In this document: positions 1 through 64,000 of the stretch, in pieces
How positions within the stretch are numbered: the first letter of the stretch is position 1
How the letters are laid out: the number at the start of each line of letters is the position of its first letter
Assembly: GCA_024742575.1 (NCBI GenBank)
Contig: JANSYF010000001.1
Coordinates: forward strand, 1-64,000
Direction: 5' to 3'
DNA from: Paracoccaceae bacterium
Lineage (GTDB): Bacteria > Pseudomonadota > Alphaproteobacteria > Rhodobacterales > Rhodobacteraceae
DNA length: 64,000 nucleotides
Made by a program: the position numbers and the translations under genes
Notes under the pieces: model-generated
Told to the model about the DNA's origin: nothing
The model's database searches: none
What the model saw: the letters and a program-made list of their open reading frames with translations, nothing else

Positions 1-640
<640 letters not shown>

Positions 641-685
641 TCACCTGACACGGGCGAAGTTGACGTGTCACGCCCCAACGTCACG

Positions 686-1867
686 TCACGGCCTGTCGTA
701 TTCCGCCGCGTGACGCCCGGCCCAAAGCCCTGTCGCGAAACACGCGGTCAGCAGATAGCCCCCCGTGGGCGCATCCCAATCCAGCATCTCACCCGCGCAG
801 AACGTACCGGGCCGGCCCTTAAGCATGAGCGTGTCGTCAAGCGCATCAAAGGACACCCCCCCTGCGGTCGAGATGGCTTCGTCCATCGGGCGCAACCCGG
901 CATGGCGGATGGGAAGCGACTTGATCACCTGCGCGAGTGCGATTGGATCATCCGGCAATGGATGCACAAACTCCCGCAAAATGGCCTGAGCAGCGGGAGA
1001 TAGCTTCAACACTCGCCGCAAATGGTTCGACAGGCTGGCCTTGCCCTTGGGCTTCGCAAGACGGTCGGACACCACCTCAAGGCTTAGGTCGGGTAGCAGG
1101 TCCAACGTCAAAGCAGCCCCTTCACGCAAAGACGGGGCCAGCGGATAAACCCCGCCACCCTCAAGTCCACGCTGGGAGATCACCACCTCGCCGCGCGAGA
1201 CCTGAACGCCCGCGTGCAGGGCGATGCCTTTTAGCGGAGCGCCAAAATGGCGGACTATGTGATCGGACCACTCCATCACCAGCCCCACATTGGACGACTG
1301 AAACGGCGTGACTTCGATCCCATTCGCTGCGAAACGTTCTGCCCATTGCCCGTCGGACCCCAGCCGCGCCCAGCTTGCGCCGCCCAGCGCAAACACCGTG
1401 ACGCGCGGGGTCAAAACACGCGCGCCTTCTGGTGTTTCGAAATGATGGATGTTGCGTTCCCAATCGACCCAACGCCAACGGGTGTGCCGTTCAAGACCCA
1501 ACGCGTCCAGCCGTGCCAGCCATGCGCGCAGCATGGGCGACGCTTTCATCGCATGGGGAAACAGCCGCCCGGTCGATCCGGTGAAGGTGGTTTGTCCAAG
1601 ACCTTCGGTCCACACCTTGACCTCATCCGGCCCAAACGCCTTGAGACAGGCGCGCATGGTGGGATGCAGCCCTTCGCCGTACGACGCCAGAAACGGCCCG
1701 AACGCCTGCATCTTGGTCAGGTTCAACCCCGACTTCCCCGCCATCAGGAACTTGCGGCCAATGGACGGTTTCGCCTCGACCAGAGTGACCACTCGCCCTG
1801 CCTTTAACAGCGCCTCGGCCGCCATCAGGCCAGCAGGCCCGCCTCCGATGACCAGCGCATCCGTCAC
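686..1867 (-). CDS. FAD-dependent oxidoreductase, HI0933/TIGR03862-like flavoprotein
   Basis: ORF 393 aa; N-terminal GGGPAGLMAAE dinucleotide-binding motif, GRKFLMAGKSGLNLT. Confidence 0.85.
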   Translation of the reverse strand: MTDALVIGGGPAGLMAAEALLKAGRVVTLVEAKPSIGRKFLMAGKSGLNLTKMQAFGPFLASYGEGLHPTMRACLKAFGPDEVKVWTEGLGQTTFTGSTGRLFPHAMKASPMLRAWLARLDALGLERHTRWRWVDWERNIHHFETPEGARVLTPRVTVFALGGASWARLGSDGQWAERFAANGIEVTPFQSSNVGLVMEWSDHIVRHFGAPLKGIALHAGVQVSRGEVVISQRGLEGGGVYPLAPSLREGAALTLDLLPDLSLEVVSDRLAKPKGKASLSNHLRRVLKLSPAAQAILREFVHPLPDDPIALAQVIKSLPIRHAGLRPMDEAISTAGGVSFDALDDTLMLKGRPGTFCAGEMLDWDAPTGGYLLTACFATGLWAGRHAAEYDRP

Positions 1868-3192
1868 TCTTTCAGGGGTGCGTTGCGCAGTTCAACAACA
1901 CGGTGGGGATAGGGGATTTCGATATTGTGCTCTTTCAGCGCGTTCCAAATCAGGAACAACACATCCGAGGCGTATTTGTTCTTGCCATCGTCAATGCCAT
2001 TCACCCAGAACTCTACGCCAAAGTCGATGCCGCTGTCACCGAACCCGCGCAGTTCCACATCGGGCGGTTCGGGGGATTGCAGCACGCCGGGATGCTTTGA
2101 GACCGCGTCTACGATGATGTCAGGCACCAGATTGATGTCGGTGTCATAACTGACCGAGAACGCCACATCGAGCCGGTTGGCGCTGCCCTGATCGGAATAA
2201 TTGATCACGCGGGTGGTGATGAAATCCTCGTTCGGCACCACGATCCATCGCCCGTCAAAGGTTTCAAGGATCATCGCGCGGGCGGTGGTTTTGACGATGG
2301 TGCCCGCCTCGCCATTGTCGAGTTCGACATAGTCGCCGACCGTCGCCTGCCCTTCCAAGAGCAGGATCACACCCGAGATGTAATTCGACGCGATCTTTTG
2401 AAGGCCAAAGCCCAGACCCACACCAATGGCGCCACCCAAAACAGCAAGCGAGGTGAGCGGCACACCCATAATGTTCATCAACAGAACGAAGGCGACGCCA
2501 AAGATCAAAAGCTCTGCTGCTTTGGCCGCCAGCTGCCTTGTGGCAGGGCGCATCTCTTCCTGTTTGTTGATATAGGCGGCCGATTGATCGTTTGACCAGC
2601 GCCCCAACCAGAACAACAGCGACCCGGCGATCACACCGCGCAGCAGCGCCATGACGGAGAACGAGATGTTTCCCAGCGAAAGGATTGTGTTGGTCAGACG
2701 TTCGGTCAGTAGATCGAGCAGCCCCACAGCATAGAGAGCCACAACAGGCAACAGAACGTAGCGGCCCAGCAATTTCAGGAACGGATCAGTGATGATGTCC
2801 CGCACAAGCACGCGCGCTGCCAGAAAAAGGAACACACCCTTGCCGAACGCGATGACCGTGCCGGTTCCAAACACTCCGCGCGTGACCTGTTCGCCAATCG
2901 CCGCGAACACGTACGCCAGCACTGGCAGCAGCAGCGGCACCGTCAACAACAACATGCGGCGCATTCTGGACAGGATCGAAGTGCTGTCCTCGGGGGGGAT
3001 GAACACGCGTGTCAGCGTCGGGCGCAAGCGCCGCGTCAGGATCACGGCGACGAAATAAGCCAGAATAAGCAGCGCGAATTGCGACCACGCCGCCGGGGAC
3101 AACAGCCACCCCAACGCGATCTCGTAACCCTGGATCGCGAAAGCCACAGCTTTCTGGACGATGGGCGGTTGCGCCGACAGATCCCAATCCAT
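1864..3192 (-). CDS. Mechanosensitive ion channel family protein (MscS-type)
   Basis: Multi-TM N-terminus then GGAIGVGLGFGLQKIASNYISG...VGDYVELDNGEAGTIVKT; start chosen at internal Met (MDWDLSAQPP). Confidence 0.85.
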   Translation of the reverse strand: MDWDLSAQPPIVQKAVAFAIQGYEIALGWLLSPAAWSQFALLILAYFVAVILTRRLRPTLTRVFIPPEDSTSILSRMRRMLLLTVPLLLPVLAYVFAAIGEQVTRGVFGTGTVIAFGKGVFLFLAARVLVRDIITDPFLKLLGRYVLLPVVALYAVGLLDLLTERLTNTILSLGNISFSVMALLRGVIAGSLLFWLGRWSNDQSAAYINKQEEMRPATRQLAAKAAELLIFGVAFVLLMNIMGVPLTSLAVLGGAIGVGLGFGLQKIASNYISGVILLLEGQATVGDYVELDNGEAGTIVKTTARAMILETFDGRWIVVPNEDFITTRVINYSDQGSANRLDVAFSVSYDTDINLVPDIIVDAVSKHPGVLQSPEPPDVELRGFGDSGIDFGVEFWVNGIDDGKNKYASDVLFLIWNALKEHNIEIPYPHRVVELRNAPLKE

Positions 3193-3283
3193 GACGATTC
3201 CCTTGATTTTTCGCCGTTGTGTTTCAGCTAGATGCCTTGACCCACGCGCCAGCACAAGCCTCGCGGACCGGAGACCTGCCGCT

Positions 3284-3604
3284 GTGACCGACACTGATCC
3301 GATTTGCCCTTTGTGTTTGCGCCCCATTCCTAAGGGCGTGAAGCAAAGTCAACACCACCTGATCCCCAAGCTGAAAGGTGGCAAAGGTGGGCCAACCATC
3401 CTTGTGCATCACATCTGCCATCAGGAGATTCACGCCACGCTGACCGAAGCGGAACTGGCGCGGGCGTTTAACACGCCCGACACGTTGCGGGCGCATCCAC
3501 AGCTTGCCGGGTTCTTTGAGTGGGTTTCCAAGCGGCCACCCGAGTTTCATGCACGTGGGCGCAGCAGCCTGCGCAAGCAAAGGTCGCGTAAACGCAAGAG
3601 ATAG
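3284..3604 (+). CDS. HNH endonuclease family protein
   Basis: CPLCLRPIP...QHHLIPKLKGG...VHHICHQEIHA; GTG start inferred. Confidence 0.7.
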   Translation: MTDTDPICPLCLRPIPKGVKQSQHHLIPKLKGGKGGPTILVHHICHQEIHATLTEAELARAFNTPDTLRAHPQLAGFFEWVSKRPPEFHARGRSSLRKQRSRKRKR

Positions 3605-3744
3605 GGCCGGATCGGACCCATTAAAGGTTTGTTAACCAGCGCTCCAATGCGTGCATATACGCGCAAAATATGCGCATTTTGTGATTATTGTGCAAATTTA
3701 CATATTACCTATCTTGAGGCTGAAAGATAGACAGGAGCACCGAG

Positions 3745-4683
3745 ATGAGTTGGAACCCAGCCCTAGATCCGCATTGCCCCACCGGAGATCAGGTGGACGC
3801 CATCGAGACCGTTATCATCCCGCGCGCACGCGATCTGGGTGGATTCGAAGTGCGACGTGCGCTGCCTGCGCCACGTCGCCAGATGGTTGGGCCGTTTATT
3901 TTCTTCGACCAGATGGGGCCTGCGGAGTTCCTGCCGACCAAGGGGCTGGACGTACGGCCACATCCGCATATCGGGTTGGCGACGATTTCGTATCTGTATC
4001 GGGGTCGGATGCATCACCGCGACAGTCTGGGCACCGATGCGTGGATTGAACCGGGTGCGGTAAACTGGATGGTGGCGGGGCATGGGATCACGCATTCGGA
4101 ACGCATAGACGACGAAACGCAGACCGATCCGATGCCGTTTTTCGGAATCCAGACATGGGTCGCCTTGCCCAAGGATCACGAGGACCGCGCGCCAGAGTTC
4201 GAGCATGCGCCGGTGGAGGCGTTGCCGTTCCTTGAGGGCGAAGGGAAATCCGTGCGGCTGATCCTTGGCGATGCGTGGGGCGAACGTGCTCCGGTCAAGA
4301 CCGCGTCCGAGATGTTCTATGCCGATGCGGTGCTTGAGGCGCGGGCGGCCATTCCGTTGCCCGACAATCACGAGGATCGCGGGGTGTATGTCGTGGAAGG
4401 ATCAGTGACAATTGCGGGGGAAACCTATGAGGCGGGGCGGATGATGGTGTTCCGTCCGGGAGACAATCTGTCATTGCAGGCTGGGCCGATGGGCGCGCGG
4501 GTGATGCTTCTGGGTGGGGAAACGCTGGAAGGGTCGCGGTATATCTGGTGGAACTTCGTGGCGTCTTCACAGGAGCGCATCGAAGAGGCCAAGGAGGCGT
4601 GGCGTGCCGGAGATTGGGCGTCCGGGCGGTTCCATTTGCCGCCGGGGGACGATGCGGAGTTCATCCCGTTGCCGGATCGGTAA
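3745..4683 (+). CDS. Pirin family protein
   Basis: FIFFDQMGPAEF...RPHPHIGLATISYLYRGRMHHRDSLG...; 312 aa. Confidence 0.9.
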   Translation: MSWNPALDPHCPTGDQVDAIETVIIPRARDLGGFEVRRALPAPRRQMVGPFIFFDQMGPAEFLPTKGLDVRPHPHIGLATISYLYRGRMHHRDSLGTDAWIEPGAVNWMVAGHGITHSERIDDETQTDPMPFFGIQTWVALPKDHEDRAPEFEHAPVEALPFLEGEGKSVRLILGDAWGERAPVKTASEMFYADAVLEARAAIPLPDNHEDRGVYVVEGSVTIAGETYEAGRMMVFRPGDNLSLQAGPMGARVMLLGGETLEGSRYIWWNFVASSQERIEEAKEAWRAGDWASGRFHLPPGDDAEFIPLPDR

Positions 4684-4714
4684 GACTATTTGACGTCGTC
4701 GGGGCAAGAGCTGA

Positions 4715-5329
4715 AGACCCACGCCACCACCTTCAGACCTGCATCGCATTATTGGTGAGGGGGAACTGGTCGCAACCCATTCGACCTACTACAATTTTGG
4801 TCCGAAACCGATGGTGGCCTTCGATGTGTTTCGCATTGAAAGTGGCAGGATTGCTGAGCATTGGGATAATCTGATCCCGTTGCGTGACGCACCGAACCTT
4901 GCTGGGCGAACACAGATAGATGGTTCCATCGAGGTGACGGACCTTAATGAAACGGAAGCGAACAAGGCGCTGGTGATTGACCTGCTAGAGCGCATGTTCA
5001 TCGGCGGTGAACAGCTCGATATCACTCAATTCATCAACCCCGCGCGATATCTGCAGCACAACCCAGATGCCGGGGACGGCTTGGACGGCCTACAGGCCTT
5101 GATGCAGGCCAATGCCGCCGCGGGCATGAAGATGCGATACGATGAGATTGGTATCGTCGTGGCGGAGGGTAATTTTGTCCTGACTGGTGCATCCGGCGCA
5201 TTGGGCGAGCAACCCACCGCATTCTACGATCTTTGGCGTCTTGAAGACGGTCTAATCGTCGAACACTGGGACATCATCGCCCCGATCCAGACAGAGAACT
5301 TGCCCGAGGGATACCCCGGAAAGTTTTGA
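4715..5329 (+). pseudogene. 5'-truncated tandem SnoaL/NTF2-like protein
   Basis: Homologous-looking reading continues upstream of the first ATG (..LHRIIGEGELVATHSTYYNFGPKPMVAFDVFR) to an in-frame stop at 4712-4714; N-terminal half of the first domain missing. Confidence 0.55.
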
Positions 5330-5372
5330 CGGCCGAAGCCGTTACACAGAACCCAAAAACGGAGCGCGCTTG

Positions 5373-5789
5373 ATGTCGGATCAAACCTATCCAAAGTGGA
5401 TTTATTATTACCTGTGCTTTGTGACCGTCGTCTCGGTGGTATTTGCCATCATTATCTACGTCAATCCCGCAGCGATGTGGGGGCATTGGCGGGCAGCAGA
5501 GGCCGAAGGCGCTTTTGATCTGGTCGGGCCCGCTGGCTTGTTCTGTGCCCGCAATCTTGGGACCGCGGCCATGGGTGTCTATGTCTTGATCCATAGGTCA
5601 CGGCCCATGATGGAAGCCTTCTTGGTTTTTCGCATCGTCGTTGACCTACTTGACGGGACACATGCACTTTTTGGCGGGCACACACCTATAATCTTTATCG
5701 GCTTCAGCACAGCAGCACTGGAAATGATCATGTTCATTCGTCTGAAGCGGTTTGGTAGAGCCGGTTCTTTCGACGTAAAAACGGAGTAG
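5373..5789 (+). CDS. Small integral membrane protein of unknown function
   Basis: ~138 aa with several hydrophobic segments. Confidence 0.6.
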   Translation: MSDQTYPKWIYYYLCFVTVVSVVFAIIIYVNPAAMWGHWRAAEAEGAFDLVGPAGLFCARNLGTAAMGVYVLIHRSRPMMEAFLVFRIVVDLLDGTHALFGGHTPIIFIGFSTAALEMIMFIRLKRFGRAGSFDVKTE

Positions 5790-5971
5790 TCGACACGCAG
5801 CTCTAGCGCAGCATCCAACACCAATGGGATGTACCGGCGGCGCTGCGCACCGATGTCGACAGTTCAAATATTGGCCAACGACGAAGTCTACCGTGTGATC
5901 AGTTTTGTCGTGCGGGTGGAAAAGTACAAAAAGCGGAAGCCTAAATTCGACGTGCCAGAGTTGATCCGTTT

Positions 5972-6619
5972 TTAATTCTTGAGCCCGGCAATCAACTGCT
6001 GGAACTTTTCGCCTTGGACTGTCACGTGGGCGCGCAGCAACTTGGCGGCCAGTTCGGAGTCTCCTGTCTTCAGCGCTTGGATAATCTCGTCATGTTCAGC
6101 GAGAGATTGGGCCATGCGGCCGCGAAACCGGAGTTGAACGCGCCGGTACGGCTTTAATCGATTCTGCAAGCGCAAGGCTTCGCCCAGCAAATAGGAGTTT
6201 GTGGCACCTCGATAGATCTCCTGATGGAAGATCTCATTTTCATGGTAGTATTCTGCGGCATCTTCTTTTTCGACGGCATCCCTGCATCTGCGATTGGCAT
6301 CGCTTAGGCGCTCTAGACCTTCATCGGTCATTCTAGCCGCCGCGAAACGACCGCAGGCGGCTTCTAGTTCCGCCATGGTTTCAAACATTTCTAGCAATTC
6401 TACCGGGCCTGGTTGGCGGATGAAAACGCCTCGGCGCGGAATTTGTTCAGCCATGCCGGACATTACAAGTCGCTGCAGTGCTTCCCGAACAGGGGTCCGC
6501 GACACACTGAACTGTTCCGCGAGTCTGATCTCATCAAGTCTTTCGCCGTCCTTGTATTCCCCTTGGAATACAAGCTGTTCCAGCGACTCCGCGATTTGAT
6601 CTGCCCGTTTCAATCCCAT
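5972..6619 (-). CDS. GntR family regulator, FCD domain (MatR/GtrA-like)
   Basis: RLDEIRLAEQFSVSRTPVREALQRLVMSGMAEQIPRRGVFIRQP; divergent from TRAP/malonate genes. Confidence 0.85.
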   Translation of the reverse strand: MGLKRADQIAESLEQLVFQGEYKDGERLDEIRLAEQFSVSRTPVREALQRLVMSGMAEQIPRRGVFIRQPGPVELLEMFETMAELEAACGRFAAARMTDEGLERLSDANRRCRDAVEKEDAAEYYHENEIFHQEIYRGATNSYLLGEALRLQNRLKPYRRVQLRFRGRMAQSLAEHDEIIQALKTGDSELAAKLLRAHVTVQGEKFQQLIAGLKN

Positions 6620-6666
6620 AAAGATTTCATACTACAATTACCCAATGGAGCGCAAGGTATTGATTT

Positions 6667-6676
6667 TTGTATACAA
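6667..6676. promoter_or_regulatory. Palindrome TTGTATACAA, candidate GntR/MatR operator
   Basis: Exact 10-bp palindrome in the divergent intergenic region between the GntR gene and dctP. Confidence 0.6.
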
Positions 6677-6759
6677 GAATGTTGACTGGTGATGCAAAGG
6701 GGGCAATGGTGGGTCATTGCCGAACCTGAGGTGAGTCGGCTTACAAATGGGAGGACACC

Positions 6760-7749
6760 ATGAAAATGAAATTTCTTACGACTGTCGCCATGGTTGCAGC
6801 TATGGGTATCGGTTCGGTCGCGAACGCCAAAGAACTTCGTCTGTCGCATCAGTGGTCAACACAGGACATACGCAACCAAGTCGCGCAGATTGTTGCTGAT
6901 GAGGTTGCCGCAGCCGACGTCGATCTTGAAATCAAGATTTTCGGATCAAGATCACTCTTCAAACCACGCGAGCAATATCGCCCCTTAAGCCGTGGCCAGC
7001 TGGACATGACGGTCTTGCCGCTGAGCTATGCTGGCGGGCAACAACCTGCCTTCAACCTTACGCTGATGCCTGGCTTGGTGAAGAACCACGACCACGCCGC
7101 CCGTCTGAGCAATTCTCCGTACATGGAAGCCCTCGAAGAAAAGATGGCAGAAGATGATGTGATGGTGCTGGTTCACGGCTACTTGGCCGGTGGCTTTGTC
7201 GGCAAGGACAAGTGCATCACCAAGCCTGCCGATGTTGACGGCCTTCAGACGCGGGCTGCTGGGAAGGCCTTCGAACAGATGCTTGCCGGTGCGAATGCAT
7301 CGATCACATCGATGGCGTCGTCCGAGATCTACAACGCGATGCAGACCGGCATTCTGAATGCCGCAAATACATCGTCTTCCTCGTTCGTTTCCTATCGGAT
7401 CTACGAGCAAGCCGCCTGCTACACGCCAGCTACTGACGACGTTGCACTGTGGTTCATGTATCAGCCTTTGCTGATGAACAAATCAACCTTCGAAGGTCTG
7501 AGCGCTGAACAGCAAGAGGCCTTGTTGGCCGCGGCGGAAAAAGCCGAGGCCTACTATCTCGAAGAAGCAAAGAAGCAGGACGCCGCTTCTGTCGAGGTCT
7601 TTGAAAAGGCGGGTGTGGAGATCGCACAAATGTCGGCGGAAGACTTCGCGGAATGGCGCGCACTGGCGCAGGAAACTTCCTACAAAGCGTTTGTCGAGGA
7701 TGTTCCAGACGGCCAGGCATTGCTGGATATGGCTCTCGCCGTCGAGTAA
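6760..7749 (+). CDS. dctP: TRAP transporter substrate-binding protein DctP
   Basis: Signal peptide, ELRLSHQW..., DctP-type sequence; followed by dctQ and dctM. Confidence 0.9.
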   Translation: MKMKFLTTVAMVAAMGIGSVANAKELRLSHQWSTQDIRNQVAQIVADEVAAADVDLEIKIFGSRSLFKPREQYRPLSRGQLDMTVLPLSYAGGQQPAFNLTLMPGLVKNHDHAARLSNSPYMEALEEKMAEDDVMVLVHGYLAGGFVGKDKCITKPADVDGLQTRAAGKAFEQMLAGANASITSMASSEIYNAMQTGILNAANTSSSSFVSYRIYEQAACYTPATDDVALWFMYQPLLMNKSTFEGLSAEQQEALLAAAEKAEAYYLEEAKKQDAASVEVFEKAGVEIAQMSAEDFAEWRALAQETSYKAFVEDVPDGQALLDMALAVE

Positions 7750-7760
7750 GTCCGCCAAAG

Positions 7761-7785
7761 GCGACTGCCCACAAGTGGCAGTCGC
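7761..7785 (+). promoter_or_regulatory. Intercistronic stem-loop between dctP and dctQ
   Basis: GCGACTGCC-CACAAGT-GGCAGTCGC, perfect 9-bp stem. Confidence 0.7.
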
Positions 7786-7824
7786 TAAACATTAAATTCC
7801 CAAATCCATGGAAGGAAAGCTGAC

Positions 7825-8373
7825 ATGGCTGGCCAAAGCTCAGCCGTCACATCGCGCACGGGTAATAACCCCTTTTTGCGCGGTGTAGCGGCCCTCTCTA
7901 CCCTAGCCGGTTGGTGCTCTGCGGCCATGATTGTTGCTGCCGTCGCTATCACCTGCCAAATGATTTTCGTACGTTTCGTTTTGAACCAATCGACCGTTTG
8001 GCAGACAGAAGCTGTCGTTTATCTGGCCATTGGTGCCACATTGATTGGGCTGCCTTATGTGCAGCGACTTCGCGGACACGTTAACGTCGACCTAATCCCG
8101 CTAGCATTGTCCAAAACCGCTCGGTTTTACATGTATCTGCTCACTATGGCGCTTTCGATTTCGATCGTCGCTATCGTTCTGTTTTATGGGTACGAGCACT
8201 GGCACCTTACCTACGAGCGCAACTGGAAATCGGATACAATCTGGGCTGTCCGACTCTGGATCCCCTATCTCTCAATTCCTGTTGGGTTTGGCCTGCTCTT
8301 GCTTCAGCTTATCGCTGATTTGGTCGCCGTCCTCTTGAAAATTGACACTCCGTTTGGCTTGGAGGACGTGTAA
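7825..8373 (+). CDS. dctQ: TRAP transporter small permease DctQ
   Basis: Four hydrophobic segments; location between dctP and dctM. Confidence 0.85.
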   Translation: MAGQSSAVTSRTGNNPFLRGVAALSTLAGWCSAAMIVAAVAITCQMIFVRFVLNQSTVWQTEAVVYLAIGATLIGLPYVQRLRGHVNVDLIPLALSKTARFYMYLLTMALSISIVAIVLFYGYEHWHLTYERNWKSDTIWAVRLWIPYLSIPVGFGLLLLQLIADLVAVLLKIDTPFGLEDV

Positions 8374-9689
8374 TGGATCCGATCCTACTTGGTGGCATCG
8401 TCGCGATCGCGACAATCATGGTGCTTTTCTCCGGCGTTTCTGTTGCACTCGGACTGCTGATCGTTTCAGCTGGTTTCTTGCTGATCTTCGATGGTCTGCG
8501 CTCGCTTGAGCTGATCCCCGAGATTCTTTTTGGTAAGCTCGACAACTTTGCGCTCCTGTCGATCCCGATGTTTATCATCATGGGTTCGTCAATTGCATCG
8601 ACCAGAGCAGGTGCCGACCTTTACGAAGCCCTTGAACGTTGGCTGACCCGCGTGCCTGGCGGTTTGGTGATCTCCAACTTGGGTGCCTGCGCGCTGTTTG
8701 CGGCGATGTCCGGGTCCAGCCCGGCCACTTGTGCTGCGATTGGTAAAATGGGCATCCCCGAGATGCGCAAGCGTGGCTATCCCGATGGTGTGGCGGCGGG
8801 TTCCATCGCGGCAGGCGGGACACTGGGCATCCTGATCCCGCCATCTGTGACGATGATCGTCTACGGTATTGCAACGGAAACTTCGATTGGCCGCCTGTTT
8901 CTTGCTGGCGTTTTGCCGGGCCTTTTGCTTGTGGCGCTTTTTATGGCGTGGTCGCTCTATTCAACGTGGAGGTCGGGCGACAAGCAGTTGTTGTCAGCAG
9001 GTAATTACACTTGGAAAGAGAAGTTCGAAATCCTACCGCGTGTTTTGCCTTTTTTAGCGATCATTGTCGGCGTTCTCTACGCCATGTATGGCGGCATCGC
9101 GACACCCTCTGAGACGGCTGCAGTTGGCGCACTTCTTTGCCTGCTTATCGCCATGATCATCTACAAGCTGTGGAACCCCAAGGACCTTTGGTTAGTTCTG
9201 CGGGACAGCACCAAGGAAAGCGTGATGATCATGTTCATCATAGCAGCCGCTGGTGTGTTCTCATACATGCTGTCGAGCCTGTTCATCACGCAAGCGATTG
9301 CGGAATGGATCGGGACTTTGGACGTAAACCGCTGGGTGCTGATGACCTTTGTCATGCTGTTCCTTTTGGTTGCTGGGTTCTTCTTGCCGCCGGTGGCTGT
9401 GATCCTGATGGCTGCGCCAATCCTATTACCGATCATCACAACAGCCGGTTTCGATCCGATCTGGTTCGCGGTTGTTCTGACGATCAACATGGAGATTGGA
9501 CTCATATCGCCACCGGTGGGCTTGAACCTTTACGTGATCAACGGCATCGCACCGGATATCTCGCTCAAGACCATTCTGAAAGGGTCGCTACCGTTTGTTG
9601 CCTGCATGGTGATCGCCATCATCCTGCTCTGCTTCTTTCCTGGCATTGCGACATGGTTGCCTGACTTCGTGATGGGGGAAGCGGTATGA
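8373..9689 (+). CDS. dctM: TRAP transporter large permease DctM
   Basis: DctM-type: LSIPMFIIMGSSIASTRAGADLYE...GGTLGILIPPSVTMIVYG. Confidence 0.92.
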   Translation: MDPILLGGIVAIATIMVLFSGVSVALGLLIVSAGFLLIFDGLRSLELIPEILFGKLDNFALLSIPMFIIMGSSIASTRAGADLYEALERWLTRVPGGLVISNLGACALFAAMSGSSPATCAAIGKMGIPEMRKRGYPDGVAAGSIAAGGTLGILIPPSVTMIVYGIATETSIGRLFLAGVLPGLLLVALFMAWSLYSTWRSGDKQLLSAGNYTWKEKFEILPRVLPFLAIIVGVLYAMYGGIATPSETAAVGALLCLLIAMIIYKLWNPKDLWLVLRDSTKESVMIMFIIAAAGVFSYMLSSLFITQAIAEWIGTLDVNRWVLMTFVMLFLLVAGFFLPPVAVILMAAPILLPIITTAGFDPIWFAVVLTINMEIGLISPPVGLNLYVINGIAPDISLKTILKGSLPFVACMVIAIILLCFFPGIATWLPDFVMGEAV

Positions 9690-10933
9690 GCTACTTCAGC
9701 GGCTTGATTTCGACGGTTTTCGAGCGGCGCTATCGCAAGGCGCTTTCAGATGAAGTCGATGGTAGAACAACCTCCGAGCTCTGTGAGGCGCTGCTGAGCA
9801 GTCATGGGGAGGTGTCAGGCACTACACTGGCACGCAACCTGCTTGATCGCTATGCGGCGATGGGCTCTGATGAGAAAACAGAGTTCTTCAAGTTCATGAC
9901 ACATGAGCTTGAAATTGACCCTGCCGACGTCATCAGCACACTGAACGCTTACAAGGACAAACCCGGTAAAGGCACCTATCGTGCCTTTGCCGCAGCCTGC
10001 GAGCCGCAACGTCAGGAGTTGGCAAGACGGCTAAATCAAGTGCCGGGCGCTACGGGCCAGTTGGTTCAGATGCGCAAGGACTTGCTGGGCTTGATGAAAG
10101 AGCACCCGGACTTTGAACCTCTGGATGTGGACTTCAGGCACCTGTTTGCATCCTGGTTCAACAGAGGTTTCCTGGTTCTGCGTCCGATTGATTGGGGCAG
10201 TCCGGCTGAGATTCTTGAGAAGATCATTGCATATGAAGCAGTGCATGAAATCGACAGCTGGGATGACTTGCGGCGGAGACTGAAACCCACCGACCGCCGC
10301 TGCTTTGGCTTCTTTCATCCGTCGATGGCCGACGAACCACTCATCTTCGTAGAAGTTGCTTTCACCAAGGGTGTACCAAGCTCGGTTCAAGACTTGCTCG
10401 CAGATGAACGCGATGAGATCCGGGCGGAAGACGCTGATACCGCCGTGTTCTATTCAATTTCAAACTGTCAGTCGGGTCTTGCGGGTATCTCCTTTGGCAA
10501 CTCGTTGATCAAACAGGTCGTTTCTGACCTCTCGAAAGACCTGCAAAACCTCTCGACATTTGTGACCCTGTCACCAATCCCCGGCATGAATAAATGGCTG
10601 GGCGGAACACAGCTGGGCGCTGCAACGGCCGCCGACAATCAGGCATTGGCTGCTCATTACCTTCTGGAAGGCAAGAGATCGGACGGTATGCCGTATGATC
10701 CGGTTGCACGGTTTCACCTTGGCAATGGAGCGATGGTACACGCTGTCCATGCCGAAGCTGACGTGTCACCCAATGGTCGCAAACAATCAAACGGGGCCAT
10801 GGTCAACTACCTCTACGACCTCACTCAAATCTCACAAAACCACGAACAATTCGTAGGTGAAAAGACAGTGGTCGCATCTGCCGCAGTGAAGGCACTGAGC
10901 CGGTCGATAGCCGCGAAAAGCCAAGGAGATTAA
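9686..10933 (+). CDS. matA: Malonyl-CoA decarboxylase
   Basis: NCQSGLAGISFGNSLIKQVVSDLSKDLQNLSTFVTLSPIPGMNKWL, MCD signature; next to malonyl-CoA synthetase. Confidence 0.9.
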   Translation: MSYFSGLISTVFERRYRKALSDEVDGRTTSELCEALLSSHGEVSGTTLARNLLDRYAAMGSDEKTEFFKFMTHELEIDPADVISTLNAYKDKPGKGTYRAFAAACEPQRQELARRLNQVPGATGQLVQMRKDLLGLMKEHPDFEPLDVDFRHLFASWFNRGFLVLRPIDWGSPAEILEKIIAYEAVHEIDSWDDLRRRLKPTDRRCFGFFHPSMADEPLIFVEVAFTKGVPSSVQDLLADERDEIRAEDADTAVFYSISNCQSGLAGISFGNSLIKQVVSDLSKDLQNLSTFVTLSPIPGMNKWLGGTQLGAATAADNQALAAHYLLEGKRSDGMPYDPVARFHLGNGAMVHAVHAEADVSPNGRKQSNGAMVNYLYDLTQISQNHEQFVGEKTVVASAAVKALSRSIAAKSQGD

Positions 10934-10935
10934 TC

Positions 10936-12453
10936 ATGGCAAACCCTTTGTTTGATGCTCTTTTCGGTAAACACCAAGGCAAGACAACGCCGTTTCTTGA
11001 GTTGGCGGATGGCACGATCATTGCGCACAACGACTACCTTGAGCTTGCAGCGCAATATGCGCATGTGTTCACACAGCTTGGCGTCAAGTCGGGCGATCGC
11101 GTTGCGGCCCAGATAGGAAAATCTCCGCAAGCTCTTGCCGTCTACGCGGCATGTGTCCAAGCCGGCATCGTGTTCTTGCCCTTGAATACCGCGTACACGC
11201 CAGATGAAGTTTCGTACTTTGTCGAAAACAGCGGCGCGCGGGTGATGCTTTGCGATGGCAAACGATCCGAAGCGCTGGAGCCGATTGCAAAGGCAACGGG
11301 TGCAATTCTCGAGACACTGAACAACGATGGAAGCGGCAGCTTTACAATGCAGGCTAAGGCCATGCCATCCGCATTCCCAACTGTCGATCGAACTGAAGAC
11401 GATTTAGCGGCATTTCTTTATACGTCGGGGACAACAGGACGCTCTAAGGGAGCGATGTTGACACAAGGCAACCTACTTTCGAATTGCGAAGCCCTGGCAG
11501 AGGAATGGGAATTCACATCTGAAGACGTTCTTATTCACGCGCTACCGATTTTTCACACACACGGTTTGTTTGTGGCTACGAACATTTCGCTACTGGCGGG
11601 CAGCAAGATCTTCTTCATGCCCAAGTTCGACTTGGATGTCATTATCGATCGGATGCCGACAGCGACAACAATGATGGGCGTGCCAACATTCTATACCCGA
11701 CTTCTGGAAGATGAGCGTTTCACCAAAGAGTTGGCGCAGGACATGCGGCTGTTCGTTTCTGGCAGCGCACCACTTCTCGCAGAGACACATGTGCAATTCG
11801 AACAGCGTACCGGCCACCGTATTCTGGAACGCTACGGCATGACCGAAACCAACATGAATACGTCAAACCCATACAGGGGAGAACGTCGCGCTGGCACAGT
11901 TGGCTTCCCGCTGCCTCGCGTCGAGATCAAGATCACCGACAGCAAATCCGGAGCAACCTTACCTCAGGGCGAAATCGGCGAAATTGAGGTGCGCGGTCCA
12001 AACGTGTTCAAAGGCTATTGGCAAATGCCAGAGAAAACAGCCGCAGAGCTGCGTGCGGATGGCTTCTTCATCACTGGTGACCTTGGGCGGATCGATGAAG
12101 ACGGCTATCTGCACATCGTCGGCCGCAACAAAGATCTGATCATCTCTGGTGGCTACAACATTTACCCTAAAGAGATCGAGCTTCTGTTGGATGATGAAGA
12201 TGGCGTTCTAGAAAGCGCCGTCGTCGGTGTGCCGCATCCCGACTTTGGCGAAACGGTTATCGGGGTGCTTGTTGCGGAATCCGGCGCAGAGCTCGACCTT
12301 GACGCAATCAAGAAAAATATCGGGTCGTCGCTTGCACGCTTCAAACACCCGCAAAAGCTGGTCGTGTTGCCAGAACTGCCGCGCAACACAATGGGCAAAG
12401 TGCAAAAGAAAGCATTGCGCGATGCCTACAAGGACCTGTTTGCGCCCGCTTGA
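10936..12453 (+). CDS. matB: Malonyl-CoA synthetase (acyl-adenylate-forming)
   Basis: [49 protein letters not shown]. Confidence 0.9.
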
Positions 12454-12695
12454 CCCCCCTGAACTGGACTGCGGTCGCGTCGAACGTGCCGTGGACCATT
12501 ATTTATGGTTCGCTGGTGCTGATCGAAGGGGTTGAGGGTCATTCTGGCGGCACAAATCCGGACTTTGCCAACTGGCATGATGTTGGCTGTATTGTGATGG
12601 CCAGCCACAGACCCGGCCTGCAAGACTATTTGCTCGGTTCAACCGCCGCGCGCGTCCTGCGTCATGCCAATTGCTCTGTCTACGTTGTCAGATAA
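12450..12695 (+). pseudogene. C-terminal remnant of a universal stress protein (UspA) domain
   Basis: [34 protein letters not shown] is the UspA C-terminal signature; N-terminal half lacks UspA-like sequence. Confidence 0.6.
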
Positions 12696-12755
12696 CGCGC
12701 GGCAATTTCGTGATTGAGTGACAGAATTTTTGCTTGGCTAAGCTTTGGTGCGTCG

Positions 12756-13082
12756 TCAGCTTGCGTTCATCCGCTCTACGTAGACGCGCATTTCTTCGGC
12801 CTCGTGACGGGCGTCGCGCAGACCTTCCATGGCAGCCGAAAGCTCTGCCTCGGTCTGGGCCAACTGGTTGGTCAGTTCCGCTTCGCGCTGTTGCAGGTAG
12901 GTGATCGCCTGATCGCGGGTTTCTTCGGCCTCGTGGAGTTCCTGACTCATGCGCTCAAGTTGATCCATGTCGGCTTGGCTTACACGGGTGAAGCGGTGGA
13001 CAAGCCAATTGGCAAACCATCCGAGGCAGAATGCCACGAAGAGAATAATCGCTGTCGTGATGACAAACTCAGTTCTGTCCAT
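12756..13082 (-). CDS. Membrane-anchored coiled-coil protein, hypothetical
   Basis: MDRTEFVITTAIILFVAFCLGWFANWLVH then a long Glu/Gln-rich helix; overlaps the 3' end of the upstream OmpA-family gene. Confidence 0.65.
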   Translation of the reverse strand: MDRTEFVITTAIILFVAFCLGWFANWLVHRFTRVSQADMDQLERMSQELHEAEETRDQAITYLQQREAELTNQLAQTEAELSAAMEGLRDARHEAEEMRVYVERMNAS

Positions 13083-14991
13083 CGCTGTTGTCCTCTGCGC
13101 CGTCGCTTTGTGATGTTTCGTCTGTCGGCGCGGGATCTGCAATACTTTCCAGCGTTGTTTCTGTCTCTTCCACCGGTTCAGGACGCCGCAACTTGAATTC
13201 GATGCGGCGGTTGGCCTCTCGGCCTTCTTCGGTGTCGTTGGTGGCGATGGGTTGTTCCTCGCCGTAGCCCCGCACTTCGTAGCTGGCGGTCAGAACGCGG
13301 CGTTGGCGCAGCGCATCGACCACCGCTTGTGCGCGTTCTTGGCTCAACTGTTGGTTCATCACCTCACGCCCTTGGCTGTCGGTGTGGCCCGCGATCACGA
13401 GGGGGATGTCGCCACAAAGCTGCAACAGCTCTGCGATCTCGTCCATGATATCTTGCGTGGCGGAGTCGAGGGTCGCCGACCCCGGCTCAAAGGTGATTTT
13501 GCGGTCGCCTATGATCTCGACAATCTGGGCTTCGCATTCTTCGGGTGTCGGAATGCCCAGTAGCGGATCAAGCTTTTCCTCGTAAGTCACCTCGATCTCG
13601 AACAATTCGCTTTCGCCCAATTTGTCGGCCAAGAGGCCCGCTATGTCGGAACTGGCATTCTGGTTTCCGGTAATGCCGGTGATCGACAGTGCGTCAGGGG
13701 TCACCACGACCACGCCATTCGACAGGCGCGACAGCGCTTCCAATCCAGCAAGAACGCGGCTGGACCAGTTTGCCGGCAGCGTTTCATCGACACGCGCGGT
13801 GGTGCGTACGGTGGATGAGCCAAACGCGGCACGGGCAAAGCTATCCGCGGTTTGACGGGCGATTTCGCTGTTGATGCGACCGCGCAATTGCACATCGCCT
13901 TCAGGACTACGCGTAGCGGTGAATTCGGGAATACCTTCGGGCGCAGCTTCGGGGGGCGTTGGCAGGGTGGCGTTGACCACGAAAACGTCCGGCAGATCGG
14001 TTTCAAGCGCGCCAACAACCCGGTCGAACAATGACTGGTCCGTGCCCTCGAGCGCGAAAAGTGTCACGTCAGCGTCTGCAAAAGTGATGTTTCCGCCGCC
14101 AAGTTGAACAATCGCGCTGATGCCCATTGCGGCTGCCGATCCCCATTCGTTGGTCGGTGTCCCAAGGCCAAGGCGACAGTCCAGTTTGCCTTCCATTCCC
14201 GCCGCCGCAGCCGCTTTGAGGATTTCGGTACGGTCATCTTCTGTGGGGGCGGCGCACGCATCGAACCGCACACCGTCAGCATCCTTGATAAAGCGCAAGG
14301 TGAACGGGGAAATGACAGGTCGCGGTGCGGTGATGTCAAGCGCAAGACGCAGGTCATTGCCCGCGCGGCGGGCCAGATCAGCTTCGACCCGGAGACGGGC
14401 ATCTTCGTTTGCGGCGGCGCCTTTTATGGCCACACGGCCCGCCTCGATCGAAATCTTAGAGCGGTCCAGAACGCGCAGCACGGACACCGCATAATCCAGC
14501 GCGTCCTCCAGTCCGTCTGGTACCGGGTATTCTGCGGTTTCCAGAAGGTCGGACACTGGTACGTCCGGCACGGCGCGGGTGATGTCTTCTAGCAATTGTT
14601 CGCGATCGACGGCCGCAGGTAAAAGCCCGATCATCGACACGCCGGTGTCATTGCGAAGCAGTTCGACCGAGAAGCGGGGCGGTGCGATACCGTCACTGTC
14701 GATAATGTCGATCTGGTCGATGACGCGGGCAGAATCAACAACACGTCCCGCCGCGCTAAGAGCTTGAAACCGCGCGGCTTCGGTTGGTGCGGTTCCGATC
14801 AAAAAGACCAGCAATCCGTCGGTGTCGACATCGGCCCATGTGAGGGCATCACGGTCCAATTCAGTGCGCACAGCCCGCTCAGAGCTTTCCTCGACAGCAC
14901 CTGCGGCGACCCAAGCGGCCCCAACACTGAGGACCGAAGCTATGGCAAAGGCACAAAAGAGGATGAAAACAGAAGACAGGCGCATCAACAT
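13069..14991 (-). CDS. OmpA family protein with BON-like repeats
   Basis: C-terminal GHTDSQGREVMNQQLSQERAQAVVDAL...NRRIEFKLR. Confidence 0.85.
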   Translation of the reverse strand: MLMRLSSVFILFCAFAIASVLSVGAAWVAAGAVEESSERAVRTELDRDALTWADVDTDGLLVFLIGTAPTEAARFQALSAAGRVVDSARVIDQIDIIDSDGIAPPRFSVELLRNDTGVSMIGLLPAAVDREQLLEDITRAVPDVPVSDLLETAEYPVPDGLEDALDYAVSVLRVLDRSKISIEAGRVAIKGAAANEDARLRVEADLARRAGNDLRLALDITAPRPVISPFTLRFIKDADGVRFDACAAPTEDDRTEILKAAAAAGMEGKLDCRLGLGTPTNEWGSAAAMGISAIVQLGGGNITFADADVTLFALEGTDQSLFDRVVGALETDLPDVFVVNATLPTPPEAAPEGIPEFTATRSPEGDVQLRGRINSEIARQTADSFARAAFGSSTVRTTARVDETLPANWSSRVLAGLEALSRLSNGVVVVTPDALSITGITGNQNASSDIAGLLADKLGESELFEIEVTYEEKLDPLLGIPTPEECEAQIVEIIGDRKITFEPGSATLDSATQDIMDEIAELLQLCGDIPLVIAGHTDSQGREVMNQQLSQERAQAVVDALRQRRVLTASYEVRGYGEEQPIATNDTEEGREANRRIEFKLRRPEPVEETETTLESIADPAPTDETSQSDGAEDNSDGQN

Positions 14992-15044
14992 TCCGCGTCA
15001 GTTGAGAATGGCAAAGCGATACGCTGCAGCGCCCCGGATGGCAA

Positions 15045-16010
15045 TCACGCGAAAACGGCAGCGGCGAAAAACAGCACAGGGATCAGCCCCGCATCCCGGT
15101 TCGACCGGAAGAGTTGTAAAAGACGGGCCATATCGTCGAGTTTTAGCCGACGCATTTGCCACATCATGTGCCAGCCCATCGCCCACGGCCCCCCAAGCGC
15201 GATCACCAATGCAAAGATCTCGCCCCGAGGGGCGGCGAGGATGATGGCGAACCCCATCAGCGTCACGGTCAAAACAAGAAACCACGCAAGATATCTGGGG
15301 GTCTTTTCGCCGAAAAGCCGGGCGGTGGATTTCACGCCGATCAACGCATCGTCTTCGGTGTCCTGATGGGCGTAGATCGTATCGTAGAACAGCGTCCATG
15401 CCATACCAGCGAGGTAAAGGCACACAGCTGGCCATTGCAGTTGACCTGTATGTGCCGTCCACGCCAGAAGCGCGCCCCAGTTGAAGGCGATGCCAAGAAA
15501 CACCTGCGGCCACCATGTAAAGCGTTTGGCAAAGGGATAGATAGCCACCGGCACCAGCGCGATGATCCCAAGCAGAATCGCCTGCATGGGAAAGGTGATC
15601 AGGATGCAGAACGCAATCAAAGACTGGAACACCGCCCAGACCAGAGCCTGTTTCACCGTCACCTGACCCGAGGGAATCGGCCGTGACGCAGTGCGTGCGA
15701 CCGAGCCGTCGAAATCGCGGTCGGTGATGTCGTTCCAAGTGCAACCCGCGCCGCGCATCAGGAACGCGCCGATGCCACACCCAAGAATGATCCACGCATC
15801 AAACAACCGGGCTTCACCCGTGTGAAACATCGCCAAAAGAGTGCCCCAGACACAGGGCAGATACAGCAACCATGTGCCGATGGGTCTGTCCGCGCGGCTG
15901 AGCCGAAGATAGGGACGCGTCCATGCCGGGGCCAGCGTGTCGACCCAATTACCCGTGACGGCGTCGGCAACCTGACCGCTCTGGTCTGGTGAAATCTGCG
16001 GGCCGGGCAT
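15045..16010 (-). CDS. ubiA: 4-hydroxybenzoate octaprenyltransferase
   Basis: RADRPIGTWLLYLPCVWG, NDITDRDFDGSVARTASRPIPSG. Confidence 0.92.
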   Translation of the reverse strand: MPGPQISPDQSGQVADAVTGNWVDTLAPAWTRPYLRLSRADRPIGTWLLYLPCVWGTLLAMFHTGEARLFDAWIILGCGIGAFLMRGAGCTWNDITDRDFDGSVARTASRPIPSGQVTVKQALVWAVFQSLIAFCILITFPMQAILLGIIALVPVAIYPFAKRFTWWPQVFLGIAFNWGALLAWTAHTGQLQWPAVCLYLAGMAWTLFYDTIYAHQDTEDDALIGVKSTARLFGEKTPRYLAWFLVLTVTLMGFAIILAAPRGEIFALVIALGGPWAMGWHMMWQMRRLKLDDMARLLQLFRSNRDAGLIPVLFFAAAVFA

Positions 16011-16022
16011 ATGTGTTGCTCC

Positions 16023-16754
16023 ATGACTGAAAAACTGCGTGCGAAAGTCAGGCTTTTTGTAGAGCAGCCGCTTGGGGCGGTACAACCTGTTCCTCTGACG
16101 CGGGAACAGGCACATTACCTGTTTGGCGTGATGCGGATGGCGGTGGGCGACGCGGTCGCGCTGTTCAATGGGCGCGATGGCGAGTGGCAGGCCGACGTGG
16201 CCGAGGCGGGCAAACGTGGAGGCATCTTGGTCTGTCGCGAGCAGTCACAGCGGCAAGTGATGCCGCCGGACCTATGGCTGCTGTTCGCGCCGATCAAGAA
16301 AGCGCGCACCGATTTCATCGTCGAAAAGGCGACAGAGATGGGCGTGCGGCGCATTGTGCCGGTGCAGACTGCCCACACCAATTCCGAACGCATCCGGCAA
16401 GACCGATTGCAGGCACATGCGGTCGAGGCGGCAGAACAATGCGGCGGGGTGTTCGTGCCAGAGGTGGCGGAACTTACCAAGCTTGATCGGCTCTTGAGTC
16501 ATTGGGACAGCGGGCGGCGGATCGCGTTTTGTGACGAGGCGCTGGCTGGAGAGACCGGGCGTCTACCCGATGTGCCGGGACCATGGGCGATCCTGATCGG
16601 GCCAGAAGGCGGGTTTTCAGAGGACGAACGCAAACGGCTGCGGGGGCTGGACTATGCCACACCGATCAGCCTTGGGCCACGTATTTTGCGGGCTGATACG
16701 GCGGCGGTGGCGGCGCTGACCCTTTGGCAAAGTACGCTAGGAGATTGGGCGTGA
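16023..16754 (+). CDS. rsmE: 16S rRNA (uracil(1498)-N(3))-methyltransferase
   Basis: ILIGPEGGFSEDERKRL...SLGPRILRADTAAVAAL. Confidence 0.92.
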   Translation: MTEKLRAKVRLFVEQPLGAVQPVPLTREQAHYLFGVMRMAVGDAVALFNGRDGEWQADVAEAGKRGGILVCREQSQRQVMPPDLWLLFAPIKKARTDFIVEKATEMGVRRIVPVQTAHTNSERIRQDRLQAHAVEAAEQCGGVFVPEVAELTKLDRLLSHWDSGRRIAFCDEALAGETGRLPDVPGPWAILIGPEGGFSEDERKRLRGLDYATPISLGPRILRADTAAVAALTLWQSTLGDWA

Positions 16755-16757
16755 CGA

Positions 16758-16800
16758 ATTTTCGGTCAACCGAAAATCGCACATCCGCCGACGGATGTGC
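16758..16800. repeat. Paired hairpins after rsmE
   Basis: ATTTTCGGT-CA-ACCGAAAAT then GCACATCCG-CCGA-CGGATGTGC. Confidence 0.8.
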
Positions 16801-16818
16801 CGCAACGGGTGACACGCG

Positions 16819-17349
16819 ATGAACTTTATCCGCCCCGAAGTGCGCGCGGTGATCCTGCGCTGGCGCGAAGCGCTGGTCGGGGCCGCGATACTGCTGCTTG
16901 GACTTTACTGGGCTCTTGGCGTGACGCCGGGCTTGCTTGTCTGGATCGGCTATCTGGCGCTGTTTCTAGGGGCCGCCTTGTTTTTTGCCGGTTTGCAACG
17001 CGGACGCGCGCGGATGGGCGGCGGCGGGCCGGGCGTGGTGCAAGTAATCGAACGACGCATCGGCTATTTCGGGCCGCTGAATGGTGGATTGGTCGATCTT
17101 GACGCGGTGACCTCGCTCAGCCTCGACCCGACCGAACACCCGCGCCACTGGGTCATCACACACGAGGGCGGGCCCGCACTGCACATTCCCGTAAATGCCG
17201 AAGGAGCGGATGTGTTGTTTGATGCTTTCGCCAGTCTTCCCGGCCTTAGTCCCGGCCGTGTCGCATCGACCTTGAAACATGAGGGCACCGCGCCAATTGT
17301 GCTTTGGCGCAGACCTGACCTTGAGAAACGCATTACGCGCCTGCATTGA
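16819..17349 (+). CDS. Hypothetical membrane protein
   Basis: 176 aa, two N-terminal TM segments. Confidence 0.7.
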   Translation: MNFIRPEVRAVILRWREALVGAAILLLGLYWALGVTPGLLVWIGYLALFLGAALFFAGLQRGRARMGGGGPGVVQVIERRIGYFGPLNGGLVDLDAVTSLSLDPTEHPRHWVITHEGGPALHIPVNAEGADVLFDAFASLPGLSPGRVASTLKHEGTAPIVLWRRPDLEKRITRLH

Positions 17350-17412
17350 CAGCCTCGAAAAATCAGCCCAAGGCTGACCTCTATCAAAGAGCAGACAGAC
17401 CGGAGACGCGCC

Positions 17413-18783
17413 ATGTCGATCCCACAATCAGGTGGCGGGCCCATCGAACATCAAGACCAGTTGGCTGAATATCTGGCCTCGGGCTGCAAGCCCAAGGAAG
17501 ACTGGCGCATTGGCACCGAACACGAGAAATTCGGCTATTGCAAAGACAGTCTAAAACCGCTGCCGTACGAAGGCGAGCGGTCGATTCTGGCGGTTTTGCA
17601 GGGCCTACGTGACGCGCACGGATGGGCGCCGGTCGTGGAAGGCCAATACCTCATCGGTCTTGAAAAAGACGGCGCGAACATCTCGCTCGAACCGGGCGGA
17701 CAGCTGGAGCTATCGGGTGCCCCGCTTGAGACGATTCATCAGACCTGCGACGAGGTGAACGATCATCTGCGCGATGTGAAGGATATCGCCGACAAGATCG
17801 GTGTTGAGTTCATCGGGCTGGGCGCGGCGCCGATCTGGCAGCACGAAGACATGCCGCTGATGCCCAAGGGGCGTTACAAGCTGATGGACAGCTACATGTC
17901 CAAGGTCGGCACTTCTGGCACGACCATGATGCGCCGGACCTGCACCGTACAGGTGAACCTCGACTTCTCATCCGAAGCGGACATGGTTCAAAAGATGCGC
18001 GTTGCGCTGGCCTTGCAGCCGGTGGCAAACGCGTTGTTTGCCACCTCGCCCTTCTTTGAAGGCAACCTGAATGGGCACAAAAGCTGGCGCGGACGGGTCT
18101 GGCGGCATTTGGACGATGCACGCACAGGGATGTTGCCCTTTGTCTTTGAGGACGGTTTCGGGTTCGAGGCTTGGGTGCAATACGCGCTCGATGTGCCGAT
18201 GTATTTTGTTTACCGCGACGGGGTGTATCACGACGCACTGGGGCAGTCGTTCCGCGATTTTCTCAAAGGCGAGCTGCCTGCGTTGCCGGGCGAAACACCG
18301 ACGCTGTCGGATTGGGCAGATCACCTAACGACGATTTTCCCCGAAGCGCGGGTAAAGAAGTTCATCGAGATGCGCGGGGCAGATGGTGGCCCGTGGCGGC
18401 GTCTGTGTGCCTTGCCCGCGTTCTGGGTTGGCCTGACTTACGATCAATCGGCGCTTGATGCGGCTTGGGATTTGGTCAAAGGCTTGGATGCCGAGACCCG
18501 CGAAGGGCTACGCGTGGCCGCGTCCATCGACGGACTTCAGGCCGAGGTGAACGGGATCAAGATGCACGATCTGGCGCGCGAAGCCTTGAAGATTTCAGAG
18601 GCTGGTCTGGTGGCGCGCGCGCGACCCGGTGCCGGAGGGCTGGTGCCGAACGAGACCCATTTCCTGAACGCGCTGAAGGAAAGCGTCGAGACGGGTAAGA
18701 CTCTCGCTGACGAATTCATCGACCATTACAATGGCGATTGGAACGGTGATATCAGCCGGATTTACGGCGAATACAGCTACTGA
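17413..18783 (+). CDS. gshA: Glutamate--cysteine ligase
   Basis: GTEHEKFGY...EPGGQLELSGAPLETIH...; 456 aa GCS2-type. Confidence 0.93.
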   Translation: MSIPQSGGGPIEHQDQLAEYLASGCKPKEDWRIGTEHEKFGYCKDSLKPLPYEGERSILAVLQGLRDAHGWAPVVEGQYLIGLEKDGANISLEPGGQLELSGAPLETIHQTCDEVNDHLRDVKDIADKIGVEFIGLGAAPIWQHEDMPLMPKGRYKLMDSYMSKVGTSGTTMMRRTCTVQVNLDFSSEADMVQKMRVALALQPVANALFATSPFFEGNLNGHKSWRGRVWRHLDDARTGMLPFVFEDGFGFEAWVQYALDVPMYFVYRDGVYHDALGQSFRDFLKGELPALPGETPTLSDWADHLTTIFPEARVKKFIEMRGADGGPWRRLCALPAFWVGLTYDQSALDAAWDLVKGLDAETREGLRVAASIDGLQAEVNGIKMHDLAREALKISEAGLVARARPGAGGLVPNETHFLNALKESVETGKTLADEFIDHYNGDWNGDISRIYGEYSY

Positions 18784-18790
18784 GGCGCCG

Positions 18791-18837
18791 CACCTTTTCC
18801 AAAAGGTGTGCCCGGCTTATCAAAAAGCCGGGCACAC
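18791..18837. repeat. Paired hairpins between convergent gshA and ggt
   Basis: CACCTTTT-CC-AAAAGGTG and overlapping GTGTGCCCGGCTT-ATCAAA-AAGCCGGGCACAC. Confidence 0.8.
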
Positions 18838-18840
18838 GAA

Positions 18841-20421
18841 TCAATAGCCGATTGCAGCCCCATCCTTGCGCGGGTCCGACGCGCCTTCGAGCACACCGTT
18901 TTCATGGATCAAGATGGCCTGAGCACCGCCAATGCCCGTGGCCGGAACAGAGACGCTGTGGCCCAGATCGGACAGTCCCTGACGCACCGCGTCGGAGTAC
19001 CCTTTCTCAACCTTCATATCGCCGTATTCACTGAAACAGCGCGGCGCGTCGATGGCCGCCTGCGGATCCATTCCGTAGTCGACAACGTTGGTGACAAAGC
19101 GGGAATGGCCGGTGGACTGGTACTGGCCGCCCATCACACCAAATGGCATCAGCAGCTTGCCGTTCTTCCGCAGCATCGCCGGGATGATCGTGTGCATGGG
19201 GCGTTTACCGCCATTGGCCTCGTTTGGATGACCATCTTCCAGGGTGAATCCCGCACCGCGGTTCTGGAACAGCACGCCGAATTTGTCGGATGCCACACCG
19301 GAACCAAAATCCTTGAACACGGAATAGATCAGCGACACCGCCATGCCGTCGCGGTCGATCACGGTCAGGTAGATCGTTTCTTTGTGGACAGCTTCGGTCA
19401 GCGGGCTGGCGCTGGGCATGGCGCGGTTGGGGTTTATTAGGGCCGCCAGCTTTTCACCGGTCTTCGGGTCCAGCATATGCGCCAGACGCGTCATGTGATC
19501 CATGTCGCTCAGAAAACGGTCGCGAGCGTCATAGGCGAGCTTGGTTGCTTCGGCTTCGATATGTGCACGTTCAAGGCCGAACGGGTCCATGGACGGCAGA
19601 TCGAACTGCGCAAGGATGTTGTTCAGCAGAATTGCAGTTGCCCCCTGCCCGTTGGGCGGATGTTCGACCAACTCTATCTCTTTGTAGCTACCGCTGATCG
19701 GGGTTGTGTAATCACTGCGAGTGTTCGCGAAATCCTCGAGCGTGTGAACACCGCCGATGGCCCGCAACGAAGCCACCATGTCTTCTGCAACTTCGCCTTC
19801 GTAAAATCCCTTGCGGCCTTCGGCGGCGACGCGGCGCAGCGTTTCAGCCATCATTGGGTGGTGGAACAGTTGTCCCACCTGCGGCGGCTTGCCGCCATCG
19901 GTGTAGAACTGGCGCGCCGCACCGTGCAGGTTTTCATGATGGTTGGCCCAGTCAAAACCTACACGCGGCGCAACCGGCACCCCTTCTTCAGCATAGTGGA
20001 TCGTGGGCGCGAGAACGGCATCCAGACCCAACCGTCCGTAATCCTCGGACAACCGGCAGAATGCGTCCATTGCGCCGGGAATGGTAACAGGCTCAGGCCG
20101 CCCAAAGAGCGGCATCTTATCGAGACCAGATGCGCGCAGCGCAGCGCCTGACAGCGCCGCAGGGGCCCGTCCCGACCCGTTCAGACAGACGATATCTTCA
20201 GTTCCGGCCGGTTTGACCAACACGAAACAATCGCCGCCGATCCCGGTCATAGCCGGTTCGCAAAGGCCCAAAAGTACCGCGCCTGCGATCGCGGCATCCA
20301 CGGCATTGCCGCCCTGCTTCAAAATGTCGATTGCGGTTTGCGATGCCAATGGGTGCGATGTGGCGCACATACCGTTGGCCGCCATAACCGCAGAACGGCC
20401 GGGCATGTGGAAATCACGCAT
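18841..20421 (-). CDS. ggt: Gamma-glutamyltransferase family protein
   Basis: GNAVDAAIAGAVLLGLCEPAMTGIGGDCF...; 526 aa. Confidence 0.9.
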   Translation of the reverse strand: MRDFHMPGRSAVMAANGMCATSHPLASQTAIDILKQGGNAVDAAIAGAVLLGLCEPAMTGIGGDCFVLVKPAGTEDIVCLNGSGRAPAALSGAALRASGLDKMPLFGRPEPVTIPGAMDAFCRLSEDYGRLGLDAVLAPTIHYAEEGVPVAPRVGFDWANHHENLHGAARQFYTDGGKPPQVGQLFHHPMMAETLRRVAAEGRKGFYEGEVAEDMVASLRAIGGVHTLEDFANTRSDYTTPISGSYKEIELVEHPPNGQGATAILLNNILAQFDLPSMDPFGLERAHIEAEATKLAYDARDRFLSDMDHMTRLAHMLDPKTGEKLAALINPNRAMPSASPLTEAVHKETIYLTVIDRDGMAVSLIYSVFKDFGSGVASDKFGVLFQNRGAGFTLEDGHPNEANGGKRPMHTIIPAMLRKNGKLLMPFGVMGGQYQSTGHSRFVTNVVDYGMDPQAAIDAPRCFSEYGDMKVEKGYSDAVRQGLSDLGHSVSVPATGIGGAQAILIHENGVLEGASDPRKDGAAIGY

Positions 20422-20503
20422 AGGAATTGTCCCTCTGTTTTGTCGGGTAAAATAGGCGGACGCAGGGGCGCGTCAATCCGATGATGCAAGGAGGGAAGGA
20501 AGT

Positions 20504-20554
20504 ACCTCGACGCCGCGCACTGGGTGGGGGCTGTTAACGGCGCGACGTCGAGGT
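20504..20554. other. Long imperfect stem-loop in the ggt/anti-sigma intergenic region
   Basis: ACCTCGACGCCGCGC ... GCGCGACGTCGAGGT, 15-bp arms, one mismatch, 21-nt loop. Confidence 0.7.
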
Positions 20555-20735
20555 GAAGCTTTGTGCAGCTACCCTTACGGTTTGACGTTCAACCAAGGCC
20601 ACAATTCGGAGCGATTGCGACCATTCCTTGTCATCGTTTCTCAAATCCAGGGATATTTACCCCTGATTTTAGGACTATATCCGCTTTGGCGACAAACTTA
20701 CCAAACATGACTGAACTGGGGCAGACCAATCGACT

Positions 20736-21167
20736 TCAACGCAAGTCAAAACGCAGAGATAAACGGTTTGTGTCGGCGTGCCGGTCATAATCCAGCGTAG
20801 AAACGAGAGAGCGAATCAATAGCCAGCCGTATCCACCTTCGCTTAAAGACTCAGGGTCGGGCGCGTGTCCTGTCGGGATTGCAAGATTTGGTAAAGGGCG
20901 CCCCCAGTCGATCAGGTCTATTCTCAGGCTTTGCCTGGACAAAGAAATGCGCAGCGCCAATGCACCGAAACTCAAGCCGTCATAGGCGTGCTCCACGATA
21001 TTGTTGACGGCTTCTGCCAATACAATTTCAACGTCATCGCGCAGCGGCGCGGCCTTTGAACCTGCCAATGCCTTCATCGATGCTCGCAGAACATCCGGCG
21101 TAGCCTCACTTATCGCGGGCACGCAAAGAGCAACCAGAATTGATTTGTCAGGTTTTTTCGCAGGCAA
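20736..21167 (-). CDS. HATPase anti-sigma factor / RsbW-like serine kinase
   Basis: EIVLAEAVNNIVEHAYD...GGYGWLLIRSLVSTLDY; TTG start inferred, overlapping the STAS gene. Confidence 0.75.
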   Translation of the reverse strand: MPAKKPDKSILVALCVPAISEATPDVLRASMKALAGSKAAPLRDDVEIVLAEAVNNIVEHAYDGLSFGALALRISLSRQSLRIDLIDWGRPLPNLAIPTGHAPDPESLSEGGYGWLLIRSLVSTLDYDRHADTNRLSLRFDLR

Positions 21168-21486
21168 CGGCCTGATCCGCGTTGGCGTGGATCGCAAAGA
21201 TCGTGTCCATACGGGTGAGTCGGAATACTTTGTCCACAATGGGTTGCATTGCGGCCAGCTCTAGCGTCTGCCCAGGGCACAATTGCTTCATCGACGCGAC
21301 GACGGCACCTAGTCCGCTTGAGTCGATAAAAGTGACTTTTTGCAAATCCAGAATGAATCGGCCTTCTTTCTTTCCGGTCAGAGTCCTCATCTCTTCCTTG
21401 AAATGAAGCGCGATGGGCGCGTCGATGCGCGTGGCATTGACGCGGATCATGGTGGCGGCGGGGTAGTGTTCGACAATCAGTTCCAT
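21148..21486 (-). CDS. STAS-domain anti-sigma factor antagonist
   Basis: GRFILDLQKVTFIDSSGLGAVVASMKQL. Confidence 0.85.
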   Translation of the reverse strand: MELIVEHYPAATMIRVNATRIDAPIALHFKEEMRTLTGKKEGRFILDLQKVTFIDSSGLGAVVASMKQLCPGQTLELAAMQPIVDKVFRLTRMDTIFAIHANADQAVACEKT

Positions 21487-21579
21487 GGTGCCTCGGCCTA
21501 TGATTTGCCGGATACCCTAGACGCCAATCCTTACCATCCGGTATGCAAGGCCAAACAGGCGATATTGGGGAGAGATCAC

Positions 21580-22743
21580 ATGGCCGAGGTTGTTATCGCA
21601 GGTGCTGCGCGCACTGCGATGGGGGGCTTTCAGGGTGCGTTTTCCGAAGTATCCGCCGTCGAACTTGGCGGCGCTGCTATCCGCGCTGCCTTGCAACAAG
21701 CTGGCAAGCCGCATGTTGACGAAGTTCTCATGGGATGCGTCTTGCCTGCCGGTCAAGGGCAGGCGCCAGCAAGACAAGCTGGTTTTGCCGCCGGTCTGGG
21801 TGAAGAGGTCCCAGCGACCACGCTCAACAAAATGTGCGGTTCCGGCATGAAAGCCACAATGATGGCGTTCGATGCCATTGCCCTTGGTCGCGCAACCACC
21901 ATCATTGCGGGTGGCATGGAATCGATGACCAACGCGCCGTACCTGTTGCCCAAGATGCGCGGCGGCGCGCGAATTGGGCATGGTCAGGTGATTGACCACA
22001 TGTTCCTCGACGGTCTGGAAGACGCCTATGACAAGGGCCGCCTCATGGGCACCTTTGCCGAAGACTGCGCCGAGGCGTTCCAATTCACCCGCGAGGCACA
22101 GGACGAATACGCGCTTCGGTCACTGTCCAACGCGCTTGACGCGCAAAAGACCGGTGCCTTCGAACACGAGATCACATCCGTTACGATCTCCACCCGCAGG
22201 GGCGCGGTGACGGTGTCCGAAGATGAACAGCCCGGCAACGCGCGCCCCGACAAAATCCCGACACTGAAACCTGCTTTCCGCAAGGACGGCACCGTGACCC
22301 CCGCCAACAGTTCGTCCATTTCGGACGGCGCGGCCGCGATGGTTCTGACCACCGCAGAAGCTGCCGGGAACAGCGCCCGCGCCCGCATCATCGGTCATGC
22401 AAGCCATGCGCAAGCGCCCGGCCTTTTCACGACGGCCCCAGTTCCCGCGGCGCAAAAGCTGCTCGACCACATCGGCTGGAGCAAAGACGATGTGGACCTT
22501 TGGGAGGTCAACGAAGCCTTCGCCGTGGTGCCCATGGCCTTCATGCATGAAATGGGTCTCAGCCGGGACATCGTGAACGTGAATGGCGGCGCTTGCGCCT
22601 TGGGGCATCCCATCGGCGCGTCCGGCGCGCGGATTATGGTCACGCTTCTGAATGCGCTGGAGAAGCGCGGACTCAGGCGCGGTGTGGCTGCGATCTGCAT
22701 TGGCGGGGGTGAAGGCACGGCGATCGCGATTGAACGGATCTGA
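21580..22743 (+). CDS. Acetyl-CoA acetyltransferase (thiolase family)
   Basis: NKMCGSGMKATMMAFDAI...[20 protein letters not shown]. Confidence 0.92.
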   Translation: MAEVVIAGAARTAMGGFQGAFSEVSAVELGGAAIRAALQQAGKPHVDEVLMGCVLPAGQGQAPARQAGFAAGLGEEVPATTLNKMCGSGMKATMMAFDAIALGRATTIIAGGMESMTNAPYLLPKMRGGARIGHGQVIDHMFLDGLEDAYDKGRLMGTFAEDCAEAFQFTREAQDEYALRSLSNALDAQKTGAFEHEITSVTISTRRGAVTVSEDEQPGNARPDKIPTLKPAFRKDGTVTPANSSSISDGAAAMVLTTAEAAGNSARARIIGHASHAQAPGLFTTAPVPAAQKLLDHIGWSKDDVDLWEVNEAFAVVPMAFMHEMGLSRDIVNVNGGACALGHPIGASGARIMVTLLNALEKRGLRRGVAAICIGGGEGTAIAIERI

Positions 22744-22803
22744 TCTTCTCTGTTTCACAAATACCTCGGGGGTGAGGCCACAGGCCGAGGGGGCAGCGCC
22801 CCC
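22741..22803. repeat. Modular repeat copy A
   Basis: TGATCTTCTCTGTTTCACAAATACCTCGGGGG + variable segment + GGGGGCAGCGCCCCC; nearly same as 55011-55075. Confidence 0.8.
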
Positions 22804-22829
22804 TTCCCCGCTTTACCAAAGGTACAGAC

Positions 22830-23288
22830 ATGACAGTTGATTACCCGACCCTCGCCAAGACCATCGCAGCGTTGACCGAGGGCGAAGGCGATACGGTCAG
22901 CCTGATGGCGACCATCGCTTGCGAGGTGCACACCTCTGACGACCGCTTCGACTGGACGGGCTTTTACCGGGTGGCCGGTCCTGAGTTGCTAAAGATCGGG
23001 CCGTATCAGGGTGGGCATGGTTGCCTGACCATCCCGTTCTCACGTGGCGTCTGCGGCGCTGCCGCCCGCACTGGCGAGGTTCAGCTTGTGCCGGATGTAG
23101 ACGCCTTTCCCGACCATATCGCCTGTGCCTCCTCAACCCGGTCTGAGCTGGTCTTGCCAGTCTGGAACAACAAAGGCCGCCTTCTGGGCGTATTCGATAT
23201 CGACAGCGATCAGCCGAATGCATTTACGCAAGAGGATGCAAAGGCGCTGACCGCAATTCTGCACGACACATTTGCCCAAGTGGCCTGA
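22830..23288 (+). CDS. GAF domain protein (free-Met-(R)-sulfoxide reductase-like)
   Basis: DWTGFYRVAGPELLKIGPYQG...GVCGAAARTGEVQLVPDVDAFPDHIAC...SELVLPV. Confidence 0.85.
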   Translation: MTVDYPTLAKTIAALTEGEGDTVSLMATIACEVHTSDDRFDWTGFYRVAGPELLKIGPYQGGHGCLTIPFSRGVCGAAARTGEVQLVPDVDAFPDHIACASSTRSELVLPVWNNKGRLLGVFDIDSDQPNAFTQEDAKALTAILHDTFAQVA

Positions 23289-23360
23289 CCCGCAACCAGC
23301 CTCGACAATATCGAATATTCTGCCATGATCCGGTGAACACGATCAGGCCGGAAAACATCT

Positions 23361-24233
23361 TTGCGCGTTGCCTTCACCATTGATGACCTACCCCTCTGGC
23401 CGATGTCATACCCTCCGGAAGGATACACTGCAGACGGGATTGTGACCTCCATCCGCGCAGCGTTGCGCGAACATGAGATCCATGGCGTCTACGCCTTTTC
23501 CAATGCCTGGCCTTTGGACAAACATCCCGAGATGGCCAAGATTCTCGACGATTGGGTTGCGGATGGGCATCACATCGCCAATCACACCTGTCATCATATC
23601 GAGCTTCCGGATGTGAGCGCCGACGCGTTCATCGCTGACATCGACGCGGCGGAAGACAGGCTTGCGCCTTGGCTGGACAAAGCACCGCTCAAGCTATTTC
23701 GCCATCCCCTGTGTCATTGGGGCGAGACGCCGGACAAGCTTGCCCGTGTAAATGCCCATCTCAAGCTGCGTGGCCTGACACCGGTGGATGTCACGTCATG
23801 GGCTTATGAATGGACATGGAACCGGGCGTATCGGAATGCTTTAGATGCGCAGGACGACGCAGCTCTTTCCTTCGTCAAATCCAGCTTCCTTGATTTCGCC
23901 GTGTCGCAGCTCAGGCATGACATGTTGGCGGCGGAACACTGGTTTGGGGAACCTGTCGTCGGGATCACACTTGGACATAACGTGCCTTTCTTTGCAGACA
24001 TCGCGTCCGATTACTTTGGACGCCTGAAAGATGAAGGCGTAGTCTTTACCGCACTGGAAGAGGCTCTTTCCGGTCCAATGCAAAGCGCCGTTGGATCGGT
24101 GGTTTCGAAAGACTTTCTGGTCCTTCAGCAAAAGCTTGCGGCTGCGGCGGGTCAGACCATTCCTAAGTTTCCCGAAGACCAGATCGCGATCCACGCGAAG
24201 ATCGTTGAAATGGCCAAAGGGCAGACGGGATGA
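23361..24233 (+). CDS. Polysaccharide deacetylase family protein
   Basis: RVAFTIDDLPLWP...GHHIANHTCHH...LFRHPLCHWG. Confidence 0.8.
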   Translation: MRVAFTIDDLPLWPMSYPPEGYTADGIVTSIRAALREHEIHGVYAFSNAWPLDKHPEMAKILDDWVADGHHIANHTCHHIELPDVSADAFIADIDAAEDRLAPWLDKAPLKLFRHPLCHWGETPDKLARVNAHLKLRGLTPVDVTSWAYEWTWNRAYRNALDAQDDAALSFVKSSFLDFAVSQLRHDMLAAEHWFGEPVVGITLGHNVPFFADIASDYFGRLKDEGVVFTALEEALSGPMQSAVGSVVSKDFLVLQQKLAAAAGQTIPKFPEDQIAIHAKIVEMAKGQTG

Positions 24234-24320
24234 TTTCCTTGGGTCCACTACGTTCATCCTCGACGAGGACCATGCGCTGTCAGATTTCCTAAAAGGGACC
24301 ATTGCCGCCGTGATTCAGGC

Positions 24321-24395
24321 TTACGCAATGCCAATGAAAGACAGAACGGCAAGGACGATTACAACGAGGCCGACAAGGTAGATGATGCGGTTCAT
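24321..24395 (-). CDS. 24-aa single-TM microprotein
   Basis: MNRIIYLVGLVVIVLAVLSFIGIA*; preceded by AAGGA on the minus strand; below the ORF-track size cutoff. Confidence 0.6.
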   Translation of the reverse strand: MNRIIYLVGLVVIVLAVLSFIGIA

Positions 24396-24497
24396 GGAGT
24401 GGTCCTTGGTTTATGTTGAATACCCCTCCAACCAGCCGACCCCGGATTTGGTTCCATCCTCCCAAACAAAGGAGCGTTGGCGACCGCGTCACGATGG

Positions 24498-24556
24498 TGA
24501 AAATTTCTTTTGAATTTTCATCAAACCGTGTCATGAAATTCCAAGCAGAAATTTCA
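24498..24556. promoter_or_regulatory. Four TGAAA(A)TT half-sites upstream of XRE-cupin gene
   Basis: TGAAAATT-N7-AATTTTCA and TGAAATT-N9-AATTTCA. Confidence 0.5.
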
Positions 24557-24566
24557 CGGGCGAGTC

Positions 24567-25139
24567 GTGCAGCACGATCCGGTTCTTCACAGCAAGACGC
24601 TTGGCGCGGACCTTCGGGCGCTGCGCAAGGCGCGTGGGCTGACGCTTCAGGATATCGCGGATCGGCTGGGGCGCTCGGTGGGGTGGGTCAGCCAGATCGA
24701 ACGCGATCTTTCCGAGCCGTCGATCACCGACCTGCGCCACATCGCCAAGCTATTCGATGTGCCTGTGTCGCTGCTCTTTGGCACGCCACAGGCAGCGGCC
24801 GACGAGGCGGGTTACGTGGTGCGCGCCGGAGCGCGGCGACCCATCGGCAGTGGCGATAGCGGTCTGGTCGAAGAACTTTTGTCACCTGACCTGTCGGACG
24901 ATTTCGAGGTGGTGCATTCAACCTTCCAACCGCACAGCCGCATCGGTGAAGTGGTCACCCGACCAACACAGGAGGTGGGCTATATCCTGTCGGGTAAGCT
25001 CGATCTGATTATCAGCGACCGGCGTTTCACCCTGACCCCTGGCGACAGTTTCAGGATCAAGGCTGAACCGTTCGAATGGATCAACCCCTATGAAGACCCC
25101 GCCATGGCGATCTGGGTCATTGCGCCTCCGGTGTATTGA
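24567..25139 (+). CDS. XRE family regulator with cupin sensor domain
   Basis: LRALRKARGLTLQDIADRLGRSVGWVSQIER + C-terminal cupin. Confidence 0.88.
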   Translation: MQHDPVLHSKTLGADLRALRKARGLTLQDIADRLGRSVGWVSQIERDLSEPSITDLRHIAKLFDVPVSLLFGTPQAAADEAGYVVRAGARRPIGSGDSGLVEELLSPDLSDDFEVVHSTFQPHSRIGEVVTRPTQEVGYILSGKLDLIISDRRFTLTPGDSFRIKAEPFEWINPYEDPAMAIWVIAPPVY

Positions 25140-25543
25140 TGAGCGACGCATCCCCCTCCGGCCCGGTATCCCTGACAGGAAGTTGCCTTTGCGGCGCTGT
25201 CACCTATACCGCCCATGGCGCGGCGGGGGCGCCTGCGGCCTGTCATTGCACCCAATGCCGCAAGCAATCGGGCCATGTTTGGGCGTCCTCCTACGTGCCC
25301 GACGGCACTCTTGAAATCAGGGGCGAGGTGCGCTGGTATCAGTCCTCGCCAAAAGCCAAGCGCGGGTTTTGTCCGACCTGCGGTTCGGCGTTGTTCTGGG
25401 ACCACGAGGACGACCCCTACATCTGTTTCTCGACAGGCTCCATCGACGGGCCGACTGGATTGACCCTGCGCGGTCACATCCACACCAAAACCAAGGGCGA
25501 TTACTACGAGATTAATCCCAACGACCCGCAGCGGCTGGACTGA
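25136..25543 (+). CDS. GFA family protein (glutathione-dependent formaldehyde-activating-like)
   Basis: GSCLCGAVTYTAHG...CHCTQCRKQSG...FCPTCGSALFW. Confidence 0.88.
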   Translation: MMSDASPSGPVSLTGSCLCGAVTYTAHGAAGAPAACHCTQCRKQSGHVWASSYVPDGTLEIRGEVRWYQSSPKAKRGFCPTCGSALFWDHEDDPYICFSTGSIDGPTGLTLRGHIHTKTKGDYYEINPNDPQRLD

Positions 25544-25546
25544 CAA

Positions 25547-26170
25547 ATGCTTGACCTGGCCCTCTCCATTCCACTTTGGACCTACATCACCTTCATGGGT
25601 GCCGCGCTTGTGCTCTATATTACCCCCGGCGCAGACATGATGTTCACGCTGGCAAGCGGCATGCGCGGCGGCGCGCGGTCGGGGATGGCGGCCGCGGCGG
25701 GCATCGGATTGGGTGTGATGGGTCATGTGGTGATTGCTGCGGCAGGTCTTGCGGTGCTGCTGCTCACCTACCCTATCGCCTATGACGCGCTGCGCTATGC
25801 GGGGGCGGCCTATCTGCTCTGGCTGGCCTACCATACATGGACCGACACATCCGATCCGGCCCGCCGCGAGGGGCGCAGCGACACATGGCGCGCGTTTCGT
25901 CGTGGTTTTCTGACCAACATCCTGAACCCGAAGGTGGGCCTGTTCGTATTGGCCTTCCTGCCGCAATTCGCCGACCCTGCGCTTGGCCCGATCTGGGAAC
26001 AGATTCTGATCCTCGGCACGCTTCTCGCGTTTGGGGAACTTACTGTCTACTGCGTGCTCGGCGGGTTCGCCGGGCTGGCCGCAGCCCGCATCCAACGCGC
26101 GTCCGGCTGGATCAACAAACTTTCCGCAATCGTAATTGGCGGGCTCGCGCTACGCCTGGCTTGGAACTGA
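25547..26170 (+). CDS. LysE family translocator
   Basis: YITPGADMMFTLASGMRGGARSGMAAAAGIGLG. Confidence 0.88.
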   Translation: MLDLALSIPLWTYITFMGAALVLYITPGADMMFTLASGMRGGARSGMAAAAGIGLGVMGHVVIAAAGLAVLLLTYPIAYDALRYAGAAYLLWLAYHTWTDTSDPARREGRSDTWRAFRRGFLTNILNPKVGLFVLAFLPQFADPALGPIWEQILILGTLLAFGELTVYCVLGGFAGLAAARIQRASGWINKLSAIVIGGLALRLAWN

Positions 26171-26181
26171 GGAGACCAAAC

Positions 26182-28620
26182 ATGTCCGATTTCCCCACCA
26201 CCACCCGCGTCGTCATCATCGGCGGCGGCGTCGTTGGCGCATCCTGCGCCTATCACATTGCAAAGGCGGGTTGGGATTGCGTGCTTCTGGAGAAGAACGA
26301 ACTGACTGCCGGGTCTACATGGCATGCGGCAGGCAACTGTCCGTCCTTCAGCAGCTCATGGGCGGTGATGAACATGCAACGGTATTCGCTGGAGCTTTAT
26401 CGCGGGCTTGCCGACGAGGTGGATTATCCAATGAATTACCACGTCACCGGGTCCATCCGACTGGCACACAGCAAAGAACGGATGCAGGAATTCGAACGCG
26501 CTCGCGCCATGGGCCGGTATCAGGGTCTCGACCTCGAGATGATGGCGGTCTCGGACATGAAAGACCGCTACCCTTTTATGGAAACGCACGATCTTGCCGG
26601 TGGTCTTTATGACCCTGACGATGGCGACATCGACCCGGCGCAGCTCACGCAGGCGCTGGCCAAAGGTGCGCGTCAGATGGGCGCGAAAATCGAACGCTTC
26701 TGCCCCGCGACAGGCGTGACACGCAAGGGTGACGAGTGGATCGTGCACACCGAAAAGGGTGACATCACCTGCGAGAAAGTGGTGAACGCTGCGGGTTACT
26801 ATGCCCAGCGCGTCGGTGAATGGTTCAAGCCCTATGGCGGGCGCACCGTTCCGATGACCGTGATGAGTCACCAGTATTTCCTGACCGAACCGGTGCCTGA
26901 GTTGGAAGCGTGGTCGAAGGAAAACGGCAAGCTGCCGCTACTGCGCGATGTGGACAGCTCGTACTACCTGCGGCAGGAAAAGTACGGTTTGAACCTTGGA
27001 CCGTACGAACGGAACTGTAAGGCGCATTGGGTCACCCCGGACGACACGATGCCAGATGATTTCAGCTTCCAGCTATACCCAGACGATCTGGAACGTCTCG
27101 AATGGTATATCGAAGACGCAATGGCCCGCGTGCCGATCCTTGGCGCGTCGGGTGTCGGTCGCGTCATCAACGGACCGATCCCCTATGCGCCCGATGGCCT
27201 GCCGCTCATCGGCCCGATGCCGGGTGTGCCCAACGCGTTCGAGGCTTGTGTGTTCACCTTCGGCATCACGCAAGGCGGCGGTGCGGGTAAGGTGCTGGCC
27301 GAATGGGTCACCGAAGGCCAGACCGAATGGGATATGTGGGCGGTCGATCCGCGCCGGTACACCGACTACGCCGATCAGGACTATTCCGATCAAAAGGCGA
27401 TCGAGGTCTATGGCCACGAATACGCCATGCATTTCCCCCGTCACGCATGGCCTGCGGGGCGCGACAAGAAGCTGTCACCGGTGCATGACAAGATTATCGC
27501 GGCAGGCGGTGTGATGGGTGCCTATAACGGCTGGGAACGCGCCAACTGGTTCGCGCAGCCGGGCGATGACACCTCCGAGGAAGCAACCCAGACTTGGGCG
27601 CGTTCCGGTCCGTGGCAGCAGCGCATCAAGGAAGAATGCGAAGCCGTGCGCGATGCGGCTGGCGTGGTCGCCATTTCAGGCTTCACCCGACTGGCGGTCG
27701 AAGGCCCCGGAGCGCGCGCGCATGTCGATGCACTCACCTGTTCATCCCTGCCGAAACCGGGGCGCGTGGGTCTGGCTTATTTTCCCGACGATCGGGGCCG
27801 CATCCTGACCGAGATGTCGGTGATCCCGCAAAGCGACGATGCGATCTGGCTGATCACCGCCGCCGTCGCTCAATGGCACGACCGTGACGTTTTGCTGCGT
27901 GATCTGCCCGAGGGAGTGACCGTGCAGGACCGCACGACGAAATACGAATGCTTCCTTGTGACCGGGCCTAAATCCCGCGAGATGCTCGCGCCTTTGACGG
28001 ATGCCGACCTGACCTTGCCTTGGCTGTCCTACCAAGAGGCGCAGGTCTGCGGCAAATCCTGCGTCCTGTTGCGCGTGTCGTTTGCGGGTGAATTGGGATG
28101 GGAGGTGCACTGCCTGACCGAGGATGCGCCCGAAATCTACGACGCCATTCTGGGGGCAGGGGCAAAACCGTTTGGCATGTATGCGCTCAACGCGCTGCGG
28201 ATCGAAAAGGGCTACCGCGCGTGGAAGGGTGATCTGTCGACCGACTATACCTTGCTGCAAGGCGGGCTGGATCGTTTTGTAAAACTCGACAAGCCCCAAG
28301 ATTTTCCCGGCAAAGCGGCTTTGCAAAGCGAAAAACAGCAGGGCGTGACGAAACGCTTTGTGACCTTGACCGTCGATGCGGGCGAGTCTGATGCACCCTA
28401 CATGTCGACGCTCTGGCATGACGGACAGGTCGTCGGCGAAACGACCAGCGGGGACTGGGGCTACCGGGTGAACACCTCAATCGCGCTGGGCATGCTGCGC
28501 GCCGAACTTGCGGTGCCCGGTACGGAACTTGAAATCGACATCTACGGAGACATGCGCAAGGCGATCGTACAGAATGATGAGCCCCTCTGGGATCCGCAAA
28601 ACGAACGGCTGCGTGCCTAA
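26182..28620 (+). CDS. FAD-dependent oxidoreductase fused to GcvT/aminomethyltransferase domain (dimethylglycine/sarcosine dehydrogenase-like)
   Basis: RVVIIGGGVVGASCAYH, AGSTWHAAGN; GcvT C-terminal half; 812 aa. Confidence 0.88.
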   Translation: MSDFPTTTRVVIIGGGVVGASCAYHIAKAGWDCVLLEKNELTAGSTWHAAGNCPSFSSSWAVMNMQRYSLELYRGLADEVDYPMNYHVTGSIRLAHSKERMQEFERARAMGRYQGLDLEMMAVSDMKDRYPFMETHDLAGGLYDPDDGDIDPAQLTQALAKGARQMGAKIERFCPATGVTRKGDEWIVHTEKGDITCEKVVNAAGYYAQRVGEWFKPYGGRTVPMTVMSHQYFLTEPVPELEAWSKENGKLPLLRDVDSSYYLRQEKYGLNLGPYERNCKAHWVTPDDTMPDDFSFQLYPDDLERLEWYIEDAMARVPILGASGVGRVINGPIPYAPDGLPLIGPMPGVPNAFEACVFTFGITQGGGAGKVLAEWVTEGQTEWDMWAVDPRRYTDYADQDYSDQKAIEVYGHEYAMHFPRHAWPAGRDKKLSPVHDKIIAAGGVMGAYNGWERANWFAQPGDDTSEEATQTWARSGPWQQRIKEECEAVRDAAGVVAISGFTRLAVEGPGARAHVDALTCSSLPKPGRVGLAYFPDDRGRILTEMSVIPQSDDAIWLITAAVAQWHDRDVLLRDLPEGVTVQDRTTKYECFLVTGPKSREMLAPLTDADLTLPWLSYQEAQVCGKSCVLLRVSFAGELGWEVHCLTEDAPEIYDAILGAGAKPFGMYALNALRIEKGYRAWKGDLSTDYTLLQGGLDRFVKLDKPQDFPGKAALQSEKQQGVTKRFVTLTVDAGESDAPYMSTLWHDGQVVGETTSGDWGYRVNTSIALGMLRAELAVPGTELEIDIYGDMRKAIVQNDEPLWDPQNERLRA

Positions 28621-29036
28621 TGCAAAACCGTCCCGCCCGCAGTCCAGACTGGCAAGACTGCCATAAAGGCCCGATCGCGCCGCGCCACGCGACGGCGCGG
28701 CAGGCCTTTGAGACTGGCTTTGACAGCTTGCCGGGTTGGGTCGGTTTGGCCCTGCGCGGACGGGACCGCGTCGTCAAACCTTTTGGCCTTGCAACCGTTT
28801 CGGATAGAGACCTGTCGATGACGTCCCTCCCGGTTCTGGAAGAGACGCCAAACACCTACGAGGTCGGGGTCGAAGACTCGCATCTGACCTTCACCTTGCA
28901 AACCAATCTGGACCACGGGATCGTGTCTGTCATCACGCGCATCTGGTTCAGTCATTGGATGGGTCGGTTTTACCTTGCCACCGTGCTTTTGCCGCACAAA
29001 TACATCCTGCGACACGCAATAAGGGCTTTGGCATGA
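28620..29036 (+). CDS. DUF2867-like protein
   Basis: 138 aa; start overlaps the preceding stop; VSVITRIWFSHWMGRFYLATVLLPHKYILRHAIRALA. Confidence 0.6.
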   Translation: MQNRPARSPDWQDCHKGPIAPRHATARQAFETGFDSLPGWVGLALRGRDRVVKPFGLATVSDRDLSMTSLPVLEETPNTYEVGVEDSHLTFTLQTNLDHGIVSVITRIWFSHWMGRFYLATVLLPHKYILRHAIRALA

Positions 29037-29950
29037 CACAAATTACACTTCTCGACGGTGGTATGGGGCAGGAACTGATCCGCCGCGTTGGCAAGGCGAC
29101 ACCGCTTTGGTCGACACAGGCGCTGATTGATAAACCGGGGCTTGTTGCCGAGGTGCACGCCGATTACGCGGATGCCGGAGCATCCGTGGCGACAACCAAT
29201 TCCTACGCCCTGCACCGCGACCGTCTTCGAGGCGGTGCAAGCAATCACTACGCATCCGATGGTATTGAGCTTGCCAATATTGAGGACCAGCTTGAACCGC
29301 TTTGCAAAGCTGCGCTGAAAGAGGCTGCAACCGTTCGTGATCGCAGCCGGGTGGCCGCGTCTATCGGGCCGCTGGCTGCCAGTTATCGCCCGGACTTACA
29401 CCCCGATTTCGATTCTGCGGTTCCGCTTTATGCCGAGGTTGCAAAATTTCTGGCACCCGGCAGCGATGTGCTCTTGTTTGAAACCATCGCATCCGTCGAC
29501 GCCGCGCGCGCCTGCCTCGCGGCGGGTCGCCAAACAGATCGCCCGGTCTGGCTTGCCTTTACCGTTGACGACGAAGACGGCAGTAAATTGCGTTCGGGTG
29601 AGCCGATGGCAGAGGCGGCGGCAATCGCTGCGCAAGCCGATGCCGCACTAGCCAATTGTTCGGCCCCCGAAGCCATGCCTGCAGCGCTAGCCGCTTTGGC
29701 CGCAGCCAACGTACCGATGGGTGCCTATGGCAACGCGTTCAAGATGATCACCAAAGCGTTCATCGAAGGCGGCACGACCGCTGACAACTTGCCCACACGC
29801 GAAGACATGACGCCAGACGTCTATGCCACCCATGCCATGGCATGGGTCGATCAGGGTGCGACCCTCATCGGCGGATGCTGTGAAACCGGGCCTGCCCACA
29901 TTTCTGAAATCGCCCGAAGGCTGACCGCCGCAGGGCACACAATCGTCTGA
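29033..29950 (+). CDS. Homocysteine S-methyltransferase family protein
   Basis: LLDGGMGQELIRR...TNSYALHRDRL...GGCCETGPAHI. Confidence 0.9.
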   Translation: MTQITLLDGGMGQELIRRVGKATPLWSTQALIDKPGLVAEVHADYADAGASVATTNSYALHRDRLRGGASNHYASDGIELANIEDQLEPLCKAALKEAATVRDRSRVAASIGPLAASYRPDLHPDFDSAVPLYAEVAKFLAPGSDVLLFETIASVDAARACLAAGRQTDRPVWLAFTVDDEDGSKLRSGEPMAEAAAIAAQADAALANCSAPEAMPAALAALAAANVPMGAYGNAFKMITKAFIEGGTTADNLPTREDMTPDVYATHAMAWVDQGATLIGGCCETGPAHISEIARRLTAAGHTIV

Positions 29951-29971
29951 CACTTCACCGGAGTTCTTGTC

Positions 29972-32416
29972 ATGCCCATACCCACACATGCCCGCGCCGT
30001 CATCATCGGTGGTGGTGTCATCGGTTGTTCCGTTGCCTACCACTTGACCAAGCTGGGCTGGACCGATGTGGTGCTGCTGGAACGTAAGCAGCTGACGTCA
30101 GGCACGACATGGCATGCGGCAGGATTGATCGGGCAATTGCGGGCGTCATCCAACATGACGAAGCTGGCAAAATACACAGCCGATCTTTATTCGACCATCG
30201 AAGAGGAAACCGGCGTTGCCACCGGGTTCCGCAAAGTAGGGTCAATCTCGGTTGCATTGACCACTGAACGTCACGAAGAATTGCGCCGTACCGCAGGGAT
30301 GGCACGGGCCTTTGGCGTGCCTGTCGAAGAAATCGACACAGCCGAGATCAAACGGAAATACGCACATCTGAACACCAGCGATGTCGTGGGTGGTGTCTAT
30401 TTGCCCAGCGATGGCCAAGGCGATCCGGCCAACATCGCGCTGGCGATGGCCAAGGGCGCGCGGCAGCGCGGAGCGCAAATTTTCGAGCGGACAAAGGCCA
30501 CCAAAGTCACACGTGACTGGCAGCGGATCACGTCTGTCGACTGGGCGTCAGAAGATGGCACCAGCGGCACCATAACCTGTGATCACGTCGTCAATTGCGC
30601 AGGGATGTGGGGCCGTGAGGTTGGTCAGATGCTGGGCGTGAACGTGCCACTTCAGGCGTGCGAGCATTTTTACATTGTTTCCGAACCCATCCCTGGCCTT
30701 GAGGCTTTGCCGGTACTGCGCGTGCCGGATGAATGCGCCTATTACAAAGAAGACGCCGGCAAGATGATGCTGGGCGCATTCGAGCCCAAGTCAAAGCCCT
30801 GGGGAATGAGCGGTATTCCCGAAAGTTTTGAATTCGATCAGCTGCCCGAGGATTTCGACCATTTCGAGCCGATCTTGGAGGCGGCCGTGAACCGGATGCC
30901 GATGCTGGCCGAAGCGGGAATTCACACGTTTTTCAACGGGCCGGAAAGCTTTACCCCCGACAATGCCTATTACCTTGGCCAAGCCCGCGAGATGGATAAT
31001 GTCTGGGTCGCCGCCGGATTTAACTCAATCGGCATCCAGTCGGCGGGCGGAGCGGGTATGGCGCTGGCGCAATGGATGGAAGACGGGGCCAAGCCGTTCG
31101 ATCTGGGCGATGTGGACATTGCCCGCGAACAACCTTTCCAGCGCAACCGCCGCTATCTGAAGGAGCGGGTGACAGAGACTTTGGGTCTTCTTTACGCCGA
31201 CCATTATCCGTACCGGCAAAAGGCCACCGCCCGCGGTGTGCGCCGCACGCCATTCCATCAGCAGCTTTTGGAGCGCGGCGCGGTGATGGGGGAAATCGCA
31301 GGTTGGGAGCGTGCGAACTGGTACGCGACCGAAGGTCAGACACCCGAATACGCCTATAGTTGGAAGCGGCAAAATTTCTTTGAAAACGTCGCGCATGAAC
31401 ACAGAGCGATCCGCGAAAATGTCGGCATGTATGACATGTCCTCCTTTGGTAAACTGCGGGTGGAGGGACCGGACTCTGAGGCGTTTTTGAACTTTGTCTG
31501 TGGCGCGGATATGTCGGTACCGGTGGGCAAGATCGTCTACACCCAGTTTCTGAACATGCGCGGCGGAATAGAGGCAGATGTCACAGTAACCCGCCTGTCT
31601 GAAACGTGCTTCCTTGTCGTAACACCGGCTGCCACGCGCGCCGCAGATCAGACTTGGCTGCAACGCCATGTGGGCGACCACCGAGTGGTCATCACTGATG
31701 TGACGGCAGGCGAAGCTGTGCTTGCCGTGATGGGACCAAATGCGCGCAAGGTTATCCAGTCTGTGTCACCCAATGAATTCTCGAACGAGGCTAACCCTTT
31801 TGGGACTGCGCAAGAAATCGAGATCGGCCTTGGCACGGCGCGGGTGCACAGGGTGTCCTATGTCGGAGAGCTGGGCTGGGAGATCTACATCTCTGCCGAT
31901 CAGGCCGGGCATGTGTTCGAGACGCTTTGGGAGACAGGACAGGATCATGGCCTGACCCTGTGTGGAATGCATGCTATGGACACTTGCCGGATCGAAAAGG
32001 CGTTCCGCCATTTTGGCCATGATATCACCTGCGAGGATCATGTTCTGGAGGCCGGGTTGGGCTTTGCCGTGAAAACTGCAAAACCTGATTTCATCGGACG
32101 CGATGCGGTTTTGCAAAAGCGCGAGACCGGTTTGCAAACCCGGATGGTGCAGTTCCGCCTGACCGACCCCGAGCCGCTGCTCTATCACCACGAACCGATC
32201 CTGCGGGATGGGGAGATTGTTGGCTACCTGAGTTCCGGTGCATATGGACACCATCTGGGCGGTGCCATCGGCATGGGATACGTGCCGTGTGTGGGTGAAA
32301 CTGCGGAGAAGGTGTTGGCGTCGACCTATGAGATCGATGTCGCAGGCGTGCGGGTCAAAGCAGAAGCTTCGCTCAGACCGATGTATGATCCGACGTCAGC
32401 GCGGGTGCGAGGGTAG
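29972..32416 (+). CDS. FAD-dependent oxidoreductase-GcvT fusion (second paralogue)
   Basis: RAVIIGGGVIGCSVAYH, SGTTWHAAGL; C-terminal GcvT; 814 aa. Confidence 0.88.
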   Translation: MPIPTHARAVIIGGGVIGCSVAYHLTKLGWTDVVLLERKQLTSGTTWHAAGLIGQLRASSNMTKLAKYTADLYSTIEEETGVATGFRKVGSISVALTTERHEELRRTAGMARAFGVPVEEIDTAEIKRKYAHLNTSDVVGGVYLPSDGQGDPANIALAMAKGARQRGAQIFERTKATKVTRDWQRITSVDWASEDGTSGTITCDHVVNCAGMWGREVGQMLGVNVPLQACEHFYIVSEPIPGLEALPVLRVPDECAYYKEDAGKMMLGAFEPKSKPWGMSGIPESFEFDQLPEDFDHFEPILEAAVNRMPMLAEAGIHTFFNGPESFTPDNAYYLGQAREMDNVWVAAGFNSIGIQSAGGAGMALAQWMEDGAKPFDLGDVDIAREQPFQRNRRYLKERVTETLGLLYADHYPYRQKATARGVRRTPFHQQLLERGAVMGEIAGWERANWYATEGQTPEYAYSWKRQNFFENVAHEHRAIRENVGMYDMSSFGKLRVEGPDSEAFLNFVCGADMSVPVGKIVYTQFLNMRGGIEADVTVTRLSETCFLVVTPAATRAADQTWLQRHVGDHRVVITDVTAGEAVLAVMGPNARKVIQSVSPNEFSNEANPFGTAQEIEIGLGTARVHRVSYVGELGWEIYISADQAGHVFETLWETGQDHGLTLCGMHAMDTCRIEKAFRHFGHDITCEDHVLEAGLGFAVKTAKPDFIGRDAVLQKRETGLQTRMVQFRLTDPEPLLYHHEPILRDGEIVGYLSSGAYGHHLGGAIGMGYVPCVGETAEKVLASTYEIDVAGVRVKAEASLRPMYDPTSARVRG

Positions 32417-32417
32417 C

Positions 32418-32471
32418 CAGAAACTTCGTACGAAGTTTCTGCAGTGGCAGGATTTTCATACGAAAATCCTG
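32418..32471. repeat. Paired palindromes, TTCGTACGAA type
   Basis: CAGAAACTTCGTACGAAGTTTCTG and CAGGATTTTC-ATAC-GAAAATCCTG. Confidence 0.85.
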
Positions 32472-32504
32472 AGCCTTGTTCTGGGCTCCCAAGCTGCGTA
32501 GACG

Positions 32505-33155
32505 GTGCAGATGATCGATTATCGCCCGCCCGACATACCGCTGGACATCCTGCACGAGGATCACGAAATTCTTGTCGTGAATAAACCTGAAGGACTTTTG
32601 TCGGTGCCGGGGAAGGGACCGGAGCTGGCCGACTGCCTGATCGCGAGGTTGGAAGCGGCATATCCACAAGTTCTGCTGGTACATCGGCTTGATCGGGACA
32701 CGTCGGGCGTGATGGTTTTTGGCCTCACGCCGCATGCCCAGCGCCATCTGGGACTGCAGTTCGAAAAACGGCAAACGAAGAAAACTTATCTTGCCCGCGT
32801 TGCAGGACGGTTGGAGCCGAAGACCGGGACAGTGGACCTGCCCTTGATCGTAGACTGGCCAAACCGCCCCTTACAGAAGGTTGATCGTGAGACCGGAAAA
32901 CCCGCAGTGACGGACTGGCGGGTGATGAAATCGTCAGACGCGGAAAGCCGAGTGAAGCTGTTTCCGCAGACAGGGCGCAGCCATCAGCTGCGAGTGCATA
33001 TGCTGGCGTTAGGTCATCCGATTTTGGGTGATCCACTGTATGCGTCCGAGACTGCAGATCAGCACCCGCGTATGATGCTACATGCTGAGGAATTGCGGCT
33101 GCGGCACCCGGATGGCGGTGAAGGAGTGAAGTTTCGGGTGGCGGCCCCCTTCTGA
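32505..33155 (+). CDS. RluA family pseudouridine synthase
   Basis: VHRLDRDTSGVMVFGLT...GRSHQLRVHMLALGHPILGDPLYA. Confidence 0.9.
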   Translation: MQMIDYRPPDIPLDILHEDHEILVVNKPEGLLSVPGKGPELADCLIARLEAAYPQVLLVHRLDRDTSGVMVFGLTPHAQRHLGLQFEKRQTKKTYLARVAGRLEPKTGTVDLPLIVDWPNRPLQKVDRETGKPAVTDWRVMKSSDAESRVKLFPQTGRSHQLRVHMLALGHPILGDPLYASETADQHPRMMLHAEELRLRHPDGGEGVKFRVAAPF

Positions 33156-33164
33156 CGGGGTTTG

Positions 33165-33249
33165 GACGTTGGCGCGTCCGACATGCGCAGCCTGCGGCTG
33201 CGCGATTTGCATATTTGTAAAAAGAAGAAGCAGGGGGCCCGCGCCCCCT
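33165..33249. repeat. Composite hairpin repeat with AT-rich core
   Basis: GGACG..CGTCC; GCGCAGCC-TGC-GGCTGCGC; GATTTGCATATTTGTAAAAAGAAGAAG; AGGGGGC-CCGC-GCCCCCT. Confidence 0.75.
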
Positions 33250-33263
33250 ACTGTGTTTTTAGT

Positions 33264-34703
33264 TTATTCGGCGGCCCAGCCAGAGACGGCTTTGACTTCG
33301 AGGAAATCCTCGATGCCCCAAACGCCGCCCTCGCGGCCATTGCCTGACTGCTTCATGCCACCAAAGGGTGACCCGGCAGAGCGTCCTTCGCCGTTCATTT
33401 CCACCATACCGGACCGCAGTTGACGGGCCAGTCGATTGCGCCGCCCGCCATCCTGACTTTGGACATAGTTGGTCAGACCGTAGACGGTGTCATTGGCGAC
33501 TTGCACCGCCTCTTCCTCGGTCTCGAACTTCATGATCGACAGAACAGGGCCGAAGATTTCCTCGCGCGCGATGGTCATGTCGTTGGTGACATCGGCAAAG
33601 ACCGTGGGACGCACATAGAAGCCCTTGTTCAGGCCATCAGGGCGTCCAGTGCCGCCGGTGACAAGACGCGCGCCTTCGTCGATGCCTTTCTGGATCAAGT
33701 CCTGAATTTTCTGCCACTGGGTCGCATTCACCACGGGGCCGATATGGCGGCCCTCGGCAGAGGCGGGGCCAACGCTGATCTTCGCGGCGATTTCTCCTGC
33801 TTCTTCGACCACGCGATCGTAGATCGGCGCTTCGACCATCATGCGCGAGGGTGCGTTGCAAGACTGGCCAGTGTTCTGCATCATGTGCAGCACGCTGCGT
33901 TTCACAGCCTTTTCATCGGCATCCGCGAAAATCAGATTTGCGCCCTTACCGCCGAGCTCCAGATGTACCCGCTTGAGCGTGTCGGCGGCGGCTTTGGAGA
34001 TCAGTTTGCCTGCGCGGCTTGAGCCGGTGAAGCTGACCATGTCCACGTCAGGATGCGCCGAAAGCTGGCTGCCAACGCCGACGCCATCGCCGTTCACGAG
34101 GTTGAAGACGCCCGGCGGGAACCCTGCCTCATGCATCATTTCGGCAAACAGCATCGCGTTGAGCGGGCTTTCTTCGGATGGTTTGAGCACCATTGTGCAG
34201 CCCGCAATGGCGGCAGCGCCGACCTTGAGCGTGACTTGGTTCATCGGCCAATTCCACGGCGTAATCAGCGCGCAGACACCCACCGCTTCGTAGATGATCC
34301 TGTCCTTGGGGCTGTGATCATTGAGCGGTCGGTCGAATTCGAATGACTTGGCTGCGTCGATGAAGTTTTGCAGATGCCACGTACCCGCACCGACTTGGCT
34401 TGCTCGCGACATGTCGATGGGTGCGCCCATTTCGACACTCATGGCTTGCGCCATTTCTTCTCCGCGCGATTGAAAAATCTTGAGCAGTTTTTCCACCAGC
34501 GCGATGCGTTCGGCGGGTTGCGTAGCCATCCATGACGGGAATGCATCCTTAGCGGCGGCAACCGCCGCGTCAGTGTCCGCCTGACCGCCAAGGGAAATCA
34601 CCGCGCAAGGCTCTTCGGTGGACGGATCAATGACATGGTGGTCACGTCCTTCGACGGGATCGACCCACTCTCCGTTGATGTAGAATTGGCGTTTCTCGAT
34701 CAT
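33264..34703 (-). CDS. Aldehyde dehydrogenase family protein
   Basis: SFTGSSRAGKLISK, LELGGKGANLIF, NTGQSCNAPSRM. Confidence 0.92.
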   Translation of the reverse strand: MIEKRQFYINGEWVDPVEGRDHHVIDPSTEEPCAVISLGGQADTDAAVAAAKDAFPSWMATQPAERIALVEKLLKIFQSRGEEMAQAMSVEMGAPIDMSRASQVGAGTWHLQNFIDAAKSFEFDRPLNDHSPKDRIIYEAVGVCALITPWNWPMNQVTLKVGAAAIAGCTMVLKPSEESPLNAMLFAEMMHEAGFPPGVFNLVNGDGVGVGSQLSAHPDVDMVSFTGSSRAGKLISKAAADTLKRVHLELGGKGANLIFADADEKAVKRSVLHMMQNTGQSCNAPSRMMVEAPIYDRVVEEAGEIAAKISVGPASAEGRHIGPVVNATQWQKIQDLIQKGIDEGARLVTGGTGRPDGLNKGFYVRPTVFADVTNDMTIAREEIFGPVLSIMKFETEEEAVQVANDTVYGLTNYVQSQDGGRRNRLARQLRSGMVEMNGEGRSAGSPFGGMKQSGNGREGGVWGIEDFLEVKAVSGWAAE

Positions 34704-34833
34704 CTGATTGTCTCCCCTCAGAGCATTGCAGACGACACTGTGTCACCCCCGCGTTCCCCTCGCAAGGGGGTGTAAGTGACCGATGCACTGCCTATGTTTC
34801 CGTCAAACGTCACACCCCAAAAAGGAGGCAATC

Positions 34834-35487
34834 ATGGGCTTGCGTATCAACGATGAAATTCCCAACCTGACCGTGGAAACTGACCAAGGGACAATCACCC
34901 TGCACGACTGGATCGGCGACAGCTGGGCGATCCTGTTTTCGCACCCGAAGGACTTTACACCCGTCTGCACCACCGAGTTCGGCGCCGTCGCGCAATTGGC
35001 CGATGAATGGGCCAAACGCGGCACCAAAGTGATGGGCATTTCCGTCGATGGTGTCGAGGATCACAAGAAGTGGAAAGGCGATATCGAAGCAACATCTGGA
35101 TCCAAGGCTGGGTTCCCGATCATTGCGGATGAAGACCTGACCGTGGCAAAGGCGTTCGACATGCTGCCTGCGGAATACGTGCTGCCAGATGGCCGGACGC
35201 CTGCCGACAGCGCAACCGTCCGCGTTGTATTCATCGTCGGGCCTGACAAGAAACTGAAACTTTCGATGACTTATCCGATGACAGTCGGCCGCAACTTTGC
35301 CGAGGTGCTGCGAGCTTTGGACGCGCTGCAGACATCGGCGCGGGAAAATGTCGCCATGCCCGCGAACTGGACTGTCGGGCAGGACGTCATTGTGCCGATG
35401 TCGGTCAGCGACGCGGATGCAATTGCCAAATACGGCAAGATCGAAACCGTGCTTCCTTACCTGCGCAAGGCCAAGCTGCCATCGTAA
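34834..35487 (+). CDS. Peroxiredoxin, 1-Cys (Prx6-like)
   Basis: LFSHPKDFTPVCTTEFGAVAQL. Confidence 0.92.
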   Translation: MGLRINDEIPNLTVETDQGTITLHDWIGDSWAILFSHPKDFTPVCTTEFGAVAQLADEWAKRGTKVMGISVDGVEDHKKWKGDIEATSGSKAGFPIIADEDLTVAKAFDMLPAEYVLPDGRTPADSATVRVVFIVGPDKKLKLSMTYPMTVGRNFAEVLRALDALQTSARENVAMPANWTVGQDVIVPMSVSDADAIAKYGKIETVLPYLRKAKLPS

Positions 35488-35513
35488 GCTGTTGCTCTTT
35501 TCAGCACGAAGAC

Positions 35514-35542
35514 AGGCCGGGGGTACCTCCTTTGGCCTTTTT
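35514..35542. terminator. Candidate intrinsic terminator after the peroxiredoxin gene
   Basis: AGGCC...GGCCT followed by T-run. Confidence 0.5.
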
Positions 35543-36486
35543 CATTGCACCGAGATCAGAACCGCCTCGACCCGGCGGTTCGCCTCTCGGCCCGCCTCGG
35601 TCAGGTTGGTGGTGCGGGGGGACAGAAAGCCGACGCCATCAGCAGCGACCTGCGACGCAGACACGCCGCGCGCAATGACATAAGCGCGGGCGGCCTCGGC
35701 GCGGCGGCGTGACAGGGCGACATTGGCTAAAAGCGATCCGGTTGCGTCGGTATGGCCGACAAAGGTGATCTGCCGGGTCGGATTGGCCGTCAGGTAGGCC
35801 ACCACCGCATCCAGCGATTGCACCGATCCGTCGCCAAGCGATGCCGACCCACTTGCGAAGTCGAGATCCGCCAGCACCACGTGGCCTGCGCTTTCCAATT
35901 GCGCCACCACGTCCCCTGCGCCTTCGGGAATCACAACCGACGGCGCGTTCGAGACGGACAAGGCAGGTCTTCCGGGTGGGCCGACTTCGATCAGTTGCAG
36001 GAACACGGATTCGCCATCGCGGCTGACCAGAAGGCTGAGTGCTTGGGTCGCGTCCGCCGATTTGGCGGACAGGAAGCGATAGTCCGACAGATCGACATAC
36101 ATGTTCGGCGCCCGCAATACGTCGATGCCAAAGCGGAAATCGAATCCACCGCAGCTTCGGGCGGTGCATTCGAAGAAGATATCGAAGCGATCCGCCATGA
36201 GCTGTTCGCGTATCGGCCCAAGGACTTGCCCGGTTGTGATGCCCGCGCCGGAAATGCGCCATGCCGTTCTTCGGACTTCGCCTTCGAGCGCGGCGACAGG
36301 CACGCCGTTCGCTTCGGTCCACGCCCCGATGGGCAGGTCATAGCTACCGGAGGGCGTGATCCGCGATACGGTTTCGCGCGCACCAATGGGCAAAGCAAGG
36401 TCCAAAGCGGCAGCGGGCAGACCCAACAGACTCGCCCCGAAACAAAATCCCAAAACTTTAGCGCGACTGCGCGTGATACTCATCAT
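35542..36486 (-). CDS. OmpA family protein
   Basis: ITFVGHTDATGSLLANVALSRRRAEAARAYVI...NRRVEAVLI. Confidence 0.85.
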   Translation of the reverse strand: MMSITRSRAKVLGFCFGASLLGLPAAALDLALPIGARETVSRITPSGSYDLPIGAWTEANGVPVAALEGEVRRTAWRISGAGITTGQVLGPIREQLMADRFDIFFECTARSCGGFDFRFGIDVLRAPNMYVDLSDYRFLSAKSADATQALSLLVSRDGESVFLQLIEVGPPGRPALSVSNAPSVVIPEGAGDVVAQLESAGHVVLADLDFASGSASLGDGSVQSLDAVVAYLTANPTRQITFVGHTDATGSLLANVALSRRRAEAARAYVIARGVSASQVAADGVGFLSPRTTNLTEAGREANRRVEAVLISVQ

Positions 36487-37030
36487 TGGGCCGCATATCC
36501 GTGGCGCTGGCCACGCGGTTGGTCATGTTGAAAAACCCGGCAACGTTCGCGATATCCCAAATATCGCGATCACTAAACCCGGCATCACGCAGCGCCTCAC
36601 GGTCGAACTCCGCGATCTCGGAACTGAATTTGGTGATCTTCTCGGCAAAGGCCAGCATCGCACGGTGACGGTGCGGCAGGTCAGCCACCCGCCAATTCAT
36701 CACCAGCATCTCGCCCAGCTTCGGATCGCCGGACAGAGCACGCACCGCTGCGCCATGGGCGGTGAGGCAGTAGAAACACTTGTTGATCGAACTGACGACC
36801 ACCGCGATCATCTCGCGTTCCAACTTGCTAAGGCCACTGCCTGCCAGCATCAGATCGTTATACATCGCAGTAAAAGCGTCTAGCTTATCGATGTCGAAAG
36901 CATAAGCCTTTAGAACGTTTGGGATCATGCCCAACTTGTCCTCGCAGACATCAAAGTATTTTTGTGTCTCTGGGGGCAATGGATCGACAATCGGCAGGTT
37001 GAGTGCCGTGGGAAGCGTGTCTTTGGTCAT
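36458..37030 (-). CDS. Peroxidase-related enzyme (carboxymuconolactone decarboxylase/AhpD family)
   Basis: INKCFYCLTAHGAAVRALSGDP. Confidence 0.88.
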   Translation of the reverse strand: MTKDTLPTALNLPIVDPLPPETQKYFDVCEDKLGMIPNVLKAYAFDIDKLDAFTAMYNDLMLAGSGLSKLEREMIAVVVSSINKCFYCLTAHGAAVRALSGDPKLGEMLVMNWRVADLPHRHRAMLAFAEKITKFSSEIAEFDREALRDAGFSDRDIWDIANVAGFFNMTNRVASATDMRPNDEYHAQSR

Positions 37031-37764
37031 TCGGTATCACTTGTGTTTGGTAAGATGCGATAGTGATAGTGTCCCACAACCTGCATCCCTAGGGAAGCAT
37101 AGAGGCGGTTAGCCCCTTCATTGGTCTGAGTGCACAGAACGCTCATCCAGTCCGCGCCATTCGCTTTGGCCCAATGCGCCGCCTGACGCATCAGCCACAC
37201 CCCCATACCCTTGCGGCGGTGCACTTTTGCAATTTCGAGCGCGTGGACCATGGCAATGCCTTCGGAGATCGCACAGTACCCGGTGCCTGCCGGTTTGTCG
37301 TTGATCCGCCCCAGTATACCCGTCTTGGGAACATCGGCGCGTTCCATCACGGCAATGCGGTCCGGGCCAATTCCACCCGCATCCCAGAGGTCGCGCATGA
37401 TCGCCAAAGGTTCCCAAATGACAAAGGCGGTTACGCGGGGCACCGCAACATCGGTCAACTGGTCGACCGGACACATCCAGAGGTTCACCGGGTCGATGAT
37501 CTCGTACCCTCGGTCGGCGAGGGCTGCGTCCAGTGCATCGTCGCCTTCGCGGATCATGAAAAGCGCGTCCTGCCCCAGCAAACCCATAGCGGTTTCCGCC
37601 GCAACCAGATCATCGTCGCCCCACGCGCCCTCTGCTGTAGCTGCGCTAACACGCTTGCCGCCTCCTGCCCCGTTGCGCAACATCCACGGGCCTGCGGGCG
37701 TGCGATCTGCGGGCGGCCATGTGGCCTCGGTCACCGCATAAAGCGTTTGGACCGTCGGTGTCAT
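37027..37764 (-). CDS. GNAT family N-acetyltransferase
   Basis: LEIAKVHRRKGMGVWLMRQAAHWAKANGA...NRLYASLGM. Confidence 0.85.
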   Translation of the reverse strand: MTPTVQTLYAVTEATWPPADRTPAGPWMLRNGAGGGKRVSAATAEGAWGDDDLVAAETAMGLLGQDALFMIREGDDALDAALADRGYEIIDPVNLWMCPVDQLTDVAVPRVTAFVIWEPLAIMRDLWDAGGIGPDRIAVMERADVPKTGILGRINDKPAGTGYCAISEGIAMVHALEIAKVHRRKGMGVWLMRQAAHWAKANGADWMSVLCTQTNEGANRLYASLGMQVVGHYHYRILPNTSDTE

Positions 37765-38483
37765 GACGCAAATTCTTCAGCTAGGCGCGCCATCACGTGA
37801 TCCACCCGCGCGCCGTCGCTGCCCCGCACCACGATGTTGGATCCATACGCCCCGTTCTGCTGGAACGGGTAAGAACCGATGGAAAGATCCGGGAAATCGG
37901 CGGCGATCTGGCCCAGTGGCCCTGCGATATCGCCTTCGCCGCGATCCACCCGCAGGGTCTGTGACAGGATTGGCGCGCCACCTGTCAGTGTTGGGATCAC
38001 GCTGGCGACCATCGCCTGAAAGACCGAGGGTACCCCTGCCATCACATGTACGTTGCCAATGGTGAAGCCGGGCGCGATAGAGACCGGGTTTTCGATCAGC
38101 CCGGCCCCATCGGGAATACGCGCCATGCGCTTGCGGGCGTCGTTGAATTCCATACCTCGGCTGTCGTAATGCGCCTGCAAGAGGGTCGCCGCATCGTCGC
38201 GCACGTCGATGGACACTCCAAACGCTGCCGCCACACAATCGGCGGTGATGTCATCATGTGTCGGCCCGATCCCGCCCGAGGTGATCACGGTGTCATGCGC
38301 CGCACGCAAATCGTTCAACGCCGAGACAATCGCATCGCGGTCATCGCTGACAATCCGCACCTCGCGCAGGGTGATACCCACCTTGGTGAGTTCCTGCGCC
38401 AAATGGTGCATGTTGGTGTCGCGGGTCCGGCCTGACAGGATCTCGTCGCCGATCACCAGCATGGCTGCGGTTGGATTGGGCAT
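37761..38483 (-). CDS. CinA-like molybdopterin-binding protein
   Basis: VIGDEILSGRTRDTNMHHLAQEL...TSGGIGPTHDDIT. Confidence 0.88.
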   Translation of the reverse strand: MPNPTAAMLVIGDEILSGRTRDTNMHHLAQELTKVGITLREVRIVSDDRDAIVSALNDLRAAHDTVITSGGIGPTHDDITADCVAAAFGVSIDVRDDAATLLQAHYDSRGMEFNDARKRMARIPDGAGLIENPVSIAPGFTIGNVHVMAGVPSVFQAMVASVIPTLTGGAPILSQTLRVDRGEGDIAGPLGQIAADFPDLSIGSYPFQQNGAYGSNIVVRGSDGARVDHVMARLAEEFAS

Positions 38484-38529
38484 GCGCTGCCTCCTTGATC
38501 CGGGTTTTGCTCAGGTATAGGCGTGGCTT

Positions 38530-39246
38530 ATGCGCTTTCAAACCCCTCTTGTTCCGGGCACCCTCATCCGGCGGTACAAACGCTTTCTGGCCGATGTCAT
38601 ACTTGCCGACGGGCAGGAGATCACGGCGCATTGCGCCAACCCGGGGTCGATGATGGGTCTGGCCGATCCGGGATTGCGCATCTGGCTTGAGCCGAACGAC
38701 GACCCCAAAAAGAAACTCAAGTTCGGGTGGCGCTTGGTCGAGCACGGGAACGGGCATTTCACCGGGGTCGATACGGCGGTGCCGAACCGGATGTTGAAAG
38801 CGGCGCTTGAGGCCCGCGAGGTGCCCGGGCTGGATGTTTTCGATACCCTTCGGGCTGAAGTGCCGTATGGAGAGAAAAGCCGGATTGATTTCCTGCTCCG
38901 CAGCGACAGTGCACCTGACACCTATGTCGAGGTCAAATCCGTCACACTGTCGCGGCAGCCCGGACTAGCGGAATTCCCCGACAGTGTGACTGCGCGTGGC
39001 ACCAAGCACTTACAGGAATTGGCCAACATGGTCACCCATGGGCACCGTGCGGTGATGCTTTACCTCGTGCAGCGGACAGACTGTGAGCGCATGACCCTCG
39101 CGCAGGATATCGATCCCACCTATGCACAGGGTTGGAATGCCGCCACTGCCGCTGGTGTTGAAACGCTCGCGCTGGATTGCCACATCAGCCCCGACGCTAT
39201 TCAGCTGGGCAAACCAATCCCGATGGTCGCGCCGTCTGAGCCGTAA
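38530..39246 (+). CDS. sfsA: DNA/RNA nuclease SfsA (sugar fermentation stimulation protein)
   Basis: RRYKRFLADVILADGQEITAHCANPGSMMG. Confidence 0.92.
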   Translation: MRFQTPLVPGTLIRRYKRFLADVILADGQEITAHCANPGSMMGLADPGLRIWLEPNDDPKKKLKFGWRLVEHGNGHFTGVDTAVPNRMLKAALEAREVPGLDVFDTLRAEVPYGEKSRIDFLLRSDSAPDTYVEVKSVTLSRQPGLAEFPDSVTARGTKHLQELANMVTHGHRAVMLYLVQRTDCERMTLAQDIDPTYAQGWNAATAAGVETLALDCHISPDAIQLGKPIPMVAPSEP

Positions 39247-39313
39247 TGTCGCGCCTCTGGCAAAACCATGCACAGAGGGCTAAAACCGACACAAGAATTA
39301 CTGGAGTTCCCTT

Positions 39314-40129
39314 GTGAACAATAATCACGATGGTCGCATGACGCGCGAAGGTATCCGCATCCACGAGGCCGCAGATTTTGCTGGAATGCGCAAAGCCGGG
39401 GAACTGGCCGCGCGTATCTTGGATGACGTGGCCGCGCATGTATTCGTTGGACAGACCACAGCCGCGCTGGATGATTTCATCCGCACCGAGGTAGAAAAAG
39501 CAGGCGCTGTATCGGCCACCATTGGGTACAAAGGCTACCAACACGCTAGCTGCATCAGTGTAAATCACGTGGTGTGTCACGGCATCCCCGGAGACAAGAC
39601 ACTCAAGGATGGCGATATACTCAATATCGATGTGACGGTGATTGTCGACGGGTGGTTCGGCGACACCAGCCGCATGTATGTGGCGGGTAAGCTGAGCCGT
39701 AAAGCAGAACGCCTGATCCAAGTCACTCATGACGCTTTGTTCAAGGGGATTGAGGCGGCTAAGCCCGGCAACACGTTCGGTGACATCGGTCACGCTATCC
39801 AGACTTTTGTCGAGGCGAACCGCATGTCCGTTGTGCGCGATTTCTGCGGCCACGGTTTGGGCAGGGTGTTCCACGCGCCGCCAAACGTGCTGCATTACGG
39901 GCGTCCCGGAACGGGGCCGCGTCTAGAGGAAGGCATGTTCTTCACGATCGAACCGATGGTGAATCTTGGTCGGCCCGAAACCAAGGTTCTGTCCGACGAC
40001 TGGACCGCAGTGACGCGGGACAAATCCCTGTCAGCGCAGTTTGAGCATTCGATCGGCATCACCTTTGATGGCTGCGAGGTGTTCACGCCATCTCCGTCGG
40101 GTCGGTTCCATCCGACCTACGACACCTGA
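39314..40129 (+). CDS. map: Type I methionyl aminopeptidase
   Basis: VCHGIPGDKTLKDGDILNIDVT...GHGLGRVFHAPPNV. Confidence 0.92.
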   Translation: MNNNHDGRMTREGIRIHEAADFAGMRKAGELAARILDDVAAHVFVGQTTAALDDFIRTEVEKAGAVSATIGYKGYQHASCISVNHVVCHGIPGDKTLKDGDILNIDVTVIVDGWFGDTSRMYVAGKLSRKAERLIQVTHDALFKGIEAAKPGNTFGDIGHAIQTFVEANRMSVVRDFCGHGLGRVFHAPPNVLHYGRPGTGPRLEEGMFFTIEPMVNLGRPETKVLSDDWTAVTRDKSLSAQFEHSIGITFDGCEVFTPSPSGRFHPTYDT

Positions 40130-40143
40130 CCGATCATCCGTCC

Positions 40144-40827
40144 ATGGACTGTGTTCCGACCCGTGTTTTGACCATCGGGTGCAGCTGCATCAATCGCTTC
40201 CAGTTTGAGTTCTTTCAGGCCCGGCACCCTGGTTCCGAATGCCATTTTGTCCGATCCCTGTTCGACTGGAATATCGTGTCTTTGGTTGGAACAGAATCCA
40301 TTCTTAGTCGTGCTGTCGATGGCAGTTTGCTAAGCGTGCTGCAGGACAAATCCGGATATTATGTCGAATGGGATGTGCTTTTGTTTCACCAAGACTTGCC
40401 CGGCGTTTGTTTTTTTCACGAACAAGGCATCGCAAAGACATTCGATGACCCCACTCAGAAAAACAGCCTCGTCAGCAAACTGATCCACCAAGCGGAACCG
40501 TTCCTGACTCCGTATTACGCAGGCCAGACGCATCTGATCTGGTCCAACATCCAACCAAACCTGCCCGACACCGTGAACAACGTAACGCCATGGGACACGT
40601 TCCAACTGAGCACCCAACGCCACACCGCGATAAAAACCTTGGGGAAAGCGTTGTTCGGGGCCGATACGGCCTTTTCGTTCTTGACCATTGCTGGTGATGT
40701 TGCTGCTGACTTGGTCGGCGCGCCAGACGTTCAGGTGATCGACCTACCGCGCGGTTCTGAATACGAAGGACCACCTGACCTCTACGACTCGCTTCTTGCG
40801 GGTATCGTCGAACGGCCACACACCTGA
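40144..40827 (+). CDS. Hypothetical protein, possibly DUF1796 / papain-like
   Basis: [35 protein letters not shown]. Confidence 0.5.
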
Positions 40828-40907
40828 TACAGCAATTCACTGGGATGGTTTGTCGCTTTCCCTTGTCGGTTCGCACCGCTAAACCATCTGCCATAGCGGA
40901 GGCAAAG

Positions 40908-41993
40908 ATGACGAAGATCACACCACAACCCGGGATCATGGATATTGCGCTGTATGTCGGTGGCAAATCACATATCGACGGCGTGTCGAACGTGGTCAAA
41001 CTCAGCTCGAATGAAAACCCCTTCGGGCCCAGCCCCGCCGCACAGGAAGCGGTGCGGCGCTCTGTTCTCGACCTGCATCGTTATCCGTCGACGGATCATG
41101 CGTCGTTGCGGGCTGCCATCGCAGACGTCTATGGCTTGAACGCAGATCAGATCATTTGTGGGGTCGGGTCGGACGAGATCATCACCTTTCTCTGCCAAGC
41201 CTATGCCGGGTCGGGTGATGAGGTGATCCATACCGAACACGGCTTTGCACTCTACAAGATCTGTGCTTTGGCGGCAGGTGCGACCCCGGTTGAAGTGCCC
41301 GAGCATGACCGCGTGACCGACGTCGATGCGATCCTTGCCGCATGTACCGACAAAACCAAGCTGGTTTTTATTGCCAACCCGAACAATCCGACAGGAACCA
41401 TGATCGGTCTGGCAGAAATCGAACGTCTTGCTGAGAACCTGCCGCCACAGACGCTGTTGGTACTGGACGGTGCTTATGCCGAATTCGTCGACGGTTATGA
41501 CGGCGGTGCCGCCCTAGTGCATGCGCTGAACAACGTAGTGATGACCCGCACATTCTCCAAGATCTACGGTTTGGGCGGGCTGCGCATCGGTTGGGGCTAC
41601 GCGCCGCAAGACGTGATTGATGTGCTCAACCGCATCCGTGGTCCGTTCAACCTTTCCGGAACAGCGCTTGCTGCGGCGGAAGTGGCCGTTCGAGACACCG
41701 CCTATGTGGAAAAATGCCGCCTCGAAAACACTCGTCTGCGTGCCTGGCTGGCTGAAGCGCTCGCCGAGCATGGAGTACCGTCTGACACGTCGATGGCAAA
41801 TTTCGTGCTTGCCCGATTCACTGACGAGGCCGAGGCCGAAGCCTGTAATCTTTATCTGCAGTCACAGGGGCTGATCGTCCGTCAGGTCGGGTCATACAAT
41901 CTGCCATTCGCGCTGCGCATCACCGTCGGGGACGAAGCCAGTTGCCGCCGCGTGGCGCATGCGGTTGGTCAGTTCAAGGCAGGTGCACGATGA
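40908..41993 (+). CDS. hisC: Histidinol-phosphate transaminase
   Basis: [17 protein letters not shown]...[21 protein letters not shown]. Confidence 0.92.
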
Positions 41994-42901
41994 ACCCTAT
42001 TTATGATCGTGTGGCCCTGATTGGTCTGGGCCTGATTGCTTCGTCGATGTTCTGGGCTATGAAACGCGGTAGCCTTGCTGGACACGTCGCAGGTTACGCG
42101 CGCAGCGCGGAAACCCGAGACACCGCCCGACGGATCGGTCTTTGCGACACTGTCTGCGACACGCTGGCCGATGCAGTGTCGGACGCTGACCTTGTTGTTC
42201 TCGCCGTTCCCGTGGGTGTGATGGGCGACCTCGCCGCAGAGATCGCGCCGTATCTGAAGCCGGGCGCGACTGTAACCGATGTCGGCTCTGTCAAAGGGCA
42301 GGTCATTGCGGATGTGACGCCGCATATCCCAGACGGCGTTCATTTCGTCCCAGCCCACCCCTTGGCCGGGACCGAACACTCCGGCCCGGAATCCGGCTTT
42401 GCAACGCTTTTTGACAACCGTTGGTGTCTGATCGTGCCGTCAGAGGGCAGCGCGCCCGAACCTGTCGACACGCTGTCGCGCTTTTGGCGCGGGCTTGGGG
42501 CCAACGTCGATGTGATGGAGCCGGATCATCACGACCTCGTTCTGGCGGTCACTTCGCATTGCCCCCACTTGATCGCCTATACGATGGTCGGTGTGGCCGA
42601 TGATTTGCGGCGCGTGACCGACAGCGAAGTCATCAAATACTCCGCTGCCGGTTTCCGGGATTTCACCCGCATTGCGGCTTCGGATCCTACGATGTGGCGG
42701 GATGTTTTTCTAACAAACAAGGACGCGACGCTGGAAGTCCTTGGACGTTTCACCGAAGAGCTTTTTGCGCTACAACGGGCCATCCGACAAGGTGACGGTC
42801 CAATGCTTCACGACTACTTCACGCGCACGCGCGCAATCCGCCGGGGGATCATCGAAGCAGGTCAGGACACGGCTGCACCGAACTTTGGGCGATCTGGGTA
42901 G
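41990..42901 (+). CDS. Prephenate/arogenate dehydrogenase
   Basis: [19 protein letters not shown]...[24 protein letters not shown]; overlaps hisC stop. Confidence 0.9.
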
Positions 42902-42909
42902 GGCGATCG

Positions 42910-43797
42910 ATGCGTGTGACGAGTGTTCTGGTTTGGGTTTGGATCATTATGGCAGGCGCGGCTCTTGCGGCTCCGGACACATCCCTCCGACCGATTGCAC
43001 GCGAAGACAATACATCCGCTTCCATGTCGCTTGGAAACACCCGACCAATGGCACGGCCTGCCCTTCTTGAGGCCGCGTTGGTCAGCCAGTTGGCCCGGCA
43101 ATTCGAAACCGTCGCCGATCCCGGTTTCCAACATGCACTTGCCAGCCAGACCAACATAGCAACTCGCGCCTTTGCCGCCGTATCTCCCCAAGCGACCGGG
43201 TTGTCGATCCGTCCGAACCTTCGGCCTTACAGCATGGTGCAAAAGGCTATGGCAAAGCGCCGTGCCCGGGCCAAGGGGGCCGTGTGCGGCGATCCGGATA
43301 TTCAGGGCGAAACCGTTGGTTTTGTTCCCGGCCGCCTATCCGCTTGCGGCATTCAAGACGCGGTCAAAGTGCGGTCCGTCTTGGGCATAACGTTAAGCCA
43401 GCAAGCTGTATTGGATTGCAAAACAGCGAAAGCCGTCAAAACTTGGGTCCGAAAGGGTATGAAACCTGCCGTGGGCAACACCGGGGGGGGCGTGTCCCAG
43501 ATAAAGGTCGCCGCGCATTACGCCTGCCGGACGCGCAACAATCAGCCCGGGGCGAAGATCAGCGAACATGGCAAGGGTCGGGCGATCGACATTTCGGGTT
43601 TCCGCCTTCGCGATGGATCCGAGATCACACTCCTTCAGGATTGGAACCGACGCGGCACCGGGGCAATGCTGCGCAAGATGCACCAAAGCGCATGCGGAAT
43701 TTTCGGAACTGTTCTTGGCCCAGAGTCAGACCGGTTTCACAAGGATCATTTCCATTTCGACACGGCCCGCTACCGCAGTGGTTCGTTCTGCCGCTGA
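42910..43797 (+). CDS. Extensin-like family protein
   Basis: CGIQDAVKVRSVLGITLSQQAVLDC...SEHGKGRAIDISGF...HFHFDTAR. Confidence 0.85.
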   Translation: MRVTSVLVWVWIIMAGAALAAPDTSLRPIAREDNTSASMSLGNTRPMARPALLEAALVSQLARQFETVADPGFQHALASQTNIATRAFAAVSPQATGLSIRPNLRPYSMVQKAMAKRRARAKGAVCGDPDIQGETVGFVPGRLSACGIQDAVKVRSVLGITLSQQAVLDCKTAKAVKTWVRKGMKPAVGNTGGGVSQIKVAAHYACRTRNNQPGAKISEHGKGRAIDISGFRLRDGSEITLLQDWNRRGTGAMLRKMHQSACGIFGTVLGPESDRFHKDHFHFDTARYRSGSFCR

Positions 43798-43799
43798 CC

Positions 43800-44528
43800 T
43801 TAATTGTAGGATCGCACAAGGCTTTCCGCCACAAGCGCCCACCCGTTCGCCACAACAAAAAACGCGAGCTTGAATGGTAGCGATACAATCGCTGGCGGCA
43901 CCATCATCATGCCCATCGACATCAACACAGCTGCAACCACGAGATCTATGATGAGAAAAGGCAGGAAGATCAGGAATCCAACTTGAAACGCACGGGAGAG
44001 TTCCGAAAGCAAAAAGGTTGAGATCAAGACAGAAAGGGGCGTATCGGGGTTCGCCTCTGTCAGGTTCAGATCTGACCTGATCCGGGCCATTGTCGCAAAA
44101 GTGTCAGGGTCAACCTGCGCCGCCATGAAAATCCTGAAAGGCTCGAACCCGCGCTGGAAGCCTTCTTCAACTTCGACCTCACCATCCAGCAGTGGTCGTA
44201 CCCCTTGCTCCCAAGAGTCGAGCAAAACTGGCTCCATCACAAAGAACGTTAGAAACAGCGCGATGCTGATAATCAGCATGTTCGGAGGTGACTGCTGCAG
44301 CCCAATGGCTTGCCGCAAGATCGACATCACGGTCACGATGAACGGAAAGCAGGTAACGGTTACGACAATCCCTGGCGCAATACTGAGCACCGTAATCAAT
44401 GCGATCAGGTTGAGTGTTGTCGCGGTGATGGACCCGCCATCACCGAGGTCTAACGACAAACTTTGCGCCGACGCCCCAGACGCTGCCAAAAGGCTGATCA
44501 CCACAACGATGGGACCGACGCGGTTCAC
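43800..44528 (-). CDS. fliP: Flagellar biosynthetic protein FliP
   Basis: RQAIGLQQSPPNMLIISIALFLTFFVMEPV...GMMMVPPAIVSLPFKLAFFV. Confidence 0.93.
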   Translation of the reverse strand: MNRVGPIVVVISLLAASGASAQSLSLDLGDGGSITATTLNLIALITVLSIAPGIVVTVTCFPFIVTVMSILRQAIGLQQSPPNMLIISIALFLTFFVMEPVLLDSWEQGVRPLLDGEVEVEEGFQRGFEPFRIFMAAQVDPDTFATMARIRSDLNLTEANPDTPLSVLISTFLLSELSRAFQVGFLIFLPFLIIDLVVAAVLMSMGMMMVPPAIVSLPFKLAFFVVANGWALVAESLVRSYN

Positions 44529-44530
44529 CG

Positions 44531-44827
44531 TTAAAGACCAGAAGGGCCAAGATCATTGACATCGACCAGTCGAACACAAAGCTGACCTTGCTGCTCTCCG
44601 CTTTCGCCAACTTCCAGAACACCCATCCCGATCAGGCGATCACCCACATACAGCTCGACCATATCCTCGACTCGCTTATCGAGCAGCAGAACTGACCCTT
44701 CTTCAAGTTGTAATAGGTCACGGACAATAGGGCGGGCACGGCCCACTGATACCAAGATTTCAATCGGAACATGTGTAAAGGCCGCTTCGACCTTGCGGGA
44801 ACCAAGAGCGTCAGTTGAGTTATCCAT
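44531..44827 (-). CDS. fliN: Flagellar motor switch protein FliN
   Basis: FTHVPIEILVSVGRARPIVRDLLQLEEGSVLLLD. Confidence 0.88.
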   Translation of the reverse strand: MDNSTDALGSRKVEAAFTHVPIEILVSVGRARPIVRDLLQLEEGSVLLLDKRVEDMVELYVGDRLIGMGVLEVGESGEQQGQLCVRLVDVNDLGPSGL

Positions 44828-45422
44828 GAGCGCGTCTCTCCGGTGTGTCGTGAAGCACCGTATGCACAGCCTGCGCGATCTGGGCTGAAACGTCAGACAG
44901 ATCCACTGACAGCTCTTTTCGGCCCATTCGCAAATCCGCCCGGCCTTCTGGAATGTCGTCTGATTGTACGACTGTCACAGGAAGGTTCGTCGCTGCCGCA
45001 TTTACGAACTGCGACACCTGTTCGACGGACTCAGGTGTCACGGCAATCTCTATCTGGACGGTGCCCATCTCGCAGGCGATACGCGTGAGTTGATCGGCCA
45101 CGTGTGCGCCCAAAGTCTCGCGGGCAAGGGACGGCAGGATCTTTTTCAGGATTTCATCAAAGAGCGGACCCAGATTTGAAAGAATCTGTGCGTGGACCTC
45201 GTGATAGGTGAACGAAAGGTCTTGCAGGGTCTGAATGACCCCATCAGACAGCTGCGTGCCTTCCTCGGTCTTGGCCTTGATCGCATCATCCCAACCAGCG
45301 CGATACCCTTTGTCGAACGCCTCCAACCGTTCAGTTTCAAGCACCTCATCGGAGACGGAATGCATGCCAACTCTAGATTGCGGAGTGCCAAAATCCTCCA
45401 GGTAGGCGGAAAGTGACGTCAT
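44820..45422 (-). CDS. FliH-like flagellar protein
   Basis: Between fliF and fliN; helical FliH-like composition, FDKGYRAGWDDA. Confidence 0.65.
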   Translation of the reverse strand: MTSLSAYLEDFGTPQSRVGMHSVSDEVLETERLEAFDKGYRAGWDDAIKAKTEEGTQLSDGVIQTLQDLSFTYHEVHAQILSNLGPLFDEILKKILPSLARETLGAHVADQLTRIACEMGTVQIEIAVTPESVEQVSQFVNAAATNLPVTVVQSDDIPEGRADLRMGRKELSVDLSDVSAQIAQAVHTVLHDTPERRAHG

Positions 45423-47047
45423 CTCGCGTCCTCCGGTTTTGGCTCATCAAGCCAACTGCGCAACACCTCGACTGTTTCGTTGCGCCGTTCATCGATAAGG
45501 GTTTTCAAACGGGCAACGGCATCTTCGGAGTTTGGCAGCTCAGCCTGATCAACACGCGCCGGGATCGCGGGCAGATTGATATCGCCACTTTCAGGCTCAA
45601 TCGTTCCATTCAGGACAGGAAGCTCTGGCGATTGCGCCGACGCCGATGCGTTATTTGCCAAAACAGGCAGTACGGCGTTACGTCGTCCAGGCAATAACAA
45701 CGGACGAATAACAAACACGCCCAGGATCAGAGCTACCAGACCGAATACCACCATTTGAACGAGGCTCATTGCGTCGATCTGTCCAGAGAACCAATTCTGT
45801 TCAACTGGTAGGGAACCAACGCTTTCCAACGGTTCGAAAGACAACGATTTCAGTGTGATCACGTCACCTCGGCTTTCATCATATCCGACGGCCGACGCAA
45901 CAAGATCGCGGAGCGCGGCCAATTCTTCGTCAGGTACAGGCACGAACGCGGCATTGCCTTGAGCATCGGTCTGCAGTGTTCCGTTCACCATGACCGCAAC
46001 GGTCAATCGCTTGATCGCGCCTGGCGCTTTTAGGACTTCGCGCGTTGTCTGGGACACCTCGTAGTTTAGACGCTCACGCGTTTCAGCTGATTGGCGCGTT
46101 TCCGTTTCGCTTCCTGACGCGTCGCCGTCGGGTAAGTTAGACGCGACTGTGACCGCTCCTGACCCTGCATTTTCAGATTGATCTGATCGTTCTTCGCTGT
46201 CCGAACTGATGACAAAACGACTGTCAGGGTCAAAACGACGCTCTGTTATCGATTCCGTGTCGGTGATTGAATCGATGCTGACCTCAACAACAGCGTTGCC
46301 ACGACCGACTCGTGCTTCGACAAGCCGCAGAACCCGATCGCGCAAAAGATCGCTGCGATCCTGATCACGGGCTGGATTCAATATATCCGAGTTGTCCGAT
46401 ATGAGACCCAGTTTCGAATCGATCAAAGCAACGTCTTCAGCTGCCAGCCCCGCTACTGCTGAGGCCACCAAATGCCGGATGGCTTGCGCTTGTGATCGGT
46501 CAATGGCCCCCGAACGAGCTGTGACATGAACAGAAGCGCTGGGCGCAAGATCGCGCCGAAACGGATTATCGCTTCCCGTGGCAATGTGAACCCGGGCCGT
46601 TCCGATATTGGGCGATGACACAATGGTTCGCGCCAATTCTCCTTCCTTGGCCCGCAGATATGCTGCATCGAACATCTGCGATGTGGTCCCAAACCCCGAC
46701 AGCGTATCCAAGAGTTCATATCCCTGTGCGGAAGATGCAGGCAAACCCTCTGACGCAAGTGTTAGTCGCAACTGATCACGGGCCGCAGACGCTACGAGAA
46801 TCGACGTACCCTGCACTTCGAAGGGAACACCCATTTGCTGCAGAGACTGGACCACTTCGCCAGCCGCAGCCGGATCAAGCCCGGAATACAATAGCGTCAT
46901 GCGCGGCTGAGTAACTAACCGAGACATCCCGAGAATCGCCAGAAATATCGCAATCGTTGATCCGATCACGATCGCCTTTCGCGCATTGGAAAGATTTCGC
47001 CAAATTGGCAATAGGTGCTGCACCGCTATCCTCCGAACCCAAAACAT
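45419..47047 (-). CDS. fliF: Flagellar M-ring protein FliF
   Basis: TLLYSGLDPAAAGEVVQSLQQMGVPFEV...; two-TM M-ring protein, 542 aa. Confidence 0.93.
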   Translation of the reverse strand: MFWVRRIAVQHLLPIWRNLSNARKAIVIGSTIAIFLAILGMSRLVTQPRMTLLYSGLDPAAAGEVVQSLQQMGVPFEVQGTSILVASAARDQLRLTLASEGLPASSAQGYELLDTLSGFGTTSQMFDAAYLRAKEGELARTIVSSPNIGTARVHIATGSDNPFRRDLAPSASVHVTARSGAIDRSQAQAIRHLVASAVAGLAAEDVALIDSKLGLISDNSDILNPARDQDRSDLLRDRVLRLVEARVGRGNAVVEVSIDSITDTESITERRFDPDSRFVISSDSEERSDQSENAGSGAVTVASNLPDGDASGSETETRQSAETRERLNYEVSQTTREVLKAPGAIKRLTVAVMVNGTLQTDAQGNAAFVPVPDEELAALRDLVASAVGYDESRGDVITLKSLSFEPLESVGSLPVEQNWFSGQIDAMSLVQMVVFGLVALILGVFVIRPLLLPGRRNAVLPVLANNASASAQSPELPVLNGTIEPESGDINLPAIPARVDQAELPNSEDAVARLKTLIDERRNETVEVLRSWLDEPKPEDAR

Positions 47048-47084
47048 TCTGTTTCGTTGATGGGCTCGTTATTGCGCGTTCGTG

Positions 47085-47099
47085 TTAACAATCGGTTAG
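47085..47099. promoter_or_regulatory. CtrA-like box TTAA-N7-TTAG between fliF and fliL
   Basis: TTAACAATCGGTTAG in divergent flagellar intergenic region. Confidence 0.45.
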
Positions 47100-47145
47100 T
47101 GCCTGACCGCTAAAAGTCGAACCATGAACCACGGATGGAAGGGTC

Positions 47146-47643
47146 ATGGCACTGACTGACGCTACAGACATCGAAACAGGCAAGGGCACCAAAAAGGTAT
47201 CCAAGACCACCCTCATTCTATCCGTCATACTGTGTCTTGCAGGTGCAGCAGTCGGTTTTTTTGTCTTATCCAGCGGACTTGTCCCGACAGGAAAACAAGA
47301 GGCGCACACGTCCGAAACACACGAACTGCCCGAAGCGATGCCCGATGTTGTGTTTGTGGAAATTCCGACTCTGATTGTCACCTTGCCGCCGGGAGCAAAG
47401 AACGATCACTTACGCTTTACAGCGCAGATTGAAGTTCCCTCAAAATATCAAGCCGACGTCGAATTCCTGATGCCGCGCATACAGGACGTGTTGAACGGCT
47501 ATCTTCGCGCGCTGACTGCTGAAGACATCGAAGGTCCCGGGGCGCTTTTCCAGATTCGGCTGCAGTTGTTTCGTCGCATTGTGGTCGTTGTCGGGCTTGG
47601 CAAAGCCAACAGCCTGCTTGTGTCAGAATTCATCCTGAATTGA
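47146..47643 (+). CDS. fliL: Flagellar basal body-associated protein FliL
   Basis: Single TM, VFVEIPTLIVTLPPG...RLQLFRRIVVVVGLGKANSLLVSEFILN. Confidence 0.85.
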   Translation: MALTDATDIETGKGTKKVSKTTLILSVILCLAGAAVGFFVLSSGLVPTGKQEAHTSETHELPEAMPDVVFVEIPTLIVTLPPGAKNDHLRFTAQIEVPSKYQADVEFLMPRIQDVLNGYLRALTAEDIEGPGALFQIRLQLFRRIVVVVGLGKANSLLVSEFILN

Positions 47644-47652
47644 GGATCCGTA

Positions 47653-48012
47653 ATGGAATTGGTAGCCGATATTCTACTCGTGGCTGGCGCACTTGGCGCC
47701 GGACTATACTGCTTTGTTCTTTCGCGCAGGTTGACGCGTTTCACAGACTTAGAGAACGGTGTTGGTGCTGCTGTCGCGGTCCTGTCCGCGCAGGTGACCG
47801 ATTTGCAATCCGTGCTTGAGACAGCGCGAACAACCGCAAGTCATTCGACTGACAGCCTTCAAGATTTGACAACGCGGGCGGAAGATGCAGCCAAACGGTT
47901 GGAATTGATGGTCGCCTCCATGCACGATCTGCCCCCCGCACCGTCAAACCCGGCATCTGCTCCACCGCCATCAGAACCCGTGTTTGCCCGGCATGCCCGA
48001 GGTGCCGAATGA
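47653..48012 (+). CDS. Hypothetical membrane protein in flagellar cluster
   Basis: 119 aa, N-terminal TM + coiled coil; overlaps next ORF by 4 nt. Confidence 0.65.
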   Translation: MELVADILLVAGALGAGLYCFVLSRRLTRFTDLENGVGAAVAVLSAQVTDLQSVLETARTTASHSTDSLQDLTTRAEDAAKRLELMVASMHDLPPAPSNPASAPPPSEPVFARHARGAE

Positions 48013-48617
48013 CACCAAAAACACATGGAAAAAGACCCGACCAGAGCCCTTCGCGTAAAGGGACACTGATCATTATCGGTACGCTTTTCATTTTGTCTGC
48101 TGGCGTGCGGTTGGCGACCGATGCCGGGCAGGTTCTTGCAAGTGAAGGCGTAGATTATGAAGCCGCTACCAATTCCGCTAGCGCAGTTGCGCAAGACCTT
48201 GCTCGCCCAGAATCATTGAACGCGGCTTTGGACGCGATCAAGCGACGCGAAAGGCGGTTGATTGATCGTGAAGCGGAAATTGACTCACGCGAAGCGTCTC
48301 TCTCGGCAGCCGAAGCTGCAATTGACCTTGAGCTGACCAAGCTGGAAGAAGCCGAACAAAGCCTGCGAGAAACGATTGCACTTGCCGCCGCAGCAGCAGA
48401 AGACGATCTTTCTCAACTCACCGCCGTCTATGCCGATATGAAACCGAAGCAAGCCGCCGCCTTGTTCGAACAGATGGATTCAACCTTCGCAGCCGGCTTT
48501 CTTGGCCGAATGGCCTCCGACAGCGCAGCACGAATTATGGCCGGAATGACGCCCGAAAAAGCCTACGCGATCAGCCTCGAATTAGCCGGACGCAACGCTA
48601 GTATTCCGCTAGAATGA
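48009..48617 (+). CDS. MotE family protein (MgtE-N-like flagellar motor chaperone)
   Basis: VYADMKPKQAAALFEQMDSTFAAGFLGRMASDSAARIMAGMTPEKAYAISLELAGRNA. Confidence 0.8.
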   Translation: MTPKTHGKRPDQSPSRKGTLIIIGTLFILSAGVRLATDAGQVLASEGVDYEAATNSASAVAQDLARPESLNAALDAIKRRERRLIDREAEIDSREASLSAAEAAIDLELTKLEEAEQSLRETIALAAAAAEDDLSQLTAVYADMKPKQAAALFEQMDSTFAAGFLGRMASDSAARIMAGMTPEKAYAISLELAGRNASIPLE

Positions 48618-48633
48618 GACACTTGGGTAACTC

Positions 48634-48710
48634 TGGTGATCCCGGCAGGATTCGAACCTGCAACCTGCCCCTTAGGAGGGGGCTGCTCTATCCAGTTGAG
48701 CCACGGGACC
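48634..48710 (-). tRNA. tRNA-Arg (anticodon CCU)
   Basis: Reverse complement GGTCCCGTGGCTCAACTGGATAGAGCAGCCCCCTCCTAAGGGGCAGGTTGCAGGTTCGAATCCTGCCGGGATCACCA; cloverleaf pairs by eye. Confidence 0.93.
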
Positions 48711-48831
48711 ACGCAGTTTAGGCATACTGATCCAATCGCAGCTTGTCATCACATCAGTCATTTTTTCACAAGCGTCGCAATCGCTTGCTGGTGCGCAGAA
48801 GATTGCGGTAACATCAAGATGACAGAATAGG

Positions 48832-49863
48832 ATGACCCCCTTGGCTAATGACGACACCCGCCCTCTGACGCTGCGCGACGTTTCAGAAGCGTCCGGCGTT
48901 TCGGAAATGACTGTGAGCCGCGTGCTGCGAAATCGTGGCGACGTTTCCACCGCGACGCGCGAACGCGTGCTAACCGCCGCTAAATCCCTTGGCTATGTGC
49001 CCAACAAGATCGCTGGGGCCTTGGCCAGCCAACGGGTCAATCTGGTTGCTGTGATAATCCCAAGTCTTCGCAACATGGTCTTCCCCGAAGTTATGTCAGG
49101 AATCAGCGCTGTCCTCGAAGAAACAGAGTTGCAACCGGTTGTCGGCGTAACGGACTATTTACCTGAAAAGGAAGAACGTGTCCTTTATGAAATGCTCTCT
49201 TGGCGCCCCTCGGGTGTGATCATCGCAGGCCTTGAACATACAGATGCGTCGCGCGCCATGCTCAAGGCGAGCGGTATTCCCGTGGTCGAGATTATGGATG
49301 TCGATGGCACTCCGGTCGACGCCATGGTTGGTATTTCACACCGCCGCGCGGGTCGCAAAATGGCCGAGGCTATTTTGAAAGCAGGCTATCAGCGGATCGG
49401 ATTTCTGGGAACCAAGATGCCACTTGATCACCGTGCTCGCAAACGCTTTGAAGGCTTTACTGGTGCGCTGGCCAAAAGTGGCGTTGAGGTCGCAGATCAG
49501 GAATTCTATTCCGGCGGATCCGCACTCGCCAAGGGGCGTGAAATGACAGAAACGCTGCTAACGCGTGATCCTGAGCTGGATTTCCTCTATTATTCCAACG
49601 ATATGATCGCCGCTGGCGGTTTGTTTTCGCTTCTTGAAAAGGGCATCGATATTCCCAACCAGATCGGATTGGCTGGGTTCAATGGAGTCGAATTGCTTGA
49701 CGGCCTCCCGCGCCAGCTAGCGACAATGGATGCTTGCCGCAGCGAAATCGGAAGAAAGGCCGCCGAGATCATATCTGAGCGAGTCAATTCACCTGAGGCA
49801 GACACCCCCAAGGTGATAGAACTGACGCCCAAAATCAGCTACGGCGACACGCTTCGGAGATAG
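48832..49863 (+). CDS. LacI family transcriptional regulator
   Basis: LRDVSEASGVSEMTVSRVLRNRGDVSTATRERVLTAAKSLGYVPN. Confidence 0.92.
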   Translation: MTPLANDDTRPLTLRDVSEASGVSEMTVSRVLRNRGDVSTATRERVLTAAKSLGYVPNKIAGALASQRVNLVAVIIPSLRNMVFPEVMSGISAVLEETELQPVVGVTDYLPEKEERVLYEMLSWRPSGVIIAGLEHTDASRAMLKASGIPVVEIMDVDGTPVDAMVGISHRRAGRKMAEAILKAGYQRIGFLGTKMPLDHRARKRFEGFTGALAKSGVEVADQEFYSGGSALAKGREMTETLLTRDPELDFLYYSNDMIAAGGLFSLLEKGIDIPNQIGLAGFNGVELLDGLPRQLATMDACRSEIGRKAAEIISERVNSPEADTPKVIELTPKISYGDTLRR

Positions 49864-49868
49864 AAAAA

Positions 49869-49889
49869 GGGGCCGCAAACGGCCCCTTT
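49869..49889 (+). terminator. Intrinsic terminator after LacI-family gene
   Basis: GGGGCCG-CAAA-CGGCCCC-TTT. Confidence 0.7.
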
Positions 49890-49914
49890 ACCCTTCAGGC
49901 GCTTCAAAAAAGAA

Positions 49915-50901
49915 TCAGTTCAAAACGTCCGAAATCGCGTGCGTCCATGCCGCTGCGCCGGGATCCGCCGTGATGACCGGATCAGAGCCACCCGCCAAGA
50001 GAGTCTGAACCGTACGCTCAAAGTCAGCGGGATCAAGCGCACCATTCGACCCTGCGGTCAGTTTCGCGACCTCCCCCATCATCCGTTTCTGATGTGTTTC
50101 GGTTTGCGCTCCTGTCTCGTCGTATTCGAGAACGATCAGCGCCGCGTCATCGGGGTTTTCCTCGGCCCATTTCCATCCCTTCATCGACGCAGCAACAAAG
50201 CGCTGCATCTTGTCGACAAACGCCGGGTCGGACAGATTTTCTTCAAGCACGTAAAGACCATCTTCGAGCGTTGCGACACCCTGATCTTCGTACTTGAAAG
50301 TCACAAGGTCATCCGGGCTGACGCCCGCATCGATCACCTGCCAGTATTCATTGTAGGTCATGGTCGAGATGCAATCGGCCTGACGCTGCAACAGCGGATC
50401 GACGTTGAAGCCTTGCTTAAGGACCTCGACACCGCTCTCGCTTTTGCCGTCTGTGGAAATGCCCATTGAACTCATCCACGACATGAACGGGAATTCATTG
50501 CCAAAGAACCAAACACCCAGAGTGCGGTTCTTAAGATCATCCGGCGTCGCGATCCCGGCATCTTTCCAGCAAGTGAGCATCATGCCCGAACTTTTGAACG
50601 GCTGCGCGATATTGACCAACGGCAGGCCCTTTTCACGCGCGGCCAGCGCCGCTGGCATCCATTCGACCGTCACATCGGCACCGCCACCCGCGATGACCTG
50701 CGTCGGTGCGATGTCCGGTCCGCCCGGTTTGATTGTGACATTCAAATCGGCCTCGTCGTAGTAGCCGTTCTCCAGCGCCACGTAATAGCCCGCAAACTGG
50801 GACTGGGTGACCCACTTCAACTGAAGCGTGACATCATCCGCTGCCCATGCAGGAACAGCCAGACCAATCGCAGCCAAAGCGCCAAGTAATTTCGTTTTCA
50901 T
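49915..50901 (-). CDS. ABC transporter substrate-binding protein (NMT1/THI5-like)
   Basis: VTLQLKWVTQSQFAGYYVALENGYYDEADLNVTIKPGGPDI. Confidence 0.9.
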   Translation of the reverse strand: MKTKLLGALAAIGLAVPAWAADDVTLQLKWVTQSQFAGYYVALENGYYDEADLNVTIKPGGPDIAPTQVIAGGGADVTVEWMPAALAAREKGLPLVNIAQPFKSSGMMLTCWKDAGIATPDDLKNRTLGVWFFGNEFPFMSWMSSMGISTDGKSESGVEVLKQGFNVDPLLQRQADCISTMTYNEYWQVIDAGVSPDDLVTFKYEDQGVATLEDGLYVLEENLSDPAFVDKMQRFVAASMKGWKWAEENPDDAALIVLEYDETGAQTETHQKRMMGEVAKLTAGSNGALDPADFERTVQTLLAGGSDPVITADPGAAAWTHAISDVLN

Positions 50902-50930
50902 GTTGTAACCTCCATGTTGTCGTCTGTTAT

Positions 50931-51782
50931 TCATCCATGTCCGCGATGCGACGGGTGCCAAAACGTCACGCGCTTTTCAAACCACGCCACCAGCCCATAG
51001 AACGCAGTTCCGGCCATCGCCGCCACCGCGATTTCAGCCCAGACCAGGTCGATCGACAGGCTCCCGACCCCGGTTGAGATACGAAACCCCATACCCCGCG
51101 TGGGTGACCCAAAATACTCAGCAACGATCGCCCCAATCAATGCAAGCGTCGTCGCGATTTTGAGCCCGTTGAACACGAAAGGCAGGGCCGCTGGCAGGCG
51201 CAGCTTAAGCAACGTGTCGAAGTAACTCGCAGCATATGTGCGCATGAGATCACGTTGCATCGCGTCTGTCTCGCGCAATCCTTGCACCGTGTTCACAAGG
51301 ATCGGAAAGAACACCATCACAATGACGACCGCCGCTTTTGAGTGCCAGTCAAAGCCGAACCAGCTTACCAAAATCGGCGCAATCCCAACAATTGGGAGCG
51401 CTGCCACAAAGTTGCCGATGGGAAGAAGACCTCGTGTCAGGAACGATGACCGATCGATCAGAACCGCCGTAGCAAAGGCCGCCAGAACGCCGATGAAAAA
51501 ACCGGACAAAGCACCTTTGAGGACGGTTTGCTGGAAATCCTCCCACAGGCTATCGGTCGAGGCAGCAAAGGTTTGTGCCACCGTCGACGGCGCGGGCAAG
51601 ATCACCGGCGAGACACCAAGCCCGCGCACGATCCCTTCCCACAGCACAATCAGTGTGACCCCGAACAGCACCGGAATCAGCATGCGCACCACAAGCGACC
51701 CCCGCCATTTTGAATTCGCCAGATAGGTGTTCAGCGCCCAGGCACCGATCCAAAATACAAGCGCCGGGATCAACCAACTCAT
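50931..51782 (-). CDS. ABC transporter permease
   Basis: BPD-type membrane protein; downstream of ATPase and second permease. Confidence 0.9.
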   Translation of the reverse strand: MSWLIPALVFWIGAWALNTYLANSKWRGSLVVRMLIPVLFGVTLIVLWEGIVRGLGVSPVILPAPSTVAQTFAASTDSLWEDFQQTVLKGALSGFFIGVLAAFATAVLIDRSSFLTRGLLPIGNFVAALPIVGIAPILVSWFGFDWHSKAAVVIVMVFFPILVNTVQGLRETDAMQRDLMRTYAASYFDTLLKLRLPAALPFVFNGLKIATTLALIGAIVAEYFGSPTRGMGFRISTGVGSLSIDLVWAEIAVAAMAGTAFYGLVAWFEKRVTFWHPSHRGHG

Positions 51783-52711
51783 GCCTGCATCCCCATGCGT
51801 CGCAGGGTGACGCGTTGCGCCAAGTCTAGCAAGGTGACCAAAACCCCCGCAAGGATTGCCGCCGCAAACAGGGCTGCCCAGATTGCCAGCGGCGTGCCGA
51901 ACTGGTCCCCGATCAGGATGCGTGCGCCCAACCCTGAAATCGCGCCCGTCGGCAATTCACCCACGATGGTCCCAACCAATGCCGCCGCGATCCCGATCTT
52001 AAGCGAGGTAAAGAGATACGGCATCGACGCGGGCAAGCGCAGTTTCAAGAAGGCTTGGAAACCTGATGCAGAATAGGTGCGCAGCAGATCAAGCTGTGCC
52101 GCGCCCGGCGATCGCAACCCTTTGACCATGCCCACAAGAACCGGAAAGTAGCACAGGTAGGCCGATATGATTGCTTTGGGCACCGTCCGCCCCTCGATCC
52201 CAATTTGGCTCGACAGCACAATGATCATGGGTGCCAACGCCACAATTGGTACTGTTTGACTGATAATGGCCCACGGCATCAGGCTCATGTTCACGACCCG
52301 GCTGTAGACGATGGCAATCGCCCCCACCATGCCAAGCACAGTGCCCAGCGCAAAGCCCCAGAGCGTCGACTGCAGTGTGATCCAACCGTGGTAGATCAGC
52401 GACCGCTTGGACATTGATCGCCCCTTCAGTGCCATCTCGCCCGTCGTTTTCCAAAGCTCCGACCCCACCTGATTAGGTGTCGGCAGGCGCGGTCGATCAA
52501 GGCTGTAGCCCAAGTTGATATGCTCGGAATTGTCGATCATAAGCCGCCAGATCGGTTGATCGAACCGCGCGCGCGACTCGGCCGGCACAACATCTGCGCC
52601 CGCCCGTTCGGCCACATCCAGCGCCCCACGGATGTTCATCGGGGCCACAGCCGCGTACCAGATCGCGACCAAAGCGGCGAGCACGGTCAGGATGGGCAAT
52701 AAGGTTCTCAT
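51779..52711 (-). CDS. ABC transporter permease
   Basis: BPD-type; LKLRLPASMPYLFTSLKIGIAAALVGTIVGEL. Confidence 0.9.
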   Translation of the reverse strand: MRTLLPILTVLAALVAIWYAAVAPMNIRGALDVAERAGADVVPAESRARFDQPIWRLMIDNSEHINLGYSLDRPRLPTPNQVGSELWKTTGEMALKGRSMSKRSLIYHGWITLQSTLWGFALGTVLGMVGAIAIVYSRVVNMSLMPWAIISQTVPIVALAPMIIVLSSQIGIEGRTVPKAIISAYLCYFPVLVGMVKGLRSPGAAQLDLLRTYSASGFQAFLKLRLPASMPYLFTSLKIGIAAALVGTIVGELPTGAISGLGARILIGDQFGTPLAIWAALFAAAILAGVLVTLLDLAQRVTLRRMGMQA

Positions 52712-52717
52712 GATGCC

Positions 52718-53542
52718 TCAATCGTCATAGGCATGCCCCGCCCGCAGCCCTTCACGCACCCGATGCGCAATGGCCAGAAACTCGGGCGTATCGCGAATGT
52801 CGAGCGGACGCTCCTTTGGCAGTGGGCTGTCGATCACATCAGTGATCCTTCCCGGTCGCGGACTCATCACCACGATCTTGGTCGACAGATACACCGCCTC
52901 TGGGATCGAATGGGTGACAAAGCCAATGGTCTTTTCCGTCCGCGCCCACAGCTCCAAAAGCTGCTCGTTCAGGTGGTCGCGCACGATCTCGTCCAGAGCA
53001 CCGAACGGCTCATCCATCAGCAGGATATCTGCATCAAACGCCAGTGCCCGCGCAATCGAGGCCCGCTGCTGCATCCCACCGGACAGTTGCCAAGGATATT
53101 TCTTGCCGAAATTCGACAACTCCACGAGGTCCAGCACCCGCGCGATCCGCTCGGCTTGTTCGGCCCTCGAATACCCCATGATCTCCAGCGGCAATGCAAT
53201 GTTCTTCTCGATCGTGCGCCACGGATACAATCCCGCCGCCTGAAAGACATAACCATAGGCCCGCGCACGCCTCGCCTCGTCCGGGGTCATACCGTTGACA
53301 GTCAGCGTCCCACCCGTCGGCGTCTCAAGCGCCGCGATACAGCGCAAAAACGTCGTCTTACCGCAGCCCGACGGCCCGATGAAGCTGACGAACTCCCCTT
53401 TGCCGATATCCAGATCGATACCAGACAGCGCATGCACCGGCCCGTCATTAGTCTGAAAGGTCAGGTCCAGCGATTTTGCAGAAATCACTGGCTTGGTCGT
53501 GCTCCGGTCAGTGACCGGAGCGTCTGCTTGGTCTTGCATCAA
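52718..53542 (-). CDS. ABC transporter ATP-binding protein
   Basis: Walker A GPSGCGKTT, signature LSGGMQQRASIARAL, Walker B LLMDEPFGALD. Confidence 0.94.
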   Translation of the reverse strand: MMQDQADAPVTDRSTTKPVISAKSLDLTFQTNDGPVHALSGIDLDIGKGEFVSFIGPSGCGKTTFLRCIAALETPTGGTLTVNGMTPDEARRARAYGYVFQAAGLYPWRTIEKNIALPLEIMGYSRAEQAERIARVLDLVELSNFGKKYPWQLSGGMQQRASIARALAFDADILLMDEPFGALDEIVRDHLNEQLLELWARTEKTIGFVTHSIPEAVYLSTKIVVMSPRPGRITDVIDSPLPKERPLDIRDTPEFLAIAHRVREGLRAGHAYDD

Positions 53543-54993
53543 ACCCCCGTCGCAGGGATGCCAGTCCGCTCAACCGGGCGCGGCGCAGTCAGTTCCTTCC
53601 ACGTCGACAGTGCACGGTTCACGGTCCCGTTGCCCGGTCGCTTGATGAACTGACCATGCCCTTCCTGCGTGCGTACCTCGCCATCGTGGATCGCCACATG
53701 GCCGCGCGTCAGCGTGAACCTCGGCAGTCCTTTGACATGCTGTCCCTCGAAGACATTGTAGTCGATAGACGATTGTTGGGAGTTTGCTGCAATCGTCTTG
53801 GTCTTCGCCGGGTCCCAGACAACGATGTCTGCGTCTGCCCCCACCAAGATCGCCCCTTTGCGGGGATAGCAGTTGAGGATCTTGGCAATATTGGTCGACG
53901 TCACCGCTACAAATTCATTCATCGTCAATCGGCCGGTTTCGACTCCATGTGTCCAAAGCATCGGCAGTCGATCCTCCAGTCCCCCTGTGCCGTTGGGAAT
54001 CTTGGTGAAGTCACCAACGCCATAGCGTTTCTGCTCAGTGGTGAAGGCACAATGGTCTGTCGCGACGACCGATAGTGTGCCCGATTGCAGACCTGCCCAA
54101 AGGCTATCCTGATGCTTTTTGTTGCGGAATGGCGGTGACATGACTCGGCGCGCGGCGTGGTCCCAGTCTTTGTTGAAGTATTCGCTCTCATCCAGCGTCA
54201 GGTGCTGGATCAGGGGCTCACCCCAAACGCGTTTGCCTTGCATCTTGGCGCGGCGGATCGCTTCGTGCGCTTCTTCGCACGAGGTGTGCACCACATAAAG
54301 CGGCACACCCGCCATGTCGGCAATCATGATGGCCCGGTTGGTCGCTTCTCCCTCGACCTGAGATGGGCGCGAATAAGCGTGCGCCTCGGGCCCGGTGTTC
54401 CCCTCGGCCAGCAGTTTAGCGCTGAGTTCCGCCACCACATCGCCGTTTTCAGCATGCACCATTGCGATGCCACCCAATTCGGCGAGACGGTTGAACGACG
54501 CGAACAGCTCATCGTCGTTGACCATCAGCGCACCCTTATAGGCAAGGAAATGCTTGAACGTCGTGATTCCGCGATCCTCAATGACGGATTGCATGTCATT
54601 GAAAACTTGCTCGCCCCACCACGTCACGGCCATGTGGAACGAATAATCACAATTCGCGCGGGTCGACTTGTTGTCCCACCGCTTCAGCGCATCGTGCAGC
54701 CCTTCACCTTGGTTCGGCAGACAGAAATCCACCACCATCGTCGTACCACCCGCCAGTGCCGCGCGAGTTCCGCTCTCAAAGTCATCCGAGGAATAGGTCC
54801 CCATGAATGGCATCTCGAGATGGACATGCGGATCAATTCCACCAGGCATGACATAACACCCAGTGGCATCCAGTTCCTCGTCGCCCTTCAGCTCTGGCCC
54901 GATCTCAAGGATCACCCCGTTCTCGATCAAGACATCCGCCTTGTACGTCAGGTCCGCTGTAACAACCGTTCCGTTCTTGATGACTGTGGTCAT
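53539..54993 (-). CDS. hydA: Dihydropyrimidinase / D-hydantoinase
   Basis: GGIDPHVHLEMPFMGTYSSDDFESGTRAALAGGTTMVVDF. Confidence 0.92.
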   Translation of the reverse strand: MTTVIKNGTVVTADLTYKADVLIENGVILEIGPELKGDEELDATGCYVMPGGIDPHVHLEMPFMGTYSSDDFESGTRAALAGGTTMVVDFCLPNQGEGLHDALKRWDNKSTRANCDYSFHMAVTWWGEQVFNDMQSVIEDRGITTFKHFLAYKGALMVNDDELFASFNRLAELGGIAMVHAENGDVVAELSAKLLAEGNTGPEAHAYSRPSQVEGEATNRAIMIADMAGVPLYVVHTSCEEAHEAIRRAKMQGKRVWGEPLIQHLTLDESEYFNKDWDHAARRVMSPPFRNKKHQDSLWAGLQSGTLSVVATDHCAFTTEQKRYGVGDFTKIPNGTGGLEDRLPMLWTHGVETGRLTMNEFVAVTSTNIAKILNCYPRKGAILVGADADIVVWDPAKTKTIAANSQQSSIDYNVFEGQHVKGLPRFTLTRGHVAIHDGEVRTQEGHGQFIKRPGNGTVNRALSTWKELTAPRPVERTGIPATGV

Positions 54994-55010
54994 GGTTTAC
55001 TCCGTGGTCC

Positions 55011-55075
55011 TGATCTTCTCTGGTTCAAAAATACTTCGGGGGAGTCGCGCGTCGCGCGACGGGGGCAGAGCCCCC
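55011..55075. repeat. Modular repeat copy B
   Basis: TGATCTTCTCTGGTTCAAAAATACTTCGGGGG + GTCGCGCG..CGCGCGAC + GGGGGCAGAGCCCCC. Confidence 0.8.
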
Positions 55076-55078
55076 GAT

Positions 55079-56329
55079 CTAGCTGACGATCCCCGCCGTC
55101 TCGACGACCGCATGGAACAAAACATCCGTCCCCGCCGTCGCCCATTCCTTGGAAATCTCTTCAGCTTCATTGTGCGAGAGACCGTCAACGCAGGGACACA
55201 TCACCATCGCCGTCGGGGCCACATCGTTGATCCAGCAGGCGTCATGCCCCGCACCAGAGACAATATCCATGTGACTGTAGCCCAAACGTTCGGCGGCATC
55301 CCGGATCGCGCTGACGCAATTCTCATCAAACGCAGGAGGATCAAACTGTCCGACGATGTGGCAGTCAAACTCTACACCGATGTCCCGGCACAGCTTTGGC
55401 GCGCGTTCCATGAACTCCGCGACCATGGCGTTCAGCTTGTCGAGAAGATGCGTCCGCATATCGACGGTGAAGACCACCTTGCCCGGAATTATGTTTCGGC
55501 TGTTGGGGTAGACGTCGATATGTCCGATGGCGCCGACCGCATTGGGTTGGTTCTTCATCGCGATCTCGTGCACCAGCTCTGTCACCAGCGCCAGCCCGCG
55601 CCCTGCATTTTTGCGCATATGCATGGGGGTTGATCCGGTATGACTTTCCTTTCCGGTCACAGTGCATTCGATCCAGCGCAGACCCTGCCCATGAGTGACA
55701 ACGCCAATGTCTTTTCCCTCAGCTTCGAGGATCGGACCCTGTTCGATATGCAGTTCGAAGAAGGCGTGCATTTTGCGATCACCGACCTTTTCCGTGCCCT
55801 TCCAACCGATGCGCTCCAACTCGTCACCAAATTTCTTGCCCTGCGCATCCTCCCGATCAAACGCCCAGTCCAGCGTGTGTTTTCCCGCAAACACACCGGA
55901 CGCCAACATAGCCGGCGCAAAGCGGGTGCCTTCTTCGTTTGTCCAGTTGGTGACAATGATCGGATGTTTGGTCTTGATCCCCAGATCATTGAGAGAGCGC
56001 AGAATCTCAAGCCCTCCAAGAACACCCAGGACGCCATCGTATTTTCCGCCCGTGGGCTGCGTATCGAGGTGCGAACCCACATAAACCGGCAGCGCGTTCG
56101 GGTCTGTGCCCTCGCGCCGTGCAAACATGTTACCAATCTCATCAAGACCCATGGTACAGCCCGCATCTGTGCACCATTTCTGGAACAGCGCACGACCTTC
56201 GGCATCTTCATCAGTCAGGGTCTGGCGGTTGTTGCCACCGGCCACACCCGGCCCAATCTTGGCCATTTCCATGAGACTGTCCCAAAGACGGTCGCCATTG
56301 ATCCGCAGGTTTTCACCGGGTGCTGCCAT
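55079..56329 (-). CDS. Zn-dependent hydrolase (N-carbamoyl amino acid amidohydrolase / beta-ureidopropionase-like)
   Basis: YVGSHLDTQPTGGKYDGVLGVLGGLEILRSL...NWTNEEGTRFAPAMLASGVFAG. Confidence 0.9.
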   Translation of the reverse strand: MAAPGENLRINGDRLWDSLMEMAKIGPGVAGGNNRQTLTDEDAEGRALFQKWCTDAGCTMGLDEIGNMFARREGTDPNALPVYVGSHLDTQPTGGKYDGVLGVLGGLEILRSLNDLGIKTKHPIIVTNWTNEEGTRFAPAMLASGVFAGKHTLDWAFDREDAQGKKFGDELERIGWKGTEKVGDRKMHAFFELHIEQGPILEAEGKDIGVVTHGQGLRWIECTVTGKESHTGSTPMHMRKNAGRGLALVTELVHEIAMKNQPNAVGAIGHIDVYPNSRNIIPGKVVFTVDMRTHLLDKLNAMVAEFMERAPKLCRDIGVEFDCHIVGQFDPPAFDENCVSAIRDAAERLGYSHMDIVSGAGHDACWINDVAPTAMVMCPCVDGLSHNEAEEISKEWATAGTDVLFHAVVETAGIVS

Positions 56330-56387
56330 TTTGGTTCCCTCGCCGCTGGTGCCTCTTACGTCACGACAAATCACCGTTCGCAAGTTT

Positions 56388-56403
56388 TTTACCATTTGGT
56401 AAA
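56388..56403. promoter_or_regulatory. RutR-like operator TTTACCATTTGGTAAA
   Basis: Perfect inverted repeat TTTACCA-TT-TGGTAAA between amidohydrolase and divergent TetR gene. Confidence 0.65.
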
Positions 56404-56516
56404 GTTACGATTGCAACGCGCCCCCAAGCTGTCAAGGTGTGTTCTTAAATGAGTTGATCCGCAGCGCCCCGCAACCGGGGTAGATGCCTGAATTTGAAGC
56501 GTGAGAGACATCGCCC

Positions 56517-57131
56517 GTGAACAATCCTGCCCGCAAACCAAGCCGTATTCAGACCGAAAACCGTCAGCGTATCCGCGACGCTGCCTTGGGACTGTTCGCA
56601 ACACACGGGTTCCGAGGCACCACGCTTGACCAAATCGCTGACGCTTGCGGCATGCACAAACCGAACTTGATTTACTATTATGAAAGCAAAGAAGCGATCC
56701 ATATCGACCTTCTGAATACGCTGATGGAAGAATGGCTCAACCCACTTGATTCGATGAACCCCGAGGGTGACCCACTTGAGGAAATTACTGCGTACATCCG
56801 GCGGAAGATGGAAATGAGCCGTCTATATCCGCGGGAATCTCGGCTTTTCGCCAATGAGATCGTTCAGGGCGCGCCGCGAATGTTACCGCATCTGGAGACC
56901 ACGCTGAAACCGCTCTTCGATAAACAGTGTGGGATCATTGCGAAATGGATGAACGACGGCAAAATCGCAGAAATGGACCCCGCTCACCTGATTTTTTCGA
57001 TTTGGGCCGTGACCCAGCATTATGCTGATTTCGAAGCGCAGATCGCGGTCCTGCTGCCCGGGGATGACAAACGAGAACGCGGCGCGGAGCAGTTTGTCGA
57101 AATGATGTTCCGGAAGGTGCTGATGCCGTAG
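56517..57131 (+). CDS. TetR family regulator, RutR-like
   Basis: IRDAALGLFATHGFRGTTLDQIADACGMHKPNLIYYYESKEAIH... Confidence 0.85.
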   Translation: MNNPARKPSRIQTENRQRIRDAALGLFATHGFRGTTLDQIADACGMHKPNLIYYYESKEAIHIDLLNTLMEEWLNPLDSMNPEGDPLEEITAYIRRKMEMSRLYPRESRLFANEIVQGAPRMLPHLETTLKPLFDKQCGIIAKWMNDGKIAEMDPAHLIFSIWAVTQHYADFEAQIAVLLPGDDKRERGAEQFVEMMFRKVLMP

Positions 57132-57175
57132 CGGTGTTTATCTCGGATTAACCAATGCTTCTGCACTATAGCGAC

Positions 57176-57418
57176 ATGACACAGCATCTGGTTTTTTCCG
57201 ATTCCCCGAGATTGAACGCCCCATGGCGCGATCAGTTGTTCAATACACGCGCCGCCAAGCACGGTGGTATCATTCGGCGAAACAAACACAGCATTAACCG
57301 CGAAATCGGTGTGTCTTTGCTTGTTGCTGAGGGGCGCGCACGCGGCTTCCGCCTCTACGAGGTTGGCGATGACTACGTAATCGTTTGTCACCGCCGCACC
57401 ATTCGACAGCTTTGCTAA
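57176..57418 (+). CDS. Conserved-looking small hypothetical protein
   Basis: 80 aa ORF MTQHLVFSDSPRLNAPWRDQLFNTRAAKHGG... Confidence 0.55.
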   Translation: MTQHLVFSDSPRLNAPWRDQLFNTRAAKHGGIIRRNKHSINREIGVSLLVAEGRARGFRLYEVGDDYVIVCHRRTIRQLC

Positions 57419-57419
57419 A

Positions 57420-57477
57420 GTTGCAGAAAATTCGTACGAATTTTCTGCAACGCAAGATTATTCGTACGAATAATCTT
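57420..57477. repeat. Paired perfect palindromes, TTCGTACGAA type
   Basis: GTTGCAGAAAATTCGTACGAATTTTCTGCAAC (32 nt) and AAGATTATTCGTACGAATAATCTT (24 nt). Confidence 0.9.
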
Positions 57478-58783
57478 ACTCAGCCGCCTGCGCCACTGCA
57501 GGGTTGTTCGGGTGGGTCGTCCAATCCCCATGCTCTGCTTCAACCGGACGGCCTGTCCGCTCATCAACGGCACCAGCCACTAGTTCTTCCATCGTGATGC
57601 AGGCCTCCACCGGACACACATTCACACACAGATTACAGGCCACACATTCGTCATCTTTGACCGTGAACACACGGTCCTCCGACATGGCAATCGCTTGATG
57701 CGAAGTATCCTCGCAGGCCGCGAAACAACGACCGCAGGAAATACACATATCCTGATTGATCCGCGCCTTGGTCACGTAATTCAGGTTCAGATTCTGCCAG
57801 TCACTGATATTCGGAACCGCCCGCCCGATCAGATCAGACGTCGATGCCAGTCCCTTTTCATCAAGATATTGCGACAGCCCTGAAACCATCTCTTGAACAA
57901 TTTTGAAGCCATAGGTCATTGCAGCCGTACAGACCTGCACATTACCCGCGCCCAGCGCCATGAACTCGGCCGCATCCTTCCATGTGGTAACGCCACCAAT
58001 GCCCGAAATCGGCAAACCACGCATCTCGGGAGACCGCGCAATCTCAGCCACCATGTTCAGTGCGATCGGTTTGACCGCAGGCCCACAATAGCCGCCATGT
58101 GCGCCCTTGCCGTCAATCGTCGGCTCTGGCGCGAACAGGTCAAGATCGACCGATGTAATGGAATTGATGGTGTTGATCAGACTCACCGCATCGGCACCAC
58201 CAGCATGCGCTGCCATAGCAGGTTTGCGAATGTCGGTGATATTCGGCGTCAGCTTCACGATACAGGGCATGCGCGTGTTCTGTTTCACCCAACGCGTGAC
58301 CATTTCGATATACTCTGGCACCTGACCGACGGCCGACCCCATCCCTCGCTCGGACATGCCGTGCGGGCAACCGAAGTTCAGTTCGACCCCATCCGCGCCA
58401 GTCTCTTCGACCAGCGGCAGAATCGCCTTCCAAGCCTCTTCAACACAAGGCACCATCAGCGACACGACCATCGCGCGGTCGGGATAGTCCCGCTTAACAG
58501 ACTTGATCTCACGCAGGTTCGCTTCCAAAGGCCGATCGGTGATCAGTTCAATGTTGTTAAGTCCCAAGAGCCGCCGATCCGCACCCCAGATCGCGCCATA
58601 GCGGGGCCCGTTCACGTTCACGACGGGTGGCCCAGCCTCGCCCAGCGTCTTCCAGACGACGCCGCCCCAGCCTGCCTCAAAAGCGCGGCGAACGTTGTAT
58701 TCCTTGTCCGTAGGTGGCGCCGAGGCAAGCCAGAACGGGTTCGGGCTTTTGATGCCCACGAAATCGGTTGTCAGGTCAGCCAT
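57476..58783 (-). CDS. preA: NAD-dependent dihydropyrimidine dehydrogenase subunit PreA
   Basis: Class-2 DHOD-like domain + C-terminal 2x[4Fe-4S] (CISCGRCFAAC, CVACNLCVNVCPVEAC). Confidence 0.92.
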   Translation of the reverse strand: MADLTTDFVGIKSPNPFWLASAPPTDKEYNVRRAFEAGWGGVVWKTLGEAGPPVVNVNGPRYGAIWGADRRLLGLNNIELITDRPLEANLREIKSVKRDYPDRAMVVSLMVPCVEEAWKAILPLVEETGADGVELNFGCPHGMSERGMGSAVGQVPEYIEMVTRWVKQNTRMPCIVKLTPNITDIRKPAMAAHAGGADAVSLINTINSITSVDLDLFAPEPTIDGKGAHGGYCGPAVKPIALNMVAEIARSPEMRGLPISGIGGVTTWKDAAEFMALGAGNVQVCTAAMTYGFKIVQEMVSGLSQYLDEKGLASTSDLIGRAVPNISDWQNLNLNYVTKARINQDMCISCGRCFAACEDTSHQAIAMSEDRVFTVKDDECVACNLCVNVCPVEACITMEELVAGAVDERTGRPVEAEHGDWTTHPNNPAVAQAAE

Positions 58784-58799
58784 TCTCAATCCTCCCGGA

Positions 58800-60125
58800 T
58801 CAGGCGCGCATCAGCGCATTGTGGATGTCTTCAGCGGCGTCGCGCCCTTCCGCGACCGCCGTCACGGTAAGGTCATCGCCCCCGGCAGCACAGTCTCCGC
58901 CAGCCCAGACGCCGTTGACCGAAGTGCGGCCTGGACCGGTCACGGCAATCTTGCGACCGTCGAGATCGGGCAGGTCTTCACCTGTCAGCGTTTGTCCGAT
59001 GGCCTTGAACACCTGATCGGCGGCAAGTCGGAAGGTCTGCCCGGTCGGCTTCAGTTCGTCATCCGTGAATTCGAAATCGATCTCTCGCACAGCTCCGTTA
59101 CCATGAACGGCCACTGGCGATGCGTTGGTGATGATCCGCACACCTTTGGCGGCGGCCAGGTCCTGTTCCCAGACCGAGGCATTCATCCTGTCGCGGCCCC
59201 GGCGATAGACGATCGTGACGTTCAACGCACCAAGCAATTTCGACTGAACCGCCGCATCCACGGCCGTCATCCCGCCGCCGATTACAACCACATCACGACC
59301 CACCGGCAACCTGCTTAGGTCTGTAGCCTGCCGCAGATCAGCAATGAAATCCACTGCGTCCAGAACGCCGTCTTTGTCAGCACCTGGCGCATGCAGCGCG
59401 TTCACACCACCAAGACCCATGCCAAGAAACACGGCGTCAAAGTCTGACGTAAGATTCGACATGGTGACATCGCGCCCCAGCGCCGTGTTGTTGCGGATCT
59501 CGATGCCCCCGATCTGAAGCAGCCAATCGACCTCGCGTGCGGCAAAATCTTTGGTACTCTTGTAGGCGGCGATGCCATATTCGTTCAAACCACCCGCCTT
59601 GGGCCGGGCATCGAACACAACCACATCATGTCCGTTCATCGCCAAACGGTGCGCGCAAGCAAGCCCTGCCGGACCGGCCCCGACAACGGCAATCCGCTTG
59701 CCAGTCGAGGCCGCCCGGGAGAACGGGTGCACACCCTGCGCCATCAAAGTGTCCGTCGCATAGCGCTGCAACCGGCCAATTTGGACCGGCTCACCTTCAG
59801 CGGCTTCGCGCACGCAGACCTCTTCGCACAGGGTTTCGGTGGGACAGACGCGGGCGCACATGCCGCCCATGATGTTCTGCGTCAAAATTGTCTTGGCTGC
59901 CGCCTCGGGCGTGCCGGTGGCGATCTGGCGAATGAAAAGCGGGATGTCGATATCCGTGGGGCACGCGGTAATGCAGGGGGCATCGTGGCAGAAGTAGCAT
60001 CGATCCGCCGCCACAAGCGCTTCGTGATCACCTAGAGGCGCGTGCAAATCTGCAAACCCTGCGCTGAGAGCGTCGGCGTCCAATCGACCCGAAACAACCC
60101 CTTCTTTCAAAGCTCTGGCGTCCAT
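58800..60125 (-). CDS. preT: NAD(P)-dependent oxidoreductase, dihydropyrimidine dehydrogenase subunit PreT
   Basis: CYFCHDAPCITACPTDIDIPLFIRQIATG...VVGAGPAGLACAHRLAMNGHDVVVFDA. Confidence 0.92.
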   Translation of the reverse strand: MDARALKEGVVSGRLDADALSAGFADLHAPLGDHEALVAADRCYFCHDAPCITACPTDIDIPLFIRQIATGTPEAAAKTILTQNIMGGMCARVCPTETLCEEVCVREAAEGEPVQIGRLQRYATDTLMAQGVHPFSRAASTGKRIAVVGAGPAGLACAHRLAMNGHDVVVFDARPKAGGLNEYGIAAYKSTKDFAAREVDWLLQIGGIEIRNNTALGRDVTMSNLTSDFDAVFLGMGLGGVNALHAPGADKDGVLDAVDFIADLRQATDLSRLPVGRDVVVIGGGMTAVDAAVQSKLLGALNVTIVYRRGRDRMNASVWEQDLAAAKGVRIITNASPVAVHGNGAVREIDFEFTDDELKPTGQTFRLAADQVFKAIGQTLTGEDLPDLDGRKIAVTGPGRTSVNGVWAGGDCAAGGDDLTVTAVAEGRDAAEDIHNALMRA

Positions 60126-60181
60126 CTTCACACTCCGAAATCAAATTGATCTTTCCGCAAACGCTCTCATGGGTCAAAAAT

Positions 60182-60197
60182 TTTATCAACTGGTAAA
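60182..60197. promoter_or_regulatory. RutR-like operator TTTATCAACTGGTAAA upstream of preT
   Basis: One-mismatch inverted repeat, extendable to AAAATTTTATCA-AC-TGGTAAAATTTT. Confidence 0.6.
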
Positions 60198-60344
60198 ATT
60201 TTCGAAACGATGCCTTTTTGTGAAATGCTGCAGTGCGGCGTTATGCATTGAGAGCGTGGCGGGTATTCCGAAGCAGAGGTACTCAGCGCGATTTCAACGA
60301 CTTAGATGATGGTGTGTAATTTTTAAGCAACGCAGAGGCATATC

Positions 60345-60560
60345 ATGGCACTGACACAGTCTTATCACGGCCAAAAGCCGAGTTTCTTTTCCAGCCTTCT
60401 TGATGGGCTGACTCGCGGCATGAGCCAGGTCGTTGAAGCGAATTCCCGCATCCGCGAAGTAGAGCGGCTGCAGGCTATGTCCGACGAGGCGCTGTCCGCT
60501 AAGGGCATCAAGCGCGATGACATCGTGCGGCACGTCTTTCGGGATTTGTACTGGATGTGA
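60345..60560 (+). CDS. DUF1127 domain-containing protein
   Basis: REVERLQAMSDEALSAKGIKRDDIVRHVFRDLYWM. Confidence 0.85.
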   Translation: MALTQSYHGQKPSFFSSLLDGLTRGMSQVVEANSRIREVERLQAMSDEALSAKGIKRDDIVRHVFRDLYWM

Positions 60561-60587
60561 TCGGGTCGATCACCGGACCTGATTGGG

Positions 60588-60626
60588 AAAAAGGGCTGCG
60601 CGGAACGCGCGGCCTTTTTCTTTTTC
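60588..60626 (+). terminator. Intrinsic terminator after DUF1127 gene
   Basis: GGCTGCGCG-GAA-CGCGCGGCC followed by TTTTTCTTTTT. Confidence 0.7.
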
Positions 60627-60640
60627 CGATTCTTGAATGC

Positions 60641-60668
60641 AAAAAAGCCGCCCCATAGGGACGGCTTT
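60641..60668 (-). terminator. Intrinsic terminator after rpsD
   Basis: Minus strand AAAGCCGTCCCTATGGGGCGGCTTTTTT. Confidence 0.75.
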
Positions 60669-60723
60669 GAAACGTACGGATCGCAAAGGACAGGCGTACA
60701 GTTGAACCGTACGCCTGCTCGGA

Positions 60724-61344
60724 TCAGTTCTGAGCGTAGTATTCGATAACGAGGTTCGGTTCCATCATCACCGGGTACGGCACATCGCTGAGACCGGGAG
60801 TGCGGACGAACGTGGCCTTCATCTTAGAGTGGTCGGCTTCGATGTAGTCGGGCACGTCACGCTCGGGCAGTTGAGTTGCTTCGAGAACAACCGCGATCTG
60901 CTTGGACTTGTCACGAACCTCGATCACGTCGCCTTCCTTCACGCGGTAGGACGGGATGTTGACGCGCTGACCGTTGACGGTCACGTGGCCGTGGTTCACG
61001 AACTGGCGTGCGGCAAAAATCGTCGCAACAAATTTGGCGCGGTAGACAACCGCGTCCAAACGACGCTCGAGCAGACCAACCAGCTGTTCGCCGGTGTCAC
61101 CGCGCAGACGCTCGGCTTCGGCGAAGATGCGGCGGAATTGCTTTTCCGTCAGATCACCGTAGTAGCCCTTAAGTTTCTGCTTGGCACGGAGCTGCAAGCC
61201 GAAATCGGACATTTTGCCCTTGCGGCGCTGACCGTGCTGGCCGGGACCGTATTCACGACGATTGACGGGGGATTTCGGACGACCCCAGATGTTTTCACCC
61301 ATCCGGCGGTCAATTTTATACTTGGCAGACGTGCGTTTTGTCAC
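60724..61344 (-). CDS. rpsD: 30S ribosomal protein S4
   Basis: [49 protein letters not shown]... Confidence 0.97.
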
Positions 61345-61513
61345 GGCTGATCTCCTTCTAAGAACGACGCCCAGATGGGCGACTATGAAGGGCGTTGTCC
61401 TCTTGGGTTATGAACCCATGACAGGCATCCCCTTGCGGGGGCCACCAACACCAATGAAGCCGCGCTTATACGGTGGCGCCCGACAGAGTCAACAGACGAA
61501 TGTCTTGCGCGCT

Positions 61514-61528
61514 TTAAGCCTTGTTTAA
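61514..61528. promoter_or_regulatory. CtrA-type box TTAA-N7-TTAA upstream of EAL gene
   Basis: TTAAGCCTTGTTTAA, 43 bp before the inferred start of the EAL gene. Confidence 0.5.
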
Positions 61529-61571
61529 GGCCTTTCATGGAAACTTTGGCAAGCCATCACAGGGGGGCGCC

Positions 61572-62399
61572 ATGCCGCATCGGGCCATTCGCAGAACACT
61601 TGGACCTTCGCCGCTTGATACGGCCGCGCAGCAACGCGACCAGAACATCCTGCACATGGTTGAAGAGGCGGTACGCCACCGCGAGGTGCGGCTTGCTTTT
61701 CAGCCTGTCGTGCAGGCACAGAAACAAGGGCAAGTCGCCTTTTATGAAGGGTTGATCCGCGTCACCGATCCCACCGGTCGTATTATCCCTGCCGGGCAAT
61801 TCATTGAAAGCATCGAAGAACGGGAAAGCGGGCGGCTTCTTGACTGTTTATCACTGGAACACGGACTGCGGACCCTGACGCAGAACCCCGGGCTTCGGCT
61901 GGCAATCAATCTTTCGGCGCGATCAATCGGCTATCCGAAATGGCGCAAGGTCTTGGAGCGTGGTCTTTCGCGAGATGCGACGGTCGCGGAACGCCTGATC
62001 CTAGAAATCACCGAAGCCTCTGCGATGCTGGTTCCGGAATTGGTGGTGCAAGCGATGCGCGATTTGCAAAAGCTGGGCATCAGTTTTGCGCTTGATGATT
62101 TCGGCGCGGGGTATACCGCACTGCGTTACTTGCGGGAATTCCAGTTCGATATCCTCAAGATAGACGGCCAGTTTATTCGGGGCATTGCAACCGACCCGGA
62201 CAACCAAGTTCTATCTCGTGCAATCATCGCCATCGCGCAGCAATTCGACATGTTCACCGTGGCTGAATTTGTCGAATCCGCACCTGATGCCCACATGCTG
62301 GGCCAATTGGGTGTCGACTTTCTTCAAGGATATTATTTTGGAGCGCCGACGGTCTCTCCTCCTTGGCAACCAATCAGAACCAGTGACGCAGTACATTGA
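61572..62399 (+). CDS. EAL domain protein (putative c-di-GMP phosphodiesterase)
   Basis: AFQPVVQAQKQGQVAFYEGLIRVTDPTG...LDDFGAGYTALRYLREFQFDILKIDGQF. Confidence 0.88.
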   Translation: MPHRAIRRTLGPSPLDTAAQQRDQNILHMVEEAVRHREVRLAFQPVVQAQKQGQVAFYEGLIRVTDPTGRIIPAGQFIESIEERESGRLLDCLSLEHGLRTLTQNPGLRLAINLSARSIGYPKWRKVLERGLSRDATVAERLILEITEASAMLVPELVVQAMRDLQKLGISFALDDFGAGYTALRYLREFQFDILKIDGQFIRGIATDPDNQVLSRAIIAIAQQFDMFTVAEFVESAPDAHMLGQLGVDFLQGYYFGAPTVSPPWQPIRTSDAVH

Positions 62400-62598
62400 A
62401 CCAATTTGCCCAACGCAACCGCATGCCATGACCCTAGGTCAACGCCGCCATGCGCAATTGGCCTGAGACACCCTGTCCGGTATGCGAAGGTCCACCGTTG
62501 CTTTAGGACGGCGTGTGAATAGGTCTAGGGCCACAGGCGCACTTGCGCAATAATCTCTGTGGAATCACTCTTGGACCATGACTTTGGTGGAGGGACAA

Positions 62599-63774
62599 AT
62601 GACCAACGTCGTTATAGCATCCGCCGCTCGGACAGCCGTTGGCTCGTTCGGCGGTTCTTTCGCAAACACACCCGCACATGATCTGGGCACTGCCGTTCTA
62701 AACGCACTGATCAAACGGGCAGGTATCGAGAAAGAGGCCGTTTCCGAGACGATCCTCGGTCAAGTTTTGACCGCGGCGCAGGGTCAAAACCCGGCGCGTC
62801 AGGCACATATCAATGCCGGGCTGCCGCAGGAAAGTGCCGCCTGGAGCATCAACCAGGTTTGTGGTTCGGGCTTGCGCGCTGTGGCACTGGGTGCACAGCA
62901 CATCATGTTGGGCGATGCTGATGTCGTCTGCGCCGGTGGTCAGGAAAACATGTCCATGTCGCCCCATGCCGCAAACCTGCGTCAGGGCACCAAGATGGGC
63001 GATATGAAATATATCGACACCATGATCCGCGACGGTCTGTGGGACGCATTCAACGGCTACCACATGGGCCAGACGGCTGAAAACGTCGCTGAGAAGTGGC
63101 AGATCAGCCGCGAACAACAGGACGAATTCGCTGTTGCCTCGCAGAACAAGGCCGAGGCGGCCCAGAAAGCGGGCAAGTTCGACGACGAAGTGATCGCATA
63201 CACCATCAAGACCCGTAAGGGTGACATCGTGGTCGACAAAGACGAATACATCCGTCACGGCGCGACAATGGAAGCGATGCAGAAACTACGCCCGGCCTTT
63301 ACCAAGGACGGTTCGGTCACTGCCGCAAATGCCTCGGGCCTGAACGACGGCGCGGCGGGCGTTCTTCTGATGAGCGAAGAAAACGCAAAGAAGCGCGGCA
63401 TCACGCCGATGGCCCGCATCGCGTCTTACGCAACTGCTGGTCTTGACCCATCGATCATGGGCGTCGGCCCGATCTATGCGTCGCGCAAGGCGCTGGACAA
63501 AGCGGGTTGGTCAGTTGGCGATCTTGACCTCGTTGAAGCGAACGAAGCCTTCGCTGCACAAGCCTGTGCCGTGAACAAAGATATGGGCTGGGATCCGGCA
63601 ATCGTGAACGTGAACGGCGGCGCAATTGCCATCGGGCACCCGATCGGCGCATCTGGTGCCCGCGTGCTGAACACGCTGCTGTTCGAAATGCAGCGTCGCG
63701 ATGCCAAGAAAGGCCTCGCCACACTTTGCATCGGTGGCGGTATGGGCGTCGCCCTCTGCGTAGAGCGCGGATAA
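62599..63774 (+). CDS. phaA: Acetyl-CoA C-acetyltransferase (beta-ketothiolase)
   Basis: [18 protein letters not shown]...[25 protein letters not shown]; followed by phaB-like start. Confidence 0.93.
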
Positions 63775-63798
63775 CCTTTCGCGGATTGCACGAATATC

Positions 63799-63823
63799 AG
63801 GGGCGCTGCGAGCGCCCCTTTTT
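63799..63823 (+). terminator. Stem-loop with T-run between phaA and phaB
   Basis: GGGGCGCT-GCG-AGCGCCCC-TTTTTT. Confidence 0.75.
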
Positions 63824-63928
63824 TGTGGCTCCCCCACAAAGCAAACAATCTCTGCGCAATAATGTTGCGTCATTAAGATCAAATCTATAACAACCTTACC
63901 AAGCCAGAACACCCAAGAGGAGACAACC

Positions 63929-64000
63929 ATGGCACGTGTAGCACTCGTCACCGGCGGCAGCCGCGGAATCGGTGAAGCCATTTCAAAGACGCTCAAGGCC
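63929..64000 (+). CDS. phaB: Acetoacetyl-CoA reductase (partial, runs off window)
   Basis: MARVALVTGGSRGIGEAISKTLKA, SDR N-terminus after phaA. Confidence 0.85.
   Translation, partial: MARVALVTGGSRGIGEAISKTLKA

Follow-up and report, generated by a model that had tools for sequence, protein, structure and literature searches.

Several described systems place hairpins at the 3′ ends of bacterial genes. The REP/PU/BIME elements are short extragenic palindromes lying at gene 3′ ends or between cistrons, often as inverted pairs, and have been linked to mRNA stability and to ribosome stalling near the stop codon, which they can overlap (PMC12306157, PMC3733652). Within the puf operon of Rhodobacter capsulatus (pufA/pufL), a hairpin at the end of a cistron stabilises the upstream segment of the mRNA (PMC10253847). 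The U- and X-shaped (GeSTer) terminators consist of two tandem hairpins just after stop codons, working on both strands at convergent genes, with no poly-U (PMC8355165).

Within the window (the whole stretch of 64,000 nucleotides that was analysed), two adjacent palindromes, P1 and P2, were found between the convergent stop codons of an 87-aa ORF and of preA (Table 1). The first-pass annotation had described them as perfect palindromes of 32 and 24 nt placed back to back, with a common 10-nt core and differing, fully paired outer stems, the first starting 1 nt after a stop codon; coordinates, symmetry, core and stems were all confirmed, as was the position behind the TAA. Two nucleotides separate P1 from P2, and the stem of P2 is unlike that of P1 outside the shared core. 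It had also been stated that P2 covers the preA stop codon, which is slightly too strong: the end of P2 does overlap this codon (57476–57478, minus strand), by two of its three bases. The identity of PreA was upheld by a profile match. The 87-aa ORF had no Pfam match, and its 3′ end is kept at the same place in two related species (G007 and G014). P1 is the longest perfect even palindrome of the window and P2 the second longest, tied with the palindrome at 32418; by simple arithmetic, 64 kb should contain about 1.5e-5 perfect palindromes of 32 nt. The core, TTCGTACGAA, has three copies in the window where 0.07 would be expected, a count reached by no shuffle. The pair folds at −28.9 kcal/mol on the plus strand (z −7.5) and −33.5 kcal/mol on the minus strand (z −9.2), and on each strand the minimum-energy fold contains both hairpins. 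An Rfam scan of the window returned only a tRNA, the palindrome pair matching no curated RNA family.

Table 1. Palindromes of the family, neighbouring genes and pairs with asymmetric loops (positions are those of the window)
Feature	Position	Strand	Remarks
87-aa ORF	57155..57418	+	stop TAA 57416-57418, 1 nt before P1
P1, GTTGCAGAAAATTCGTACGAATTTTCTGCAAC	57420..57451	.	32 nt, perfect 16+16; 14-bp stem, loop GTAC
P2, AAGATTATTCGTACGAATAATCTT	57454..57477	.	24 nt, perfect 12+12; 10-bp stem, loop GTAC
preA (dihydropyrimidine dehydrogenase subunit PreA)	57476..58789	-	NCBIfam NF006183, 722 bits
Second family member, P1, CAGAAACTTCGTACGAAGTTTCTG	32418..32441	.	just behind stop codon of gene 29972-32416
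Second family member, P2, CAGGATTTTCATACGAAAATCCTG	32448..32471	.	core TTCATACGAA, loop ATAC in place of GTAC
GTCC...GGAC pairs			loci L242, L257, L289-L292; genomes G178, G040, G210, G145

The sites at 16758, 18791 and 32418 had been grouped with this pair in the first-pass annotation. The site at 32418 is a true member of the family, followed by the start codon of an RluA family gene at 32505. The other two were removed from it: 16758 is a tandem hairpin with a different core, and 18791 consists of two ordinary hairpins, one of them GC-rich. The tandem at 16758–16800 (ATTTTCGGTCAACCGAAAAT and GCACATCCGCCGACGGATGTGC) lies 3 nt after a stop codon, its core is unrelated, and by a strict scan it is the sole other tandem of two strong hairpins in the window. 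It should also be noted that adjacent GC-rich hairpins (GGGGGCTCTGCCCCC and GTCGCGCGACGCGCGAC, 55000–55080) lie directly behind a minus-strand stop codon at 55079, with no U-tract.

The palindrome pair at the preA end belongs to an element that recurs in the Rhodobacteraceae. This element comprises two hairpins with a TTC(N4)GAA top, usually TTCGTACGAA, whose centres are 25–33 nt apart and which lie just behind stop codons. Nine copies of TTCGTACGAA are present in the 3.49 Mb of this genome (G000, genus Marivita). With a one-unit covariance model, ten strong units were detected here, forming five pairs with none single, while G016 had sixteen strong units in eight pairs (one unit of the eighth scoring weakly) and Marivita G015 about 20 units, all single. 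The proposed pairing therefore holds for every strong unit of this genome (10/10) and of G016 (16/16) but not for G015; other genera mix singles and pairs, and pairing is not universal. Strong pairs, defined by a pair-model E below 1e-7, were found in nine of the 17 Marivita genomes (G000, G001, G003, G004, G005, G007, G009, G014 and G016), with weaker matches to the pair model in most of the others; in G011 no element was detected by the unit model or the pair model.

A search of 84,980 genomes for two cores 14–26 nt apart gave, among the matches listed, mainly Rhodobacteraceae or Rhodobacterales, including Roseicyclus, Marivita, Roseovarius, Salipiger, Gemmobacter, Paracoccus and further lineages. 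In these listed matches both units were nearly always perfect palindromes of 20–24 nt, and in the listed matches from other phyla they were not such perfect palindromes. The claim of a recurring paired gene-end element was borne out by the genome and pangenome searches, with pairs recurring across the genome, the genus and its relatives. Centre spacing varies by lineage, being 26 nt in one lineage, 28–29 nt in Roseicyclus, 29–31 nt in Marivita and 32 nt in Gemmobacter. Presence is patchy: of 180 genera sampled within the family, 9 had strong pairs (E ≤ 1e-6, model trained on Marivita). Repeats of TTCGTACGAA of another kind were seen in rumen and gut Bacteroidales (L103, L106, L108, L115, L131, L147, L155 and L174); these lie mostly inside AAACGAAAACGAAAA-like stretches and are not hairpin pairs. 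When the stem alone was searched (GAATTTTC....GAAAATTC), the matches were again at gene ends, about half of them paired, and carried many loop sequences across genera, GTAC being the commonest; the conserved entity is therefore the TTC(N4)GAA-capped hairpin and not the 10-mer itself. Outside the family, of some 236 gene-end gaps of at least 40 nt, just two held two adjacent hairpins of at least seven perfect pairs. This rules out a general tandem-hairpin habit of the clade and makes tandem pairing a property of the palindrome family.

The enrichment at gene ends that had been proposed is strong. Together with the pairing counts, it means that the conditions named in the first-pass annotation as refuting its claim mostly turned out in its support. 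For 107 pairs listed from relatives, gene context was assigned with a gene finder that had learned its codon usage from the window, each orthologous copy counting separately: 35 fell in convergent, 62 in co-directional and 4 in divergent contexts, and 6 were undetermined, while at the same loci divergent gaps make up 27% of the intergenic bases and convergent gaps 15%. Palindromes lie a median of 3 nt from the stop codon. At co-directional pairs the median distance to the next start codon is 31 nt, and 60% have it within 40 nt; such copies sit inside probable operons, which counts against complete termination and rules out a plain terminator at these copies. A role as transcription-factor operator was rejected, since the sites avoid divergent promoters and their outer stems covary. 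That no U-tract accompanies the element, as the first-pass annotation held, was verified for the 62 co-directional elements: at least four T occur in the next 8 nt in a single case (1/62), and the T fraction in these 8 nt is 0.125 against a background of 0.194. Its stems are AT-rich (e.g., AAGATTATTC and GAATTTTC), and together with the U-tract count this led to the rejection of a canonical intrinsic terminator.

The same gene end can carry different versions. At the preA end, four Marivita species carry the pair; in ten more, one palindrome stands alone between AT-rich flanks, CAGAATTTTATGG...CCATAAAATTCTG or similar; in G013 (L215) the whole flanked element forms one perfect palindrome of 64 nt (CAGAATTTTATGGGATGCCATGAGAATCTTCG and its reverse complement). 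In G011 the same convergent genes meet end to end without any palindrome. The exchange of one form for another at a single site points to a function linked to the gene end in question. The flanked single palindrome is a second architecture of the family, found in 7 convergent, 12 co-directional and 1 divergent contexts. The roughly 20 singles of Marivita G015 (L055–L074) have inverted AT-rich motifs on both sides (CAGAATTTACTGG / CCAGTAAATTCTG), and this flanking sequence is conserved. The element is dispensable, given that G011 is without it and that 9 of 180 genera have strong pairs by the Marivita-trained model.

To examine selection, orthologous gene ends of Marivita species were compared. 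Stem and core diverged by 4.1%, the loop by 12.8%, the spacer by 31.8% and the flanks by 19–29%. In 15 aligned pairs, the cells with two-sided changes numbered 48, compared with 13.4 ± 2.8 after shuffling, the covariation score was 0.477 against at most 0.113 when the alignment was slid, and 14 of the 20 base pairs showed two-sided changes with one-sided-only variation in none. One orthologous gene end (L085) showed a compensatory change of two base pairs, from AGAGTC..GACTCT to AGTTTC..GAAACT. Of the 107 pairs, 8 had stems identical at the inner four positions, where 22.8 would be expected (0 of 2000 permutations); after de-duplication and restriction to a spacing of at most 31, the count was 1 in 52 with 6.2 expected (P = 0.008). 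When one example was worked through, two identical stems were predicted to pair into a single long hairpin (−38 to −42 kcal/mol, compared with −24), and differing stems favoured two hairpins. From the stem divergence, the covariation and the within-pair stem differences we infer that selection maintains the element in the form of two distinct hairpins. An exception to the differing-stem rule was seen in Roseicyclus sp. McBI.24 (L111), where three consecutive units, spaced by 33 nt, have nearly identical stems.

Imperfect stem positions on the transcribed strand comprised 15 G-T and 14 A-C, which shows no G-U preference and thus no asymmetry that would prove a function as RNA. In co-directional copies, perfection extends to the untranscribed strand. 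Where loops are asymmetric, the order was GTCC...GGAC in 6/6 and the reversed or same orientation was never seen (397 genomes); relative to transcription, loop orientation followed no consistent strand. An extra-stable DNA tetraloop of the class d(cGNABg), which GTAC fits, was set aside as an explanation of the loop, because any single change of GTAC fits the class on one strand and loop counts thus do not discriminate. It is rather improbable that the element is a kissing double-hairpin device, in which stems must differ and loops must be complementary so that the loops pair. GTAC is self-complementary, and GTCC...GGAC and TGAC...GTCA occur elsewhere, yet the loops are non-complementary at 32418 (GTAC with ATAC) and in several other pairs. 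If true, this would amount to a knot at the stop codon that can be read from either strand, a bacterial mRNA 3′-end or terminator structure of a kind not yet described.

It is suspected, with a probability of roughly 0.55, that the element acts at the RNA level as a bidirectional mRNA 3′-end hairpin pair that would be stabilising, processing and partly terminating, a reading drawn from the sequence. The hairpins would form in the transcript and block 3′-to-5′ exonucleases, fixing and protecting the 3′ end of the upstream mRNA. This protected end could stem from termination further downstream, from partial termination at the pair or from an endonucleolytic cut between cistrons. P1, about 3 nt from the stop codon, may be covered by the terminating ribosome while P2 would stay folded; at convergent genes one pair would serve both transcripts, and differing stems would give two hairpins rather than one long one. 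The probability is set at this level because there is no G-U preference and the palindromes are perfect on both strands, neither of which an RNA element read in a single direction would call for. Both features could be accounted for by convergent copies, by antisense transcription or by template-switch correction.

The stable folds on both strands, and the 35 convergent pairs at which both-strand termination would make sense, are also what would be expected of a true bidirectional intrinsic terminator without a U-tract (the ‘U-shaped’ or ‘X-shaped’ tandem hairpins), with polymerase stopping and releasing at the pair. Such U-less termination has been claimed for tandem hairpins at most 15 nt apart near stop codons in several genomes (PMC8355165). 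This reading is nevertheless considered unlikely, in view of the low T content behind the element, its AT-rich stems, the position of P1 inside the footprint of the terminating ribosome, and the 60% of co-directional elements whose next start within 40 nt leaves no promoter room. Perfection on both strands whatever the gene orientation, with no G-U tolerance, would in turn suit a mutational origin, in which template switching during replication corrects imperfect palindromes and an old neutral hairpin stays perfect; this predicts the observed lack of one-sided stem changes and of G-U preference. It is nonetheless very unlikely, as neutral elements are not expected to be confined to gene ends, and neutrality fits neither a stem divergence of 4% beside 32% in a short spacer nor the avoidance of identical stems within pairs, to which loss by slippage could contribute.

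The same both-strand perfection without G-U tolerance also speaks for an element working as DNA (a REP-like repeat, a protein-binding or a cruciform site) with a role in chromosome organisation, topology or mobilisation, kept out of genes and promoters and hence left at gene ends. The patchy presence by lineage, ranging from 5 to some 20 copies in those Marivita genomes where they were counted, with none in G011, and the fixed inverted polarity of the GTCC...GGAC loops (6/6), like that of inverted REP doublets, point in the same direction, and REPs share the gene-end position and the ability to overlap a stop codon (PMC12306157, PMC3733652). Such a DNA-level role is regarded as doubtful. The stems differ among copies with compensation, unlike those of mobile repeats or operator sites; every loop position varies while the stems do not; and the same gene ends are occupied across species. 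The Y1 (REP-associated) transposase PF01797 is absent from this genome (87% complete), G015, G007, G003 and the copy-rich G189, and was rejected as mobiliser for this genome; it is present in G016 and G014.

The element looks like a conserved signal marking or protecting mRNA ends. To our knowledge, little has been established on how most alpha-proteobacterial genes form mRNA ends in the absence of U-tract terminators. The element is compact, easily recognised, conserved and present in culturable marine bacteria, and the natural variants at one gene end (pair, flanked single and empty site) make 3′-end formation without a U-tract directly testable, with the differing-stem rule as a clear design constraint for any mechanism. 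No description of the palindrome-pair family was found in the literature searched; judged by titles and opening parts of abstracts, the papers with TTCGTACGAA do not deal with it, in agreement with the first-pass suggestion of an undescribed element.

Compared with known systems, the element shares with the REP/BIME elements an extragenic position at gene ends or between cistrons and not at promoters (35/62/4). It differs in consisting of perfect palindromes whose stems vary among copies with compensation and differ within a pair, and in copy number, with five strong pairs in G000, eight in G016 and about 20 singles in G015, where REPs usually exceed 100. No REP tag (GTAG/CGTC) was seen by eye at the hairpin foot in the aligned units, and neither Rhodobacter, Paracoccus nor Roseobacter relatives appear in the two REP papers (PMC12306157, PMC3733652). 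The canonical (L-shaped) intrinsic terminator likewise has a hairpin at gene ends, whereas the element is without a U-tract and its stem is AT-rich rather than GC-rich. Like the U- and X-shaped terminators, it places two close hairpins downstream of a stop codon; those classes are purely structural, whereas the element has a conserved core, a centre spacing of 25–33 nt and the differing-stem rule, and often lies directly upstream of a co-directional start codon. The puf hairpin comes from the same bacterial order and fits in position (60% of co-directional copies lie at most 40 nt from the next start), the likeness being one of position and likely action, while puf is a single locus and not a repeated family. 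The element may thus be called REP/BIME-like or puf-like in its working, and it is a member of neither.
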